A stretch of 64,000 nucleotides of DNA from contig NZ_CP102292.1 in assembly GCF_025152405.1 (NCBI RefSeq), positions 1,674,001 through 1,738,000 on the forward strand, in the 5' to 3' direction. How positions within the stretch are numbered: the first letter of the stretch is position 1; the number at the start of each line of letters is the position of its first letter. Source of the stretch: [Ruminococcus] lactaris ATCC 29176. GTDB lineage: Bacteria > Bacillota > Clostridia > Lachnospirales > Lachnospiraceae. Below the pieces are notes generated by a model. It made no database searches and was not told where the DNA came from. It was given only the letters and a program-made list of their open reading frames with translations. A program made the position numbers and the translations under genes. Of the stretch, positions 1 to 64,000 are shown one piece after another.

Positions 1-1290
1 ACGATTATATAATGGCTTCTTTTCGTCTTCGTTTAATGATGTCCATTTCTCTGATGATAAGCCCCGTATAAATTCATTATTATCATAAGATGGGGTACTT
101 ACCAAAGCCAATACTTCTCCCGTATAAGGATTCATTGCGACAGAACACCCCGGATCTTCTTTAAACTGCTCGTATAATGATTTTTGCAAATCGGAATCTA
201 TCGTTAATCTTATATCCATACCATCTTCTTTAAAAATACTTGCAAGAACCTCTTTTACTTCCCCATCACTATCCAAAATCTTTATATCACAACCATCTTT
301 TCCTTTTAATTGCTTTTCGTATAACTTTTCCACCCCAGATCTTCCGATTACACTTTCAGCTGAATATCCTTCCCCTGGATGATTTTCCAAATCTTCTGCT
401 GTTACAGACTGTACATAACCAATTAAATGAGCTGCTGCTTCCCCTAACTCATAGGTTCTAACTTCCACATCTGATAGCATAACCCCTGGAATTTCCAAAA
501 GTTTATTCTGACAATCCTGCTCCTCAAGTGTCTTTTCTTCTGGCTGTATTTTCATTAAATCTATTTCTTCTACTTTCGGAATAGTTTCAATTGGTACAAA
601 AGAATCTTCTTTTACCCACTTTGCTGTGAGTTTGTTATTTATTGTTTCTACATCTATCTCTAATAACTCCGCTATTTTTTCAATAGATACATTCCTGTCT
701 TCCAGCTTTCCCGGTATAATGCCAACTGATGTTGCTACTCCTTTTCCTGCAAGCATTTTACCATCTCGGTCTAATATTTCTCCTCTCTCCGCTTTTGATG
801 TAGTAACACTTATTTTATCATCACTCTCTAAATCTGGAAAAATCAGGCTATCCTGCCATACTAATTTATATCCCTGTTTCGTCTTCTTCAGTTCCGCCAT
901 ATTGTCAAATTGTATTGTTCCGGCAATTGTATTACATGATGTTTCATACGAAAGCGTAACTGTATCTGCTTTTTTCTCTTTCACAGTTACATGACTGATT
1001 TTGATGTCACTGACCTCTATTCCTTCGTATATCTTAGAATTTCGTTGTATGTACTCTTCTTTTGTCAGATAAACTTTTTCATCTGAATCTATCATAGTGT
1101 ACATTACTTCATATTCCTTTTTTTCAATATGGTTCATATATTCCATAAGTGTATTTTCTGGTGATTCCGTTATAGTCCTTTTTAATAAAATACCTCCTGA
1201 AACAGCAATTACTGTTATAGCCACTATCAGCCCAAAAATCTTACAAGTGTAAGATTTTTGGGTGCTTTGCTTTTTCCGTTTTCTTTTCAT
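1..1290 (-). CDS. MecA-like class B penicillin-binding protein (3' part off window)
   Basis: Translating the minus strand from the ATG at 1290 gives a basic N-terminus, one membrane anchor (about residues 19-36, FGLIVAITVIAVSGGILL), then an NTF2-like MecA_N domain (NTLMEYMNHIEKKEYEVMY). A PBP dimerisation domain follows (SKAERGEILDRDGKML) and the beginning of the transpeptidase domain (GCSVAMNPYTGEVLALVSTPS). The catalytic SxxK lies beyond the window edge. The family cross-links peptidoglycan outside the membrane, and MecA-type members often have low beta-lactam affinity; whether this one does cannot be told here. A Shine-Dalgarno (AAAGGGG) precedes the start. Two palindromes of BlaI/MecI operator type lie at the promoter and in the first codons, so beta-lactam-responsive repression is an inference. 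A relic of the same gene start is at 40956-41121. Confidence 0.88.
   Translation of the reverse strand, partial: MKRKRKKQSTQKSYTCKIFGLIVAITVIAVSGGILLKRTITESPENTLMEYMNHIEKKEYEVMYTMIDSDEKVYLTKEEYIQRNSKIYEGIEVSDIKISHVTVKEKKADTVTLSYETSCNTIAGTIQFDNMAELKKTKQGYKLVWQDSLIFPDLESDDKISVTTSKAERGEILDRDGKMLAGKGVATSVGIIPGKLEDRNVSIEKIAELLEIDVETINNKLTAKWVKEDSFVPIETIPKVEEIDLMKIQPEEKTLEEQDCQNKLLEIPGVMLSDVEVRTYELGEAAAHLIGYVQSVTAEDLENHPGEGYSAESVIGRSGVEKLYEKQLKGKDGCDIKILDSDGEVKEVLASIFKEDGMDIRLTIDSDLQKSLYEQFKEDPGCSVAMNPYTGEVLALVSTPSYDNNEFIRGLSSEKWTSLNEDEKKPLYNR
1231..1262. promoter_or_regulatory. 32-bp perfect palindrome in the PBP start codons
   Basis: The left arm is CCCAAAAATCTTACA, then AG, then its exact complement. 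The core TTACA-NN-TGTAA has the dyad form used by BlaI/MecI repressors. It covers codons about 10-20 of the PBP gene, so it could be an internal operator or an mRNA hairpin that hinders early elongation. No blaI or blaR gene is in the window. Confidence 0.5.
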
Positions 1291-1321
1291 AGATACCCCT
1301 TTCTTCTAATTATTTTATTTT

Positions 1322-1349
1322 TCTAAATCTTACACCTGTAATATTTAGA
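1322..1349. promoter_or_regulatory. BlaI/MecI-like operator upstream of the PBP gene
   Basis: A 28-bp dyad runs TCTAAATCTTACA-CC-TGTAATATTTAGA, with arms complementary at all but one position each. It sits about 35 bp upstream of the PBP start codon, where a repressor would block transcription or initiation. The relic copy near 41080 keeps a decayed version. Confidence 0.5.
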
Positions 1350-1420
1350 AGTCAAGTCTATTTTTAGGAATTGTATACAACGGATTCAATATTAGACTAT
1401 CATATTCTTTCTCCTGCCTT

Positions 1421-2713
1421 TTAATATGCCGGAACACCGTATCCATAGATGTTACTGCTTCCAATACTATAACTCCGTCTTGCCACCTTATCTCCACTGT
1501 TTCCTTCAATGGTATTCACTGTTCCACCGCTGACACTCTCCACAATTCCAACGTGGTCAATCGTTCCATTGTTTCCCCAATCAAAGAAAATAATATCTCC
1601 TGCCGCCGGGGTATAACTTCCGTCACGGAACCTACCTTTGCTTTCAAACCACTTCACACCGTCCGAACAAAGAGAAAATTTCGGAATGACTCCACTCTGA
1701 ATATAACCGCTCTGGTCTGCACACCAGGACACAAAGCAGGCACACCACTCTACCCTGCCTCCAAATCCATACCATCTCCAATAAGTCGTTCCGCCTTTTC
1801 CTTCCTGCGATGCTGCCACCTGAACGATTGCCTGATTGCCGATACCTGTCGGGATTCTTCCAAATGCATAATACTGAAGCACATGTGGTACATACTGCTT
1901 GTCCCCATAACTGCTCCACCCCATTCTCTGTGCCATCATATCAGAAAATTCTGCTGCATTGGCAAGGGTATATCCACCTCTAGCTTTCGCCCATTCCAGA
2001 TATCCATTTCCATAATTGTAGCTTTGCAATGCCAGTTTAATATTTTCCATATCCAGAGGATTTTTTACTCCTGCACGTTCCAGACAGCTTTTTATTTCCT
2101 GCACTCCGCAAGAAATCGAATACTCCGGATCTGTGATTCCATTCGGCTGTTTGGGATATTTTGTATTAAAACTGCCCTCTGAACACTGCATCGGGTCAAG
2201 TCCTCTCCCACCGGATTCCTGCATCATAATCGCTTTAATCAATTCCACATATTCACCAATTCCATATTGGTTTGCATACTGCCGAATTAGTGGCTCATAT
2301 GCTTCTACTTCTGCACTGACAGAAGAAACCGTACTGGAATTATCCCCGCCTGTCATGCAAAGAAATCCACCAAATAAAATGACGATAATCAATATCACCA
2401 CTGCAATCCAACCGCCTGCGGTCAATCCACTTAACAATGCTTTTATAGCTTCCATCAACGCTTTTATTGCATGTGTTACTGCCTTTGCTGTCGTTTTCAC
2501 TGCAATCTTTGTATTCTGTGCTGTCTGTCTTGCTGCCTGCACTGCTTTTTCTGCTTTTTTCATGGAATAATGCATTGCCCGGACAGAAACATTTGCTGTC
2601 TGCTCCGATGTTTTGATACTGGTCCTTCTTTCATTTCCTGTATTTCTTCTTCCGGTCTGTCTGCCCGGATCTTGACCGCAATCATTTCTTCTCTGGCGGT
2701 TGTCGGTGCACAA
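1421..2713 (-). CDS. CwlT-like bifunctional wall hydrolase (lysozyme-like + CHAP), chimeric 5' end
   Basis: This is the conjugation-associated wall hydrolase of Tn916/Tn1549-type elements, which opens peptidoglycan for the mating channel. After a lysine/alanine-rich N-terminal segment and one membrane span (about residues 97-119, GGWIAVVILIIVILFGGFLC) there is a lysozyme-like domain (IKAIMMQESGG, catalytic Glu; LQSYNYGNGYL). The C-terminal CHAP domain has Cys and His ligands (GGRVEWCACFVSWCA; TIDHVGIVESV). The first 15-30 codons lie inside the relaxase gene in another frame, so the present start is probably an artefact of a deletion fusing relaxase to this gene. The original beginning is around SIKTSEQT. 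Whether it is still translated is unknown. Confidence 0.8.
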   Translation of the reverse strand: MCTDNRQRRNDCGQDPGRQTGRRNTGNERRTSIKTSEQTANVSVRAMHYSMKKAEKAVQAARQTAQNTKIAVKTTAKAVTHAIKALMEAIKALLSGLTAGGWIAVVILIIVILFGGFLCMTGGDNSSTVSSVSAEVEAYEPLIRQYANQYGIGEYVELIKAIMMQESGGRGLDPMQCSEGSFNTKYPKQPNGITDPEYSISCGVQEIKSCLERAGVKNPLDMENIKLALQSYNYGNGYLEWAKARGGYTLANAAEFSDMMAQRMGWSSYGDKQYVPHVLQYYAFGRIPTGIGNQAIVQVAASQEGKGGTTYWRWYGFGGRVEWCACFVSWCADQSGYIQSGVIPKFSLCSDGVKWFESKGRFRDGSYTPAAGDIIFFDWGNNGTIDHVGIVESVSGGTVNTIEGNSGDKVARRSYSIGSSNIYGYGVPAY

Positions 2714-2970
2714 TTCACTCCAGATACATACTGTTCCATCAGTTCTTCCGCTTCTCCGACAAGTTCCATTTCCATAGATTCAGATTGCCTCCGTCTGATC
2801 TTTTCTGCATTCACCGCATAGGTAATTACATCATTAAGTCCTTGTGTGGATCGTGATTGATCCTCGGCTATCTGCCCTTCGTTGTTCTCTTTCGTCTTAT
2901 CCGGATTCTCCGCATAATTGATGACTTTTCCAATCCACCCCTTGATGCTCCAGATTGATGTCACTGCCAT
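2560..2970 (-). pseudogene. Relaxase (MobA/VirD2-type) N-terminal stub
   Basis: The first about 100 residues (MAVTSIWSIKGWIGKVINYA...VSGVNCAPTTAREEM) match the start of relaxases in Tn1549-like elements, which nick oriT and pilot the DNA strand. After roughly position 2670 the homology stops and the reading frame runs into the wall-hydrolase gene in another frame, ending at 2560. About 300 residues including the histidine metal-binding motif are gone, so it cannot nick DNA. The start overlaps the mobC stop by 10 bp, the usual coupled arrangement. The missing interval normally also holds the type IV secretion genes. Confidence 0.8.
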
Positions 2971-3299
2971 GATTCATTTTTCTCTGGAAGTATCACTGCT
3001 TCTGTAATCTTACGGACTGCTTCATTGAACTTCCGCACTTCCTTATCGTAACGCTGCACATCTACCACATTTAACACATGTGCTTTCTGTGCGATCTGAT
3101 TTAAGTTATTTCCAATCTTATGCAGCTTCCGCATCATAGAATAATAATCTGGCGGTGGTGCGTCTCTTGGAACGACACCAGAAATCAACTGTCTCAGGTA
3201 AGCTTCCCGGTTCAGTCCGCTTCTCTTTACTTTCTTATCCAATGCCTCTGCTTCTTTTTTGTTCAATCGGAAAAGGATTGCTACATTACGTTTTCTCAA
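2961..3299 (-). CDS. mobC: MobC-family relaxosome accessory protein
   Basis: This 112-residue protein has a ribbon-helix-helix-like N-terminus (RKRNVAILFRLNKKEAEALDKKVKRSG) followed by the MobC signature region (YLRQLISG, then KLHKIGNNLNQIAQKAH). MobC proteins bind near oriT and help the relaxase reach the nick site. The start overlaps the upstream DUF5688 gene (ATGA) and its end overlaps the relaxase stub, so it was one translationally coupled mobilisation operon. It looks intact but its partner relaxase is truncated. Confidence 0.88.
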   Translation of the reverse strand: MRKRNVAILFRLNKKEAEALDKKVKRSGLNREAYLRQLISGVVPRDAPPPDYYSMMRKLHKIGNNLNQIAQKAHVLNVVDVQRYDKEVRKFNEAVRKITEAVILPEKNESWQ

Positions 3300-4282
3300 C
3301 GCCCCATCTCCTTTACTTGCTGTATAGAATCTGGTTCCTGGCGAATCTGGTGTTTTTCTTTATCGTAACTGTAAACTCTGTCTGAGAGAACCTCCTGCCG
3401 TTCCACTTCATTTTTATTTACTTCCCGTACCATTTCACCAAGCATTTTCGGTTCCATCTCTCCATTATCCGGAACAATCAGAACTTCATGCACAGATGAC
3501 GGTAACACATAAAATCCTTCTGGAAAAAGCTGTTCCAATTTATTTAAAACTTCTGGCTGCGTGATCATAGATGCTCCATATTGCTTTTCTACATTCGTAA
3601 GTGCATACAGCATATCATGTGAACGAAGTCCAAAATCAACATTTTCATCTAACAGGTTTGTTGCATGTCCTTCTTCATTAAAAATACTCAACAACATTTC
3701 GTCCATTGACTGAAGAATCGGTGTATTTACAGGCTGTGTATTTGCTCTTGCCTGCCGGAACATTTCCTTTGCATCCACATTCCACATCTTAAGATGTTCA
3801 TTTTTCACCTTCATAGTCGCTTTTCCATCGTTAGACTCTACCAGGAAGTCCACATAACAGATAGCCGACAGATCTTCCATATTTTCATGAGGCATTTCCT
3901 GTAACATTCGTTTGTTTGCCTGGGTGTTCACAAGCATCACTGCCAGATGCTCCTTCACTGAATCATAATCCATTGGGTTGATACCACTGTGCAAAAACGG
4001 AACATTGCCTGCTTCTTCCATGCATCTTGCAATTTCATTCATCACTTTCTCAACGGGTTCACCCAAACGTATTTCATTGAAGAACGGTTCTACATAGACA
4101 ACTGGGCACACATTTTCTTCCTGTAATCTTACCTGTACACCTACCATCTGGACTCCATTATTTTTATTCATCTGCATTACCTGAAATTCTGCATTCTCAT
4201 ATTTAGCTGGAAGAAAATTCCGGATGTCCTTTGCTACACCTTCCGCAAATACCTTTTCTGCTATCATCTCTTTTGCAATCAT
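3296..4282 (-). CDS. DUF5688 family protein of mobile elements
   Basis: This 328-residue soluble protein has no signal peptide or membrane span. The sequence (AKDIRNFLPAKYENAEFQVMQMNK, YGASMITQPEVLNKLEQLF, FYVLPSSVHEVLIVPDNG) resembles DUF5688 proteins found repeatedly in Lachnospiraceae integrative elements, always near mobilisation genes. Its biochemical role is not known to me. It starts with ATG overlapping the stop of a 33-residue ORF, with GGAG about 10 nt upstream, and ends overlapping mobC, so it belongs to the mobilisation operon. Confidence 0.75.
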   Translation of the reverse strand: MIAKEMIAEKVFAEGVAKDIRNFLPAKYENAEFQVMQMNKNNGVQMVGVQVRLQEENVCPVVYVEPFFNEIRLGEPVEKVMNEIARCMEEAGNVPFLHSGINPMDYDSVKEHLAVMLVNTQANKRMLQEMPHENMEDLSAICYVDFLVESNDGKATMKVKNEHLKMWNVDAKEMFRQARANTQPVNTPILQSMDEMLLSIFNEEGHATNLLDENVDFGLRSHDMLYALTNVEKQYGASMITQPEVLNKLEQLFPEGFYVLPSSVHEVLIVPDNGEMEPKMLGEMVREVNKNEVERQEVLSDRVYSYDKEKHQIRQEPDSIQQVKEMGR

Positions 4283-4380
4283 TTCTTCTGTTCTCCCTTC
4301 TTCTTGTTCATTTTCTTTAAATATTCCTGATACCGTCTTTCTGCTTTCTTCTTATCTTTCACCGATACTTCAACCTGCAT
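4279..4380 (-). CDS. 33-residue basic coupled ORF
   Basis: The ATG at 4380 has a strong ribosome site (AAAGGAGA). It encodes a lysine-rich helical peptide (MQVEVSVKDKKKAERRYQEY, continuing LKKMNKKKGEQKK). The stop overlaps the DUF5688 start as ATGA, which suggests translational coupling. Function is unknown; such short leader ORFs are common in this element family. Confidence 0.6.
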   Translation of the reverse strand: MQVEVSVKDKKKAERRYQEYLKKMNKKKGEQKK

Positions 4381-4404
4381 CTTGTGTCTCCTTTCTTTTC
4401 GCTA

Positions 4405-4488
4405 CTAAATCTTGTTAATCTGCAACAGGCACATCATCACAACTCCTATGATGCCACCTACTAATACTCCACAAATAAACTTCAACAT
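4405..4488 (-). CDS. DUF3789-type small membrane protein (27 aa)
   Basis: The peptide is one hydrophobic helix (MLKFICGVLVGGIIGVVMMC) followed by LLQINKI. Proteins of this length and pattern are annotated DUF3789 in Tn1549-like elements; the role is unknown. Its ribosome site (AGGAGAAAG) lies at the very edge of the IS110 insertion at 4501, so the gene has lost its native upstream region but kept a working Shine-Dalgarno. Confidence 0.6.
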   Translation of the reverse strand: MLKFICGVLVGGIIGVVMMCLLQINKI

Positions 4489-4679
4489 TATTACTTTCTC
4501 CTGGTATGATGTAGTCATAGACCAATAAGGTCATCCACATCATATTCTCTAATCTATATCCTGGTTGGTAAGAGGATTCTCCTCCATAATCACTCCAACC
4601 ATAGATACGTGTATAAGTTACATACATTTTTGTATGATTATTCACTCCTAGACTATGTCTGTTACATAAGGTATTATTT

Positions 4680-4822
4680 TCCATTGGATAGGGAAAAGGA
4701 CGATTTTCTCCTAGGGAGCTGGCTTATGTCCAGTAATACCCGTAACTTAAGACTGTCATTCCATCAATGAAAATTTATGTTTTAGGCTGGTTGGGAGCAA
4801 TTAAGCTATACCCGTATAACGC
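4680..4822 (+). ncRNA. Candidate bridge (guide) RNA region of IS110 copy A
   Basis: IS110-family recombinases are known to use a structured RNA from the non-coding end with loops pairing to target and donor DNA. Here the left end holds GGGAAAAGGA (4691-4700) and TTTTCTCCT (4704-4712) side by side; these match both halves of the observed target (TTTCTC-CT-TTTCC). Further on, GGCTGGTTGGG (about 4786-4796) and GCTATACC (about 4805-4812) resemble the element ends (AGCTGGT and the complement of GGTATG). The exact 5' and 3' ends are guesses, and the two target-like strings could also be a plain hairpin. The equivalent in copy B is at 12176-12318. Confidence 0.45.
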
Positions 4823-4875
4823 GCCAGGTAGTGTATTCATTGTTTTTTATGGAACCCTATCGGAAGGAGCATATA

Positions 4876-6168
4876 ATGCATAACAAAAACTATATTTCCG
4901 TCGGCATTGATGTCGGTTCAGCTTTTAGCTTTATGACAATTCTTGCGCCAGACGAAACAGTGATCTTGAAACCTTTCAAGATTACTCACAATAATAAGGA
5001 TTCTTTGGAACGAGCTGTTTCTGAAATTAAAAAAGCAGAAGAGCTGTATTCCTTAGAAAGTCGCACCTTTCTAGAATCCACTGGGATTTATCATTTCCCG
5101 CTCTTCTGCTATCTTGTTGATTGTGGTTTTAACGCGTCCATAATCAATCCTATTATTACACATTCTACTAAGAATGGAAATATCAGAAAAGTAAAAAATG
5201 ATAAAATCGATTCTAAAGGTATTGCCAAACTAGGATTATCAAAAGATATTCCTGTTTCCCAGTTCCCAGCAAAGCTGGTTCTTGAACTGCGTAGCCTTAC
5301 CCGTAAGTATTACGATTTAACTGATGAGCGTTCTGCTCATATCAATAAACTTAAAGGAGACCTGCATACCGTGTTTCCTCAGTATCTTGACGTTTTCTGT
5401 GATGTTACCGGCAAGACCTCAACAATGATTCTTCGCCAGTACGGTACTCCAGACAAGATACTTCGTGGTCATAAGAAGACCATGATTGAAAAAATATCAA
5501 AAGCTTCACGAAAAGGTCTTGCCAAAGCTTCTGAAAGATATGAGAAACTCTGTGCTGCAGCTAATGCTGCAAAGACATTTGGATGTCAAATAGACAGTAT
5601 CTACTTCAATATCTTTTTAACTTTGGACCTTGTTGAAAAGCTTGATTCTGCTTTGGATTCCATACTGAATCGTATTAGGCAGCTGATTACATTCAATAAA
5701 AACGAGAAGTTTATTCAGCAGATTAAACTTTTAAATACAATCCCAGGTGTTGGCTTTCTGACTGCTGTAACAATCATGTGCGAAATAGGTGATTTCTCAG
5801 CATTCCGTAATCCAAAACAACTTTTTGCTTACTTCGGATTAGATCCTGAAGTAAATGAATCTGGAAAATTCGTTGGCACTCAGTTACATATGAGCAAACG
5901 TGGCTCCAGAATCGCGCGCCGTGCTATCTTTGCCGTAGCACTCGCCTCCATTCGTACAAAACGTAATGGAGAGGGCATCAATCCATACCTCCGTAAGTAT
6001 TACGAATTAAAGTCTGGACAAAAGCCTAAGATGGTTGCAATCGGTGCTGTAATGCATAAAGTCTGCAACATCGTATTTGCTGTTCTTCGTGATGAAAAGG
6101 CATTTGAGCTTCGGTCACCAGAAGAACACTGTAAGCAGTATCAAAGACCTGCTTTAGCAGCTGCATAA
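4876..6168 (+). CDS. IS110-family transposase (DEDD recombinase), copy A
   Basis: It is 430 residues from the ATG at 4876, chosen because GGAAGGAG lies just upstream; an upstream in-frame ATG at 4831 has no ribosome site. The N-terminal RuvC-like DEDD domain shows IDVGSAF, ESTGIYH and NDKIDSKGIAKLG. The C-terminal Transposase_20 domain has NTIPGVGFLTAVTIMCEIG and the serine-bearing MSKRGSRIARRAIF. It cuts and joins DNA as a serine/DEDD recombinase at an RNA-chosen site. The sequence is intact and identical in protein to copy B. Confidence 0.95.
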   Translation: MHNKNYISVGIDVGSAFSFMTILAPDETVILKPFKITHNNKDSLERAVSEIKKAEELYSLESRTFLESTGIYHFPLFCYLVDCGFNASIINPIITHSTKNGNIRKVKNDKIDSKGIAKLGLSKDIPVSQFPAKLVLELRSLTRKYYDLTDERSAHINKLKGDLHTVFPQYLDVFCDVTGKTSTMILRQYGTPDKILRGHKKTMIEKISKASRKGLAKASERYEKLCAAANAAKTFGCQIDSIYFNIFLTLDLVEKLDSALDSILNRIRQLITFNKNEKFIQQIKLLNTIPGVGFLTAVTIMCEIGDFSAFRNPKQLFAYFGLDPEVNESGKFVGTQLHMSKRGSRIARRAIFAVALASIRTKRNGEGINPYLRKYYELKSGQKPKMVAIGAVMHKVCNIVFAVLRDEKAFELRSPEEHCKQYQRPALAAA

Positions 6169-6318
6169 AGATGCAGCTATATAAAACCATAGGAGCTTCT
6201 TGACGAAAATCCAAGTGATTTACGTTTGTTAAAGTTACTCATTTTTAGGTTTCAAAACATAAAAGAAAAATATCTATTTTTTGTCTTTTAGGTATTGACT
6301 ATAACTAGCTGGTCTTTT

Positions 6319-6490
6319 CCATTTTCCGAGGGTTTCAGGGATTCTCCCTGACAAGCTGCCGGAGGACTGACAAACAGGAAACCTGTATGGCAATCCAAAG
6401 GCGTTGCTTGCTGGTATTGTGTATTCTTCTACTCCTGTCTCACGGTTCCGGACATCAGAAGATTTACTTGCCGAAAAGGCAAATGCTTTT
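6319..6490. other. Non-coding stretch between IS110 copy A and the next gene
   Basis: It holds no convincing gene on either strand. On the minus strand it would be the region upstream of the DUF3789 gene before the IS inserted. A CCTGACAAGC/GGGATTCTCCC segment could fold weakly. The string CTTGCCGAAAAGG resembles one at about 17361-17373, hinting at shared element non-coding sequence. Confidence 0.3.
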
Positions 6491-6802
6491 CTATTCTTTC
6501 AGTTCACAAATCCCGCAAGTTTCACACAAATATTCACACTCTGTGCATCGTACATTTTCATCAGTTGCCATGCATTCTTCACTCACCGGGCAATACTTTT
6601 GACAACTTTCACACTGCTCCGTACAGTCTTCTTCTGACACTTTCTCAGCAATAATTCCAAGTAATTCATTCTGTTCTTTTTCTTCTTTCACATGTGTTTC
6701 CAGAAAAATCTTCAACAGTTCTTCACTGTCCACATCATCTTCCATCGTCAAAATCAACTCTTTCTTATGCACGACCTTCAGCTCATATCTTGCAATTTTC
6801 AT
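6491..6802 (-). CDS. Cysteine-rich small protein (103 aa), unknown function
   Basis: I chose the ATG at 6802 (MKIARYELKVV) because AGAAGGTG lies 9 nt upstream; an in-frame GTG at 6814 lacks spacing. The first half is acidic and helical (MEDDVDSEELLKIFLETHV). The last 45 residues contain ten cysteines (CTEQCESCQKYCPVSEEC, then CTECEYLCETCGIC), which suggests a zinc or Fe-S binding knot. It is coupled to the toprim protein gene upstream, whose stop overlaps its ribosome site. I do not recognise the family. Confidence 0.65.
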   Translation of the reverse strand: MKIARYELKVVHKKELILTMEDDVDSEELLKIFLETHVKEEKEQNELLGIIAEKVSEEDCTEQCESCQKYCPVSEECMATDENVRCTECEYLCETCGICELKE

Positions 6803-6810
6803 ATCTTTTT

Positions 6811-7803
6811 TCACCTTCTATCTCTCATATTTTCATGACCTGACATACTCTTTTTCGTGCTTTTTTCTCGCTTTGTAATCGCCAGATTTAACTTGATACA
6901 GAGCAGATCGTTGTAATCTTTTCCTTGTTTTGGCGGTACATCTTTTACCTGATATTGCTTCGGAAGTACTGTAAAAATTGCTTTTGTGGCAAGTCTTCCA
7001 ATACGGTCATTGTCCAAATGCAATACGATTGTTTTCACCTCTGGATGCATTTTTAGTGCTCTTGCCAATGCTGCAGGGACTTTACTTTTTTCAATTTCTT
7101 TTGCTGGCTGATAGACACCTGCCAGTGACAATAAATGTTCTCTTCTCCACTCCTTCCCGTCCAATTTCTGCAATGTTGCATAAGATAACAGATCAATGGC
7201 TGACTCAAACAGATGCATCGTATCATTGGGTTTCTCTGTAAAAATGGAAAAAGAATAGTTCTTATCACTTCCATTTGCTTCTCCGATAAAACTGGTACCA
7301 GTTCCCCTAATGGCTGCATATTTCGGATTATTTTTCTCATCCATCCCTACAAACACCGCGTTGTGATGAAATGCACTTTCATAAACTCTTCCGGACTCTA
7401 AACAAAACTGAATGATTTCCTTATCAATCCCACGTCCTGAAAGATACGCAATCACTTTCTGATCATCTTGATTCTTCTTTGGCAACAGTAACTGTTTCTC
7501 CATCGGAACATTCTCAGATACAGAAAGAGACGGCTGAATATTTGCCCGTTCTGCAAGCAATTCAACCGCCTCTAAAAAACTGTATCCTCTTACTTTGATC
7601 AGATAATCCAGTGCTGATCTGCCACCGGTTCTCTGACTCCACCACATCCATTTCCCATTTGATATTTTCAAACTATCGTGTGTTCTGGTAGTGTAGGTGT
7701 TACCAGAAAAGTGAACCAATTCGTATGGTTCATAATTTTTCAGGTATGTGAGCAAGTCCATCCGCTTGACCTCTTGCACAACTGATGGTGGTATATATGG
7801 CAT
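6811..7803 (-). CDS. DUF3991/TOPRIM primase-like protein of integrative elements
   Basis: This 330-residue protein starts at the ATG at 7803, 9 nt after AGGAG. An N-terminal zinc-finger-like/primase segment (TYTTRTHDSLKISNGKWMWW, then SALDYLI) is followed by DUF3991 (KNQDDQKVIAYLSGRGIDKE) and a TOPRIM core (TMHLFESAIDLLSYATLQ with the Glu, then KTIVLHLDNDRIGRLATK with DND). It resembles the primase-like protein of Tn1549 relatives, thought to help complementary strand synthesis after transfer. Primase activity is not proven for this family. Confidence 0.85.
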   Translation of the reverse strand: MPYIPPSVVQEVKRMDLLTYLKNYEPYELVHFSGNTYTTRTHDSLKISNGKWMWWSQRTGGRSALDYLIKVRGYSFLEAVELLAERANIQPSLSVSENVPMEKQLLLPKKNQDDQKVIAYLSGRGIDKEIIQFCLESGRVYESAFHHNAVFVGMDEKNNPKYAAIRGTGTSFIGEANGSDKNYSFSIFTEKPNDTMHLFESAIDLLSYATLQKLDGKEWRREHLLSLAGVYQPAKEIEKSKVPAALARALKMHPEVKTIVLHLDNDRIGRLATKAIFTVLPKQYQVKDVPPKQGKDYNDLLCIKLNLAITKREKSTKKSMSGHENMRDRR

Positions 7804-7863
7804 AATTTTCATCTCCTTTCCTGCCTTGGATTGATATTATTGGGATAATATCCGGGCATGAAA

Positions 7864-7902
7864 ATAGCCAGGTGATTCCTTGAGTTGGAACCATCTGGCT
7901 AT
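7864..7902 (-). terminator. Rho-independent terminator of the DUF4062 module
   Basis: Arms ATAGCCAG and CTGGCTAT close a hairpin whose minus-strand 3' side is followed by TTTTC and then CATGCCC. A very similar hairpin with the same CATGCCC tail ends the nuclease module at 19307-19342. An AT palindrome, GATATTATTGGGATAATATC, lies next to it at 7833-7852. Confidence 0.6.
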
Positions 7903-7923
7903 GTAAGGCACGTATATTCTTTT

Positions 7924-9117
7924 TTAATTATTTAATAATATTTTTCCTAACCGCTTAATTTCTGCATCAATCTTATTCATATCTGGACTGCGTAATTCAA
8001 GGTTAAAAGATACTACTTTTTCTCCAGAAATATCCTCTAAACCATAAGATAATTCATTAATTCGTTTATCATAATCATCTATAAAATTCTCAATATCTTC
8101 TATTATAGATTTGCTCAACTCTGATGTATATTCTATCAATTTTTCGAACATTTCTGGAACACTAATACATTTAAAATCTAATGCCCAAAGATGATCGCTT
8201 TTATATACTTCAATCAATTTTTCTGCTACATAAATTATATACTCAGCATTTCCTGGCGTTCCACGTTCACCAAGTGCTTCTTTAAGAGCCTTATTAAGTA
8301 TAACACAAAGAATATCATTTTTCCGAATAAGTTCTTTACTTTTTGCCTGAACATAATCAAAAATTTCTATAGGATTTTCAAAACAAACTGTTCTTTCAAA
8401 TGAAATACCGTATTTCATATCATATCGCAAATCATCCAGTTTATTCAAATTATCTTTTAATACCTCTGCAAATAATAAGTACTCCCACAAAGCCGGTTTT
8501 TCAACCACTAATTCAAATACACGCCCGGAATATTTTAACACCTTAGGCGATACCCCTTCTTTTGAAAAATGTTTTCTTAAACATAAACTATCATTAACCA
8601 AATAAGCCAATTGATTTTTCAGACATTTTATAATATCTTGGCCTGTGTTAAACTCATATACCCAATTACTATCTTTGTTTCTTAAAGTATCTACAAATTC
8701 AAATATTTTTTCCGAATCTACGATATCTGAAAAATTCATTTCTTTATTTTTCTTCCAAACAGGCAAAATATTACTTACTTTTTGATCTATAAATACAAAA
8801 ATCGGGATACCTTTTGCTTTTGCCCGTAAATACTCTAAATTAGTAATTGATTTTTCTCCATGATCTGTTATGTACCCATATCGACTGCCAACGATTAGTA
8901 CCATTATATCAGCTCTTTGTTCTACGACTCGAAGACAGTTATTTATAGTATCTTTATCCGAATCTATTGGAAAAGAATCGTATTCAGATAATATGGCTTC
9001 ATATCCTAAATCCGCTTCAATAAATTCTCTAATATCTTGCCTAATTTGTTTTAAATCATAACATGTAGAACTTACAAATATTGATGGTTTACGTGCCTCT
9101 CCTGAAATATATTGCAT
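7924..9117 (-). CDS. DUF4062 protein (TIR-like fold), putative defence effector
   Basis: The N-terminal 120 residues are a DUF4062 domain (KPSIFVSSTCYDLKQIRQDI, VVEQRADIMVLIVGSRYGY, ITNLEYLRAKAKGIPIFVFI), a Rossmann-like domain related to TIR/nucleoside-processing folds. The remaining 270 residues are helical with no recognised domain. The start is the ATG at 9117, 7 nt after AGAGGG. DUF4062 proteins are often found in defence islands and NLR-like proteins; catalytic activity is not established here. It follows a TOPRIM and an AAA ATPase gene on the same strand, 76 bp away, and may be the third member of that system or a separate gene. Confidence 0.75.
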   Translation of the reverse strand: MQYISGEARKPSIFVSSTCYDLKQIRQDIREFIEADLGYEAILSEYDSFPIDSDKDTINNCLRVVEQRADIMVLIVGSRYGYITDHGEKSITNLEYLRAKAKGIPIFVFIDQKVSNILPVWKKNKEMNFSDIVDSEKIFEFVDTLRNKDSNWVYEFNTGQDIIKCLKNQLAYLVNDSLCLRKHFSKEGVSPKVLKYSGRVFELVVEKPALWEYLLFAEVLKDNLNKLDDLRYDMKYGISFERTVCFENPIEIFDYVQAKSKELIRKNDILCVILNKALKEALGERGTPGNAEYIIYVAEKLIEVYKSDHLWALDFKCISVPEMFEKLIEYTSELSKSIIEDIENFIDDYDKRINELSYGLEDISGEKVVSFNLELRSPDMNKIDAEIKRLGKILLNN

Positions 9118-9199
9118 TTTCACGCCCTCTTTCTATTATGACTTTTTTCTATTTTTTATTAGTAAAATTATTGATAAAATATCAATATATACGTGCTTA

Positions 9200-9880
9200 C
9201 TAATCTGTTTTAAAAATCAAATGCATGTTTGAATGACGTTGAAGTGAATTTTTATCTTTTTCTATGTATTTCCACGTTTCTTTATATGTTCCTTCAACGG
9301 AAACTGATTTATCTGAAATAAAATCTATAAACTCCAAAACTTTTCCTTCATATTTTTCAGCAAATTCATCCGAAAGTATTTCTTTCTCATCATCTGAAAA
9401 GTCTTTAAGTTCATTGTATAAAACATGTTCTAAATTGCATGAATTAAAATATAACCTATACGGAATATTACGGATTTTTCCAGTTGTGTACAACTTAAAC
9501 ATAATCTCTGATTTATGTGCATTTCTTTTTTCAACCTCTTCAATGTCAAAATATTCCATATGATCCTCATAATATTGAATATTTTCAACTTCTGCTTCCT
9601 TAATGCAATTTTTAGTAAATGCACCATCTGTGTCAGCTATATGAATAATTTTTACAAAATCTCCCCAATTATATCCATACTTACTTTTGATAGTCTCTAT
9701 TAAAGCACCTACTTTTGACACTACGTTTTCTTTTGTTGTACTATAATTAGATGTTATATCTCCGTGAACAACTGCAAATTGCACTTCTTCCGAAGAAAAA
9801 AACTCTTTCAATATTCCACCTATAGCATTTTCATCACTAGGCCCCTCAACAATAACTGTAACTACCTTTTTTTCATTCAC
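9200..9880 (-). CDS. TOPRIM-domain protein, nuclease partner of the AAA ATPase
   Basis: I chose the GTG at 9880 (8 nt after AAGGAG); the gene overlaps the ATPase gene by 8 bp (GTGAATGA). The N-terminus reads VVTVIVEGPSDENAIGGIL with the TOPRIM glutamate, then VKIIHIADTDGAF with the DxD pair. This combination of a small TOPRIM protein with an overlapping ABC/SMC-like ATPase is seen in OLD-like, PARIS (AriA/AriB) and AbiL-type anti-phage systems. In those, the TOPRIM part is the nuclease released or controlled by the ATPase. I cannot assign it to one of them by sight. Confidence 0.7.
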   Translation of the reverse strand: MNEKKVVTVIVEGPSDENAIGGILKEFFSSEEVQFAVVHGDITSNYSTTKENVVSKVGALIETIKSKYGYNWGDFVKIIHIADTDGAFTKNCIKEAEVENIQYYEDHMEYFDIEEVEKRNAHKSEIMFKLYTTGKIRNIPYRLYFNSCNLEHVLYNELKDFSDDEKEILSDEFAEKYEGKVLEFIDFISDKSVSVEGTYKETWKYIEKDKNSLQRHSNMHLIFKTD

Positions 9881-11264
9881 TTCGCAGTCTCCTTCCTGCT
9901 TTTCTAAATGCTCTCGCAATTTTCAAGCTGTCAGTTTCTTCATATATTTTTTCTTCCTGTCCACCAAGAGTAATACTTCTAATATACATACTTCGGAGAT
10001 TATTAGATCCTTTCACATTTTTCATGTGAATATATCTATTATTTGGATTGGCAGTAGAAAACATAATACTATCTTTATCCAACATCTCTAATGCACGTAG
10101 ATTGTGAGATGTAAAAATCAATTGTCCTTTTGCACTCTTATTGAAAATATCTAATAATTCTCCTAACATATACTCAAAAATTCCAGCATCTAATTCATCA
10201 ATAACTAAGCAGATAGAAGAATTTCCAAATGCTTGAATTAGAACATTTAAAATAGATACTATTTTAATAATACCTTCAGATTCCATACGAATCGGAATCG
10301 TTCTTTTTCCTTCTCTATTCGACATAAGCTCAACTTTCCAGCCTTCTTCACCAGAATCCATTGCTTGCTTTCCATAATCTTTTATTTCAATACTCATTCC
10401 CGGAATAATTGTATATAAAACAGTATTGATTTGATCTACAATCTCATTAAGAATATCTTTCTTTTTAATATCTAAAATAACTGGTTCCATTAATGGAACT
10501 GCAAAATCCCCTTTCATTCCTGTTTTTTCCTTTTCAATGCGAAAAGCCATTGGGAGCAAGAAATTTGCAGAAATCAAACCGGAATGAGAACTTCTAATAA
10601 CAAACAAATCTTTAAGTGCAAAATCAAACAATGCATGAATAACAATGGAATAATTCTTAAATTCACTATTTTTTTTAAAGAAAATTTCTCTACTATCCTT
10701 TCCAAAAATGTAAGAGCAATTACTCTTTTCTGCTATTTTTCGTGCAACAATAAGATCCATTTTTACATTTTTATCTTTCCCAACTAATTCTTCAACTCTT
10801 TTCAATGGTTTAAAAACAACATCTGTCTGAGTTCTTTGATAATCCATAAAAACATTCTTATTCGTTCTATTGCCATCTTTATTTATTGCACAATTCAAAT
10901 ATTCTCTTTCAATAATAACGCCATCATCTATTTTCGAAAAAATAATATGATAACCTACCTCATACAGTACGTTATCTCCAAATATTTTAAATTCAGCATT
11001 TATCTCTGCATTTGCTGAATCTGTATCGATATAATCTATAATCCTTTGATCTAATTCCTCACCAGTAATAATACCTTGTAAAAAATAAAGTGCATCGACA
11101 ATTGCTGTTTTACCAGATCCATTTTGTCCATAAATTCCCAAAATCTCAGCTCTACTACATTCAAATTTTCTTTCATTAGCAAGCGGCATTATAATAATAC
11201 CATTCTTTACATTTTTAATATTTTTTAAAGTTAATGATGATAAACGAACAACAATATTTCCCAT
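9873..11264 (-). CDS. AAA/ABC-type ATPase (AAA_15-like), putative phage-defence sensor
   Basis: It is 463 residues, starting after AGGAGG. Walker A is GIYGQNGSGKTAIVDAL (about residue 43), Walker B ICLVIDELDAGIF (about 358), and a TSHN sensor (LIFTSHNLRALEML) follows. This is the AAA_15/OLD ATPase layout with a large insert between the two halves. It overlaps the TOPRIM gene, so the two are coupled, and the DUF4062 gene follows. Base composition is more AT-rich than the element backbone on both sides, consistent with a cargo insertion. Anti-phage function is inferred from the pair, not shown. Confidence 0.82.
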   Translation of the reverse strand: MGNIVVRLSSLTLKNIKNVKNGIIIMPLANERKFECSRAEILGIYGQNGSGKTAIVDALYFLQGIITGEELDQRIIDYIDTDSANAEINAEFKIFGDNVLYEVGYHIIFSKIDDGVIIEREYLNCAINKDGNRTNKNVFMDYQRTQTDVVFKPLKRVEELVGKDKNVKMDLIVARKIAEKSNCSYIFGKDSREIFFKKNSEFKNYSIVIHALFDFALKDLFVIRSSHSGLISANFLLPMAFRIEKEKTGMKGDFAVPLMEPVILDIKKKDILNEIVDQINTVLYTIIPGMSIEIKDYGKQAMDSGEEGWKVELMSNREGKRTIPIRMESEGIIKIVSILNVLIQAFGNSSICLVIDELDAGIFEYMLGELLDIFNKSAKGQLIFTSHNLRALEMLDKDSIMFSTANPNNRYIHMKNVKGSNNLRSMYIRSITLGGQEEKIYEETDSLKIARAFRKAGRRLRSE

Positions 11265-11422
11265 AATTGCCTCCTATAATCCATTAAAATTGCATCTATA
11301 TTCTAACACAAAACATTTGATTTTTCAATTTTATTTTACATTTTGGTATTTTTTATTCCATTTTTAAAATTATAATATTATTTATATTGTGTTCATTTTT
11401 TCATTATTTATTCGCTAAAATT

Positions 11423-11466
11423 ATTGATTTGAGCGATATTATCCAAATAATACCACTCAAATCAAT
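11423..11466. repeat. Inverted repeat flanking the ATPase/DUF4062 cargo
   Basis: Perfect 11-bp arms ATTGATTTGAG and CTCAAATCAAT enclose GATATTATCCAAATAATACC, which resembles the palindrome at the other side of the cargo (7833-7852). It may act as a terminator for the JAB gene (on the minus strand) or mark the cargo border. The rest of 11265-11507 is AT-rich DNA without a gene. Confidence 0.45.
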
Positions 11467-11507
11467 TACTTTATTAGATTGATTCTTCTAAATTATATAT
11501 ATATGTT

Positions 11508-11984
11508 TTATCTTTCCATCTCTCCCATCCTTCCTGTCACGTTCAACATCTTTTCTTCTCGGAAGCTGAGCATCTTTCCATTAGTTCCACCGACAATAAT
11601 ATGATCCAGCAATTCTATCCCCAGTAGCTGTCCACACTTCTGCAGCTTTCTCGTAACAATCATATCCTCTTTTGACGGTTTCACATTGCCACTGGGATGA
11701 TTATGAAGTCCAATGATTGCAGAAGCATTTGCCAGAATACTGCTCTTAAAAACTTCTCTGGGAATTACCAAAGATGCGTTGATCGTTCCAACACTGACCA
11801 GATTCATATTGATTACCTGTCCATTATTTTTCATATTCAGGATACAAAATACTTCTCTGTCATATTGAGATAACTCCTTCGCCATCAATTCTACAACAGC
11901 CTGTGGACTATCCAATATCTGCTCACTATAAAGAGATGGTTCTCTTACCAGACGGATATTCACAACTTCCAATTCATTCTCCAT
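11508..11984 (-). CDS. RadC-like JAB/MPN-domain protein
   Basis: It has 158 residues from the ATG at 11984. The JAMM metal motif is present: Glu in QYDREVFCILNM, then GLHNHPSGNVKPSKEDM (HxH...SxxD). RadC-like proteins are common on mobile elements; despite the name, no repair role has been proven and the JAMM site implies a metalloprotease or isopeptidase. IS110 copy B is inserted immediately upstream at 11999, splitting the original AAAAGGAGA ribosome site, but AGGAG is recreated by the IS end 10 nt before the start. Confidence 0.88.
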   Translation of the reverse strand: MENELEVVNIRLVREPSLYSEQILDSPQAVVELMAKELSQYDREVFCILNMKNNGQVINMNLVSVGTINASLVIPREVFKSSILANASAIIGLHNHPSGNVKPSKEDMIVTRKLQKCGQLLGIELLDHIIVGGTNGKMLSFREEKMLNVTGRMGEMER

Positions 11985-11998
11985 TGTTCTAATCTCCT

Positions 11999-13809
11999 GG
12001 TATGATGTAGTCATAGACCAATAAGGTCATCCACATCATATTCTCTAATCTATATCCTGGTTGGTAAGAGGATTCTCCTCCATAATCACTCCAACCATAG
12101 ATACGTGTATAAGTTACATACATTTTTGTATGATTATTCACTCCTAGACTATGTCTGTTATATAAGGTATTATTTTCCATTGGATAGGGAAAAGGACGAT
12201 TTTCTCCTAGGGAGCTGGCTTATGTCCAGTAATACCCGTAACTTAAGACTGTCATTCCATCAATGAAAATTTATGTTTTAGGCTGGTTGGGAGCAATTAA
12301 GCTATACCCGTATAACGCGCCAGGTAGTGTATTCATTGTTTTTTATGGAACCCTATCGGAAGGAGCATATAATGCATAACAAAAACTATATTTCCGTCGG
12401 CATTGATGTCGGTTCAGCTTTTAGCTTTATGACAATTCTTGCGCCAGACGAAACAGTGATCTTGAAACCTTTCAAGATTACTCACAATAATAAGGATTCT
12501 TTGGAACGAGCTGTTTCTGAAATTAAAAAAGCAGAAGAGCTGTATTCCTTAGAAAGTCGCACCTTTCTAGAATCCACTGGGATTTATCATTTCCCGCTCT
12601 TCTGCTATCTTGTTGATTGTGGTTTTAACGCGTCCATAATCAATCCTATTATTACACATTCTACTAAGAATGGAAATATCAGAAAAGTAAAAAATGATAA
12701 AATCGATTCTAAAGGTATTGCCAAACTAGGATTATCAAAAGATATTCCTGTTTCCCAGTTCCCAGCAAAGCTGGTTCTTGAACTGCGTAGCCTTACCCGT
12801 AAGTATTACGATTTAACTGATGAGCGTTCTGCTCATATCAATAAACTTAAAGGAGACCTGCATACCGTGTTTCCTCAGTATCTTGACGTTTTCTGTGATG
12901 TTACCGGCAAGACCTCAACAATGATTCTTCGCCAGTACGGTACTCCAGACAAGATACTTCGTGGTCATAAGAAGACCATGATTGAAAAAATATCAAAAGC
13001 TTCACGAAAAGGTCTTGCCAAAGCTTCTGAAAGATATGAGAAACTCTGTGCTGCAGCTAATGCTGCAAAGACATTTGGATGTCAAATAGACAGTATCTAC
13101 TTCAATATCTTTTTAACTTTGGACCTTGTTGAAAAGCTTGATTCTGCTTTGGATTCCATACTGAATCGTATTAGGCAGCTGATTACATTCAATAAAAACG
13201 AGAAGTTTATTCAGCAGATTAAACTTTTAAATACAATCCCAGGTGTTGGCTTTCTGACTGCTGTAACAATCATGTGCGAAATAGGTGATTTCTCAGCATT
13301 CCGTAATCCAAAACAACTTTTTGCTTACTTCGGATTAGATCCTGAAGTAAATGAATCTGGAAAATTCGTTGGCACTCAGTTACATATGAGCAAACGTGGC
13401 TCCAGAATCGCGCGCCGTGCTATCTTTGCAGTAGCACTCGCCTCCATTCGTACAAAACGTAATGGAGAGGGCATCAATCCATACCTCCGTAAGTATTACG
13501 AATTAAAGTCTGGACAAAAGCCTAAGATGGTTGCAATCGGTGCTGTAATGCATAAAGTCTGCAACATCGTATTTGCTGTTCTTCGTGATGAAAAGGCATT
13601 TGAGCTTCGGTCACCAGAAGAACACTGTAAGCAGTATCAAAGACCTGCTTTAGCAGCTGCATAAAGATGCAGCTATATAAAACCATAGGAGCTTCTTGAC
13701 GAAAATCCAAGTGATTTACGTTTGTTAAAGTTACTCATTTTTAGGTTTCAAAACATAAAAGAAAAATATCTATTTTTTGTCTTTTAGGTATTGACTATAA
13801 CTAGCTGGT
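11999..13809 (+). mobile_element. IS110-family insertion sequence, copy B
   Basis: It is the same element as copy A, offset by 7,496 bp and in the same orientation, with CT at both borders (11997-11998 and 13810-13811). Removing it rejoins GAATTTCCAAAAG and GAGATTAGAAC, giving a Shine-Dalgarno and a natural stop (codons for EFPKGD then TAG) for the upstream gene. This supports the border assignment. The bridge-RNA candidate region corresponds to 12176-12318. Confidence 0.9.
12372..13664 (+). CDS. IS110-family transposase, copy B
   Basis: The protein is identical to that of copy A; the one base difference inside the gene (13430, A instead of C) is silent. The same start (MHNKNYISVG) and ribosome site GGAAGGAG are used. 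The RuvC-like DEDD and Transposase_20 domains are complete. Both copies read opposite to the surrounding element genes. Confidence 0.95.
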   Translation: MHNKNYISVGIDVGSAFSFMTILAPDETVILKPFKITHNNKDSLERAVSEIKKAEELYSLESRTFLESTGIYHFPLFCYLVDCGFNASIINPIITHSTKNGNIRKVKNDKIDSKGIAKLGLSKDIPVSQFPAKLVLELRSLTRKYYDLTDERSAHINKLKGDLHTVFPQYLDVFCDVTGKTSTMILRQYGTPDKILRGHKKTMIEKISKASRKGLAKASERYEKLCAAANAAKTFGCQIDSIYFNIFLTLDLVEKLDSALDSILNRIRQLITFNKNEKFIQQIKLLNTIPGVGFLTAVTIMCEIGDFSAFRNPKQLFAYFGLDPEVNESGKFVGTQLHMSKRGSRIARRAIFAVALASIRTKRNGEGINPYLRKYYELKSGQKPKMVAIGAVMHKVCNIVFAVLRDEKAFELRSPEEHCKQYQRPALAAA

Positions 13810-14143
13810 CTTTTGGAAATTCTACAACTAGAAGAACATTACTCTCTGAAGATTCCACATATGCTTTCAATTGTGATAATGTCATTTCCAAATATTTAGG
13901 TTGTTCCACCATAATCTGCTCCTTTCGTTTCTTCCCTTGCTTCTGTTTTCTCTGACAAATAGCTATCACTTTGTTTGCCTTAATGCTTTTCTGTAACTCG
14001 CTGATAATGCACAGGTCTGCTACATTTACTCCTGGCAAAGCAAGCATTTCATCCATCGTCATATTGACAATCTCTTTCTCCGTTCCGTATCCGGCATCAA
14101 ATAAACGCTGTAATACTTTTATTGCTTTCTGATTCTTTCCCAT
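13784..14143 (-). CDS. Element protein with HhH-like N-terminus, C-terminus altered by IS110
   Basis: From the ATG at 14143 the protein (119 aa) has a helix-hairpin-helix-like half (MGKNQKAIKVLQRLFDAGYG, then MTMDEMLALPGVNVADLCII) and a second part resembling a separate short element protein (MVEQPKYLEMTLSQLKAYVE, then SNVLLVVEFPK). It may be one gene or two fused. The last residues (DQLVIVNT) are read from the end of IS110 copy B instead of the original GD-stop, so the tail is longer by about 6 residues. The reading frame extends upstream to 14209 but no ribosome site supports that. Function is unknown. Confidence 0.5.
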   Translation of the reverse strand: MGKNQKAIKVLQRLFDAGYGTEKEIVNMTMDEMLALPGVNVADLCIISELQKSIKANKVIAICQRKQKQGKKRKEQIMVEQPKYLEMTLSQLKAYVESSESNVLLVVEFPKDQLVIVNT

Positions 14144-14180
14144 TTCAATATCAAAGGGCAGCTTATCGCCGCCTTCTATT

Positions 14181-17100
14181 TTACTCCTTCTCTTCTTTCT
14201 TTTCTTCAATTCCTAATCTCTTAACCTGCTTCTTTTTATTCCAGATACGAACTCCCGTGATTCCGGCTGCCGATAATACCAGAATGGCTATCCATAAAAC
14301 TGCATTCGCAGTATCGCCCATTTTTGGAGAATTACTTGTCTTTGTAATAGTACCCGGTGTCTCTGGAGTTGATGTTTCCGGTACTTCTTTGATAGTTACG
14401 GTCTGACCTTCATCGTCAATATCCTTATGCTCTGTTACCTTTTTCGGTTCTTCCGGATTTGTCATATCATACAGTTCTTCAAAGGTTACAAGCTGCTTTC
14501 CTCCAAGCGTGCTGCCGTTGAAAGTAAACTCAATCTGCACTTCCATGTTTTCCTTGTCCGCTGTAAATTCATAATCATTGGTAACCTCTTTACCATCAAT
14601 GAGCAACTTGACATTTTCTGCCTTAACCATCTGCCAACCGGACAACTTATAGTTCGTACCAATTTCCAATCCCTCTAAAGTAACCGTATCCACAATCGTC
14701 AGATTTTTTCCGGCTTCCACCTCTTTCTTACCGTTCTTATCCGTTGCTGTGGTATGAATCGAAATCTTTCGCTCCGTAATCAGGACGGTCTGACCTTCAT
14801 CGTCAATGTCCTTATGCTCTGCAACTTTTACAGGTTCTTCCGGATTCTTCAGATCATATAATTCTTCAAATGTAACCAGATTCTGTCCGCCAAGTTCTAA
14901 TGCATCAAACGTATAAAAAATCTCTACTTTAATTTTCTCGCTGTCAGCAACAAAAGTGTAATCACTCTCCACACGCTTTCCATCAATGAGCAGTTCTGCA
15001 TTTTCCTCTTTCAGCATCTGCCAGCCTTTTAACTGGTACTTTCTGCCTTCTTCCAGACTGTCCAGAGTAACTGTATCCACAATCGTTACTTTCTTTCCTG
15101 CAACAATTACTTTTTCGCCTGTTTTCTTGTCTGTTGCAGTTGTATGAATGGTAATCTCTTTTTCATACTCATCAGTCAGTGTTCCAAGGTCGATAGTTAC
15201 TTTATTTCTGCTCACAACAACTTCAAATGCCGGAATCAGCTTCATGCCTTTGTTGGATTCACAAGATAACTCCTCAATCTCATAAGTGTCATAAAGTAAT
15301 GCACCTTTGCTGTCGTCCGGCTCAGAAGTTCCAAACCAGATACCGTCCTCACTGGACTTTCCGGCATTTGTATTTTTCTTATAGGATGCCCAATCGGAAG
15401 CGGTTGAAAACTGACCATTTTTATCTGTCACTACGATATGGCTCTCTCCGGTTGTTTTGCTTGTAATCTTAAAAGGAACATTTGCCAGTCTCTTATGTGT
15501 GCTAGCTCCAATCTTGACTCCTTCCAGATCTCCACGTTTAATCGGGTTGTAAATAGAATGGCTTTCGTCTGTTAAATCTACAATTTTTCCATTTTCTGTA
15601 ATGGAAAATTCAATCGCTTTTGCACCGTCTGTCAAATAACCTTCCGGTGCTTTTGTTTCCTCCAGTTTGTATTTACCATATGGAAGTAAATCTGTTGATG
15701 TTGTTGCAATACCATCAATCCCTGTCTGAATCATCTTAACTGTCTCATTCCTTTTGTATAGCTTTCCTTCTACCAGAATCGGATTCTCGTTCAGTGAAAT
15801 AATTGCAAACACCGCATCTTTTAATATGGCACTTCCCTGTGCTTTGGTATCTTTTGTCTCTAAATCACGTTTTTGAATCTTCACACCACCTCGGATTACC
15901 TGGTCAGATACGGAATACTGGTTGCTTCCGGAAAGAACTGCAAGTTCTCCGTCCTCTGTGATCTGTGTCAGATACATTCCTTTTATCTGTTCTGTACTGT
16001 CTCCTGCCTGCATATAAGCTCCATCAAGTAAATATCCGTCTGGTGCTTTGGTTTCTTCAACAGCCAGTGTTCCAAGTGGTAATACACTTTTTTCATTCTG
16101 AGTGTAAAATGCATCTCCGGATACTTTGTAAGCATCTGACAGTTTTGTCACATAATGAATACTTCCGTCACTGCTCTTTTCTGCCACCGTTTTTGTAACC
16201 CAGGTACGTGTTGCTTTCTCTGGTAAGTTATCTTTTGTATAAAGTCCGTCATAATAATGCCAGGTAAACTCTGCTCCTGCCAGTGCTGCATTCCCCTGTG
16301 CAGTTGCTTTTCCTGTCTCCATATCAATCTTGAACAGGTCTACCAGTGTCTCTGTTACTTTCGGAACATCTGAAACATTTAATGTAACTGTTTTTCCGGC
16401 TTCAACTTTCAGACTGCGTACTGTCGTATCCAGCTTATATCCCTTCGGTGCAGAAAGCTCTTTGATATAAACAGTCCCTGCAGTCACTTCAACCTCATTT
16501 GTATCTCCATTCTCATTTGTCGTAAGTGTTCCAATCTGATTACTGCAATTCTGGTCTGAGAATATGCCAAAGGTTGCCCCTGCAATGGAATACATCGCAT
16601 TTCCATTTGTGACACTCTCATTTGCGGTTGTCTTTTTTACTTTTGCATTTCCGACATTCAGTTCTGCCCAAAACTGTCCGATGTCTTGCCCTTCTCCGGT
16701 GTAAATGTAACCGCCGCATTTATATCGTCCCTTATTTGCCTTCACAAATGATTTTGCTCCGTCATACACCTCATTCTGAATATCCTGTGAAATCTCGGAA
16801 TAGACTACCCGGACATTATCACACTGCCAACCCAAATGCTCACTTAAACGCTGCCACACAAGACACTGTTCTAAGAGATATGCCTGATTTGTACTCAGAT
16901 TACTGTGACTGCCTACATACTGTTTCATATACTCAAGCGACAATGCCACATCTTCGATCTGTGCAGCACTCATGCTGGCACTTGCATCATGTCTGGTTTT
17001 ATACCCATTCTTGAATCCATTGTTAATATCTACACAATAGGCGGTTTCGCCTTCTACTTTCATGTGTCCTTCGTTGAAAATGCTTTTAATTGTTCCGTCA

Positions 17101-17249
17101 TTCATCAAATGTTCTACATGTCCAACTCTCTCTGCGGATTCTGTTCAATACTGTGTTTCCGCTGCTTGAACCGATGTGATCGGTACTGCAGTTAAAATCG
17201 TGGTCAGGGCAAGAATCCCTGTACACACTCGTTTCCATATCTTCTTCAT
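14181..17249 (-). pseudogene. VaFE/SpaA-type sortase-anchored surface protein with in-frame TGA at codon 35
   Basis: The full frame runs from the ATG at 17249 (ribosome site AAAGGA) to 14181, 1,022 codons. It begins with a signal peptide (MKKIWKRVCTGILALTTILT, AVPITSVQA), then ETQY, then TGA at 17145-17147, then TESAERVG in the same frame. Relatives have Trp here, so TGG to TGA is likely. After it come a thioester-type domain (GETAYCVDINNG), several SpaA/Cna-B folds (IKELSAPKGYKLD, LAVEETKAPDGYLL, YKLEETKAPEGYLT), two VaFE repeats (HTTATDK...VTFEELYDL), a sorting signal SPKMGD, a membrane span and a lysine-rich tail. Such proteins display adhesins on the cell wall. Without readthrough or internal initiation (TTG at 17108) the product lacks its signal peptide. 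Confidence 0.85.
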
Positions 17250-17515
17250 TTTCTACAATTCCTTTCTTTTCAATCAAAAAAAGACGTCCGTCTGGAACGC
17301 CTGCTGTTGCTTTATGTTGTTTGCTCCCTGCTGTCATGCAGGGTATGAGAATCTCTGACTTGCCGAAAGAGAAGATGTTCCCGGCTCCTTATTGTCTTTT
17401 CGGCTGGTAATCTGCTGGTAAACCAAAGGGGTAGGGTGTGGGGAGGGGAAAACAGAAAAAGGCTGATTTCTCATTGACCACCAACGGGTAGACTTTTCCC
17501 TTGGTGTCAAAATGC
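17250..17515. other. Non-coding gap between parB and the surface-protein gene
   Basis: Minus-strand promoter elements for the VaFE gene must lie here, but I see no clear -35/-10 pair. GCCGAAA (about 17363) and TTTCGGC (about 17397-17403) form a possible hairpin of the type seen upstream of element genes. No credible coding sequence was found; a 102-codon frame here has low-complexity content and no ribosome site. Confidence 0.3.
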
Positions 17516-18451
17516 CTATCGTTCCCTGCTTTTTTCCCGTTTCCGGTATAATTCCAGTGCTTTGATAATGGTTTCTTCCATTTTCTGCTGTGTAGTTCCC
17601 GATGGAAAGTATTTTTCCAGTCGGTTCTTCGGGATTTTCCACTGCTCTACCTGATTTGGCTTCTCTTCTGACATAATCGACAGCAAAACATCTTCATTCA
17701 ACCTGCCCTCTGCTGAAAATTTGCGGATTTTAATTGCCTGGGCATGACTTGGGGTACAAGCCTCCGACTCCATGGTGTCGTACAATATCTCCTGTTCCTC
17801 TTTCGGCAAATAAGACAGATCCACCGCCGGACGCATAGAAATCTTTTTGTCATCGACCATTTCTAGGATTTCCGGGATAAGCTCCGTAAGGCGGATATAG
17901 CGGCGGATTGTTTCTCGACTTTCTCCACTTTGTTCTGCAAGAATGTCTCTTGATTTTACTCCTTTTAACTTGTGCTCCTCTGGTGCACAAGTAATATCTA
18001 ATCGTTTTCCCTGCCTGCTCATTGCTTCTAATTTCATTTTATAAGCAAATGCTTTTTCTGATGGTAAGATTTCTTCTCTTTGAAGATTGCTGTCAACCAT
18101 GACAATGACTGCTTCATCATCGCTGAGATTCCTTACTATACAAGGCATATTCTCAAATCCTGCCAGTTCACTCGCCATTTTTCTACGGTGTCCGGAAATC
18201 ATTTCATACCCGCCCGTTGGTTTCTCCCTAACAAGTGCAGGCACTAATACACCATGATCACGCACGCTATCGATAGTTTCCAACATCTTATCGTCCATTT
18301 TTACCTTAAACGGATGATTCGGGAAGTCTGTAATTTCATAAATAGAAATATTTTTTACATATTCCTGATTCTTATGATTTCTTTCTTCCTGCGTGGTAAA
18401 AAGGTCATCGGCTGAGGGAAGATTCATATTTATTTCTCTGCTTTTCGCCAC
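17516..18451 (-). CDS. parB: ParB/Spo0J-family partition protein of the element
   Basis: It is 311 residues. The N-terminal ParB domain shows YEITDFPNHPFKVKMDD and the CTPase/arginine patch region GGYEMISGHRRKMASELAG. The helix-turn-helix region includes RDILAEQSGESRETIRRYIR. It starts inside the parA gene with a 47-bp overlap, so the two are co-translated. In Tn1549-like elements this ParA/ParB pair is the first part of the backbone and is thought to stabilise the excised circle. No parS site could be identified by eye. Confidence 0.9.
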   Translation of the reverse strand: MAKSREINMNLPSADDLFTTQEERNHKNQEYVKNISIYEITDFPNHPFKVKMDDKMLETIDSVRDHGVLVPALVREKPTGGYEMISGHRRKMASELAGFENMPCIVRNLSDDEAVIVMVDSNLQREEILPSEKAFAYKMKLEAMSRQGKRLDITCAPEEHKLKGVKSRDILAEQSGESRETIRRYIRLTELIPEILEMVDDKKISMRPAVDLSYLPKEEQEILYDTMESEACTPSHAQAIKIRKFSAEGRLNEDVLLSIMSEEKPNQVEQWKIPKNRLEKYFPSGTTQQKMEETIIKALELYRKREKSRER

Positions 18452-19232
18452 ACTTTAACACCTCCCTCGTAAATTCCGCATACGCCTTTGCAACAGTTCC
18501 ATTCTTGTCATACTCATAAATGCTCTGTCCTGCGGCACTGCTTTCTGCCGCTGTGATAGCCACTGGAATAACCGTTTTAAAAATTCGAATATGTTTCCCG
18601 TAATTTTCTCGAAGGCTATCCTCTGTTGTCCTTGCAAGTTTTGTTCTCATATCTGCAAGTGTCAGCAATACTCCATCAATCTTCAGATTAGGATTTAGCT
18701 GTCTTTGTACCTTACCGATTGTTTTCATCAACTGTGTCATACCCTTTAATGGAAGATAATGAGCCTGTACTGGAACAATTACACTGTCCGCGGCAACTAA
18801 TGCATTGATGGTCAGCATTCCCAAACTAGGCATACAATCAATCAGAATATAATCATAATCCTTTTTCAAATCTGCCAGATACAGCTTTAAAGTCTGCTCT
18901 CTACTCATGGCATTTACCAGTGAGATTTCCAAGCCCGATAATTCAATATTAGTTGGAATAATGTCTACTCCTTCTTTGTGATGTAAAATCCCCTCATTAT
19001 ACACAAATGGTTCGTCTTGTAATATCTTCTTCATTTGTGTTTCTAATGTAATCGGAAGACTGTCTGCATTCGTCCAACCCAATGCAGTCGTTAAGTCTCC
19101 CTGCGGATCAGCATCAACCAATAATACTTTTCGCCCCTGATGTGCAAGACCAATTCCAAGATTTAATGTCGTTGTGGTCTTCGCGGTTCCTCCCTTCTGA
19201 TTTGCAAGAGCGATAACTTTACACTTGGACAT
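18405..19232 (-). CDS. parA: ParA/Soj-family partition ATPase of the element
   Basis: The start at 19232 (MSKCKVIALANQKGGTAKTT) follows GGAAGGAGG; an upstream extension lacks support. The deviant Walker A motif is KGGTAKTT, followed by VLLVDADPQGDLT and DYILIDCMPSLG (Walker B). ParA ATPases form dynamic dimers on nucleoid DNA and work with ParB for DNA segregation. The gene is intact and overlaps parB. It marks the backbone end of the element; the next genes (19355-23634) are a different module. Confidence 0.92.
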   Translation of the reverse strand: MSKCKVIALANQKGGTAKTTTTLNLGIGLAHQGRKVLLVDADPQGDLTTALGWTNADSLPITLETQMKKILQDEPFVYNEGILHHKEGVDIIPTNIELSGLEISLVNAMSREQTLKLYLADLKKDYDYILIDCMPSLGMLTINALVAADSVIVPVQAHYLPLKGMTQLMKTIGKVQRQLNPNLKIDGVLLTLADMRTKLARTTEDSLRENYGKHIRIFKTVIPVAITAAESSAAGQSIYEYDKNGTVAKAYAEFTREVLKCGEKQRNKYESSLSR

Positions 19233-19260
19233 ATAGTTTCCTCCTTCCTTGAAAAATTTA

Positions 19261-19290
19261 ATAGCCAATCCTTTTTACAGGACTGGCTAT
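19261..19290 (-). terminator. Hairpin upstream of parA
   Basis: Arms ATAGCCA(A/G)TCC and GGACTGGCTAT close around a short loop on the parA leader. On the minus strand it precedes the ribosome site by about 15 nt, so it could be an attenuator or a remnant terminator of an upstream unit. Confidence 0.45.
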
Positions 19291-19306
19291 GTACAAAAAT
19301 GGGCAT

Positions 19307-19342
19307 GAAAAAACCGACTGATTCTTGGTGAATCAATCGGCT
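19307..19342 (-). terminator. Rho-independent terminator after the nuclease gene
   Basis: CCGATTGATTC and GAATCAGTCGG pair on the minus strand, followed by seven T residues. It lies 13 bp downstream of the nuclease stop codon and shares its CATGCCC tail with the terminator at 7864-7902. Confidence 0.75.
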
Positions 19343-19354
19343 ATGTAATTGTTT

Positions 19355-20197
19355 TTAATATGTATAATTTTCTTCTTTCATAAGACTCCGCAAAAACTTT
19401 ACAGGCTCTTTTTCTCTCCGTATAATTTTTGAATTACATATTATTTCTATCAGCTGTTTAGTATCCGAAACAAGAATTCCATAATTCTTTGCCACATCAA
19501 GTGCTCCTGTTTGATGTCCAGAATTTGCAATATGCCAACCAATTATATCTCCTTTTTCTAATTTGAACCAATCTGGAAGAATTTCTCCTGCTCGATATGA
19601 CTTGTTATACACATTATTCATCGTTGTTACAAACTCTTTCATATGACCTACATTATCTCTATTTGCATATTTTTTACACTGTCCTACAATTCTTATTGGT
19701 CCTTTAGTTCCAAATAAAAAATGAGCTTTTTGCGGAAAGGATATTCTTGCAAAAAAGTCAACACCACCTTCATTTCCAGGTGCAGTTAAACTAATCTTAT
19801 CTGCTCCTAATAAATCACATATCACACATGACATCACTTCGTATTCTCTGTCTTTTAATTTATCAAAAAACTTATATAATTCTGGACGTATTTTATAATA
19901 TTCTCGTCTTGAATCAGTATCTAAATTTTCCCCTATCCACCTAACCTTTTTTTCATAATTATTAACTATAGAAAACAAAGGCACTATACCGTTAGAAACA
20001 TCTTCTTCATACTGTTTTTTATAGCTGTTCCATAATCTATTCACTTTATTCGCTGCCATAGTTTCCGCTTTTACTGTATCATCAGTCAACGTTCTAAGAA
20101 TGGCTTTCTTTAAAATTTCTTCAAAAAAATACTCTTTGTCATCATAATGACTCCGATATAATTTATTGAATATTATTGTATTTTCGTTTATCGACAT
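19355..20197 (-). CDS. Mrr-like PD-(D/E)XK restriction endonuclease
   Basis: It is 280 residues. The N-terminal half is helical. The C-terminal half carries an Mrr/RecB-type nuclease core: DREYEVMSCVICDLLGA, then TAPGNEGGVDFFARI (GVD with the acidic metal ligand) and IRIVGQCKKYANRDNV (QxK with the catalytic lysine). Mrr-like enzymes cut foreign or modified DNA. It overlaps the ParB-like gene by 10 bp, so both are coupled and probably form one defence unit with the Schlafen-AlbA protein further upstream. Specificity cannot be judged. Confidence 0.75.
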   Translation of the reverse strand: MSINENTIIFNKLYRSHYDDKEYFFEEILKKAILRTLTDDTVKAETMAANKVNRLWNSYKKQYEEDVSNGIVPLFSIVNNYEKKVRWIGENLDTDSRREYYKIRPELYKFFDKLKDREYEVMSCVICDLLGADKISLTAPGNEGGVDFFARISFPQKAHFLFGTKGPIRIVGQCKKYANRDNVGHMKEFVTTMNNVYNKSYRAGEILPDWFKLEKGDIIGWHIANSGHQTGALDVAKNYGILVSDTKQLIEIICNSKIIRREKEPVKFLRSLMKEENYTY

Positions 20198-21392
20198 GCA
20201 TCTAATATCTCTCCAACTTTATCTGATAATTTTTCTAGTAAATCTGATAATTCCTCTTTACGCGACATTACTAATTTAAATGGAATATCATCAAGAGCCT
20301 TTGTACAAGATTTTATTTTTTCTAATGTCTCTGTAGACGGATCTTGACTTTCAAGATATTTTCTTGTATTTGCACTATTTTGTGCCTTTTCCAAATCTCC
20401 GTCTGCTCTAAACATTTCAAAATCAGAAATAGATTCTCTCAATAAAAACGATACTATTCTTATATCATTACTTCTTTTTATTAAGCGATTATCCCAATTT
20501 CCCTTTACCTCTACTCCATCCAATACATTTTCTTCATTTCTTGGATATAACCATGATAAAAATTCGTTAAATTTCAAATTATCTTCAAATTTATACTCTG
20601 TATCATTCCATTGTAACCAATCTTTAAAAACCGGATTGCTTCTACTAAATATTTCTTGTAAATATGGATATGCTCTTTCATCTATTTCTTGTGTATAGTC
20701 AGACTCTTCTGCTGCTTGTATAAATGCATAATATCCCCTTACCCATTGCCCTGCACCATATGCTGTCAATCCGAATTTTTTGCCAACCTCTGTCAAACTC
20801 AAATTTTCATCTTCCATTAACTGTACCAACAGCCTCGCTTTATTATATGCAGGCCATTCTTGAATCCCTATGATATGTCGCAATCCTTGAAATACCCATG
20901 ATGGTTGTCTTTCTGATCCTGTATAAATTAAACAACTAATTTCTTTTAAAGAATCAACAACCGATTCTTCAACCTGTTCAGGATTTCCCTTATATAATTC
21001 CATAATATTCTTAGCTGCACATATTCTCCGATTTCCTTCAAGCACTACATATTTATTCTCTGCAAACTTTTTTACAATTACTCTATCAATGGGAAGGAAA
21101 CCGTTTATTTGAATATTATCAACCAATTTGTAAATAGAAAATTCTTCTTCCAGTTTCCTTTTTGTTGCTACTTGAATACTTGCATCTGAAATTTGCTGAT
21201 CTGGAATATCATCCCATTTAAGCGATGTAAACCTAGGGTTATTTGGATCCAAATATATTTCATCTAATGATATTTTATAGTGGCTCAGTTGTCAAGACAA
21301 AAATCTAAGATTTTTATAATGAACTGATATGGTTGATAAGTAACAAGGAACATGGGGAGGATAGTGGAACACTCCCCAGATCCATATATGCA

Positions 21393-22283
21393 TTAAGCTG
21401 CATACGGCAAAAGCATTGCCGGGTAGTAACATTCAGCCGGTGTTTTGTAATCAAGGGCAGAATGGCATCTTTCAAAGTTATAGGTGTGGACATATCGTCC
21501 AATAGCAACTCTGGCATCCTTGATGTTGTTATACAGCGTCAGATAAGCTTCTTCATACTTGAAGCTGCGGAACCATCGCTCAATCATGATGTTGTCAGCC
21601 CAACGGCTTTTTCCATCCATACTCTGACGGATACCGTTTTCTTTTACAAATTCAATGTATTTCTGACTTGTGAACTGACAACCCTGATCAGAGTTCAAAA
21701 TCTGTGGTTTTGACACAGCAAATGCTTTTTTTAGAGCATTGATAACCATTCTGGTATCAAGGGTATCATCGACTTCCCAGCCTACGATACAACGGCTGTA
21801 CCAGTCGATTACAGCTGTCAGATACAGAAATCCGTGTCTGATTGGAATATATGTAATGTCAATAGACCACGCCTGATTTGGTGCATCTATGACGGCATTT
21901 CGAAGAAGATAAGGACATCCCTTTGCCTGTTGCATCCGCTTGGAAAGATTCATCTTAGGATAGATTGGGTAAATATCCATCTCATTCATATAGCGGCGTG
22001 CTTTACGACGCCCAACATGATAACCTCTGTTTTTGAGTTGTGCAGACATTTGCCTTGCACCCCAGGTTGGATTATCCGTATGAAGATGGTCGATAATCTC
22101 TTTACAAGCCAGTTCTTCGTCTGATACAGGTGAAGTCTTGTAATAGATGCTTGTACGGTTGATATCAAGCAGTTTTGCTCCTACAGATGCCGGGATTTCT
22201 TTAGTAGTCAAAAGGTTTTGGACTAAACTTACTCTCGTAGTCAGGTCCACAAATTTCTTCAGATTTTTTTTTGAGCCAGTCAA
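21393..22283 (-). CDS. IS3 transposase OrfB (DDE integrase domain)
   Basis: It has an HTH_21 region (WGARQMSAQLKNRGYHVGRR) followed by an rve-type DDE core: AWSIDITYIPIRHG with the first Asp, ILNSDQGCQFTS with the second Asp, and the Glu in NIMIERWFRSFKYEE. It is made as an OrfAB fusion by -1 frameshifting in the overlap with orfA. The catalytic residues are all present, so the element may still move. Confidence 0.93.
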   Translation of the reverse strand: MTGSKKNLKKFVDLTTRVSLVQNLLTTKEIPASVGAKLLDINRTSIYYKTSPVSDEELACKEIIDHLHTDNPTWGARQMSAQLKNRGYHVGRRKARRYMNEMDIYPIYPKMNLSKRMQQAKGCPYLLRNAVIDAPNQAWSIDITYIPIRHGFLYLTAVIDWYSRCIVGWEVDDTLDTRMVINALKKAFAVSKPQILNSDQGCQFTSQKYIEFVKENGIRQSMDGKSRWADNIMIERWFRSFKYEEAYLTLYNNIKDARVAIGRYVHTYNFERCHSALDYKTPAECYYPAMLLPYAA

Positions 22284-22548
22284 CCTGCATGGTTAACTGA
22301 CCAACCTTTTTCGCATACTCCGCCTTTTCCTTGCGTTCTTCAGCAAGCTTGTCTTTGAGGTTTTCCTGACGCTTGTCATCGAATACTGCAGAGGCATTGT
22401 TAAGGAATTCTTTCTTCCAATTGCGGAGCAGATTTGGTTGGATGTTATTCTCGGTTGCAAGGGTGTTGAGATCTTTCTCGCCCTTAAGCAGCTCGATTAC
22501 CAGGTCTGATTTAAATTTGGCACTAAAGTTTCTTCTTTGTCTGGACAT
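22201..22548 (-). CDS. IS3 transposase OrfA (helix-turn-helix)
   Basis: It is 115 residues. MSRQRRNFSAKFKSDLVIEL and LLRNWKKEFL form the HTH_Tnp_1 DNA-binding part, followed by a leucine-zipper-like coil. Overlap with orfB is 83 bp and holds an A9 run (22265-22275 region) suitable as the -1 slippery site. Confidence 0.9.
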   Translation of the reverse strand: MSRQRRNFSAKFKSDLVIELLKGEKDLNTLATENNIQPNLLRNWKKEFLNNASAVFDDKRQENLKDKLAEERKEKAEYAKKVGQLTMQVDWLKKKSEEICGPDYESKFSPKPFDY

Positions 22549-22634
22549 AATGATGAATCCTCACTTTCATACTGATTTTAGTATATCAGATTCATTAATA
22601 TTTGTCCGAAAAAGTGTCTTAATTTATGAGACCA

Positions 22635-22811
22635 TTATATTTTTGCATCAACTAATTCTTTATTTAATGTATTGATATTATCCTGCATTCTTTGCTCAAC
22701 TCCTTTTTTTATATTATACATAATTGTATCCTTTTCCTCAATAATTATGTCCTGTATCTCCATTTCCAAACATACGGCAGAGATTCTGCTCTTCTTCCAA
22801 CCTACTTTCAT
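22635..22811 (-). CDS. 58-residue ORF upstream of the ParB-like gene
   Basis: It reads MKVGWKKSRISAVCLEMEIQ and ends in NTLNKELVDAKI. Its stop overlaps the reconstructed ParB-like start by about 13 bp. An internal ATG (MQDNINTL) has a strong AAAAGGAG site, so the real product may be only 17 residues, serving as a leader for coupled translation. No family is recognised. Confidence 0.4.
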   Translation of the reverse strand: MKVGWKKSRISAVCLEMEIQDIIIEEKDTIMYNIKKGVEQRMQDNINTLNKELVDAKI

Positions 22812-22827
22812 TTATTTTATGTTCTAT

Positions 22828-23634
22828 TTATATCAAGTCTAATTCTCTTTCTATTTTCCACTTTTTTTCATCAATCATACGTGCAATGAATTCTTCATAA
22901 TCTTCTTCAGGATATAATGGATTATCTTCACTAATCCATTCTCCAGCAGAAACAGCTTTTATAACTTCTGTAAGCTTTAGAAGACTGTTTCCTATACCAC
23001 CTTGATAATATTCATTTGTTGGACTTATCTTACTATACAAAGTTTTTAACTGCTCTAAATGCTCATCCAAATTTAAAGTTTTTCCAGAGTCCGGATACTC
23101 AGCATTCATTCTGCGCTTAATAATATCTGTAATTTCCTCACTTGTTGCTTCTTCACACGATGTACCTCTTCTAATATATATTCTATTTTTCTTTAAATTG
23201 GTACTTTCTTTCATCGACATAAATGGTATAAATCTCGGACAATCTTTAATAACCATCATTTGATATTTGTGATTTTGCAATTTTTCATATTCTGAAGAAT
23301 CATATACAAAATCATATACTTCATACTTCAGTTCAGTTGAAATATAATTTTTAATATCATTTGATATTTTGGCTTTATCTACAATCTCTTCAATTCCATC
23401 ATAAGAAAAACTTTTATCTTCCTTTTCTTTTACTCCAAATATAATAATTCCGCCACCAGAGTTAGCAATCGCCAACATTTCTTTTACTAACTTCGTCGGT
23501 TCTATCCATTTTTCTTTAAAATCAATAGAATTATGCTCCCCTGTTTGTCCCTTTAAAAAATTCCGAAAATTATCTAAAGTCGGTTCCTGTAGTAAGCGAT
23601 AAACTATATCTTTTAATTGATCTGGTAATTTCAT
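22828..23634 (-). CDS. Schlafen-like AlbA_2 domain protein
   Basis: From the ATG at 23634 (MKLPDQLKDI) the protein has 268 residues. The AlbA_2/Schlafen core is clear: EHNSIDFKEKWI, then VKEMLAIANSGGGIIIFGV, and RIYIRRGTSCEEATSEEI near the end of the domain. AlbA_2 proteins bind nucleic acid and are often linked to regulators or anti-phage loci. It is the first gene of the AlbA / small ORF / ParB-like / Mrr-nuclease series on the minus strand. An in-frame extension to 23691 has no ribosome site. Confidence 0.82.
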   Translation of the reverse strand: MKLPDQLKDIVYRLLQEPTLDNFRNFLKGQTGEHNSIDFKEKWIEPTKLVKEMLAIANSGGGIIIFGVKEKEDKSFSYDGIEEIVDKAKISNDIKNYISTELKYEVYDFVYDSSEYEKLQNHKYQMMVIKDCPRFIPFMSMKESTNLKKNRIYIRRGTSCEEATSEEITDIIKRRMNAEYPDSGKTLNLDEHLEQLKTLYSKISPTNEYYQGGIGNSLLKLTEVIKAVSAGEWISEDNPLYPEEDYEEFIARMIDEKKWKIERELDLI

Positions 23635-23884
23635 AAAATATTCCACACCTTTCATTTTTCCAAACAGTACATATCTTGTCTTATATTTCAATTATAGCAA
23701 CTCTTCAACCCCTATACACTATTTTTTTCAAATTCTATAATTAAAAAGCAGGCAATGAAAAGTCACAAAACCTCTTCATCCACCCGCTTTTCACCTATAT
23801 TCTCACCACTACCACTTCCACAACATCTAGATGTTCAACCACCCACATACCACAAAATACCACCTGTTTTGTAACCTTCTCATG

Positions 23885-24157
23885 CTAGGAGACAAAGTAC
23901 TCCACTGCGTTATTTGGAAAGAACTCTTTAAACTCCCCATATAACTGCACTGCAAGTGTCTTATTATGTGCAATGATCAGCGTCGGTTTATTCAATTCCT
24001 GAATGACATTCGCCATGGTAAATGTCTTACCAGAACCAGTGACACCAAGCAATGTCTGGCATTGGTTGCCTTCCTTAAACCCCTGAACAAGTTGTTCGAT
24101 GGCTTGGGGCTGATCGCCGGTTGGGGAATATTCTGATACTAATTTGAAATGATCCAT
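23885..24157 (-). pseudogene. uvrB: 5' fragment of uvrB (first 90 codons)
   Basis: The start and first 90 residues match UvrB exactly in style ([20 protein letters not shown]; Walker [35 protein letters not shown]). The conserved continuation YYDYYQPEAY is replaced by a stop right after EYFVS. The excinuclease subunit needs about 660 residues, so this is dead. The remainder of uvrB is not in the window. Confidence 0.9.
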
Positions 24158-24169
24158 GTGAGTCTCCTT

Positions 24170-24409
24170 TTACTTTATCTTGAATTCCGATTTCAAATTC
24201 AATTCTTTTACAATGAGATTATTTGCTTTTTTAAATTCTGACTTACTAACCGAATAATCATTAAGTTTCATCTGAAGCCAAAATTCCGGGCTTACTGCAA
24301 TGCCTGTCACGTCATACTTAATTTGAGTTGCTAATAACGTATATAAAGAGATTGCTCTATATTTTTCAAACTGCTTCGTTTTCGCTTTTTCATAATTTTC
24401 TTTTTGCAT
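24170..24409 (-). pseudogene. C-terminal piece of the RhuM-like gene, other frame
   Basis: The frame reads KAILIAATMQKENYEKAKTK and continues to 24170 without a start codon of its own other than an internal ATG at 24409 with no ribosome site. The open frame extends upstream into the RhuM end, which suggests a one-base slip near 24430 split one gene in two. A separate small gene remains possible. Confidence 0.45.
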
Positions 24410-24420
24410 AGTCGCTGCAA

Positions 24421-25188
24421 TTAAAATTGCCTTTTCTGAACCATATCATGTGATACTTTCCCCTTACCTTCAAGTACCTCTCTTCTGTTATTTCTTAAAA
24501 ATTGATTTGTCTGCTCTACCCAATCTTGCATACTCATCAATACTTCATCTTCAGCCATCAACTCTGCATAATCAATAAACATTGTAACAAGCCTATTTAA
24601 GCGTGATAATTCTTTTTCATTTAGGTAATTCTTTGCAACACTAATATCTCTTTTCAAAATTTTACCATCCGGAGCATCTTTCCACGTAGTAAGTCCCATA
24701 GCAGGTTTCTCAGCATTTACTCGTTCATAAACTAATTCTGCCGCTGTCTTTCCGGTAACTGCAAAATAATCTTTTCCAAACAGCTTACCATTTTTAAGCA
24801 TATCATCATTAAGAACAAATCCTTTAGTAATATATTCCTTTAATGTTTTTGTTGCCCATTGACGAAACCTTGTAGCTTTCTTAGAATTAACCCGATATCC
24901 GACCGCTATAATTGCATCTAGATTATAAAATTCCGGTTCTCGCTTGACCTTTCTATTTCCTTCCATTTGAACTATTTCCATTTTGGAAACAGTTGCCTCT
25001 TTAAAAAGTTCTCCTTCCTCAAATATATTAGATAAATGTTTTGAAATCGCCGGTACATTGACATCAAATAATTCTGCCATTGCCTTTTGCGTCATCCAGA
25101 ATGTCTCATCTTTAAAAACAACATTAACACATATATTAGTACCCTCCACTTGATACAAAACAATTTCATGTTCTTGAATCATGTACAT
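24421..25188 (-). CDS. RhuM-family (virulence-like) DNA-binding protein, probably frameshifted
   Basis: It is 255 residues. The RhuM core is present: TFWMTQKAMAELFDVNVPAI, RKVKREPEFYNLDAIIAVGYRVNS, RFRQWATKTLKEYITKGFVL. RhuM proteins are widespread in genomic islands; a Bro-N/KilA-like DNA-binding role is assumed but unproven. The C-terminus ends early at VQKRQF compared with the usual about 330 residues. Palindromes in the leader (TTAGGCAAATTTTGCCTAA near 25294-25312, and CAATTGGGG...CCCTAATTG) look like operators. Confidence 0.75.
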   Translation of the reverse strand: MYMIQEHEIVLYQVEGTNICVNVVFKDETFWMTQKAMAELFDVNVPAISKHLSNIFEEGELFKEATVSKMEIVQMEGNRKVKREPEFYNLDAIIAVGYRVNSKKATRFRQWATKTLKEYITKGFVLNDDMLKNGKLFGKDYFAVTGKTAAELVYERVNAEKPAMGLTTWKDAPDGKILKRDISVAKNYLNEKELSRLNRLVTMFIDYAELMAEDEVLMSMQDWVEQTNQFLRNNRREVLEGKGKVSHDMVQKRQF

Positions 25189-25319
25189 CTATCCTTTCTA
25201 TTCTTTTCAAGCTTATCTAATATCACTAATTCAGATCAACTGTAATAATTACGTTTTTCTCAATTGGGGAATTCAATTTCCCTAATTGACGCAGTTTAGG
25301 CAAATTTTGCCTAATCAGT

Positions 25320-25851
25320 TCACAATTTACATTTTCCTTCATTATTCTCAAAAAACTCTATAATCTGCTTCACCAATACCGGATAATAATTATTCGCATC
25401 CACACCTACATCATATCTTCTAATTCCGTCTGCTTTATTCTGCAAATTATATTCTTCATGGGCATGTATGTGTCCATGTAATTGAATACTCCCACTATTC
25501 TTTTTCGGCCATGACAGCATCGGATAATACATCAATGCAAAATAGAGGCCATTCAATGATACTGTCTTAAAATCACATATTTCCTCAAACAATTCCAAAT
25601 CATCTTTCTTGTCATGATTTCCTTTAATCAGAATCTTCTTTCCGTTCAACCTGCTAATCAATTCATTTGCCCTATCCATCGGTAGATGATGACTAATATC
25701 TCCAAGAATATACACCGTATCATTTTTATGTACTACTGCATTATAATTTTGAATCAAAATCTGATTCATCTCTTGTATATTTTCAAAAGGACGATTCTGC
25801 ATGCTGATAATTCCACGATGCCCCAAGTAAATCACTTGTAAAGTAAATCAT
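25320..25851 (-). pseudogene. Calcineurin-like metallophosphoesterase with frameshift in the DxH motif
   Basis: The original start is the ATG at 25851 (MIYFTSDL). Intact relatives continue HFGHRG; here CATTTTGGG is shortened to CTTGGGG, so the frame breaks exactly at the first metal-binding motif. The remaining frame (25320-25835) has the other motifs: YILGDISHH, IKGNHD and QLHGHIHAH. A GTG at 25833-25835 could restart translation, but the product would lack the first Asp-x-His. Inactive by inference. Confidence 0.75.
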
Positions 25852-26041
25852 GTTATCGTCCTCCTTCCCCCATTACGAATTTTTCCTGCAAAAGTCACAA
25901 AACTAATATTTGCGGATAAAACAGCACTCGGAAATACCTGAAAATACTAACCTCCGGTCCTGTCATATTTTTTACTGTTTGTTCTTGTAACAGTCCCTAT
26001 TATATCAAATAAATTTTTGAAAGTATATAGATTAACGCAAG

Positions 26042-26080
26042 AAAAAAGTACAAATGTTCGATTCTTATTTGTACTTTTTT
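26042..26080. terminator. Bidirectional terminator
   Basis: Arms AAAAAAGTACAAAT and ATTTGTACTTTTTT are perfectly complementary around an 11-nt loop. It separates the integrase relic from the phosphoesterase relic and could end transcription from either side, including read-through of the CRISPR array. Confidence 0.7.
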
Positions 26081-26104
26081 CTATCACTACTATTCTATTT
26101 TTCA

Positions 26105-26467
26105 TCATGCTGCGTTGAAATATTCCTCCAGAATTAAGTCTATTTCAATCATTTCTGAATAATCATAATACTGATCTTTCCTCTCTTTTGGAATAACTTC
26201 TTCAATAAATGGTTCCAGTACGTCCAGACAGTCTTCTATAATTTCCTGTGTATCTCCATAGACATCTACGGATATAATTTCCTTGGCATGTCCTACAAAT
26301 GCGAAACACCTTTTGAATTAAAACTATTCTTCAGCAAAATGGTTGCATAGGTATTTCTCAACTGGTGAAAATGAATATCAGGCAAATCCAAGGATTTCAG
26401 TAAGTCTTTATAATATTTATGATGATAGCACTTACTCCTCGGATTCCCATATGTAGAACGGCTCAAT
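26105..26467 (-). pseudogene. C-terminal relic of a tyrosine integrase, touching the CRISPR trailer
   Basis: Reading from the last CRISPR repeat, NPRSKCYHHKYYKDLLKSLD, then HFHQLRNTYATILL (the HxLR box), then VSHL. A one-base deletion shifts frame; in the next frame follow GHAKEIISVDVYGDT with the catalytic tyrosine and a normal end. The N-terminal 250 residues are missing, replaced by the CRISPR array. An integrase of this type probably moved an element that once lay here. Confidence 0.8.
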
Positions 26468-28080
26468 ATTTCAATCCACACTTCCGCAAGGGAAGTGACT
26501 CATACTCCCACCCCCACGCCGACTTCACAAATATTTCAATCCACACTTCCGCAAGGGAAGTGACAAAATAGCAACCGGTTTCCCGATAGAGAGAGTCATT
26601 TCAATCCACACTTCCGCAAGGGAAGTGACAGATGGGGAATGATGAGAAAAAGATATCTGCAGATTTCAATCCACACTTCCGCAAGGGAAGTGACAGATTT
26701 TTGATTTTCTGTCTCAGATTGTTAAATATATTTCAATCCACACTTCCGCAAGGGAAGTGACTCGTTACCCCATACAAAGTAGTCTCAAAAGGACATTTCA
26801 ATCCACACTTCCGCAAGGGAAGTGACTCCTGCTTGCTGTTGATTCCGGCAATCTTCCGTGATTTCAATCCACACTTCCGCAAGGGAAGTGACAAACTGCC
26901 CGAAGGGAAAGGCAGCGTTTACAATCATTTCAATCCACACTTCCGCAAGGGAAGTGACCATGTGCTGTAATGGCATACGTTGATACAAATGATTTCAATC
27001 CACACTTCCGCAAGGGAAGTGACCTCTTGTTACAAGAATTAACGGGTTTTCATTGCAAATTTCAATCCACACTTCCGCAAGGGAAGTGACTTCCTGCATC
27101 GTAGCCATTGACGGCAGCACCGTATTTCAATCCACACTTCCGCAAGGGAAGTGACGCAGAAGCGACACGGATCAAGCTGCGGATCAGCATTTCAATCCAC
27201 ACTTCCGCAAGGGAAGTGACCGGGAGCACGCCCGAAATGTGCAAAGGATCAGGGATTTCAATCCACACTTCCGCAAGGGAAGTGACGACTTAGTCATATA
27301 ATATAATGACATAGCAACAAATTTCAATCCACACTTCCGCAAGGGAAGTGACTCCTTGTACCCTGCGACTTTTAACACTGCTTCAGATTTCAATCCACAC
27401 TTCCGCAAGGGAAGTGACCTGTTCGTTAGATCACTGGATGCACAGAAAGCCATATTTCAATCCACACTTCCGCAAGGGAAGTGACAGGATGGAACACTGA
27501 TTGGTCAGCAGATACAGGATTTCAATCCACACTTCCGCAAGGGAAGTGACCACATGGGCAATTCCTATATAAAAAATATGGTGATTTCAATCCACACTTC
27601 CGCAAGGGAAGTGACACAATCAAATTCAATATGTTCCCGGATTGTACCGGATTTCAATCCACACTTCCGCAAGGGAAGTGACTTTGAGAAGTCAGCAGGA
27701 GAGGACTATATGTTCCGTATTTCAATCCACACTTCCGCAAGGGAAGTGACTGTGAGATGGATACCGGGATAGGAGGCGGAAAATATTTCAATCCACACTT
27801 CCGCAAGGGAAGTGACCTGCCGCAATTGGAGCTGTTACATTTTTATTAAGTATTTCAATCCACACTTCCGCAAGGGAAGTGACTGAATGGGCCAGTTTTT
27901 CTGATCTCATCAAAAATATTTCAATCCACACTTCCGCAAGGGAAGTGACTGATATACTCATACGGCCACCCCCATGCCTCAAATTTCAATCCACACTTCC
28001 GCAAGGGAAGTGACGCAGTAATTATGGAATGTATGGTATCAGATCTGAATTTCAATCCACACTTCCGCAAGGGAAGTGAC
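26468..28080 (-). CRISPR. Type I-C CRISPR array, 25 repeats, 24 spacers
   Basis: The 32-bp repeat begins GTCACTTCCCTTGCGG and ends AAGTGTGGATTGAAAT on the minus strand, the typical I-C form with a CACTTCC/GGAAGTG stem. Repeats start at 26468, 26533, 26598, 26663, 26730, 26795, 26861, 26927, 26992, 27059, 27124, 27189, 27255, 27321, 27387, 27454, 27519, 27584, 27651, 27719, 27785, 27852, 27918, 27983 and 28049. All look identical and spacers are 33-36 nt. The leader side is at 28080, next to cas2, so the oldest spacers are near 26500. The last repeat is perfect and directly abuts the integrase relic, so the trailer end was probably cut off. Old spacer 26500-26532 and recent spacer 27950-27982 are related in sequence. 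Confidence 0.98.
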
Positions 28081-28259
28081 TGCAATATTCCACAAAAACA
28101 TCTGTCTATTTTTATGAAATATCTATAAATATATTTGAATTTACTTTCGTATACTATTGAAATACTCTGTCTATACAAAAAGCACATTCAAATTTGTTTA
28201 TTTTTACAGGTGCGAGTCTCCCGGTAATTTTATGTATGCTAGACACTCGCACCTGCAAA
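28081..28259 (-). promoter_or_regulatory. CRISPR leader
   Basis: AT-rich DNA between cas2 and the first repeat. It contains an 11-bp perfect inverted repeat, CAGGTGCGAGT and ACTCGCACCTG (about 28207-28255), directly after cas2; similar GTGCGA hairpins near CCGGGAGA occur in other I-C leaders. The array promoter should lie in the AT-rich part at 28081-28200. Confidence 0.7.
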
Positions 28260-28550
28260 TTATAAGAATAAAGGCTGATCGACTGCAATTCCTCGTTCTA
28301 CACCTATATGCTCTATCTTGGTCTTATAATTATTTCCAAGATAGTAGAATCGCAAGCTATCTACTTTATCATCAATAATCTCTGTTAACAAAGATTTTAA
28401 CGTCACACTTTGTGCCTGATCCACAATGCACTCAAATACGGAGTTCTGTACTCTTCTCCCATAGTTTTGACATTGTTTGGCTACTTTTCTAAGTCGCTTT
28501 TTTCCGGCTTCATTTTCTGTATTTACATCATATGTAATCAACAACAGCAT
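28260..28550 (-). CDS. cas2: Cas2 (type I-C)
   Basis: It is 96 residues with the ferredoxin-like Cas2 start MLLLITYDVNTENEAGKKRL and the characteristic RVQNSVFECIVDQAQ. Cas2 dimers hold two Cas1 dimers together in the spacer-integration complex. It follows cas1 after 9 bp and is the last gene before the leader. It looks intact, but cas1 is disrupted, so adaptation is unlikely. Confidence 0.96.
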   Translation of the reverse strand: MLLLITYDVNTENEAGKKRLRKVAKQCQNYGRRVQNSVFECIVDQAQSVTLKSLLTEIIDDKVDSLRFYYLGNNYKTKIEHIGVERGIAVDQPLFL

Positions 28551-29224
28551 ATTTCCACCTCATTTCCACAGAAATACAGGATAGCCATCTAAATCTCCAC
28601 GTAAATACCTTGCAAGCAACATTGCCTGTACATACGGAACCATCCCCCATTCAACTTTTTCTTTCAAATATGGATGTGTAATAACTTCTTTTTTCTTATT
28701 CTGCCACTCAACTAATAACTTTTTCCGCAAATCATCCCCCATCAAGACAACTCCATTTTCTTTTTGGGAGAAGTTTTTTCCATTCACATTTTTTTTATTG
28801 ATCAATGACAAAACAAACCGATCTGCATACACACTTCTCAGTTCTTCTATTAGATCTAATGCCAATGATACTCTCCCCGGTCGGTCTGTATGAAGATATC
28901 CGACATAAGGATCCAGTCCTACCACTTCTAACGCAGATGTAATCTGATTTGTTAATAAGGTATATACAAAAGATAACATCGCATTTACATTATCTTTAGG
29001 CGGTCTTTTATTTCTCCCCTGAAAATTAAATTCTTTTTTCTGTTGTAGAATCAATTCATTGAAAACGCCAAAATAAATACTGGCTGCTTCTCCTTCATAA
29101 CCTCTCAATTGGTCTTTCGATTCTGCATTCTGTATATACTGTAACGATTCTTTTAAATGCAAAGATGCTTTCTTCACGCCTTCTACATCTATCTGCATTC
29201 CGTGATCACGAATTGCCCGTTCTA

Positions 29225-30511
29225 GTATAACCGTTATTAATTAACTGGACTTTTGAATTGGCAACGTATCAACCACCACCTCTTCACTTGAATTAATTTC
29301 TTCAAGCTTATACTTCCAGTGATATACGACAGGTTGTTCGTTTACTTCATCGAAGTATCTATAGATACGCTGCACAAGTTCATCCTTAGTTTTTACACGT
29401 ATGCCTTTTAGCATCTGACGTGTGAGTTTACTAAAGAATCCCTCAACAAGATTCAACCATGAACCATGCTTGGGAGTAAACACAAATTCAAATCTTCCCG
29501 GCTTTGTCGCAAGGTATTTTCGGGTTTCCTCTGAAGAATGAACTTTCAGATTATCCAATACCAGACGAATCCGGTCAGTCTCCGGATATTTTGAATCAAG
29601 TATTTTTAGAAACTCAATATATTCCTTGCTGCTGTGTTTATCTTTTACAAGCGGAATTGCCTCCCCTGTTTGTAAGTCGATTCCAGCAAGCAGTGAAATA
29701 GTTCCAAGACGTTTATATTCATAATCACGGCTGACCGTCTTGTGATTTTCATCCGGCAAGAGGTCTTCTGTGGTATTGGCAATTGCCTGAATTCCGGGTT
29801 TTTCATCATAGGAAAGTACATGTACAACCTGTTCATCCTCCTTAAACGGAATGAGCTGTCCCTTCTCGTCAAACTGTAAAGACAATTGTTTATATACAAG
29901 AAGAACATTATGCATTTTCTGGTCAAAATCAGGGTCACGATTTTCGCAGTAATAAGTTATTTTGTTAGGCTTAATATCCGCTTCTTCCAGTATTGTGCGG
30001 ACCTTTGACTGACTGATTGTTGACAACCTTGTATGACCTGCTTCTTCGGCAAATTTATTAATATGTTTTGTAAGAAGAGCACGCGTCCATACTTCTGCTG
30101 AATATCCAAGATTGACAGGCTTCTGACAGGCGATATTTATTATCCAGGCTTTTTCATCATCGGTTATTTCAGCATTCCTGCCACGACCGGGTGCATCAAA
30201 CAGAGCATTTTCCACACCACCCTCAAGGTATTTATTGATACAGAGCATGACGCTTTTGCGATTCATTCCTACTTTGTCTGCAATATGGTCAACTGAAATA
30301 CCTTCTGCTTTGAGTAGTAAAATTCTTGCCCGAATTACTGTCTGGGCTTGAATTGTTCTTGCACGCATCTGAGTTTCAAGATATAAACGTTCGTCCTCGC
30401 TAAGATTAATAGTGGATGCTTTTCTTCCCATAGTTTAATGCTCCTTTTGATTTGATGAGAACAGTATACTACAGAAAAGAAATATAGTCCATTTATTTAA
30501 AAACTTTTGTA
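29225..30511 (-). mobile_element. IS630-family insertion sequence 1, inside cas1
   Basis: It is 1,287 bp, inserted in CTAG with TA duplicated on both sides (29223-29224 and 30512-30513). The ends are imperfect inverted repeats with GTA(C/T)AA and TGGACT in common. It carries one transposase gene. Confidence 0.9.
29241..30431 (-). CDS. IS630-family transposase 1
   Basis: It is 396 residues. N-terminal HTH domains (IRARILLLKAEGISVDHIAD; VGMNRKSVMLCINKYLEGG) bind the ends; the DDE core shows VLSYDEKPGIQAI with the first Asp, IRLVLDNLKVHSS with the second, and KHGSWLNLVEGFFSKLTRQM with the Glu. All catalytic residues are present. It is related to but clearly different from the transposase at 36145-37422. 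Confidence 0.93.
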   Translation of the reverse strand: MGRKASTINLSEDERLYLETQMRARTIQAQTVIRARILLLKAEGISVDHIADKVGMNRKSVMLCINKYLEGGVENALFDAPGRGRNAEITDDEKAWIINIACQKPVNLGYSAEVWTRALLTKHINKFAEEAGHTRLSTISQSKVRTILEEADIKPNKITYYCENRDPDFDQKMHNVLLVYKQLSLQFDEKGQLIPFKEDEQVVHVLSYDEKPGIQAIANTTEDLLPDENHKTVSRDYEYKRLGTISLLAGIDLQTGEAIPLVKDKHSSKEYIEFLKILDSKYPETDRIRLVLDNLKVHSSEETRKYLATKPGRFEFVFTPKHGSWLNLVEGFFSKLTRQMLKGIRVKTKDELVQRIYRYFDEVNEQPVVYHWKYKLEEINSSEEVVVDTLPIQKSS

Positions 30512-30877
30512 CTAGTACCCATCTTGCATTATAAACTTTTCCCATAATACAATTTTTTGCAATTGTGAGACTTATTTCATCATCTTTGCTACTTTTATAC
30601 TGTTGTTCCCGTAAAAGAACATTTCCCTGAACCTTCCCAGTTACTCTTGCCAGAAATTTCCCCTGAGGAGTGAGATAACAAAGTGAAATATTTCTTTCAG
30701 CACATGCTCCCATTAACGCCGGACTGGTTCCCCGATATCCAAAAGAAACAATTCCATCCAAATTGTGTAAAGGCAATCTTCCCAATTCTTTTTTCTCATC
30801 GTATACAACCAGATTTTCTCCATCCAATGCCAGATAACTATTCTCAGAGGTTACATATAAGGTGTTTAATAATTTTC

Positions 30878-31546
30878 TCACTGCTCGTCCTCCTTCAGTG
30901 CCTGTGCTATATAATCAGAAACTGATATCGTCTTTTCTAATTTGGGAAGACAGATTTCCTTTAAAGAGCATGAATTACAAGCCTTACTCTTTTTGACTTT
31001 TGGCGTATAACCTCGCTCATAATACTGATGCATTTCCTGAAATATTTCTTTTACTTCATCACGCAGTTCCTGTGAAAATGTAATATTCTCTCTTCTCCTC
31101 GTTTCTCCATAATAAAGTGCCCCTTCAGATATTGTAGTAGAAAACATTTCTTCCAGACACATTGCCTGTGCTGTTAGCTGTAATTTATCTTCGTCCGTTA
31201 TCTTAGGCTTTCCTTTTTTATATTCCACAGGAAAAACAGAATATAATCCTCTATGACCAGACAATGTAATTCCATCTTCGCATTTATGAAATTCTACCAG
31301 GTCACATTCCCCACTAACTCCAAGCTCTTTCGAGGAAACCGGAAGTGCCCGAACAAGAAGTGTCTCTTTTCTTTTTTCTTTTACACTGGGATCATGGACT
31401 TTTTTATGCATTAATTCACCAATAACTGTATGAACATTTTCACTCCACTGCTGCTCAATATGGATCAAAGCCCATTGCCGTCGGCAGAATTTAAAATGCT
31501 GTATCCCCGACAACATTAAATATTCGTCTTCTTTATATGCCATCAA
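30878..31546 (-). CDS. cas4: Cas4 (type I-C)
   Basis: It is 222 residues with the RecB-like nuclease core (GECDLVEFH; FPVEYKKGKPK) and four cysteines for a 4Fe-4S cluster: Cys in FKFCRRQWAL and three in CNSCSLKEICLP. Cas4 trims prespacers and selects the PAM for Cas1-Cas2. It overlaps cas7 upstream (ATGATG) and cas1 downstream by 4 bp, so the adaptation genes are coupled to the interference genes. It looks intact, but without Cas1 it has no partner. Confidence 0.96.
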   Translation of the reverse strand: MMAYKEDEYLMLSGIQHFKFCRRQWALIHIEQQWSENVHTVIGELMHKKVHDPSVKEKRKETLLVRALPVSSKELGVSGECDLVEFHKCEDGITLSGHRGLYSVFPVEYKKGKPKITDEDKLQLTAQAMCLEEMFSTTISEGALYYGETRRRENITFSQELRDEVKEIFQEMHQYYERGYTPKVKKSKACNSCSLKEICLPKLEKTISVSDYIAQALKEDEQ

Positions 31547-32454
31547 ATCATCCTTTTCATCTCAACTGAATCTGGAATCATTTCCTCGTGAATCTGAACT
31601 GTATAATCCTGATATTTTCTTGGATATTCAATTTCTTCTTTTTTTCTTACTTCGACTGCATCAAAAAGCTTATATGCCGGACAATCCCCCAGTTCCTTGC
31701 TGTGCTTAAACACAATAAGCTCCCGGACAGCCATTTTCCCTCTTGCAGCTGAATGATCATTTTCAAACATATTAATAATTGCCTCCCACAAAAGATCTAA
31801 GTCTTCCTCTGAAAATCCTGTCACTTTTCTGGCCAGATTCGCTGAAATATATCCTTCCACTCGATACAATCCATACGGAACAATATTTTTTCTTCCCATT
31901 TCAGTACTCTTATTTTCAGCATCTTTTTCCGTTGTAATTGCAACTCTTGTAATCGTAACTTCCTGACTGACAATCGGATCGATACTTCTTGCAAAGCCAA
32001 GCTGTACCGGTCCCCTTACCTGTCCACAATTCAAAGAAGCTTTTACAAAAGTGGTCATAACTGCACCAAAGGTACGAATATCATAGAAATTATCACACAT
32101 ATAATCTCTCAGTTTTATATCCACGTCTTTATCTGATTTTTTTAATTTCTTCAATGCTTCGGTAACTTTTTTGTCCTCTGTTTCTGTAATTCCAAGGCTT
32201 TCACAGGCTTCCCGGTCGCTTCTGTTCAACGGAACATCTTCTTTGATGTAGATTTTATAACCTTTTGCATCTTCCTTTACTGTTTCCACATAATTACGAA
32301 TTTTTCGCTTCAGACACACGTCTGTAACCAGTCCCAATCCACTTTCCGGATCTATTCTTGGCATATTACCAGAATCCGGATCTCCATTCGGATTTCCATT
32401 TTCTACATCAAACAGTACCACAAACTCATAACGATTTTTAATTGCTTCTCCCAT
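31543..32454 (-). CDS. cas7: Cas7 (Csd2, type I-C backbone subunit)
   Basis: It is 303 residues and opens with the typical YEFVVLFDVENGNPNGDPDS and SGNMPRIDPESGLGLVTDVC. Several copies of Cas7 coat the crRNA spacer in the I-C Cascade. The gene is directly between cas8c (adjacent) and cas4 (4-bp overlap). No lesions. It is needed for target binding and, in the hypothesis below, for repression by the crRNA-like RNA. Confidence 0.96.
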   Translation of the reverse strand: MGEAIKNRYEFVVLFDVENGNPNGDPDSGNMPRIDPESGLGLVTDVCLKRKIRNYVETVKEDAKGYKIYIKEDVPLNRSDREACESLGITETEDKKVTEALKKLKKSDKDVDIKLRDYMCDNFYDIRTFGAVMTTFVKASLNCGQVRGPVQLGFARSIDPIVSQEVTITRVAITTEKDAENKSTEMGRKNIVPYGLYRVEGYISANLARKVTGFSEEDLDLLWEAIINMFENDHSAARGKMAVRELIVFKHSKELGDCPAYKLFDAVEVRKKEEIEYPRKYQDYTVQIHEEMIPDSVEMKRMI

Positions 32455-34203
32455 TTACTTGTCCTCCTTTTTTTCGTACTTCTTTTGTATCTGATGATAA
32501 TATCCTAACATGAACCTTCCCTGCTCCTCTAATGATAATCGCTTCGGAATTCCTGCATTTTCTTCTGACACATCTAATTTTCCCATCAGATCAGCCAACA
32601 CTTTTTCATAATATATTTTTCTGGCAACTGATTCCCGGTCTATTTTCTTGATATGACTATTTTTCAATTTTATCAGAACCGGAAATATTGATGCTGGTGT
32701 TGCACATGCAGAATTAAAATATCTGTCTCGAATTGTTGCATTAATTCCAGGATTCGCATCCTTTTGAATTGATTCCAGTACTGCAAATATTCTTCCAAGT
32801 ACATAGGAAGTCTCTATACACTCTTCATTTAATCCCATACTATCGTCTCCTTCTTTCCATCCACGGTTTTTAATTAAAAAGGCTTTTATAATTGCCGCTC
32901 TTCCATAAGTAACATTTCCCTGTTCGGCTCTTATTCGTATCAGCGTATCCGTATATAAGCTTTCTGGATATCTTGAATCTTCCAGAATTGCTCTTAATAC
33001 CATTGATGCCATATTAGGAACTGGAGTTTTATCCTTTGACTTCTGATTCACTGTTTCATCCAGCATCTTCTTTACTCCCAGATATTCATTCTCCACCCAG
33101 GAAGGTTTTACAATTTCCATTCTCTGATAATGTCTGGAAATATTCTTAATAATGGTTCCAAATGAATTTTGATAAAAGAACCGAACTGATAATCTTGCTG
33201 CATTTGGTGCAAGACACAGGATATAAAATGGCTGATTCGGATCTAAGTTGATATCCTCAAGGTCTACCCATAATCCCTTCTCTAAATTTCCAAATACTTT
33301 TCTCATTTCTTTCTGATTATCCGGCTTGGGATTCATCCAGGACAAAAATGTCTTTTGATATTCTTCTTTTCCTGATTCTGCCCAGAATACAATCATGGAA
33401 TCTCCTAATGGAAATTGATATTCTCTTTGACTCAATAAATAATTTAATGCTGTTGTGTATGCAAACTCCGCATACTTTCCGACCGGTGCATTATAACTTT
33501 GTTCTTTTCCATAAGACTCGAATGACGGAGCATTAAATGACACAAGTGCTGCTCCACTTGACTGTGCTCCCGGAACTCCTTTTATTCCTCTATGAATACG
33601 TGCTATCTCTGTTTTCTGTCCTGTCACAAGACAGATTCCTTTCTTTCCACTATTTTCTTTTACTTGCAGCTTGTCCCATAGCTTCTTTATTTCATCGTCT
33701 TCCTGTGCATAAATCCCTTTCATACTAAAGATAATATTTCCGCCTTCATTCAGTTCTTCCCAATGTTCTTTAATCACAGGATTCTTCTTTGCCTGTTCCG
33801 GATTCCAGTTTTTAAAGTAAAGACAGATTGCTTTCGCCATTTCTCCCTCTGCCTCTCCAAGAATTGCTAAGTGCTTTTCCCTTGCCGCATGAAAGCAGTC
33901 TATAACTCTCTGATTTGTTCCTTCTGCATCAATTCCAAGAAAATACTTGGCATTATCACATAAAAAGTTAGAAGCAATCCCTGAAGATCTTGTAACCATT
34001 TCCGGTACATTTAAAGGTTCGGGAACCCATACTTTCTTCTTGCCTCTTTGCTCTTCCTTTTTCAATGAAATAATCGTTTTTATTGTTCCATCCGCATTTA
34101 ATTCTATTGCATGCGATACTTTTGCCTGACACCAGCCTGGTTTTGCTGCTTTTCCCTGCTGTACGAGTTCCTCGTAATACTTTACCAATGCCTGCAGAAT
34201 CAT
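32455..34203 (-). CDS. cas8c: Cas8c (Csd1, type I-C large subunit)
   Basis: It is 582 residues, the usual size for Csd1. Recognisable stretches include MILQALVKYYEELVQQG, RSSGIASNFLCDNAKYFLGI and IEMVKPSW-like PSWVENEYLGVKKMLDE. Cas8c reads the PAM (TTC in I-C) and helps open the DNA; an internal start in I-C cas8 genes is known to give a small Cas11-like subunit, which could be made here too from the last about 120 codons. It overlaps cas5 by 4 bp. Confidence 0.95.
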   Translation of the reverse strand: MILQALVKYYEELVQQGKAAKPGWCQAKVSHAIELNADGTIKTIISLKKEEQRGKKKVWVPEPLNVPEMVTRSSGIASNFLCDNAKYFLGIDAEGTNQRVIDCFHAAREKHLAILGEAEGEMAKAICLYFKNWNPEQAKKNPVIKEHWEELNEGGNIIFSMKGIYAQEDDEIKKLWDKLQVKENSGKKGICLVTGQKTEIARIHRGIKGVPGAQSSGAALVSFNAPSFESYGKEQSYNAPVGKYAEFAYTTALNYLLSQREYQFPLGDSMIVFWAESGKEEYQKTFLSWMNPKPDNQKEMRKVFGNLEKGLWVDLEDINLDPNQPFYILCLAPNAARLSVRFFYQNSFGTIIKNISRHYQRMEIVKPSWVENEYLGVKKMLDETVNQKSKDKTPVPNMASMVLRAILEDSRYPESLYTDTLIRIRAEQGNVTYGRAAIIKAFLIKNRGWKEGDDSMGLNEECIETSYVLGRIFAVLESIQKDANPGINATIRDRYFNSACATPASIFPVLIKLKNSHIKKIDRESVARKIYYEKVLADLMGKLDVSEENAGIPKRLSLEEQGRFMLGYYHQIQKKYEKKEDK

Positions 34204-34862
34204 CTGATCACCTCACAGTTTCGTAAATCCAGCACTCCTTTTCTCATGACTGCTCTGAAAAACATCGGCTGTATTTCATCCAGATTACTATAATCCATAT
34301 CATACAACATAAATCCCAGATCCTTTTCAGGCACTGTATCATAACTGGTATGTATCTCTTTTTCTTCACATAAACAGAACTGAGCCGGAAATTCTCTGCA
34401 CCCAAAATATGGCATATGATAGCACTCTCCTCTTTTTAAACGACGCATGATAATATCTTTAAATTTTCCAGGATTGTCCGATGCATTTGCCTTATTCGTC
34501 ATTTCAAAATGTGCTTCTATGATATAGCATACATCACATAAAATTAGAGAGGCTCTCTGAACAATGTCTTCTTTTGTACTAAGATAAAGTGGTTTATCTG
34601 CCCCATTATACACTTGCAGTACATTGCTGGCAGATATCTTGCTTTTTACTTCATTTCGCCTGACACTTGTAAAGCGGATTGGATTCTTCACATAAATCTT
34701 ATCAATAACCCATTTCAGACCGGGATGCCAGTATATTGCTTCCAGAATTCCACGTGCTGCCGAAGGTGTCATAACATCATAAGAACATCTTTCAACCTTC
34801 ATCTCCGGTCTTGAGAACAAAGCATAATCCCCCCACACTTTTACTTTTACACCTATGCCCAT
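34200..34862 (-). CDS. cas5: Cas5 (Cas5c/Csd5, type I-C crRNA endonuclease)
   Basis: It is 220 residues with the Cas5d features KVKVWGDYALFSRPEMKVER and SYDVMTPSAARGILEAIYWH. In I-C systems Cas5 replaces Cas6: it cuts pre-crRNA below the repeat hairpin, leaving an 11-nt 5' handle, and stays bound to it. In this locus the handle would be UGGAUUGAAAU, which is also present in the RNA at 35966-36070. Its stop overlaps cas8c. The upstream neighbour ends exactly one base before its start codon. Confidence 0.96.
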   Translation of the reverse strand: MGIGVKVKVWGDYALFSRPEMKVERCSYDVMTPSAARGILEAIYWHPGLKWVIDKIYVKNPIRFTSVRRNEVKSKISASNVLQVYNGADKPLYLSTKEDIVQRASLILCDVCYIIEAHFEMTNKANASDNPGKFKDIIMRRLKRGECYHMPYFGCREFPAQFCLCEEKEIHTSYDTVPEKDLGFMLYDMDYSNLDEIQPMFFRAVMRKGVLDLRNCEVIR

Positions 34863-35303
34863 CTATAATACTTCTCCTTTCTTATAGCATGCTGCAATAT
34901 AATCCCGCGGCTGGTAATAAAAATCTGTATTATAGTCTGATATTTTTTCATCTATCCACGAATGATAAACTTCCCATAACCCTTTTAAAATATCAGAATC
35001 TTTATAACTATCCTCTATCAGGCGTTCATACACTTCACCAATATCCCAATAATCAGGAATTCTATAACGGCACTCAATTACATTATCAAAATTTCCTGTT
35101 GTGATCTTACATTCGGTTACGAATTCATGTGCAACCTTTTCAATTGGTTCACAGTGCAGCACATCCGCATATTCATAGATTCTGTCTATGTTCTCTTTGC
35201 CCAGGGCTTCTGTTATTTCACATCTGGTTTTCTTTTTTAAACGTCCCATATATTCAATCAGACTGCACGTAAAAAATAAATTATTATTATTTTTTGTTCC
35301 CAT
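34863..35303 (-). CDS. Unknown protein coupled to the DUF3990 gene, possible antitoxin
   Basis: It is 146 residues, soluble and without a recognised domain. Notable stretches are EALGKENIDRIYEYADVLHC, DNVIECRYRIPDYWDIGEVY and YNTDFYYQPRDYIAACYKKG. It overlaps the DUF3990 gene by 17 bp and touches cas5, so all are one transcript. The overlapping arrangement with a possible ADP-ribosyltransferase suggests a toxin/immunity pair, but this rests on position only. It is not a standard type I-C gene. Confidence 0.55.
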   Translation of the reverse strand: MGTKNNNNLFFTCSLIEYMGRLKKKTRCEITEALGKENIDRIYEYADVLHCEPIEKVAHEFVTECKITTGNFDNVIECRYRIPDYWDIGEVYERLIEDSYKDSDILKGLWEVYHSWIDEKISDYNTDFYYQPRDYIAACYKKGEVL

Positions 35304-35754
35304 TTACTGCCTCACTTCCTACATACTGTAATGTATCTAATGCTGATATCGTATGAAAGCTGATCTGATGTGTCGGATGATTGAATTTAACAAGTTCCCA
35401 AAAGGCAGCTCTTGATATTTTCCCATCTATAACATTCTGTACATAATTATAAATGGTATCGTCCGCCATTGGTCCCTCTACAATATCATAATCATGCGAT
35501 TGTCCGCTTCGACAGGCAACAATAAAATCCAACCATTCTTCTGTCATTTCTTCAAAGATCAAATACTTTAATTTTTTATCCGGTGTATATTCATAACAAT
35601 TCACATATCCTTTGCGTCCGTAACGAGTTGCCCAGCGTTCCGCCTGTTCCTGCATCCGGGTACAATAAAAGCCAAAATAAAACTCTTTGTTATACACTGC
35701 TTTCCTTATCTCTGGAAATTCTACAATCTCTTTGCTTCCATGGTACAAAATCAA
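35287..35754 (-). CDS. DUF3990 protein (ADP-ribosyltransferase-like), first gene of the cas operon
   Basis: It is 155 residues from a TTG start at 35754, preceded by GGAGGAGAAG. The family signature is at the N-terminus: ILYHGSKEIVEFPEI, then FYFGFYCTRMQEQAERWATR and YVNCYEYTPDKKL. DUF3990 proteins are predicted relatives of ADP-ribosyltransferases (the LYHGS start resembles the RES/ART Arg/His region) and are found as suspected toxins. It is the promoter-proximal gene of the operon that then contains cas5-cas8c-cas7-cas4-cas1-cas2. Its promoter overlaps the site matched by the crRNA-like RNA. Toxicity is inferred. Confidence 0.65.
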   Translation of the reverse strand: MILYHGSKEIVEFPEIRKAVYNKEFYFGFYCTRMQEQAERWATRYGRKGYVNCYEYTPDKKLKYLIFEEMTEEWLDFIVACRSGQSHDYDIVEGPMADDTIYNYVQNVIDGKISRAAFWELVKFNHPTHQISFHTISALDTLQYVGSEAVNGNKK

Positions 35755-35860
35755 AATTCTTCTCCTCCTTCCGATTACATAAAATTGCTAAATTACACTA
35801 TAAACTCTATTTACTAAAAATATAGTATCTACTTATACTATTTTCATTCTTTATAAAATC

Positions 35861-35889
35861 ACTATACTACAGTTTATTTTGGTAATCAA
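35861..35889 (-). promoter_or_regulatory. Promoter of the DUF3990-cas operon
   Basis: On the minus strand TTGATT (35889-35884), a 17-bp spacer, and TATAGT (35866-35861) form a good sigma-A promoter. It gives a leader of about 100 nt before the TTG start at 35754. The -35 box lies inside the protospacer-like site 35883-35916. Confidence 0.7.
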
Positions 35890-35919
35890 CATCTTTTATT
35901 CATTTTAAATTCCATTGAA
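35883..35919 (-). promoter_or_regulatory. Protospacer-like site with TTC PAM at the cas promoter
   Basis: Minus strand: TTC (35919-35917) followed by AATGGAATTT and AAAATGAATAA. The spacer-like part of the RNA at 35991 reads AATGGTATTT and TTAATGAAAAA. Seventeen of 21 positions agree, with mismatches at 6, 11, 12 and 19. In type I systems positions 6, 12 and 18 are flipped out and need not pair. Cascade bound here would cover the -35 box; pairing is too short for efficient Cas3 recruitment in known systems. Confidence 0.65.
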
Positions 35920-35930
35920 AATACTTTTTC

Positions 35931-35959
35931 TTGAAATATTTCCTATAACCGTTTATACT
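35931..35959 (+). promoter_or_regulatory. Promoter of the crRNA-like RNA
   Basis: TTGAAA (35931-35936), 17 bp, TATACT (35954-35959) on the + strand, close to consensus. It points away from the cas operon promoter and predicts a start near 35966, just before the hairpin of the repeat-like element. Confidence 0.7.
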
Positions 35960-35965
35960 TATGTT

Positions 35966-36070
35966 GTCTGGTATTCCAGTGGATTGAAATAATGGTATTT
36001 TTAATGAAAAAGCTGAGGGGCTTGTCGCTTTAACGATTTATTAGTGCGACAGCCCCCTCTCTTTATTTCC
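35966..36070 (+). ncRNA. crRNA-like regulatory RNA (single repeat-like element plus spacer-like part)
   Basis: In order: hairpin CTGG-TATT-CCAG (35968-35979); TGGATTGAAAT (35980-35990), identical to the last 11 nt of the array repeat and placed directly below a hairpin as in the real repeat; spacer-like AATGGTATTT TTAATGAAAAAGC (35991-36013); then a terminator. Cas5 should therefore be able to cut or bind it and give an 11-nt handle. The spacer-like part matches the operon promoter site beside a TTC PAM. This is the organisation of CreA/CreR-type mini-CRISPR regulators known from other CRISPR types. Not known to me for this locus; function is inferred. Confidence 0.7.
36016..36066 (+). terminator. 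Terminator of the crRNA-like RNA
   Basis: GGGGCT-T-GTCGC and GCGAC-AGCCCC form a strong stem with one bulged T, followed by CTCTCTTTATTT. It ends the short transcript and could also protect its 3' end. Confidence 0.75.
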
Positions 36071-36097
36071 GTAAGCAATGATCCAAAATCTGTACTA

Positions 36098-37492
36098 GTA
36101 TAATCCACGCAAATTAGAAGCCTGTTTCAAATTAGCATTTTATGCTAATTCTGGATAGACTTTCTCTTTCGTGAAATTGTTTTTGGTGCTTTTTTGTTTT
36201 TGTTTTCTGCTGAAGCAGCTTTTTCATTTACAACCTCATACACTATGGAATCAATATCTTCTTGAGAAAGATCGATGGTATCCATTTTATATGTCCATTT
36301 GTAGGGCACAGGTTCTTTGTTGATTTCATCAAAGTATCTGTAGATTCTATCTTCGAGTTCTTTCTTGCTTTCCACACGGATTCCACCCAGCATCTGCTTT
36401 GTCATTTTACTGAAAAAACCTTCAATCATGTTTAACCAGGAACCATGTTTGGGTGTAAATACAAACTCAAAACGTCCAGAAACCGTATTCAGATATTCCT
36501 GGGTTTCTTTGGAGGTATGTGCAGAGTGATTATCCAGAATAATCCGAATCATATCGCTCTTTGGATATTTTTCATCAAGTTTCTTTAGAAAAGTCACAAA
36601 GTCAGAACTTTTATGAGTTTCACTTACTAATGGAATTGCTTCTCCTGAGAGCAAATCAATCGCTGCAAGCAGGGAGAGGGTTCCCAGCCTGACATACTCA
36701 TAATCTCGCTGATAGCCATTGCTTTTATCTGTATTCGGAATCGGTGGATGGTCTTCACCTGTGGTAGCAATTGCCTGAATTCCTGGCTTTTCATCATAAG
36801 ACAGGGTATGTACGGCATCTTTCTCAAAGGGAATCAGTTTTCCATCCTTGTCAAACTGCATTTCAATCTGCTTGTAGATAACAAGGACATCATGCATTTT
36901 TGCATCAAACTCAGGATCCCGTCTTTCGCAGTAATAGGACACCTGAAACGGTTTGATCCTTGCATTGCTCAGAATTTTCCGAAGCGTTGTTTCAGCTACT
37001 GTTGCCATACGAGGATGTCCTTCCGTTTCTGCTATAGAGTTGATGAATTTCCTGAAACTCATGGGATACCAGAATTCAGCAGAATAGCCGTAATCCTTCG
37101 GTTTTTGGCAGGCTTTACTGATTACCCAGGTGATATCGTCATCGGTAATTTCCGCTTTCCTTCCACGGCCTTTGTTATCACGTAAAGAAGCTTCAACACC
37201 GTTCTCTTTAAATTTGTTAAGACAACGTTTTACCACACTGATTCCAATATCCAGTTTGTCAGCAATTGCTTTGTTAGATGCACCCTCAGATTTGAGCAGA
37301 AGGATCCTAGCACGTTGATAAACGCGAATTTCCAAAGTGCTCTGAGTCAGCAGTTTATTTAAGTAAGATTTATCATCATCTGTTAAAGAAATAGTTTTAA
37401 TTGTATTAGGCATAATTGGCACCTCCGATGGTTCAATTATACCATAATAGGAATGTGAATTAAAATAGTTTGTTATTTAAAGTGGATTATAC
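36098..37492 (-). mobile_element. IS630-family insertion sequence 2, between cas3 and the cas operon
   Basis: It is 1,395 bp, inserted in CTAG with TA duplicated (36096-36097 and 37493-37494). Both ends read GTATAATCCAC inward, a perfect 11-bp inverted repeat. It separates cas3 from the rest of the operon; without it cas3 and the DUF3990 gene would be about 420 bp apart. Confidence 0.92.
36145..37422 (-). CDS. IS630-family transposase 2
   Basis: It is 425 residues with HTH regions (RARILLLKSEGASNKAIADK; LDIGISVVKRCLNKFKENG) and a complete DDE core: TLSYDEKPGIQAIATTG, IRIILDNHSAHTSKET and KHGSWLNMIEGFFSKMTKQM. A lysine/arginine-rich tail (KNKKAPKTISRKRKSIQN) is extra compared with transposase 1. 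The two share the same layout but differ along the whole length, so they are separate arrivals. Confidence 0.94.
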   Translation of the reverse strand: MPIMPNTIKTISLTDDDKSYLNKLLTQSTLEIRVYQRARILLLKSEGASNKAIADKLDIGISVVKRCLNKFKENGVEASLRDNKGRGRKAEITDDDITWVISKACQKPKDYGYSAEFWYPMSFRKFINSIAETEGHPRMATVAETTLRKILSNARIKPFQVSYYCERRDPEFDAKMHDVLVIYKQIEMQFDKDGKLIPFEKDAVHTLSYDEKPGIQAIATTGEDHPPIPNTDKSNGYQRDYEYVRLGTLSLLAAIDLLSGEAIPLVSETHKSSDFVTFLKKLDEKYPKSDMIRIILDNHSAHTSKETQEYLNTVSGRFEFVFTPKHGSWLNMIEGFFSKMTKQMLGGIRVESKKELEDRIYRYFDEINKEPVPYKWTYKMDTIDLSQEDIDSIVYEVVNEKAASAENKNKKAPKTISRKRKSIQN

Positions 37493-37571
37493 TAGCACAC
37501 AAAAGACCTTGCAACTGCCTCGGTAACTTGAGGAACTCGCAAAGTGTGTTTCTCAAAATCCACAATTCATA

Positions 37572-39719
37572 TCACACAAAGAACGCCATTCCATCCTCTA
37601 ATGAAAAATCCAGTCCATATTCTTCTGAATACTGCTCTCCATCAACCAACTCATAAAAATCCTGCATCTCTTCTGATACTGGTCTGAGCATACCTGCTCC
37701 ATTCAATCTGTCGAAAAAGCTGTTTTCTGATTTTGCATTGTCATATACCTGAATGCAATACTGTCCTGCTTTCCGCATTCTTTCCCTCGTTACTCCTTTA
37801 ATTCGTAATTCCTGTAATAATTCATCTGCTTCAGGCTCCCTGTTGATAAATATAGTCTTTGTATTTTCTTCGATTAATTTAAATTCCTTTGCAACTTCTG
37901 CGAAATTACATTCCATCTTTTGAAATTCATCCATAATCTTTTTCTTATCCAGACTTGTGCCTCTATAGTGGTATAGTCTTGTAAAATAATCATGAATCGC
38001 TTTTAAATCTGCTATATCAGTATAATCCTGTAAAATCCCTTTGGATACATCAATCTGTTGCCTTTGGTTTGGTACACTATAAGACTCTTCTAAGTCAAAT
38101 ATATAAACCATGCTTTCTGACAATTCTCTTTTTCCTTCACGGTTACATCTTCCCGCTGCCTGTATCATAGAATCAAGCCCCGCTATCTGACGATACACTG
38201 TTGCAAAATCTAAATCTACTCCTGCTTCTACAAGACTTGTAGAAATCACAATGCATTTCTCATTATTTTTTAATCGTTCTCTTATTCTCTTTAACACACG
38301 TTTTCTGTGCTTCGGATACATACTTGTTGACAGATGATAGATTCCTTCTCCTTGTAATTCTTTATAAATCATCTGTGCTGCTTTTTTCGTATTTACAATA
38401 CATAATGCATTATTTTCCTTCTTCAGTTTTTCAAGCAGATCATCCTCTCGTATCCTTCCCAGATTCTGATAATTTACGCGTTTAAAAAAAAGGAATTGTT
38501 CTTCCATTCTTGGACATAATTCTTTTATTAACTCATTTTTAGAAAAAAACGAATCTAATGCCGGCTGCGTTGCAGTACATAATACTATGCTGACAGAATA
38601 ACTGTCCACCAATTCCTGAAGCATCGCTATACAAGGTTTCAGATAATCCATCGGCAGCATCTGTGCTTCATCGAATATAACAACACTGTTCGCAATATTA
38701 TGTATCTTCCTACATTTCGAGGATTTATTTGCAAATAATGATTCGAAAAACTGTACATTTGTTGTTACCACAACAGGCTTGTCCCAATTTTCACTTGCAA
38801 GCTGCATCGGTTTAAATTCTTCTGAGCTTTCATAATCTACATTATAATGATTCTCCAGAACATTTTCCTCACCAAGTATTTCTCGAAATACCTGGGCGTT
38901 CTGTTCAATAATGCTTGTATATGGAATTACATAAATGATACGATCCTTATGATTCTTTACCGCATGTTCCAGAGCAAATGCAAGAGAAGCAACAGTTTTT
39001 CCACCCCCTGTTGGCACTGTAAGACGGAAAATCCCTTCTTTTTGCTTTCCCTCTTTTATACAATGACTCAATATCTCTGTTCTTCGACCATTTATTGTGT
39101 CTGCATCTGTATTTTTCAACCATTCGGAAATATGATTTTTCAATCTATTCTGTAAAGTTACCATGGTCTCTCCCGAATTTCTTCCTGTATCTCCATTTTT
39201 CATGAATGATTCTGTGTCCAGAAAATCTGCATCTACAAGACATGAATACAACATTCTGATAAATGTTCCCAGTGAAAAATCCATATTTCTGTCTTCTTTA
39301 AATGTAATCGGTTCCGTATCCAGATCTGGAATTTCGACCTCATCTTTATAATCCTGATAGTCGCAGATTTTTTTCTTCCATCTTCCACATAAGCTGGAAC
39401 TTATTGCAGTATTTCCATAATCAGGCAGTCCAGCATGATGACCTGCAATGCAATAACTTAGAATGGGATAATAACCTCCAAGTTCTTTACAGACCTGAGC
39501 TCCTGCCGTAGCATGATCCACTTTATCATTTGTATTCTCCTGTATTTTTTTCTGAAATTCTTTCGAGTATTTTCCGATATCATGCAGCATTCCACAGCAA
39601 TAGCCCCATTCTCTTTTTCCAAACTTTTCTGCAAAGTTCCCAGCTCTCTCTGCCGTTCCTTCCAAATGTTCTTTTACAGTCTGTACTCTTTCTCCATCTT
39701 TATGTGCGATATATCCCAT
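37572..39719 (-). CDS. cas3: Cas3 (type I-C helicase-nuclease)
   Basis: It is 715 residues. The N-terminal HD nuclease has MLHDIGKYSKEFQKKI and an HAGLPDYG segment; the superfamily-2 helicase has Walker A TVPTGGGKTVASLAFAL, the DEAQ box VIFDEAQMLP, and motif VI IQAAGRCNREGKREL. Cas3 is recruited to Cascade-bound DNA and degrades it. The gene is intact. It has its own leader upstream at 39720-39783 and is now cut off from the rest of the operon by IS630-2. A partial copy of its first 26 bp and upstream region is at 41132-41289. Confidence 0.96.
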   Translation of the reverse strand: MGYIAHKDGERVQTVKEHLEGTAERAGNFAEKFGKREWGYCCGMLHDIGKYSKEFQKKIQENTNDKVDHATAGAQVCKELGGYYPILSYCIAGHHAGLPDYGNTAISSSLCGRWKKKICDYQDYKDEVEIPDLDTEPITFKEDRNMDFSLGTFIRMLYSCLVDADFLDTESFMKNGDTGRNSGETMVTLQNRLKNHISEWLKNTDADTINGRRTEILSHCIKEGKQKEGIFRLTVPTGGGKTVASLAFALEHAVKNHKDRIIYVIPYTSIIEQNAQVFREILGEENVLENHYNVDYESSEEFKPMQLASENWDKPVVVTTNVQFFESLFANKSSKCRKIHNIANSVVIFDEAQMLPMDYLKPCIAMLQELVDSYSVSIVLCTATQPALDSFFSKNELIKELCPRMEEQFLFFKRVNYQNLGRIREDDLLEKLKKENNALCIVNTKKAAQMIYKELQGEGIYHLSTSMYPKHRKRVLKRIRERLKNNEKCIVISTSLVEAGVDLDFATVYRQIAGLDSMIQAAGRCNREGKRELSESMVYIFDLEESYSVPNQRQQIDVSKGILQDYTDIADLKAIHDYFTRLYHYRGTSLDKKKIMDEFQKMECNFAEVAKEFKLIEENTKTIFINREPEADELLQELRIKGVTRERMRKAGQYCIQVYDNAKSENSFFDRLNGAGMLRPVSEEMQDFYELVDGEQYSEEYGLDFSLEDGMAFFV

Positions 39720-39783
39720 TTTATTACCATCCTCTATATCTTCTCCATTATTGTTACCCTGTCATTTTAAAGAACATCCTCAC

Positions 39784-40623
39784 TTACACGGTTACATATT
39801 TCTCCGCTTCTTCTTTGCATTTCAACGTATTTCCATGCCCAATTACATATTTCATACATTCTTTTCCCTGCTCTTCTTTTCCGATTCGGTAGTAACATAC
39901 TCCCAGCAGGAATCTGCGTGTAACCTCATAATAAGGCAGCTTTTCCGTATCATTTTCCAGTAATCTTACTGCTGCCTCATCTTCACCTTTCAGCATCAAA
40001 TTTTTTGCCATTAACAGCGGATTCTTCTGAAATACTTTCCCTGCTTTTTCTAATGTAGCCGAATAACCTGCCGCATCTTTCTCCTGATATTTCTTCGCCA
40101 GTTCGAGATTCGTCATGACCTGCTGCCAGGAACGTCCCTCTCTTTTTCCTTGCCATTCATTCTTTATATACTCTTCTGCCTTCTGCAACTGCCCATTTAT
40201 GATCAGTGCAACTACATATTTAGGCTCAGCTATCAGCATGACATTTTTTTGAAATCTATGATAATCCAGACTCTTTCCGTACTTTATCATCCCTTCCAGC
40301 ATTTCTGAATATTTTTCTGCATCACATTGCTCTGACAGAATCCGGTCAATTTTTGAAAAATCTCTGAGAATGCCCTTGATTAAAATGAATATACCTGCGA
40401 TCAGATCAACCACCACGCAAATCCACAGAAGCCAGGGATCTGTCGTGACCCAGCCCGGCTGCTTCACATCGAAAAAGAGTACTGTCTCCTGATGCGGGAA
40501 CGGATTTCCTTTAAAAATACTCACCACACAGATCAATGCTGCATAAATCAACAGCACATTCCGTATCATCCTGATGCGTCCCTTTTTCTGCTTTTCATAA
40601 ATCTTTTTTATCTGCTTTTCCAT
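39784..40623 (-). CDS. Membrane-anchored TPR-like protein, unknown function
   Basis: It is 279 residues with two membrane spans (about residues 22-38, VLLIYAALICVVSIF, and 66-84, LLWICVVVDLIAGIFILI) and a helical cytoplasmic domain resembling tetratricopeptide repeats (QLQKAEEYIKNEW; LMLKGEDEAAVRLLEND; FLLGVCYYRIGKEEQGKECM). It lies upstream of cas3 on the same strand with a 64-bp gap. Its last codons are duplicated at 41228-41289. It is probably a host gene next to the CRISPR insertion site. No specific function is suggested by the sequence. Confidence 0.65.
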   Translation of the reverse strand: MEKQIKKIYEKQKKGRIRMIRNVLLIYAALICVVSIFKGNPFPHQETVLFFDVKQPGWVTTDPWLLWICVVVDLIAGIFILIKGILRDFSKIDRILSEQCDAEKYSEMLEGMIKYGKSLDYHRFQKNVMLIAEPKYVVALIINGQLQKAEEYIKNEWQGKREGRSWQQVMTNLELAKKYQEKDAAGYSATLEKAGKVFQKNPLLMAKNLMLKGEDEAAVRLLENDTEKLPYYEVTRRFLLGVCYYRIGKEEQGKECMKYVIGHGNTLKCKEEAEKYVTV

Positions 40624-40666
40624 TTTCTCTACCTCGCTGTCACACTATTTTTGTACCTACAACATA

Positions 40667-40864
40667 ATGATGCCAGGGTCAAAAGGTCTAAGCCCACATG
40701 AGCTTGCTCATAGGTGGGTGAAAGACCTTAGAACCCGCCCCGATATGAGCATAAAAGTGGGATGATAATCCCACGATATGCGAATATTGGGCAGGATTGT
40801 GGGAGTGCGTAGCACGGAGCAATCCGTAGGCATCAAAGTCGGGGGCTTTTGACCCCGACATCAT
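40667..40864. repeat. 198-bp MITE-like repeat (long form)
   Basis: The ends are inverted repeats, ATGATGCCAGGGTCAAAAG and its near complement CTTTTGACCCCGACATCAT. Inside are hairpins (GTGGGAT...ATCCCAC). The first 63 bp also occur at 62169-62231. No transposase. It sits in non-coding DNA; a 62-codon frame inside it is not a gene. Confidence 0.75.
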
Positions 40865-40957
40865 ATAATTATACATAATTTCTGCTGTTATTGAAATCTT
40901 CTCTTGCTGTCTCCTGCTTTCCGGGAGTATAATCTACTGTAAGCTCGTTGGAATCTG
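40865..40957 (-). pseudogene. Unidentified C-terminal gene fragment
   Basis: On the minus strand one frame reads TDSNELTVDYTPGKQETARE, then DFNNSRNYV and a stop. It looks like the natural end of a protein and is joined directly to the PBP relic. I cannot name the family. Confidence 0.3.
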
Positions 40958-41121
40958 TATTGTTCCGGCAATTGTATTACATGATGTTTCATACGAAAGC
41001 GTAACTGTATCTGCTTTTTTCATCTTCTTTTCATAGATATTCCTTTCTTCTAATCTTTTTGCTTCTTAAATCTTACGCTTGTAATATTTAAAAGTCAAGT
41101 CTATTTTCAGGAATTGTATAC
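40956..41121 (-). pseudogene. Relic of the MecA-like PBP gene start and promoter
   Basis: 40956-41021 matches 911-976 and about 41022-41121 matches about 1276-1377, with the 300 bp between them deleted. The second part contains the start codon region, the AAAGGAA ribosome site and a decayed operator (AAATCTTACGCTTGTAATATTT). So a second copy of this PBP gene once stood here, in the same orientation, 40 kb away from the intact start. Confidence 0.8.
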
Positions 41122-41131
41122 TCCATATTCA

Positions 41132-41289
41132 CCATCTTTATGTGCGATATATCCTATTTTATTACCATCCTCTATATCTTCTCCATTTTTGTTACCCTGT
41201 CATTTTAAAGAACATCCTTACTTACACTGTTACATATTTTTCCGCTTCTTCTTTGCACTTCAACGTATTTCCATGCCCAATTACATATT
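41132..41289 (-). repeat. Duplicate of the cas3 5' end and its upstream region
   Basis: This 158-bp segment matches 39694-39851 with about six differences. It contains the first codons of cas3, the spacer, and the last codons of the TPR-like gene, joined on one side to the PBP relic and on the other to the MATE relic. It marks an old duplication or recombination junction at the border of the CRISPR block. Confidence 0.8.
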
Positions 41290-42345
41290 CCGGGAGTTGG
41301 TGCTTCTGCCCTCACCGGTGGCGGTTTATTCACACCCATTTTAATGCTGATCAATGCATTTGCCATGCTTGCCGGTGCGGGAGGTGCTCCGCGTGCCGCG
41401 ATTTCCATGGGGAAAAAGGATAACAGGACTGCAGAAAAGATCCTTGGGAACTGCTTTTCTCTTCTTATTATCATGGCAGTTATACTGACCTTTATTTTCT
41501 TTATTTTTGCCCCACAGATGCTGACCCTTTTCGGTGCAAGTGGTAAGACACTTCCTTATGCCGTTGCCTATTCCCGCATCTACATCCTTGGAAGTATTTT
41601 TGTACTGATCGTTATGGGAATGAACCCGTTCATTACAACACAGGGATTTGCAAAGATCAGTATGCTCACCACCGTTATTGGTGCAGTGATCAATATTATC
41701 CTTGATCCAATCTTCATTTTTGTACTGGATCTCGGTGTAAGAGGTGCGGCACTTGCCACCGTTTTAAGTCAGGCTGTCGGAGCTGTATGGATCCTCCGTT
41801 TCCTGACCTGAAAGAAAACCATTCTCCATCTCCGGAAAGAAAATTTCCGGTTACGCAGAGACATTATCCTGCCCTGCCTGGCACTTGGTATTTCCACTTT
41901 CGTCATGCTCTCCACGGAAAGTATCCTCTCCATCAGTTTCACCTCCAGCCTTTCAAGGTACGGTGGCGACCTGGCAGTTGGAGCAATGACCATCATTACC
42001 AGTGTCAGCCAGCTTGTTACAATGCCTGTGCAGGGGATCTGCCAGGGAGGTCAGCTGATCACAAGTTACAACTTCGGTACCAATAATAAAAAGCGGGTAA
42101 AAGAAGCCTTTTTACCAAGTTTAAAGCCTGCGTCTTTTTTACGACCCTGTGCTGGGCTGTTCTGCTTCTTGCATGCCTGCGAAAACTGATCCTACTGATC
42201 CCTCTCATCTTTATCCTGCCGCTCTTTTTATCTAATAAGGTATTTGCAGTTTTCCTTGCAGAACCAGTCAGTGATATCCTGGCGGCTGCCATTACAACCA
42301 TAACCTTCTTAAGCCGCTTTAATGGAATATTGAACCCGAAAGACC
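41290..42345 (+). pseudogene. MATE-family efflux pump, broken
   Basis: The fragment begins mid-gene with GVGASALTGGGLFTPILMLI, has no start, and continues through several membrane helices (FFIFAPQMLTLFGASGKTLP; INIILDPIFIFVLDLGVRGA). An in-frame TGA follows RFLT at 41809-41811, then KKTILHLRKENFRL continues in the same frame; a one-base slip near 42108 changes frame again before the end (FLAEPVSDILAAAITTITFL). MATE pumps export drugs and organic cations with Na+ or H+. At least three lesions make it inactive. Confidence 0.85.
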
Positions 42346-42390
42346 TCTCCTCACCGGATATCCGGTAAAGAGAGGCCTCTCTTTTTCATT
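42346..42390 (+). terminator. Terminator after the MATE relic
   Basis: CCTCTC...GAGAGG arms with the inner palindrome ACCGGATATCCGGT are followed by CCTCTCTTTTTC. It was probably the natural terminator of the MATE gene. Confidence 0.6.
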
Positions 42391-42479
42391 GATCTTCCAT
42401 AATTTTTCTTTCAGAATTTTCCCTTTTTCTGTGATTTTTCCTTCTTCCAGGATCTTTCCTGAATCCTCCGGTAACAGAT

Positions 42480-42715
42480 CACCGGTTTCTCCGGTAGCCC
42501 TGCTCATCCTGATATTCAGGATGTTCCATTGCACAGGGATTCTGATCACCACAGATTGTATAATCGCACCGGCATCCATTAGAACAGGTAGTTTTACGGA
42601 TCAATTTAGCATGAATCAGTTCCATCCCCGTAAAATCCGGGTTGCACATTGCCGGCATAACTTCCAGCAGATCATACTTTTTTGCAAATTTGTATAGGCG
42701 TGGTTCTATCTGTTT
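42480..42715 (-). pseudogene. C-terminal relic resembling L-2-amino-thiazoline-4-carboxylate hydrolase
   Basis: The minus-strand frame reads FAKKYDLLEVMPAMCNPDFT, then GMELIHAKLIRKTTC and RCDYTICGDQNP before a stop at 42480. The pattern of C..D near the end and the PAMCNPDF segment recalls ATC-hydrolase-like proteins. No start codon; only about 75 residues remain. The family call is tentative. Confidence 0.4.
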
Positions 42716-42790
42716 TTATATGTGTTCCACTGTCCTAAGTACACAGACTGTACTGAACGGTGTTATCAATTTGTTATCAAATATCTGTTA

Positions 42791-43090
42791 TCAATCAAAG
42801 ATTCTCGTAATATCCTGATACCGGTTGATTACACGATAAATTTCTACATACTCATTATCTACTTTGTAGATAATCACATAATCTTCCCATATCGCATACT
42901 TATAGTCTGTCCAAAAGCTGACTCGTTTTGAAAGATCCGAACCCATTCCAGGAAACATCTGAAGATTTTCGAATTTGCCATAAATCTCCTTTATGGTCTT
43001 TGCCGCATTCTCCTCGTTATCTTCAGCAATGTAATCCCGAATGCTTTTTAAATCCTTTGCAACAATCGGGTTAATCCTCAATTTTAACAT
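42791..43090 (-). CDS. RelE/ParE-family toxin
   Basis: It is 99 residues with the typical LRINPIVAKDLKSIRDYIAE, FPGMGSDLSKRV and a C-terminal DYVIIYKVDNEYVEIYRVIN. ParE/RelE toxins attack gyrase or ribosome-bound mRNA; the sequence alone does not tell which. It follows the antitoxin gene after one base, the usual co-transcribed order. It appears complete. Confidence 0.88.
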   Translation of the reverse strand: MLKLRINPIVAKDLKSIRDYIAEDNEENAAKTIKEIYGKFENLQMFPGMGSDLSKRVSFWTDYKYAIWEDYVIIYKVDNEYVEIYRVINRYQDITRIFD

Positions 43091-43091
43091 C

Positions 43092-43340
43092 CTATTCCCC
43101 CACGAGTGCTTTCAATTCATCCAAATCAAGCCATCCTTCGCCGTCTTTCACTGCTTCTTCTGCTTCTTGCAGCTTCATCAAGAGCTTCTTTTCTGCCCGA
43201 TCACGTTCATAATCCTCAAAGTCCATAACTACAAAACGACCTCTGCCATTCTTTGTAAGATACACTGGCTCGCCTTTATGACAATTTTTTAGGACTTCAT
43301 TATAATTTCTTAAATCAGATACTGGTAAAATACTTGCCAT
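43092..43340 (-). CDS. Phd/YefM-family antitoxin
   Basis: It is 82 residues. SILPVSDLRNYNEVLKNCHK and PVYLTKNGRGRFVVMDFEDY are the Phd/YefM N-terminal DNA-binding part; the acidic C-terminus (EAVKDGEGWLDLDELKALVG) would wrap the toxin. Such antitoxins repress their own operon. The ribosome site GGAG is upstream of the ATG at 43340. A strong inverted repeat at 43395-43434 lies just upstream. Confidence 0.88.
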   Translation of the reverse strand: MASILPVSDLRNYNEVLKNCHKGEPVYLTKNGRGRFVVMDFEDYERDRAEKKLLMKLQEAEEAVKDGEGWLDLDELKALVGE

Positions 43341-43394
43341 ATTCTTTCAGCTCCTTCCTTGATTTCATATTTTTCTGCTACTTACATTATACAC

Positions 43395-43434
43395 AAAAAG
43401 CTGTAAAATTCAACGCAAAGTTTTACAGCTTTTT
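43395..43434. terminator. Inverted repeat upstream of the toxin-antitoxin operon
   Basis: AAAAAGCTGTAAAA and TTTTACAGCTTTTT are exact complements around a 12-nt loop. It reads as a bidirectional rho-independent terminator, and could double as an operator for the antitoxin. Confidence 0.6.
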
Positions 43435-43483
43435 AATTTAAAATCATTTTTTCATTTTCTTCCATATTCTCTATTACTTCTGT

Positions 43484-43630
43484 TCTCTGCAGATTTGCTG
43501 GAAGTCGAACAGTATAATGAAAATGTTGTCTTTCAGGGAATCATCGACTGTGCCAAAGCCGCTTTGGAACATGATATTCCGGTGGTTCTCGGAAACGATG
43601 TCGGCTGTCCCTGGATCATCCAATGCCCAA
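43484..43630 (+). pseudogene. Relic of an amidohydrolase gene (3' part)
   Basis: The + strand frame reads FQGIIDCAKAALEHDIPVVL, then GNDVGCPWI, matching the metal-binding DxGCPF region of imidazolonepropionase-like amidohydrolases, then runs into a lysine-rich sequence and a terminator-like hairpin (AAAGCAGTCGA/TCGACCGCTTT, about 43637-43667). No start codon. About 45 of 400 residues remain. Confidence 0.5.
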
Positions 43631-43708
43631 AAAAAGAAAAGCAGTCGAAAAAGAACTCGACCGCTTTCTCTGATCTTTCAGAACTATCATTTTTCTTCAG
43701 CTATCTGC

Positions 43709-44665
43709 CTATTTTGAGCAGGTGGCTTTTTCATTTTTCCCACCATAATCAAATTTTCCGTCATTTTTTTCTTCCAGTGCTTTGATCATATGATACGTAT
43801 ACTCATTATACGGAACTGCAATCCCCAGTTCCTTTCCCATACGCATCAATGCTCCTGAGAACATATCGATCTCAGTATGTCTTCCCGCATCTAAATCCTG
43901 CAAGGTAGAATATCTCGCAGTTGGCGGAACTTCACTTCCACGACTGGATGAATCATCCGCTGCCTTCAGATCGATCCCCTTTGCCTTCGCCACGGCTTCT
44001 AATTCTCTGCGGAGTCCATTACTGATCTCCTTCATGTGGATACTGTCTCTGTAGCATCCCACACCTGCACCAAGGATTGCCTGTGGAAGGTTATTACATA
44101 CGTTCAGACGGAACTTGCTCCATATTTCTGCCTGAATCTGTTCTGTGGAACGATAATGGATTCCCGTATCTTTCAATAATTCTTCGATCGCCTGCACCCG
44201 TTCGCTCTGATACGGTGCTTCACCCTCGCCGAAAATGATACCAATCGTTGTCTCAGGATCAAAATGATATCCATCCTCTTCCTGATGGGATGCCACCTTG
44301 ATCAGGGAAGGCAATACCGGTGCAGCCCCGATCTCTGCAGCGATCAGTTCTTCACTGTCCACTCCGTTCATCAGACTCATTACCGTCGTATTTTCTCCCA
44401 CTGCCGTACGGATGCTGCCCATTGCTTCCGGTAAAGCACCATACTTCAGACATACAACCAGCAGATCCACCCCCTGTGCCTCCTGCGGTGTCCATACTTC
44501 GGGATTATACGTGACTCCATTAATCCTGCATCCCTTTTTCAGACGTTCTGCCCTTTCACCTTCTGCGATCACACCCAGCCGGATCTCTTTTTTCTGGGAG
44601 AGTCCCCAGATCACATAGGAGCCGACTGCTCCTGCTCCGAGAACTGCTACTTTTTCTATCTTCAT
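43709..44665 (-). CDS. Ketopantoate reductase (PanE/ApbA) family protein
   Basis: It is 318 residues from the ATG at 44665, preceded by AAAGGAG. The N-terminal NAD(P)-binding fold has KVAVLGAGAVGSYVIWGL; the C-terminal ApbA_C domain has SKFRLNVCNNLPQAILGAG and RYSTLQDLDAGRHTEIDM. Family members reduce 2-dehydropantoate to pantoate for coenzyme A, but many paralogues act on other 2-oxo acids. No other pantothenate gene is nearby, so I leave it without a symbol. Confidence 0.82.
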   Translation of the reverse strand: MKIEKVAVLGAGAVGSYVIWGLSQKKEIRLGVIAEGERAERLKKGCRINGVTYNPEVWTPQEAQGVDLLVVCLKYGALPEAMGSIRTAVGENTTVMSLMNGVDSEELIAAEIGAAPVLPSLIKVASHQEEDGYHFDPETTIGIIFGEGEAPYQSERVQAIEELLKDTGIHYRSTEQIQAEIWSKFRLNVCNNLPQAILGAGVGCYRDSIHMKEISNGLRRELEAVAKAKGIDLKAADDSSSRGSEVPPTARYSTLQDLDAGRHTEIDMFSGALMRMGKELGIAVPYNEYTYHMIKALEEKNDGKFDYGGKNEKATCSK

Positions 44666-44727
44666 TTTAGTATCTCCTTTCAAACGTGATCTGATCCAGT
44701 GCTTTTACTGATGTTCCCGGAAATGTT

Positions 44728-46107
44728 CTAACACCGACTCTCCTCTGCGATCTCTCTTGCCACAAAAACTCCACTTGCAGATGCATGAGACAGAGAATGG
44801 GTCACTCCACTTCCGTCTCCGATCACATACAACCCCTTATGCAGCGTCTCAAGATGTTCATCCAACTGTACTTCCATATTGTAGAATTTCACTTCCACTC
44901 CGTAAAGCAGTGTATCATCATTTGCAGTTCCCGGTGCGATCTTGTCCAGTGCATAGATCATCTCAATAATTCCGTCAAGGATACGCTTTGGAAGAACGAG
45001 ACTTAAATCTCCCGGCTCTGCAGACAGGGTCGGTGTCATAAAGTTCTCGGCGATCCGCTCCGGTGTACTTCTTCTTCCACGGATCAGATCTCCGAAACGC
45101 TGTACCAGGACTCCTCCCCCAAGCATATTGGAAAGCCGTGCAATACTTTCACCGTATCCGTTGCTGTCCTTAAACGGTTCTGAGAAATGCTTTTCTACAA
45201 GCAATGCAAAGTTTGTATTTTCCGTCTGCTTTGCAGGATCTTCATAACTATGTCCATTAACCGTTACAATTCCGTTTGTATTTTCATTTACTACGATTCC
45301 ATTCGGATTCATACAGAAAGTTCTGACTTTATCTTCAAATTTTTCCGTACGGTATACGATCTTACTCTCATAAAGCTCATCGGTAAGATGGGAGAAGATC
45401 ACGGCAGGAAGTTCTACACGCACTCCGATATCCACACGGTTGGATTTCGTCGGGATCTTCAGATCCTTACATACCTGCTCCATCCATTTACTTCCGCTTC
45501 TTCCCACGGAAACAATACATTTCTCACATTCATCTTCTCCGTCCTTAGTAACCACACAGTATCCGTCTTCTTTCATCTCAAGACGGTCTACATGACAGTT
45601 AAACCGGAACTCCACTTTTTCTTTTAATTTTGCATACAGATTTTCAAGTACCACATAATTGATATCTGTTCCAAGATGACGTACAGATGCATCCAGAAGA
45701 TTCAGCTTATTCTGCATACACAGCTTTTTAATGTGTGTACCGGAAGTGGAGTACATTTTTGTTCCTGCCCCGCCAAATTCTACATTGATATCATCTACAT
45801 ATTCCATCAGTCTGATGGCTTCTTCTTTTCCGATATACTCATAAAGTGTACCACCGAAGCTGTTCGTAATATTATATTTTCCGTCAGAGAACGCTCCTGC
45901 TCCGCCAAATCCGCTCATGATCGCACAGGTCTTACAGTTGATACAGCTTTTCACCTTTTTGCCATCAATCGGACATTTTCTTTTTTCCAGCGGATTTCCC
46001 GCTTCAAAAACTGCCACTTTCAGTTCAGGGGCTTTCTGCATCAGCTCATACGCTGCAAAAATTCCTCCCGGTCCTGCTCCGATAATAATTACGTCATATT
46101 TACTCAT
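44728..46107 (-). CDS. FAD-dependent dehydrogenase with cysteine-rich motif
   Basis: It is 459 residues from MSKYDVIIIGAGPGGIFAAYEL, a dinucleotide-binding GxGxxG motif. A conserved CPIDGKKVKSCINCK segment (residues about 48-62) and GFGGAGAFSDGKYN are typical of the COG2509-type uncharacterised FAD dehydrogenases. The C-terminus has GLYVIGDGSGVTHSLSHASA, the second FAD contact. Substrate is unknown. It lies just upstream of the panE-like gene but with a 60-bp gap, so they may share a transcript. Confidence 0.82.
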   Translation of the reverse strand: MSKYDVIIIGAGPGGIFAAYELMQKAPELKVAVFEAGNPLEKRKCPIDGKKVKSCINCKTCAIMSGFGGAGAFSDGKYNITNSFGGTLYEYIGKEEAIRLMEYVDDINVEFGGAGTKMYSTSGTHIKKLCMQNKLNLLDASVRHLGTDINYVVLENLYAKLKEKVEFRFNCHVDRLEMKEDGYCVVTKDGEDECEKCIVSVGRSGSKWMEQVCKDLKIPTKSNRVDIGVRVELPAVIFSHLTDELYESKIVYRTEKFEDKVRTFCMNPNGIVVNENTNGIVTVNGHSYEDPAKQTENTNFALLVEKHFSEPFKDSNGYGESIARLSNMLGGGVLVQRFGDLIRGRRSTPERIAENFMTPTLSAEPGDLSLVLPKRILDGIIEMIYALDKIAPGTANDDTLLYGVEVKFYNMEVQLDEHLETLHKGLYVIGDGSGVTHSLSHASASGVFVAREIAEESRC

Positions 46108-46156
46108 TCTCACAATCCTCTTTCTTTTTTCTTTTTTCTTTCTCTTCTATTCTTAT

Positions 46157-47413
46157 TTATTTTCCTGTACTTTCCGTTCCTTTTTTCTGCTCTTCAGTCA
46201 ATTCTTCCTTTTTTGTCTGCTGTTCTGCTTTCACAAGCTGCTCTTTCTCTGTCTCTTGTTCTGCTTTCACAAGCTGCTCTTTTTCTGTCTGCTGCTCCTG
46301 CCGCAATCCCAGGATTCCCCTGGTCAGAATCTTTACATCATCAAAAATATAATCAAATGCTCCTGCCTGGCACATATTAATGATTACCATTCCGACCGGC
46401 ACTGCAAGGATCATCCAGATCACTCCGCCAACCCGGTATCCGATATATAAAAGTAATAATGTAACCAGTGGATTCAGTCCCACACTGTCACCGACCAGCT
46501 TGGGCTGGATCAACTGCCGTACTGCCTGCGTTACCACATAAATGATCAGCAATGCTGCCGCCACCTTATATTCTCCCATAAAAACTTCGTACACCGCCCA
46601 TGGGATCATAGCGGTTCCCGTTCCAAAAAATGGAAGGAAATCAAGAAATGCAATCAGAAAAGCGATCAGGACAAAATAATGGATTTTTAAAAACCCAAGT
46701 CCTGCCAGCAGAATCAGGAACACAATCCCCATGATCTTAAATTGGGCTTTAAAATAACCTCCCACTGCATATTTCAGATTGTCCATCACCATAGCCATTC
46801 TTTTTGTCACAGCCTCTGGTGCGATCCCTTTCATCCAGTGAATGACATCTTCTCTCTGCACAATGAAAAAATAAGCCGACATGATCATCACAATAAACGA
46901 TACCAGCATATAAGGAACCTTTTTCGCTGCATTTCCTGCTGCCGTAACTGTCGGTTCACTGACCTTACTCATCAGATTGCCCATATAATCGTCCAGATTT
47001 TCAACCAGTGATGTCCATCCGTTCTGAATCCCTTCCGGGAGACGCACAAAGACGCCCGACAGTGTCTGACCGATTTTTTCCAACCCTGTTTCTGTCTGCT
47101 CATACAGATCCGGGAAATCCCGGATCAGCCCCGTCACTTCCGTCACCAGACGGCTGACCGCAAAATAGCTGACCAGAATGATTGCCGCCAGTACCAGGAT
47201 CACGATCAGTGCCGACCCCAGCTTTTTGACAATCTTCATTCTCTTCTCCAACCAGTTTACAAGTGGTGTCGCAATACTGGCAACGATCCATCCGATCACG
47301 AACGGCATCAGAAATCCGATCAGTCTGATCCCGATTACAATAAACGCTGCCGTGGCAAGGATACTGAATAAAAGGCTGACTGCGACCTGCCAGTATGGGC
47401 GTCTGTTTTCCAT
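46157..47413 (-). CDS. AI-2E/PerM family transporter
   Basis: It is 418 residues with eight predicted membrane spans and the family pattern (FLMPFVIGWIVASIATPLVN; GVIWMILAVPVGMVIINMCQ; IALIAFLDFLPFFGTG-like IAFLDFLPFFGTGTAMIPWA). The family includes a putative autoinducer exporter, Na+/H+ antiporters and the sporulation protein YtvI. The C-terminal 60 residues are hydrophilic and contain a 12-residue tandem repeat (KAEQETEKEQLV, KAEQQTKKEEL). It begins 2 bp after engB ends, so they are co-transcribed. Confidence 0.85.
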   Translation of the reverse strand: MENRRPYWQVAVSLLFSILATAAFIVIGIRLIGFLMPFVIGWIVASIATPLVNWLEKRMKIVKKLGSALIVILVLAAIILVSYFAVSRLVTEVTGLIRDFPDLYEQTETGLEKIGQTLSGVFVRLPEGIQNGWTSLVENLDDYMGNLMSKVSEPTVTAAGNAAKKVPYMLVSFIVMIMSAYFFIVQREDVIHWMKGIAPEAVTKRMAMVMDNLKYAVGGYFKAQFKIMGIVFLILLAGLGFLKIHYFVLIAFLIAFLDFLPFFGTGTAMIPWAVYEVFMGEYKVAAALLIIYVVTQAVRQLIQPKLVGDSVGLNPLVTLLLLYIGYRVGGVIWMILAVPVGMVIINMCQAGAFDYIFDDVKILTRGILGLRQEQQTEKEQLVKAEQETEKEQLVKAEQQTKKEELTEEQKKGTESTGK

Positions 47414-47415
47414 GC

Positions 47416-48018
47416 TTATGCCTCCTCAGATTGATTCAGATATTCTGTCTCGATCAGATCCCATATCTCATCCCTTCCCTGCTTTGTCTGGGAAGAAAAT
47501 GGAATCACTTTTGTTCCCGGAACAAGTTCCAGTCCTTCTTTTAGGATCTTGATACATTTCTGTACCTGGCTTCTTTTGATCTTGTCTAATTTTGTGGCAA
47601 TGATGATCGGCTGATATCCCTGCTCTACGATCCAATGATACATCATCTTATCATTTGCAGACGGTGCATGACGGATATCGATCAGAAGGAAAACCGCCCG
47701 AAGCTGACCGGATGTATGCAGATAACGTTCGATCAGCTTTCCCCACTGAGCTTTTTCCTGCTCGGATACTTTCGCATAACCATATCCGGGAAGATCTACC
47801 AGATACATTTCATCATTAATATTATAAAAGTTGATCGTCTGCGTTTTTCCCGGTGTTGCCGAAATCCTTGCATAGGATTTCCGGTTCATCAGTGCATTGA
47901 TCAATGAAGATTTACCAACATTTGACTTCCCTGCAAATGCGATCTCCGGCTTGTCATTTTCCGGCAGAACACTTGTAATTCCACAGACAGTTTCCAAATT
48001 AATATTTTTAATTACCAT
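47416..48018 (-). CDS. engB: Ribosome biogenesis GTPase EngB/YsxC
   Basis: It is 200 residues. G1 is FAGKSNVGKSSLIN, G2 ARISATPGKTQTINFY, G3 LVDLPGYGYAKVS, G4 ATKLDKI and G5 FSSQTKQG. EngB is essential for assembly of the 50S ribosomal subunit. It follows lon with an 11-bp gap. This lon-engB order is common in Clostridia. Confidence 0.97.
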   Translation of the reverse strand: MVIKNINLETVCGITSVLPENDKPEIAFAGKSNVGKSSLINALMNRKSYARISATPGKTQTINFYNINDEMYLVDLPGYGYAKVSEQEKAQWGKLIERYLHTSGQLRAVFLLIDIRHAPSANDKMMYHWIVEQGYQPIIIATKLDKIKRSQVQKCIKILKEGLELVPGTKVIPFSSQTKQGRDEIWDLIETEYLNQSEEA

Positions 48019-48029
48019 AAGATCCTCCT

Positions 48030-50348
48030 TTATCTTACAAGTGCCGTTTTCAGCACCTCATTCATGCTCTCTACCGGAATGATCTCCAGTCCTTTCGTAA
48101 TCTCCACTGACAGTTCTTCTACATCTGCCAGATTTTCTTTCGGCACAAGTACCGTATGTATTCCTGCATTTTTCGCAGCAAGCAGTTTTTCTTTCAGGCC
48201 TCCGATCGGAAGAACCCTTCCGCGAAGTGTGATCTCACCTGTCATTGCAAGATCTGCACGTACTTTCTTTCCTGTCACTGCGGAGAGGATGGCTGTTGCC
48301 ATTGTAATTCCTGCTGACGGTCCGTCTTTCGGTACCGCTCCTTCAGGAATATGCACATGAATATCATGCTTTTCAAAGAAATCTTCCTGAATCGCATACT
48401 TTTTACTTACAGAACGGATATAACTGATTCCCGTTCTTGCCGATTCTTTCATGACATCTCCCAGCTTTCCGGTCAGCATGATCTCACCTTTTCCCGGCAT
48501 AACATTGACTTCAATCTGCAAGGTATCGCCTCCTACACTTGTCCATGCAAGTCCACGCACAATTCCGACCTCCGGTGCTGCATTTGCCATCTGATACGTA
48601 TACTTTTCTTTTCCAAGAAATCTGGACAGATTCCGGTCTGTTACTGCGATCTTCTCTTTTTCTGTCATCAGCAGCTCTTTTGCCGCTTTCCTGCAGACAG
48701 CACCGATCTTACGTTCCAGTTGTCTGACTCCTGCCTCTTTCGTATAATTATGTGCCATTTTCCAGATTGCTTTTTTACTGAAAGATAGCTGCTGTTCTGT
48801 CAGTCCTGTCTTTTCCAATTGCTTCGGAACCAGATGTTCCTGGGCAATATGCAGCTTTTCATTTTCTGTATAACTACTGATTTCAATGATCTCCATGCGG
48901 TCCAGCAGCGGACGCGGGATTGTCTGAAGACTGTTGGCAGTCGTAATGAACATTACTTCGGAAAGATCCAGCGGTACTTCCAGATAATGATCCCTGAACC
49001 GGCTGTTCTGTTCTGAATCCAGAACTTCCAGCAAAGCAGAAAATGTATCTCCCTTGTAGTCTGTGCTTACTTTGTCAATTTCATCCAGAAGAAGTACCGG
49101 ATTTTTGACTCCCGCACTGCGGATTCCGTTTGCAATCCTTCCCGGCATTGCACCCACATACGTCTTTCTATGCCCACGGATCTCCGCTTCATCCCGGACT
49201 CCTCCCAGGGAAATCCTCACATAAGGCCGATTCGTTGCCCTTGCCAGCGACCTTGCAATGGAAGTCTTACCTGTTCCCGGGGGACCTACCAGGCAGAGGA
49301 TCGGACTTTCTTCTCTCCGGGTCAGCGTTCTGACTGCCAGTGACTCCAGAATCCTCTCTTTCACGGTCTCCATTCCGTAATGATCTTCATCCAACACTTT
49401 CCGGGCATACTGAATGTCATTATTTTCTTCGGAACGCTTTTCCCACGGCATTTCAAGAAGTGTCTCAATATAGGTACGGATCACTCCATTTTCAGCCTGT
49501 GATCCGATCGTATTTTTGAATCTGCTGATCTCACGTTTCAGCTTTTCCTTTACCTCTTCCGGTGCTTCAAGCTTTGCTGCCGCCTCTTCAAACTCTTCTG
49601 CATCAGAAATACCTGAATCCTCCCCCAGCTCCTGTCGGATAACTTTGAGTTCTTCCCGCAGGATATATTCTCTCTGATGCCGGTCCACCAGTTCTTTGAC
49701 CTTTTTCTGAATCTCTTTTTTAACATCTATAATCTGAATTTCATCTGTCAGTTCCGAGCAAAGTTTCTCATATCTTTTTTTAATATCCAGTTCTTCCAGA
49801 AGTTTCTGCTGTTCCGTATATGAAAATGGTACACTGCAGGCAATCTCATTGGTCAGCTTCTTCAGATCTTCGATCGAAATCAGTTCTTTCACTGCCTCCT
49901 TGGACATTTTTCCACTTTTGTCCGCATATTCCGTAAGAACCTCTCTCAGGTTTCGTGCCATCGCTTCCTTTTGTATCTCATCCTCTATGCCAAAATCTGT
50001 CTCTTCCAAAAGTTCAACTTCCGCTTTGAGATACGGTTCTTTTTCACTGATCCCGGTCAATCTTCCTCTCTGTTCTCCTGAGACAAGAACCCGCACAATT
50101 TTCTTCGGCAATTTAATGACCTGCCGGACTGTGGCAACTGTTCCGATACTGTATACATCTTCCTGTCCCGGATCTTCTGTCTCTATGGATTTCTGGGCAA
50201 CCAGAAAAATCTTCTGATCTTCCATCATTGCCTGCTGTACCGCAGTGATCGAGCGTTCTCTGCTCACATCAAAATGTACGACCATCTCCGGCATGATCGT
50301 CAGTCCTCTCAGAGCGACCATCGGAAGGCTTTTCATTACGCTGTCCAT
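48030..50348 (-). CDS. lon: ATP-dependent protease Lon
   Basis: It is 772 residues, full length. The N-terminal LON substrate domain (MKSLPMVALRGLTIMPEMVV) is followed by a coiled region, an AAA+ module (Walker A GPPGTGKTSIARSLA; Walker B LLLDEIDKVSTD) and the protease domain with the catalytic serine in PKDGPSAGITMA and lysine in GGLKEKLLAAKNAG. Lon degrades damaged and regulatory proteins in the cytoplasm. It is downstream of clpX, separated by a terminator, so it probably has its own promoter. Confidence 0.98.
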   Translation of the reverse strand: MDSVMKSLPMVALRGLTIMPEMVVHFDVSRERSITAVQQAMMEDQKIFLVAQKSIETEDPGQEDVYSIGTVATVRQVIKLPKKIVRVLVSGEQRGRLTGISEKEPYLKAEVELLEETDFGIEDEIQKEAMARNLREVLTEYADKSGKMSKEAVKELISIEDLKKLTNEIACSVPFSYTEQQKLLEELDIKKRYEKLCSELTDEIQIIDVKKEIQKKVKELVDRHQREYILREELKVIRQELGEDSGISDAEEFEEAAAKLEAPEEVKEKLKREISRFKNTIGSQAENGVIRTYIETLLEMPWEKRSEENNDIQYARKVLDEDHYGMETVKERILESLAVRTLTRREESPILCLVGPPGTGKTSIARSLARATNRPYVRISLGGVRDEAEIRGHRKTYVGAMPGRIANGIRSAGVKNPVLLLDEIDKVSTDYKGDTFSALLEVLDSEQNSRFRDHYLEVPLDLSEVMFITTANSLQTIPRPLLDRMEIIEISSYTENEKLHIAQEHLVPKQLEKTGLTEQQLSFSKKAIWKMAHNYTKEAGVRQLERKIGAVCRKAAKELLMTEKEKIAVTDRNLSRFLGKEKYTYQMANAAPEVGIVRGLAWTSVGGDTLQIEVNVMPGKGEIMLTGKLGDVMKESARTGISYIRSVSKKYAIQEDFFEKHDIHVHIPEGAVPKDGPSAGITMATAILSAVTGKKVRADLAMTGEITLRGRVLPIGGLKEKLLAAKNAGIHTVLVPKENLADVEELSVEITKGLEIIPVESMNEVLKTALVR

Positions 50349-50423
50349 TTCTTTTCCTCCGTTCTTATTTTTATGTCCTTCTATTTGAATCTATTCTTCT
50401 CCTCTTACAGACTACCATGCGTA

Positions 50424-50468
50424 AAAAAAGCGGGTGGATGGGATTCGCCATCACGCCCGCCTTTTTTA
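50424..50468 (-). terminator. Terminator between clpX and lon
   Basis: Minus strand GGCGGGCGTGATGGCG and CATCCACCCGC form a long stem followed by seven T residues. It begins at the clpX stop codon. Confidence 0.85.
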
Positions 50469-51737
50469 TGCACTCTCTGATGTCAGGAACGACTTTCTTT
50501 CTTCGCCGTCACGCGTATATCTTGGCGGTTCTGTTCCGAGAACTGCTTCTTTCGTGATCCGGCATTCTTTAATTGTCTCATCAGATGGGACTGTAAACAT
50601 CGTATCCATCATGATATTTTCCATGATTGCACGAAGACCACGGGCTCCTGTCTTACGCTTCAGAGTCGTATCGGCAATCTCCAGCAGTGCATCCTTATCA
50701 AACTCAAGCTTCACTCCGTCCAGCTCAAGCAGCTTCTGATACTGCTTTACGATCGCACTCTTTGGTTCTGTCAGAATACGGATCAGTGCATCCCGATCCA
50801 GAAGATCCAGTGACACTGTCACAGGAAGTCGTCCCACCAGTTCCGGGATCAGACCAAATTTCACAAGATCCTGAGGAAGTGCCTCCTGAAGCAGCACATC
50901 CATATCGTATTCATGCTTTGTTGCAATCTCTGCATTAAATCCGATCGACTTTCTGTCGATCCGGGTCTCTATAATCTTATCAATTCCTTCAAAAGCTCCA
51001 CCACAGATAAATAAGATATTCGTCGTATCAATCTGAATCAGTTCCTGATGCGGATGCTTTCTTCCTCCCTGCGGCGGAACAGATGCAACCGTTCCCTCGA
51101 TGATTTTCAGAAGTGCCTGCTGAACACCTTCTCCCGAAACATCTCTCGTAATGGATGGATTCTCCGATTTTCTCGTAATCTTGTCAATCTCATCAATATA
51201 GATGATTCCATGCTCAGCACGCTCAATGTCTCCATCCGCTGCCTGAATCACTTTCAGAAGAATATTTTCAACATCTTCTCCCACATATCCTGCCTCTGTC
51301 AGTGCAGTTGCATCAGCGATCGCAAACGGAACATTCAGAATTTTTGCCAGGGTCTGTGCCAGAAGCGTCTTTCCACATCCGGTCGGTCCCAGCATCAGAA
51401 TATTACTTTTCTGAAGCTCCACTCCAAGATCCTGTTCTGCAAGAATTCTTTTGTAATGGTTATATACCGCAACGGAAAGCACCTTTTTGGCTTCATCCTG
51501 ACCAATCACATACTGATCAAGGAATGCTTTCATTTCTTCCGGAGTCAGCAGATTGATATCGTCCAGTGCTCCTCTGTCGTTATAATCCAGCTCTTCTTCA
51601 ATGATCTCTGAACAAATCCCCACACACTGGTCACAGATATATGTCCCGTTCGGACCTGCGATCAGCTTGCGTACCTGAGCCTGCGTCTTGTTACAGAATG
51701 AACATCTTACAATCTCTTCTGTCATTTTTCCTGCCAT
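50466..51737 (-). CDS. clpX: ATP-dependent unfoldase ClpX
   Basis: It is 423 residues. The zinc-binding domain has [11 protein letters not shown] and [10 protein letters not shown]; the AAA+ domain has Walker [16 protein letters not shown], Walker [11 protein letters not shown] and the pore loop [12 protein letters not shown]. The IGF loop that docks on ClpP is IGFNAE. ClpX recognises and unfolds substrates for ClpP. It follows clpP after 27 bp, one operon. Confidence 0.98.
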
Positions 51738-51764
51738 ATTCTTGTCACCTCATACTGCAATCTA

Positions 51765-52346
51765 TTAGTGGCTTGCTATTACTTCGTCAATCAGACCGTA
51801 TTCTTTTGCCTCAGCCGCAGACATAAAGTTATCACGCTCTGTATCTGTCTGGATCACTTCCAGCGGCTTTCCTGTATTTGCTGCCAGAATACTGTTCAAA
51901 GTCTTTCTGGTACGGAGGATATGCTCTGCTGCGATCTGAATCTCTGTCGCCTGTCCCTGTGCTCCGCCAAGTGGCTGATGGATCATAATCTCAGCATTCG
52001 GAAGGGCAAATCTCTTGCCTTTTGCTCCACCTGAAAGCAGAAATGCTCCCATACTTGCTGCCATACCAATGCAAACTGTAGATACATCGCATTTGATATA
52101 CTGCATTGTATCATAAATTGCCATTCCCGCTGTCACAGATCCCCCCGGACTGTTGATATACAACTGGATATCCTTATCCGGATCATCTGCCTCCAGGAAA
52201 AGTAACTGTGCTACGATCACACTTGCGGAAACATCATTCACTTCCTCTCCGAGAAAAATAATCCTTTCTTTCAGAAGTCTTGAATAAATATCATAAGAAC
52301 GTTCTCCGCGACTTGTCTGCTCAATGACGTAAGGTACTAAACTCAT
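51765..52346 (-). CDS. clpP: ClpP protease subunit
   Basis: It is 193 residues. The catalytic triad is visible: Ser in [13 protein letters not shown], His in [14 protein letters not shown] and Asp in [10 protein letters not shown]. It forms a tetradecameric barrel, working with ClpX encoded just downstream. The gene lies 126 bp after tig; a terminator at 52426-52457 separates them, so clpPX can have its own promoter. Confidence 0.98.
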
Positions 52347-52425
52347 ATTCTTTCCTTCTCCCTGTCTGAATCTTTGTCTGTAAATTACCGGGCTGTCACT
52401 CCATCTGGAATTGCCTGCCCACCAC

Positions 52426-52457
52426 TAAAAAGGGTACACCCATTACAGGTGCACCCC
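52426..52457 (-). terminator. Terminator after tig
   Basis: Minus strand GGGGTGCACC and GGGTGTACCC with a TGTAAT loop, followed by TTTTTAG. Confidence 0.85.
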
Positions 52458-52472
52458 CTACAGAATCTCTGC

Positions 52473-53762
52473 TTATTCTTCTACAGCCGCCTCTGTGATC
52501 AGAGTAACTGCATCCTGCACTGCGATATCTTCTTTCATCTGCTTCTTCTCATTCTCACCCATGAACTCTTTGAGCTTTTCAACTTCCATCTGGTAAGAAT
52601 CAGCCATCTTCTGAAGTTCTTCATCAAGACGCTCATCCGATACTTCGATATTCTCTGCAGCTACGATTGCTTCGAGAACCAGTCTTGTTCTGATTCGCTT
52701 CTCAGCCTGTGGCTTCAGTTCTTCCATCATCTTCTCCTCATTGAGTCCTGTGAACTGGAAGTACTGCTCCACGCTCATACCCTGCTGCATGATGCGACGT
52801 GCAAAATCATCTGCCATCTGCTTAGCCTGAAGATCTACCATCGGTGCAGGAAGATCGATCTCTGCATTAGCAACAGCCTGCTCTACAGCCTGGTTTTCTT
52901 TCTTTTCTTTTCCTTCATTCTCTTTACGCTCTTTGATCTTAGCCTTTACTTCTGCCTTATAATCTTCCAGAGTCTCTGCCTCTTCCGATACCTCTGAAGC
53001 GAACTCATCATCCAGTTCCGGAAGTTCTTTTGCCTTGATCTCATGCACTGTGCATTTGAACACTGCCTCTTTACCTGCAAGTTCTTTTGCCTGATATTCC
53101 TCTGGGAATGTCACTTTTACTTCTGTCTCTTTGTCGATCTCAGCTCCGATCAACTGCTCTTCAAATCCCGGGATAAATGCACCGGAACCGATCGTCAGCG
53201 GGTAATTCTCACCCTTTCCGCCTTCAAACGCAACTCCGTCTACAAATCCTTCAAAGTCAAGTGTAACAATATCCTTGTCCTGAACAGCTCTGTCTGTAAC
53301 TTCTACTGTTCTGGCATTACGCTCACGCTCTTTCTCGATCTCTTCATCTACTTCTTTCTGCATAACTCTTGTAGATACCTTGTCTACCTTAAGTCCCTTA
53401 TACTCGCCAAGCTTTACTTCTGGCTTTACAGCTACTTCTGCTGTAAAGATAAAGTCTTTTCCTTTTTCAAGCTGGACAACATCAATTGTCGGCTGGGAAG
53501 CGATCTCAAGTTCACACTCATCATATGCCTTTCCATAAGCTTCAGAAATCATGTGATTTGCTGCTTCATCATAGAATACTTCCGGTCCGTACATTTTTTC
53601 GATCATCTGACGCGGAACTTTTCCCTTACGGAATCCCGGAAGGCTGATCTTGCTACGCTGCTTTAAATAAGCTGCCTGAAGTGCCTTTTCTACTTCTTCT
53701 GCTGATACTGTGATCGTCAGCTTTGCCATATTATGCTCTAAATTCTCTACCTGTAAACTCAT
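52473..53762 (-). CDS. tig: Trigger factor
   Basis: It is 429 residues. The ribosome-binding tail signature GFRKGKVPRQMIEKMYG is at residues about 44-60; a central FKBP-type peptidyl-prolyl isomerase domain starts near DKDIVTLDFEGFVDG; the C-terminal chaperone arms follow. It catches nascent chains at the ribosome exit. A hairpin in its leader (TAGCTT...TCAATAAGCTA, 53790-53823) may affect expression. Gene order tig-clpP-clpX-lon is classic for Firmicutes. Confidence 0.98.
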   Translation of the reverse strand: MSLQVENLEHNMAKLTITVSAEEVEKALQAAYLKQRSKISLPGFRKGKVPRQMIEKMYGPEVFYDEAANHMISEAYGKAYDECELEIASQPTIDVVQLEKGKDFIFTAEVAVKPEVKLGEYKGLKVDKVSTRVMQKEVDEEIEKERERNARTVEVTDRAVQDKDIVTLDFEGFVDGVAFEGGKGENYPLTIGSGAFIPGFEEQLIGAEIDKETEVKVTFPEEYQAKELAGKEAVFKCTVHEIKAKELPELDDEFASEVSEEAETLEDYKAEVKAKIKERKENEGKEKKENQAVEQAVANAEIDLPAPMVDLQAKQMADDFARRIMQQGMSVEQYFQFTGLNEEKMMEELKPQAEKRIRTRLVLEAIVAAENIEVSDERLDEELQKMADSYQMEVEKLKEFMGENEKKQMKEDIAVQDAVTLITEAAVEE

Positions 53763-53879
53763 TTTCTTCCTCCTTGATTAAGCAAATAGCTTCTTATTGA
53801 AAAATGTATCGTCAATAAGCTATACATTCGCAGTCATTGCATTAGTATAGCATAAAAGTCACCATATTTCCAGTATTTT

Positions 53880-54422
53880 TTACATATATACGATAGATTC
53901 TGCTATTTCGTCTGCTTTTTCCTTTCCATATAAAACACTCACCAGTTCCAGTGAAAACCTGACGGCAGTTCCCATTCCCCGAGATGTCGTGATCCTTCCA
54001 TCCGTCACTACCGGCTCGTAGCTTACTTCAAGACAGTTCAGTTTCTCTTCAAAGGACGGATAACAGCATGCCCTTTTTCCTTTCAGCATTCCCAGTTCTC
54101 CAAGGACACTCGGTGCTGCACAGATCGCCGCAATGTGCTTTTCCTTCTTTTCTGCCTGATTCAGCAGTCTGCAAAGTCCTGCATGCTCTTTCAGATGCAG
54201 CGTCCCCGGCATTCCTCCCGGAAGTACATACAGATCCGCTTCTCCTGCTTCCTCGATCATCCGGTCTGCCTCTACCTTGATCCCATGTGCTCCTGTAATC
54301 TCTTTTCTATCCATCACAGAAACCATTTCCACCTCTGCTCCGGCTCTACGCAGGACATCTACGACAGTAAGTCCTTCAATTTCTTCAAATCCATCTGCCA
54401 GAAATACATAAGCTTTCTTCAT
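53880..54422 (-). CDS. DJ-1/PfpI family protein
   Basis: It is 180 residues with the family core: AYVFLADGFEEIEGLTVVDV (acidic residue of the active site), LYVLPGGMPGTLHL and the nucleophilic cysteine in IAAICAAPSVLGEL. DJ-1 members act as deglycases, glyoxalase III-like enzymes or chaperones; which applies is uncertain. It stands alone, divergent from the CYTH gene at 54577. Confidence 0.9.
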   Translation of the reverse strand: MKKAYVFLADGFEEIEGLTVVDVLRRAGAEVEMVSVMDRKEITGAHGIKVEADRMIEEAGEADLYVLPGGMPGTLHLKEHAGLCRLLNQAEKKEKHIAAICAAPSVLGELGMLKGKRACCYPSFEEKLNCLEVSYEPVVTDGRITTSRGMGTAVRFSLELVSVLYGKEKADEIAESIVYM

Positions 54423-54576
54423 GTCTATGCCTCCTCATTCTTTGCATACGCAATTAGTGTAACAAATGTCTTCTTTAAATGCAATGGTTTACATTTATTC
54501 TTCCCTATACTATCATAAAGAGAAGAGCTGTATTTCAGTCCTGAACATCAGAATTTTTTTATAAAGGAGCATACCT

Positions 54577-55098
54577 ATGGAAATCGAACGTAAATTTCTT
54601 ATCAAAGACCTGCACTCTCTTCCTTTTTCAATAGAAGCTTATCCTCACCGTGAACTGGAGCAGGCCTATCTCTGTACCGGACCGGTCGTGCGGATTCGTA
54701 AAGATGATGAACAATATTTTCTCACTTATAAATCCAAAGGGCTTATGATCCGGGAGGAATATAATCTTCCTCTCAACCGCCAGGCTTATCTGCATCTCCG
54801 CGAAAAAGCTGACGGCAGGATCATCCAGAAGACACGGTATGTCATTCCCCTTGACGAAGTCACTGATTCATCCCCGTCACAGAAAGAAAGTCATCTTTCC
54901 CCACAGTTCAGGGAAAAAGGTGTTTCTCTTTTCCTTGAACTGGATATTTTTAAAGGCGATCTTGCCCCATTGTTTCTCGCAGAGATTGAATTTCCTGACG
55001 AGGAAACTGCACGTAACTATCAGGCTCCTGACTGGCTTGGTGAAGATGTCACACACCTGTCTCTGTACCACAACAGTACTTTAAGTCAGTTAAAATAA
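54577..55098 (+). CDS. CYTH-domain protein
   Basis: It is 173 residues and starts MEIERKFLI, the ExExK signature of CYTH tunnel enzymes. Charged pairs typical of the triphosphate-binding tunnel follow (VVRIRKDDEQYFLTYKSKG; LFLELDIF; LFLAEIEFP). Family members hydrolyse triphosphates or bind phosphorylated nucleotides; inorganic triphosphatase is the likely activity. An AAAGGAG ribosome site precedes the ATG. Confidence 0.88.
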   Translation: MEIERKFLIKDLHSLPFSIEAYPHRELEQAYLCTGPVVRIRKDDEQYFLTYKSKGLMIREEYNLPLNRQAYLHLREKADGRIIQKTRYVIPLDEVTDSSPSQKESHLSPQFREKGVSLFLELDIFKGDLAPLFLAEIEFPDEETARNYQAPDWLGEDVTHLSLYHNSTLSQLK

Positions 55099-55236
55099 TG
55101 CAGACAGATCCGGTATTTGCAACAGTTTATTGAATTTTGCATATTTTTCACATTCTGTTGCATTTTAATTCCTGTAGCTAAAATCTTGGTATAATCTATT
55201 CACATTACTATCGATTTTATGCAGGGAGGTACGGCG

Positions 55237-55611
55237 TTGGCAAATATTCAGCTTGCGAAAAATCTGCTCCAGCTCCGACAGGAACATCATTACACGCAGA
55301 AGCAACTCGGAGATAAACTTAATATCACACATCAGGCGTACTCCTATTACGAAACCGGACATCGTGATCCCAATATTGATATGCTCACAAAGCTTTCTGC
55401 TCTTTATGGATTTTCGATTGAACAGCTTCTGACAGTTCCCTGCAGTATAAAAAATTCTTTTGCAAAAGAATCTGCAAATACTTACCATACCGGGCTGATC
55501 ATCACAACCGGTGATACGATCTATCTGACTGAAGAGGAGGCCGAACTTCTCATCCGTTTGCGGGAAGCGTCTGATGATGATCGGAAACTCATTAAGAAAA
55601 TCCTTGATTAA
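55237..55611 (+). CDS. XRE-family transcription regulator
   Basis: I take the TTG at 55237 as start because GGGAGGT lies just upstream of it and downstream of the ATG at 55219. The 124-residue protein has a Cro/CI helix-turn-helix (LLQLRQEHHYTQKQLGDKLN, ITHQAYSYYETGHRDPNIDM) and a helical C-terminal part (TEEEAELLIRLREASDDDRK). Target genes are not evident. Upstream TTGCATATTTTTC and TATAAT-like elements (about 55136-55197) may be its promoter. Confidence 0.85.
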   Translation: MANIQLAKNLLQLRQEHHYTQKQLGDKLNITHQAYSYYETGHRDPNIDMLTKLSALYGFSIEQLLTVPCSIKNSFAKESANTYHTGLIITTGDTIYLTEEEAELLIRLREASDDDRKLIKKILD

Positions 55612-55627
55612 GTGTATGCTGGTTTTC

Positions 55628-55696
55628 AAAAAAAGAACCGAAATCTCTGATGACTGAGGAAATCCCTCATCACCTTAGATTCCGGTTCTTTTTATA
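55628..55696. terminator. Bidirectional terminator between the XRE gene and hom
   Basis: AAAAAAAGAACCG...AATCT pairs with AGATTCCGGTTCTTTTT; an inner stem GAGG...CCTC adds stability. Genes on both sides point towards it. Confidence 0.85.
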
Positions 55697-55767
55697 CTTT
55701 TTCAGCTTTTATCCTTTTCTTACAGATCTTTTTCAGAGATCTTCCTGCAGAAAATATTCTTTTCCGA

Positions 55768-56985
55768 TCAGTCTGCCAGACGGATCATATGAATAATCTC
55801 CGGGAATGCCTCTGCCTTTTTAGAGTAAGTTCCTTCCGTCATTACTTCTGTTATAAATCCAAATTCATCTTCCAGGCCCTCTGTCTCCACAATCTCAACA
55901 GAACCAAATGCTTCTCTGATCTGTTCCTTCTGAGCTTCTGATCTGCCCTGAACCCTTACAAAGAAACGATGCTCTGCCTCTGCATTCGGGATCAGCTCCA
56001 GCTCTCCTGCATCCCATCTTGTCACAACATTTCTGTGAAGATGCTTTGCCGCATCTACCACGTCTGCAACAACGGCACTTGCTGTCGGAAGTTTACCTGC
56101 TCCACTTCCGTAGAACATTGCATCTCCAAGCATATTGCCACGGACAAAAACTGCATTAAATACATCATTTACATTACAGAGCGGGTGCTCTTCTGAAAGA
56201 AGCATCGGTGCAACCAGTACACTGAACGTATCTCCCACACGTTTGCTTGAAGCAAGGAGCTTGATCGCCATATTCAGTTTCTTGGCATACTTCATATCTT
56301 CTGTCGTGATCTTTGTGATTCCTTCTGTATGGATTTTTTCAAAATCTACGTGCTGACCGGAGATCAGAGATGTAAGAATCGCAATCTTTCTGCATGCGTC
56401 ATGTCCCTCTACATCTGCCTCAGGATTTCTCTCTGCATATCCCTTATCCTGAGCCTCCTTCAGAACTTCTGCATAATCTGCACCCTCAAAGAACATCTTT
56501 GTCATCATGTAGTTCGTTGTTCCGTTCAGGATTCCGATTACTTCATCAATACGGTCTGCTGTCAGAGAAGAATTCAATGCACGGATAATCGGAATGCCTC
56601 CTCCTACACTTGCCTCAAACATAAAGTTGATCTCCCGTTCACGGGCAATCTCAAGCAGCTCCGCACCATGCTTTGCAACCAGTGCTTTATTGGATGTTGC
56701 CACACTCTTGCCTGCTTCCAGGCACTTCTTTACAAATGTATAGGCAGGTTCAATTCCTCCCATCGTCTCTACAACGATCGCTACTTCAGGATCATTGAGA
56801 ATCGTATCAAAATCATGCGTCAGAATCTCTTCCACAGGATCTCCCGGAAAGTCTCTGAGATCCAGTACATATTTTACATAAATCTCATCCTGTACTCTTT
56901 CATTGATCAGGCTGCCATTCGTACGAATCACTTCTACAACACCTGATCCAACTGTACCGTATCCCATTACTGCTATATTTATCAT
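55768..56985 (-). CDS. hom: Homoserine dehydrogenase
   Basis: It is 405 residues with NIAVMGYGTVGSGVVEVI (NAD-binding), then FEASVGGGIPIIRALNSSLT and GILNGTTNYMMTKMFFEGAD with the catalytic region DVEGHDACRKIAILTSL. The C-terminal about 75 residues form an ACT regulatory domain (EHRFFVRVQGRSEAQKEQIR), so threonine feedback is likely. It makes homoserine for threonine and methionine. Its start overlaps the prfB stop by 4 bp. Confidence 0.97.
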   Translation of the reverse strand: MINIAVMGYGTVGSGVVEVIRTNGSLINERVQDEIYVKYVLDLRDFPGDPVEEILTHDFDTILNDPEVAIVVETMGGIEPAYTFVKKCLEAGKSVATSNKALVAKHGAELLEIAREREINFMFEASVGGGIPIIRALNSSLTADRIDEVIGILNGTTNYMMTKMFFEGADYAEVLKEAQDKGYAERNPEADVEGHDACRKIAILTSLISGQHVDFEKIHTEGITKITTEDMKYAKKLNMAIKLLASSKRVGDTFSVLVAPMLLSEEHPLCNVNDVFNAVFVRGNMLGDAMFYGSGAGKLPTASAVVADVVDAAKHLHRNVVTRWDAGELELIPNAEAEHRFFVRVQGRSEAQKEQIREAFGSVEIVETEGLEDEFGFITEVMTEGTYSKKAEAFPEIIHMIRLAD

Positions 56986-58110
56986 TCTTTCTTTCCTTTC
57001 TGTGCTTCTGCATCCATGCTCAGATATGCATTGATAAACGGATCGATATTTCCATCCATCACTGCCCCTACATTGCTGATTTCTGCATTTGTCCTGTGGT
57101 CTTTTACCATTGTATACGGCTGCATAACATAAGAACGGATCTGATTTCCGAAATTAATATCACTGACTTCACCCCGGATATCCGACATTTTTTCCGCCTG
57201 TTCCTGCTGCTTAAGAAGAAGCAGCTTGGATTTCAACATCTGCATTGCCTTATCTTTGTTCATATGCTGCGAACGCTCATTCTGACACTGTACCACAATT
57301 CCTGTCGGAAGATGTGTAATACGGATTGCCGATGACGTCTTATTGATGTGCTGTCCACCTGCTCCGCTGGAACGGTACGTGTCAATCCTCAGTTCATCTT
57401 CATTGATCTCGATATCAATATCTTCCTCAATATCCGGGATCACATCACACGATGCAAAAGAGGTCTGTCTCTTTCCTGCTGCGTTAAACGGAGAGATACG
57501 CACCAGGCGGTGTACTCCCTTTTCCGAACGGAGATAACCATAGGCATTCTCTCCTTTCACTTCAAAGGTAACACCTTTGATCCCGGCCACATCTCCTTCC
57601 AGATAATCCAGTACTTCCAGTTCATACCCCTTCTTTTCTGCCCATCTGCTATACATACGGTAAAGCATTCCGGTCCAGTCCATGGCCTCTGTTCCGCCTG
57701 CTCCTGCATGGAGCGTCACAATCGCATTGTCCCGGTCATACGGTCCGATCAGAAGCGTGCTGATCCGCAGTTGCTCAAATACTGCTTCAAACTGTTGCAA
57801 CTCTTCTGCAACCTCTTCTGCTGTCTCCTCTTCTTCGTCCTCTCCAGCACTCATATCAATAAGCAGGAGCATATCCTCATAATCTGTATATAACTTTTCA
57901 ATCTCTTTTACAGAATCCTGAAGACCCTTCAATTCCTTCATTACCTGCTGTGAAACTTCAGGATTATCCCAGAATCCAGGCTCCTCAAGTCTCTTTTCCA
58001 ATTCTTCGATCCTTAGCTTCTTTGAAGCGAGGTCAAAGTGAATCCCTCAAATCTTTCAGCGGTTCTTCATATGCAGTCAGCTTTGACTTTAATTCATCTA
58101 ATAAAACCAC
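56982..58110 (-). CDS. prfB: Peptide chain release factor 2, programmed +1 frameshift
   Basis: The first frame starts at the GTG at 58110 (VVLLDELKSKLTAYEEPLKD, LRDSL) and meets TGA at 58033-58035. The site is AGGGATTCA-CTT-TGA-C: an SD-like AGGGA, then CTT TGA, the classic RF2 slip. After the +1 shift the frame continues DLASKKLRIEELEKRLEEPG to 56982. The GGQ motif (SSGAGGQHINKTSS) and codon-recognition SPF (RISPFNAAGKRQT) are present. RF2 reads UGA and UAA stops; low RF2 lets ribosomes shift and make more. Confidence 0.97.
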
Positions 58111-58157
58111 CTTAATCACCTCTTTCATATTTTATCTCAACTCTTCTGCCAGTCTGA

Positions 58158-60734
58158 TTATTTTATTTTTCTTCCACAGCACTGCTTATATTTCTTTCCA
58201 CTTCCGCATGGGCATGGATCGTTCGGATAAATCTTCTTTTCTTCACGCTTCTTCGGCTCACGTACGGATGTATCATCCTTATTCGTTCCTGTTACTTTTG
58301 CAACTTCCTCACGCTCTACCTTTTCCTCCACACGCAGATGGAACAGAGTACGGATCGTAGTCTCTGCGATGGCATTCGTCATCTCACCGAACATATCGTA
58401 TCCCATCATCTTATACTCAACCAGCGGATCTCTCTGTCCATAAGCCTGAAGTCCGATTCCCTGACGGAGCTGATCCATATCATCAATATGATCCATCCAA
58501 CGTGCATCAATTACTTTCAGCAGGATGACACGCTCCACTTCTCTGAGCTGTTCAGCCTCCGGGAACTCTGCTTCTTTACTTTCATACGCCTTGACAGCAC
58601 GTTCTTTCAACAGATGCTTCAGTTCCTTCTGTCTCATCTGACGGCATTCTTCTTCTGACGGAAGTTCCATCTGCGGGATCACTCCGTGAAGATTGATCTC
58701 GAAACCTTTAATATCCCATTCTTCCGGATCAACTTCTGTAGAAGCAAAACGGTCTGTCATGTTCTCCACATATTCGGTGATCATACTGTAGATCGTATCT
58801 CTCATACTCTCACCATCCAGCACACGACGACGCTCCGCGTAAATGATCTCTCTCTGCTCATTCATAACCTGATCGTACTCTAACAGATTCTTACGGATTC
58901 CAAAATTGTTCGCCTCGATCTTCTTCTGTGCTTTTTCGATTGCATTCGACAGCATCTTATGCTCGATCTGCTCTCCGTCTTCCACTCCCAGTGTATTGAA
59001 TACTCCCATCAGCTTCTCTGAACCAAACAGACGCATCAGATCATCTTCCAGGGAAATATAGAAACGGGATTCTCCCGGATCACCCTGACGACCGGAACGT
59101 CCACGCAACTGGTTGTCAATACGTCTGGACTCATGACGCTCTGTACCAATAATCTTCAGACCGCCTGCAGCTTTGGCATCATCATCCAGCTTGATATCCG
59201 TACCACGTCCTGCCATGTTCGTTGCGATCGTAACCGCTCCATGCACACCTGCATCTGCAACGATCTCAGCTTCTTTTTCATGGTATTTTGCATTCAGCAC
59301 ATTATGCTGGATTCCTTCTTTTTTCAGCATCCGGCTCAGCAGTTCGGAAACTTCGATGGTGATCGTACCAACCAGTACCGGCTGACCGGTCGCATGAGCT
59401 TCTTTAACTGCTTCTACAACAGCCCGGTATTTTTCCTCTTTCGTCTTATATACCGCATCTTCCAGGTCTTTTCTGAGAACCGGCTTATTGGTCGGGATCT
59501 CAATAACATCCATACCATAAATATCACGGAACTCTTTTTCCTCAGTCAGGGCTGTACCGGTCATACCACTCTTCTTATCATACTTATTAAATAAGTTCTG
59601 GAATGTGATCGTCGCAAGGGTCTTGCTCTCTCTTCTTACCTTTACATGCTCCTTCGCCTCGATTGCCTGATGAAGTCCGTCTGAATAACGGCGTCCCGGC
59701 ATGATACGTCCCGTAAACTCGTCGACGATCATAACCTCTCCTTCTTCATTCACCACATAATCCTGATCCCGGAACATCAGATTATGAGCCCGAAGGGCAA
59801 GGATGATATTATGCTGGATCTCAAGATTCTCTGCATCCGCAAGATTTTCAATATGGAAGAACTTCTCAACCTTTTTCACACCATCTTCCGTCAGGTTGAC
59901 TGTCTTCTCTTTCTCGTCAACAATAAAATCTCCCGTCTCTTCGATCTCTTCTCCCATGATCGCATTCATCTTGGAGAACTCTCCGCTCGCCTCGCCTCGC
60001 TCCAACTGACGTGCAAGTACATCGCATGCCTCATAAAGTGCTGTAGACTTTCCGCTCTGACCTGAAATGATCAGCGGTGTACGTGCCTCGTCGATCAATA
60101 CAGAATCGACCTCATCAATGATCGCATAATGCAGTCCTCTCTGTACAAGCTGTTCTTTATAAATGACCATGTTGTCACGCAGATAATCAAATCCCAGTTC
60201 ATTATTCGTTACATAAGTAATATCACAGTTATATGCTGCACGACGCTCATCATTGTCCATACTGTTCAGGACAACTCCGACGGTCAGTCCAAGAAATTCG
60301 TGTACTTTTCCCATCCACTCAGCATCACGCTTTGCCAGGTAATCATTGACAGTAACAATATGAACACCCTTGCCTTCCAGTGCATTCAGATATGCAGGAA
60401 GTGTGGACACAAGTGTCTTACCTTCTCCGGTCTTCATCTCTGAGATACGACCCTGATGAAGAATGATACCACCGATCATCTGAACTCGATAATGACGCAT
60501 ACCAATACTTCTGTAGGCACCTTCTCTTACAACTGCAAATGCTTCCGGCAGAATATCATCCAGTGTCTCGCCCTCTTTCAGACGTTCTTTGAACTCTCTG
60601 GTCTTTCCGCGAAGTTCTTCGTCCGACAATGCTTCCATCTCCGGTCCGAGAGCTTCAATCTTATCTACGATCGGATAAATACGCTTCAGCTCATTTTCAC
60701 TATGGGTTCCGAAAATCTTCTCTATAATGTTCAT
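58158..60734 (-). CDS. secA: Protein translocase ATPase SecA
   Basis: It is 858 residues. Nucleotide-binding domain 1 has [20 protein letters not shown] and [19 protein letters not shown]; domain 2 has [15 protein letters not shown] and [20 protein letters not shown]. The C-terminal zinc SEC-C motif is [17 protein letters not shown]. SecA drives secreted proteins through SecYEG; the VaFE protein here would be one client type. Upstream region to hisA (60735-60836) is non-coding. Confidence 0.98.
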
Positions 60735-60836
60735 ATCCCGTAATTTACTCCTTATCTGAATCTGATTTTGACATCTCGATATACGACGCCACTATGTTAT
60801 CCATTCTATCACTATCTGAACTGTAATTCAACTAAT

Positions 60837-61622
60837 TCATGGCTTGTTAACATTGTTCACAGTTTTGCAATATTCATAGGGAATCTTTCCACCAAATAAA
60901 TCCAATGCACTTCCGATCGTAAAATCAATCTTTCCCCGGCTCTCTTTTTCAAACCGTTCCAGATCTTCCGGTGATCCAATGCCACCGGCATATGTAACCG
61001 GGATTCCATCCCATTCGCCAAGCATTCTTACCAGACCGTCATCCATCCCCGCTCCTTTTCCTTCCACGTCTACTCCGTGGATCAGGAATTCATCACAGTA
61101 CTCTGCCAGTTCATCCAGTATCTGCGGTGAAAGTGCTGCTTCTGTAAATTTCTGCCACCGGTCTGTCACAACAAAATATTTTCCATCTTTCTTTCTGCAG
61201 CTCAGATCCAGCACAATCTTCTCCTTTGTCACTGCTGCCACAAGTTTTTCAAGATTCTCTTTCTGAAACCTGCCATCCCGGAAGACATAAGAAGTTACGA
61301 TCACGTGGCTCGCCCCGGCTTCCAGATATCCGGCTGCATTGTCCGCCGTAATTCCTCCGCCGATCTGCATTCCCTGCGGATAAGCCCGCAAAGCTTCCAG
61401 TGCCTGCCGCTTTGTTTCCTCATAATATTCCGACCCTTCCGGGTTTAACAGGATGATATGCCCTCCTTTCAATCTGTCCTTCTGATAGAGTCCGGCATAC
61501 CATGCCGCATCCAGTTCTGAAGTAAAATTCGTATTTGCCTGATTTCCTTCATCCCTGAGACTTCCCCCTACGATCTGCTTCACTTTTCCGTTATGTATAT
61601 CAATACACGGTCTGAATTTCAT
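60837..61622 (-). CDS. hisA: HisA-type isomerase (eukaryote-like form)
   Basis: It is 261 residues. KFRPCIDIHNGKVKQIVGGS starts a TIM barrel; QIGGGITADNAAGYLEAGAS, KIVLDLSCRKKDGKYFVVTD and DEFLIHGVDVEGKGAGMDD follow. The long form with ...GLYQKDRLKGGHIILL resembles yeast HIS6 rather than E. coli HisA. It interconverts ProFAR and PRFAR in histidine synthesis. It stands alone, away from other his genes. Confidence 0.88.
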   Translation of the reverse strand: MKFRPCIDIHNGKVKQIVGGSLRDEGNQANTNFTSELDAAWYAGLYQKDRLKGGHIILLNPEGSEYYEETKRQALEALRAYPQGMQIGGGITADNAAGYLEAGASHVIVTSYVFRDGRFQKENLEKLVAAVTKEKIVLDLSCRKKDGKYFVVTDRWQKFTEAALSPQILDELAEYCDEFLIHGVDVEGKGAGMDDGLVRMLGEWDGIPVTYAGGIGSPEDLERFEKESRGKIDFTIGSALDLFGGKIPYEYCKTVNNVNKP

Positions 61623-61664
61623 AGCATACTTCCTTCTTTCTTTTCCAGGATTTTCAAAAGAATA

Positions 61665-61692
61665 CCACAGGAATTTTCTTACATTCCTGTGG
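61665..61692 (-). terminator. Terminator after the lipoprotein gene
   Basis: CCACAGGAAT and ATTCCTGTGG pair around GTAAGAAA on the minus strand, then TATTCTTTT follows. Confidence 0.7.
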
Positions 61693-61717
61693 CTCTTTTC
61701 TGAAACTTTCCCTTTGT

Positions 61718-62077
61718 TTAGCGGTTCTCTTCCATTGCCCGGTCTGTCTTCTTTCCGGTCTGATCAGTATTTTCCTGATTGTTCTGTACTCCGTTATCCT
61801 CTGTCAGATCGTCTGCCGCACGGTCGATCCCGTCGGTAATCCCGTCCGTCACATCTTCCACACCGTCCGTCACATCATCCACTGCATCGTCCATCACTCC
61901 ATTGCCGTTCCCCGCTGTTGCATCATTTACATTGCCATTTTCTTTCCGGTTCGTGCCATTTTTATCCTGCATCGTCTGATCTGCTGCATTATCAGCACTA
62001 TTATTGCCACATCCAACTGTGCCAAGGAGTGCAAAGGTACAAAGTATCATGACTAAAAATCTTCTGGTTCTTTTCAT
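61718..62077 (-). CDS. Small low-complexity lipoprotein
   Basis: From the ATG at 62077 (AAAGGGAGAA upstream) it has 119 residues. A lipobox follows a signal peptide (RFLVMILCTFALLGTVGC), so the cysteine at 23 or so should be lipidated. The rest is acidic and repetitive (DDAVDDVTDGVEDVTDGITD, then GIDRAADDLTEDN), close to a 7-residue repeat. Function is unknown. Confidence 0.75.
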   Translation of the reverse strand: MKRTRRFLVMILCTFALLGTVGCGNNSADNAADQTMQDKNGTNRKENGNVNDATAGNGNGVMDDAVDDVTDGVEDVTDGITDGIDRAADDLTEDNGVQNNQENTDQTGKKTDRAMEENR

Positions 62078-62168
62078 AAAAGTTCTCCCTTTCTGTATCA
62101 ATAATATTGTATTCCTACTATCTGCAAGTTCTTCAATATTTATACATCCAGGAAACATTTTCTATTTT

Positions 62169-62245
62169 ATGATGCCAGGGTCAAAAGGTCTAAGCCCACA
62201 TGAGCTTGCTCATAGGTGGGTGAAAGACCTTTTGACCTGCCCCGA
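62169..62245. repeat. Short form of the MITE-like repeat, next to the sigma-factor stop
   Basis: The first 63 bp match 40667-40729. It folds into one hairpin: GGTCAAAAGGTCT pairs with AGACCTTTTGACC, with an inner stem CCCAC/GTGGG. The element ends exactly at the stop codon of the sigma factor gene, so it serves as that gene's terminator and may even supply part of its last codons. Confidence 0.7.
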
Positions 62246-63097
62246 TTATCTTTCTGCCTTATTTCTAAGCTTTTCCATTGCACGGGACTCGATCTGACGC
62301 ACACGTTCTCTTGTCACCTTCAGCTCTTCTCCAATTTCTTCCAGCGTATGGGTTTTTCCATCCTCAAGTCCATAACGCAGCCGGATCACCTGCTTTTCCC
62401 GGTCATTCAATGCATTAAGAAGTTCACTTACTTCCTCCTTCTGGACAAGAAGATTCATCGCTTCTTCCGGTGTCGGAGAAGCTTTATCCTCCACCATATC
62501 TCCCAGGTTATTTTCTCCGTCTTCTCCTACCGGAGTTTCCAGTGAAACCGGATTCTGAAGATAGGATAAAATATTTTTTACATCCTCTGTACTCTTATCT
62601 CCCAGCTTTTCTGCGATTTCTTCCGGTGTTGCTTCTCTTCCGAGACTCTGCTGGAGTTCTTTTGAAATACGCTGAACTTTCTTCATCGCCTCTGCCACAT
62701 GAACCGGTACACGGATCTCTCTTGACTGTTGGTCGATTGCACGCTGGATCGCTTCTTTGATCCACCAGGATGCATAAGTTGAAAAGCGGTTCTCCTTTGT
62801 AAAATCGTATTTTTCCACTGCACGCATCAAGCCGATATTTCCCTCCTGGATCAGATCCATCAGTGGGATCCCTCTGCCGGTATAATGCTTGGCGATTGAT
62901 ACAACCAGCCTGAGATTTCCTTCTTCCAGTCTCCGTCTTGCCTCTTCATCACCGTCCACACTTCTGCGTCCCAGCTCTTTTTCTTCTTCTGCATCCAACA
63001 GAGGAATCTGACCGATCTCATTGAGATAGATCTTCAGCGGTTCTGTAACCTCTGTCCCTTCCGGTATATTTAATTCTTTTTCCATGCTTTTCTCCAT
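62246..63097 (-). CDS. Sigma-70 factor (RpoD/SigA-like, short, without region 1.1)
   Basis: It is 283 residues, beginning with region 1.2 (EPLKIYLNEIGQIPLLDAEEE). Region 2 has NLRLVVSIAKHYTGRGIPLM, DLIQEGNIGLMRAVEKYD and FSTYASWWIKEAIQRAI; region 4 ends VTRERVRQIESRAMEKLR. The 1.1 domain of SigA is absent. It could be the housekeeping factor or an alternative group 2 sigma; the window does not decide. A second ATG at 63085 has GGAG at better spacing and may be the true start. Confidence 0.9.
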   Translation of the reverse strand: MEKSMEKELNIPEGTEVTEPLKIYLNEIGQIPLLDAEEEKELGRRSVDGDEEARRRLEEGNLRLVVSIAKHYTGRGIPLMDLIQEGNIGLMRAVEKYDFTKENRFSTYASWWIKEAIQRAIDQQSREIRVPVHVAEAMKKVQRISKELQQSLGREATPEEIAEKLGDKSTEDVKNILSYLQNPVSLETPVGEDGENNLGDMVEDKASPTPEEAMNLLVQKEEVSELLNALNDREKQVIRLRYGLEDGKTHTLEEIGEELKVTRERVRQIESRAMEKLRNKAER

Positions 63098-63583
63098 CTA
63101 CACCTTTTCTATGATCTCACCACTGCGATATGCCGCAAGCAGTCTCTCCAGGTCTGCCACCTGTCCGTTTACAATATGTGCATCCGATGGATCCAGACCA
63201 AACTCGATCAGGATCTTATCGATCACCTTTTCATTTTCAAGCAATGCATAATACGGGTTCTTCTTCTCCACATGCGTCTCTTTTTCTGCAAGAAAATACC
63301 GTTCAAACGTCGCCATCTTATTCTTTCCAAACAATGGTGAATCCGGGGTGGAGCCAGATATACCACATGATATCCCGCCCGTCCTGACGCTCCTTTTTGT
63401 CCAGTGCAAAAAAACCTTTTCTCACATAACTTTCCAACACATCATAAAGCTCTCTTCCACGAGCTCTGTTCCCTTGGGAAGATTCAAAATGGCCTGCAAA
63501 TTGATAATCTCTGTGGACGCTGCCGCGATCGTTGGATACAGATCTGACAGCCGCTCCAAATATCTGGTCTCCAAATCTTTCAT
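63098..63583 (-). pseudogene. fbp: Class III fructose-1,6-bisphosphatase, deleted and frameshifted
   Basis: The start (63583, [20 protein letters not shown], then [19 protein letters not shown]) matches class III FBPase. The frame then jumps to a later section ([13 protein letters not shown]), and an extra T in GGATTCACC shifts frame to [20 protein letters not shown] and [14 protein letters not shown]. The end is replaced by [17 protein letters not shown]. Of about 640 residues only about 160 remain. Gluconeogenesis at this step would need another FBPase. Confidence 0.8.
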
Positions 63584-63651
63584 TCCTGCTCTCCCTGCCT
63601 GTTTTTTATTTTCCCCTCAGCAAACTTTACAAGAACTCTCTGAATCCCTGA

Positions 63652-64000
63652 TTAAAAACGGATCACATCTCCCATATCATACATACCACGCTTCTGCTCT
63701 GCGAGAAATTTTGCAGCTTCTACAGCACCTTTTGCAAATACACTTCTTGAATAAGCTGTATGCTTAAATTCGATCACTTCATCTGTCCCTGCAAAGATCA
63801 CTTCATGCTCTCCTACGATCGTTCCGGCACGCACTGCTGAAATACCGATTTCCTTTACATCCCTCTTCTTTCTCACCTGGCTTCTGTCATAAACATACTC
63901 ATATTCATTGCCAAGTGCCTCATTCATAGAATCTGCCAGTGCGAGAGCTGTTCCACTCGGTGCATCCAGCTTCTGATTATGATGCTTCTCAACAAGCTCC
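63652..64000 (-). CDS. dapB: 4-hydroxy-tetrahydrodipicolinate reductase (5' part off window)
   Basis: The visible C-terminal 115 residues start ELVEKHHNQKLDAPSGTALA, the conserved substrate-binding motif, then GISAVRAGTIVGEHEVIFAG, and end GAVEAAKFLAEQKRGMYDMG DVIRF in two parts. DapB makes tetrahydrodipicolinate for lysine and cell wall diaminopimelate. The start lies beyond 64000. Confidence 0.93.
   Translation of the reverse strand, partial: ELVEKHHNQKLDAPSGTALALADSMNEALGNEYEYVYDRSQVRKKRDVKEIGISAVRAGTIVGEHEVIFAGTDEVIEFKHTAYSRSVFAKGAVEAAKFLAEQKRGMYDMGDVIRF

What the first reader, a model, noticed from the sequence alone, without database searches (positions are those of the whole stretch)
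35883..36070. A crRNA-like regulatory RNA at a type I-C locus that matches its own cas promoter
Seen directly: a near-consensus promoter (TTGAAA, 17 bp, TATACT) at 35931-35959; a small hairpin CTGG-TATT-CCAG; then TGGATTGAAAT, exactly the last 11 nt of the array repeat and in the same place below a hairpin; then a spacer-like run; then a strong terminator. The spacer-like run AATGGTATTT TTAATGAAAAA agrees at 17 of 21 positions with minus-strand DNA that directly follows a TTC trinucleotide (35917-35919), the type I-C PAM. The matched site runs into TTGATT, the -35 box of the cas operon promoter (TTGATT, 17 bp, TATAGT). Two of the four mismatches are at 6 and 12, positions that type I crRNAs do not pair. 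Established: Cas5 of I-C leaves an 11-nt handle; CreA/CreR mini-CRISPRs elsewhere guide Cascade to cas promoters. Inference: Cascade loaded with this RNA represses the operon.
Basis: partly seen in the sequence, partly recalled or inferred. Interest (0 to 1): 0.95.

Follow-up and report, generated by a model that had tools for sequence, protein, structure and literature searches.

The report
CRISPR guide silencing toxin-led cas operon
Next to a gut bacterium's CRISPR genes lies a tiny stand-alone guide RNA that appears to send the CRISPR complex to switch off the operon encoding that complex and, ahead of it, a predicted ADP-ribosylating toxin, so that disabling CRISPR should switch the toxin on.

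Summary
An ectopic I-C repeat end (hairpin plus exact 11-nt handle TGGATTGAAAT) lies between cas3 and cas5, with its own promoter and a terminator-like hairpin. Its 'spacer' matches a TTC-flanked site ending on the -35 box of the divergent operon promoter; the full match is unique in the genome. Comparative evidence for a Cascade guide is very strong. 21 of 26 informative relatives with the same gene order keep the element. Guide and target change together (0 of 20,000 permutations reach the observed match). All 19 best matches with at least 13 of 15 agreeing positions, found without a PAM rule, follow TTC (background 2.6%). Pairing covers 1-5, 7-11 and 13-17 and is at background at 6, 12 and from 18 on. 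Guides also occur at 5 of 17 toxin-less I-C loci. Best reading: CreR-type cas autorepression in type I-C, into whose operon an ART toxin-like pair was recruited, so loss of Cascade activity would induce both fresh Cascade and the toxin. Repression and toxicity are untested. CreR, CreTA and CrePA are known; this is a new variant.

The parts
35931..35959 (+). promoter of the guide RNA, TTGAAA-17-TATACT
   Evidence: in most relatives with a good target the -10 ends 20-38 nt before the handle
35968..35979 (+). pseudo-repeat hairpin CTGG-TATT-CCAG
   Evidence: stem sequence differs between relatives (CAGG/CCTG, CTGG/CCAG, CAGAG/CTCTG, CAGC/GCTG); 16 of 24 guides have a stem of at least 4 bp abutting the handle, versus 7% of shuffles
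35980..35990 (+). 11-nt crRNA-like 5' handle TGGATTGAAAT, identical to the array repeat end
35991..36011 (+). spacer-like guide; positions 1-17 (35991-36007) are the part that pairs
36015..36068 (+). terminator-like hairpin and T-rich tail ending the guide RNA
   Evidence: fold; relatives also have a long inverted repeat shortly after the guide
35917..35919 (-). PAM TTC of the target
   Evidence: all 19 best matches of 13/15 or more found without a PAM rule follow TTC
35882..35916 (-). target (protospacer footprint, 35 nt); matched part 35916-35900
35861..35889 (-). promoter of the toxin-cas operon, TTGATT-17-TATAGT; -35 box begins at target position 28
35287..35754 (-). M10A: DUF3990 protein, predicted ADP-ribosyltransferase-fold toxin; TTG start
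34863..35303 (-). M10B: all-helical partner overlapping M10A (antitoxin or partner, unknown)
34200..34862 (-). cas5c
32455..34203 (-). cas8c
31543..32454 (-). cas7c
30878..31546 (-). cas4
37572..39719 (-). cas3, upstream, separated from the guide by an IS630-type element (36145-37422)
26468..28080 (-). type I-C CRISPR array, 25 repeats

Best explanation
The element is a mini-CRISPR guide gene (creR/creA type) for the local type I-C Cascade. Its RNA starts at a one-repeat remnant, would be cut at the handle by Cas5c, carries about 17 nt of usable guide and ends in a hairpin. Cascade loaded with it binds the TTC-flanked site whose far end lies on the -35 box and represses the operon M10A-M10B-cas5-cas8-cas7-cas4; the match is too short for destruction by Cas3. 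When Cascade is inhibited, titrated or lost, the promoter opens and makes both new Cascade (which restores repression) and the ART-fold toxin-like protein, so sustained loss of Cascade would harm or arrest the cell. Shown here: anatomy, conservation, guide-target co-variation, PAM and pairing periodicity, operon order, ART fold. Inferred: transcription, processing, repression, toxicity, the role of M10B. The confidence given is for the guide-directed repression of this operon; the toxin-switch half is nearer 0.5.
For: Exact handle below a hairpin, outside the array. Target unique in the genome. Element kept at 21 of 26 informative toxin-bearing I-C loci and found at 5 of 17 toxin-less ones. 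Own guide-target fit sums to 325 versus a permuted maximum of 266, 0 of 20,000. Identity is 1.00 at 1-5, 0.86-1.00 at 7-11, 0.71-1.00 at 13-17, and background at 6, 12 and from 18 on. All 19 of 19 PAM-free best matches of 13/15 or more follow TTC, background 2.6%. -35 starts at target position 24-36 in 15 of 19 loci and at 41 in one more. The same positions (2-5, 7-9, 13-17) are needed by the tested I-F CreA (PMC10097628). Type I-C uses TTC and needs at least 27 bp for self-target killing (PMC8406640). M10A: DUF3990 E=2e-49, PADLOC PDC-M10A E=8e-79; AF2 model pLDDT 88.5; best structural neighbours ParT (Z 8.0), RES and other ARTs. 23 of 24 cas-linked M10A copies fall in one supported clade of 28.
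Against: No expression data. Four toxin-bearing relatives lack a recognisable guide without a clear reason (L005, L010/L149, L045, L047); a fifth, L031, has lost cas3, guide and the -35 region. Three with a handle have only weak targets (L009, L043, L120: 10/15). M10B may already neutralise M10A, since the pair exists alone in many genomes. Foldseek E-values for the ART fold are weak (best 0.026), and Z near 8 alone is not decisive, although the Pfam family is in the ART clan (PMC7955679).
Confidence: 0.82

Rival explanations
1. Pure CreR: the guide serves only cas autorepression. M10A-M10B is a self-contained toxin-antitoxin or defence pair that merely sits in the operon; its induction is harmless because M10B neutralises it.
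For: Guides also occur at 5 of 17 toxin-less I-C loci; M10A-M10B pairs stand alone in many genomes, without a handle nearby in those checked.
Against: Guides are commoner where the pair is present (20/25 versus 5/17, p 0.0016, with some search bias towards this handle); the pair has kept its first place behind the repressed promoter across one clade and many genera.
Confidence: 0.35
2. Pure antitoxin (CreA): selection is for repressing the toxin; cas autorepression is a by-product.
For: Higher guide frequency with the toxin.
Against: Clear guides with 14-15 of 15 matches at toxin-less loci L117, L126, L127, L123 and L133.
Confidence: 0.12
3. Chance, or a decayed end of a former CRISPR array with no function.
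For: The regions are A+T-rich, so short matches are common (cross-match mean 9.5 of 15).
Against: Permutation test, PAM enrichment, periodicity and conservation across genera.
Confidence: 0.02
4. A solitary-repeat anti-CRISPR RNA (Racr) left by a phage, which blocks Cascade.
For: A solitary repeat remnant with its own promoter and terminator resembles Racr anatomy (PMC10651486 abstract).
Against: Found in the cas locus of many genera, with a co-varying PAM-flanked match to the operon promoter; Racr needs no such match.
Confidence: 0.02

Closest known systems
CreR (cas-regulating RNA; reported for I-B, I-E and V-A: PMC13131331; review PMC12737573)
   Same: Ectopic degenerate repeat plus short guide with limited, PAM-flanked complementarity to the cas promoter; predicted autorepression.
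   Different: Type I-C; the same promoter also drives an ART-fold toxin-like pair, whereas CreR is described as generally not coupled with toxin genes.
CreA of CreTA (I-B Haloarcula/Halobacterium, I-F Acinetobacter; PMC8501985, PMC10097628)
   Same: Same pairing map and cas3-proximal intergenic position as in I-F; a one-repeat form ending in a terminator is known from H. hispanica.
   Different: CreT is a small toxic RNA with its own promoter; here the repressed unit is a protein pair leading the cas operon itself.
CrePA (Cascade-repressed protein toxin; PMC12737573 section 3.3)
   Same: crRNA-like RNA and Cascade repress a protein toxin, so Cascade inhibition would release it.
   Different: CreP typically has a KilA-N domain; here the protein is DUF3990/ART and shares its transcript with cas5-8-7-4.
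ParT/ParS and RES/Xre ART-fold toxin-antitoxin systems (6d0h, 6gw6)
   Same: M10A model resembles these toxins (Z 8.0 and 7.0).
   Different: About 7-10% identity; M10B is all-helical with no PDB match.

Membership tests
CreR | repeat remnant outside the array, carrying the crRNA handle | tested here: met
CreR | guide with partial PAM-flanked complementarity to the cas promoter | tested here: met
CreR | RNA is made, processed by Cas and represses cas genes | not testable with these tools
   needs RNA-seq and a promoter reporter
CreR | not coupled to a toxin gene (descriptive; stated as the general case) | tested here: not met
   M10A-M10B lie first in the repressed operon; 5 of 17 toxin-less relatives do carry a guide
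CreTA | repressed gene encodes a small toxic RNA (creT) | tested here: not met
   the promoter leads into an operon of protein-coding genes; an additional small RNA in the 5' leader was not looked for
CrePA | Cascade-repressed protein toxin | tested here: inconclusive
   an ART-fold toxin-like protein is first in the operon; toxicity untested
CrePA | KilA-N domain toxin (typical) | tested here: not met
   Pfam gives DUF3990 only
ART superfamily (DUF3990) | Pfam DUF3990, listed in Pfam's ART clan | tested here: met
ART superfamily (DUF3990) | ART fold | tested here: met
   VIA-align top rows are nearly all ARTs, Z 6.3-8.0; Foldseek support weak
ART superfamily (DUF3990) | NAD+-dependent transferase activity | not testable with these tools
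   needs biochemistry
Racr (RNA anti-CRISPR) | solitary repeat encoded by a phage or mobile element | tested here: not met
   conserved between cas3 and the operon in many chromosomes

The most novel reading that the evidence does not exclude
A CRISPR operon with a built-in, feedback-buffered suicide switch: through a one-repeat guide, Cascade represses the transcript that encodes both itself and an ADP-ribosylating toxin. Brief Cascade shortage is repaired by new Cascade, while lasting inhibition, for example by an anti-CRISPR, ends in toxin action. The ART toxin pair was recruited once into CreR-controlled type I-C operons of gut Lachnospiraceae.
Probability: 0.5. Interest if true: 0.87.

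Novelty: new variant of a known kind. Interest (0 to 1): 0.76.

Why it matters
It would extend RNA-guided cas autorepression to type I-C and join two functions described separately, CreR self-control and CRISPR-repressed toxins, in one transcript. It gives a function and a control circuit to an uncharacterised ART-fold pair (PADLOC PDC-M10), predicts an anti-anti-CRISPR response in common gut bacteria, and supplies about 20 natural guide-target pairs that define how short a match Cascade needs to repress.

Tried and rejected
Guide as a toxin-only antitoxin: rejected as the sole reading because toxin-less loci also carry guides. Guide at stand-alone M10 pairs: no handle within about 4 kb in the own-genome second copy or in G001, G034 and G625. 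Relaxed handle search (up to 3 mismatches) in relatives without a hit found nothing convincing. A weak inverted repeat inside many guides (about positions 8-12 with 18-22) was seen and not tested further. Rfam: no hit on this RNA. M10B: no Pfam or NCBIfam match and no PDB fold match. M10A: no PDB match by sequence. Plasmids hold only distant cas5c matches; the one 'phage' record with a close M10A is an I-C cas locus with its own guide, probably a mislabelled bacterial scaffold. The primary CreR and CrePA papers are not held, so whether I-C elements appear in their supplementary lists could not be checked.

Full report
WHAT IS THERE. The window holds a type I-C locus read on the minus strand: cas3 (37572-39719), an IS630-type element (36145-37422), the finding, then M10A (DUF3990), M10B, cas5c, cas8c, cas7c, cas4, a cas1 split by a second IS630-type element, cas2 by position and size (28260-28550), and a 25-repeat array. 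The handle occurs 26 times in the window: 25 in the array and this one (0.19 expected by chance).

TARGET. The run AATGGTATTTTTAATGAAAAA matches the minus strand after TTC at 17 of 21 positions, with mismatches at 6, 11, 12 and 19. The -35 box of the divergent promoter TTGATT-17-TATAGT begins at target position 28, inside the roughly 35-nt footprint of a type I complex (general knowledge). The pattern TTCAATGGNATTTNNAATGA occurs exactly once in the 2.73-Mb genome, here.

RELATIVES. I collected M10A relatives and Cas5c relatives, fetched their loci and scanned them. Of 27 non-redundant I-C loci with the M10 pair, one ends too close to judge (L003); 21 of the other 26 carry a lone handle, almost always between cas3 and M10A on the opposite strand (upstream of cas3 in L148). 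The five without are L005, L010/L149, L031, L045 and L047. L031, the nearest relative (94% M10A), has lost most of cas3, the guide, the -35 region and most of cas5. Of 17 toxin-less I-C loci, five have a guide (L117, L126, L127 in the gap; L123, L133 upstream of cas3). The tally was assembled by hand from these scans, and the search favours this handle sequence.

IS IT A CASCADE GUIDE? Four tests agree. (1) Each guide fits its own promoter far better than others: summed fit 325 versus a maximum of 266 in 20,000 permutations. (2) Across 21 loci with a fit of at least 12/15, identity is 1.00 at 1-5, 0.33 at 6, 0.86-1.00 at 7-11, 0.24 at 12, 0.71-1.00 at 13-17 and background after that. Positions 6, 12 and 18 were not used to choose the sites. 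This is the unpaired-every-sixth pattern of type I crRNA, and it matches the positions shown by mutation to matter for I-F CreA (2-5, 7-9, 13-17; PMC10097628). (3) With no PAM rule, all 19 best matches of 13/15 or more follow TTC, against 2.6% background; TTC is a tested I-C PAM (PMC8406640). (4) The -35 box begins at target position 24-36 in 15 of 19 loci and at 41 in one more; two others (L006, L007) have a second target nearer the promoter. The pseudo-repeat stem abuts the handle in 16 of 24 guides (7% of shuffles), with different stem sequences in different species. Matches of about 17 nt fall below the 27-bp minimum for self-target killing in one I-C system (PMC8406640), so repression rather than destruction is expected (inference).

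WHAT IT CONTROLS. The transcript first meets M10A and M10B; M10B overlaps M10A and ends at the base before cas5c, so they are very probably one operon (inference). M10A is DUF3990 (E 2e-49) and PADLOC candidate PDC-M10A; M10B is PDC-M10B. The M10A model (pLDDT 88.5) aligns best with ADP-ribosyltransferase folds, led by the TA toxin ParT (Z 8.0) and with RES and several ART toxins close behind. Foldseek alone is weak (E 0.026), but Pfam lists DUF3990 in the ART clan (PMC7955679) and a DUF3990 domain forms the C-terminal tip of a predicted T6SS Rhs effector (PMC4524185). H5 is nearly invariant, and Y30 and Q130 are invariant; their catalytic role is inferred. M10B is helical with no relative in PDB or Pfam. 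Stand-alone M10 pairs occur in several phyla; 23 of 24 cas-linked M10A copies lie in one supported clade of 28 (support 99/90), suggesting one recruitment with later departures.

MECHANISM. Best reading: Cascade carrying this RNA represses the toxin-cas operon. In normal cells this holds Cascade at a set point and keeps M10A low. If Cascade is inhibited, titrated or lost, the operon is derepressed. New Cascade can restore repression; if it cannot, M10A accumulates. Shown: parts, conservation, co-variation, PAM, periodicity, order, fold. Inferred: RNA production, cutting by Cas5c, repression, toxicity and the timing logic. The main uncertainty is M10B: if it neutralises M10A, the toxin half of the switch may be silent.

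COMPARISON. CreR autorepression is reported for I-B, I-E and V-A (PMC13131331) and described as generally uncoupled from toxins (PMC12737573). CreTA represses a toxic RNA (PMC8501985, PMC10097628). CrePA represses a protein, typically KilA-N (PMC12737573). The present locus works like CreR and probably like CrePA at once, in type I-C, with a different toxin family placed inside the cas transcript. No held paper found here links DUF3990 with CRISPR. The primary CreR and CrePA papers are not held, so an I-C example in their supplements cannot be excluded. Verdict: a new variant of a known kind, with strong comparative support for the guide and moderate support for the death-switch reading.

Noticed in passing
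28560-30881 (-): cas1 is split by an IS630-type transposase gene (29241-30431), so spacer acquisition is probably lost while the interference genes look intact.
   Followed up: partly
36145-37422 (-): A second IS630-type transposase gene sits between cas3 and the guide, just beyond its terminator, without breaking the guide or target.
   Followed up: no
L052 (2446-7444): A divergent I-C-like system carries the M10A-M10B pair between cas8 and cas7; M10A there belongs to another branch, so recruitment into cas operons may have happened more than once. No guide was found.
   Followed up: partly
L006/L037 and L007/L036, upstream of M10A: Two tandem TTC sites fit the same guide (for example 109 and 135 nt before M10A in L006), suggesting double targets.
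   Followed up: no
L040, L043, L126 cas3-operon gap: Best targets lie on the opposite strand (near the M10A start in L040), so repression may act from the other orientation; the L043 match is weak.
   Followed up: no
guides in L004, L007, L041, L044, L002 and others: Many guides contain a weak inverted repeat inside the spacer-like part (such as TTTACaataaTGTAAA) that the target lacks; possible RNA-stability element.
   Followed up: no
L031 4600-6100: Nearest relative has lost most of cas3, the guide, the target and -35 region and most of cas5, yet keeps intact M10A-M10B.
   Followed up: partly
MT836695.1 (L179): GenBank record named 'Bacteriophage sp.' is an I-C cas locus with M10A-M10B and its own guide; probably mislabelled bacterial DNA.
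   Followed up: yes
40668-40835 (+): Clostridiales-1 sRNA (Rfam RF01699).
   Followed up: no
39690-39851 and 41128-41289: 162-nt direct repeat at 96% identity spanning the cas3 5' region and neighbouring gene end; a local partial duplication.
   Followed up: no
42791-43340 (-): ParE toxin and Phd/YefM antitoxin pair.
   Followed up: no
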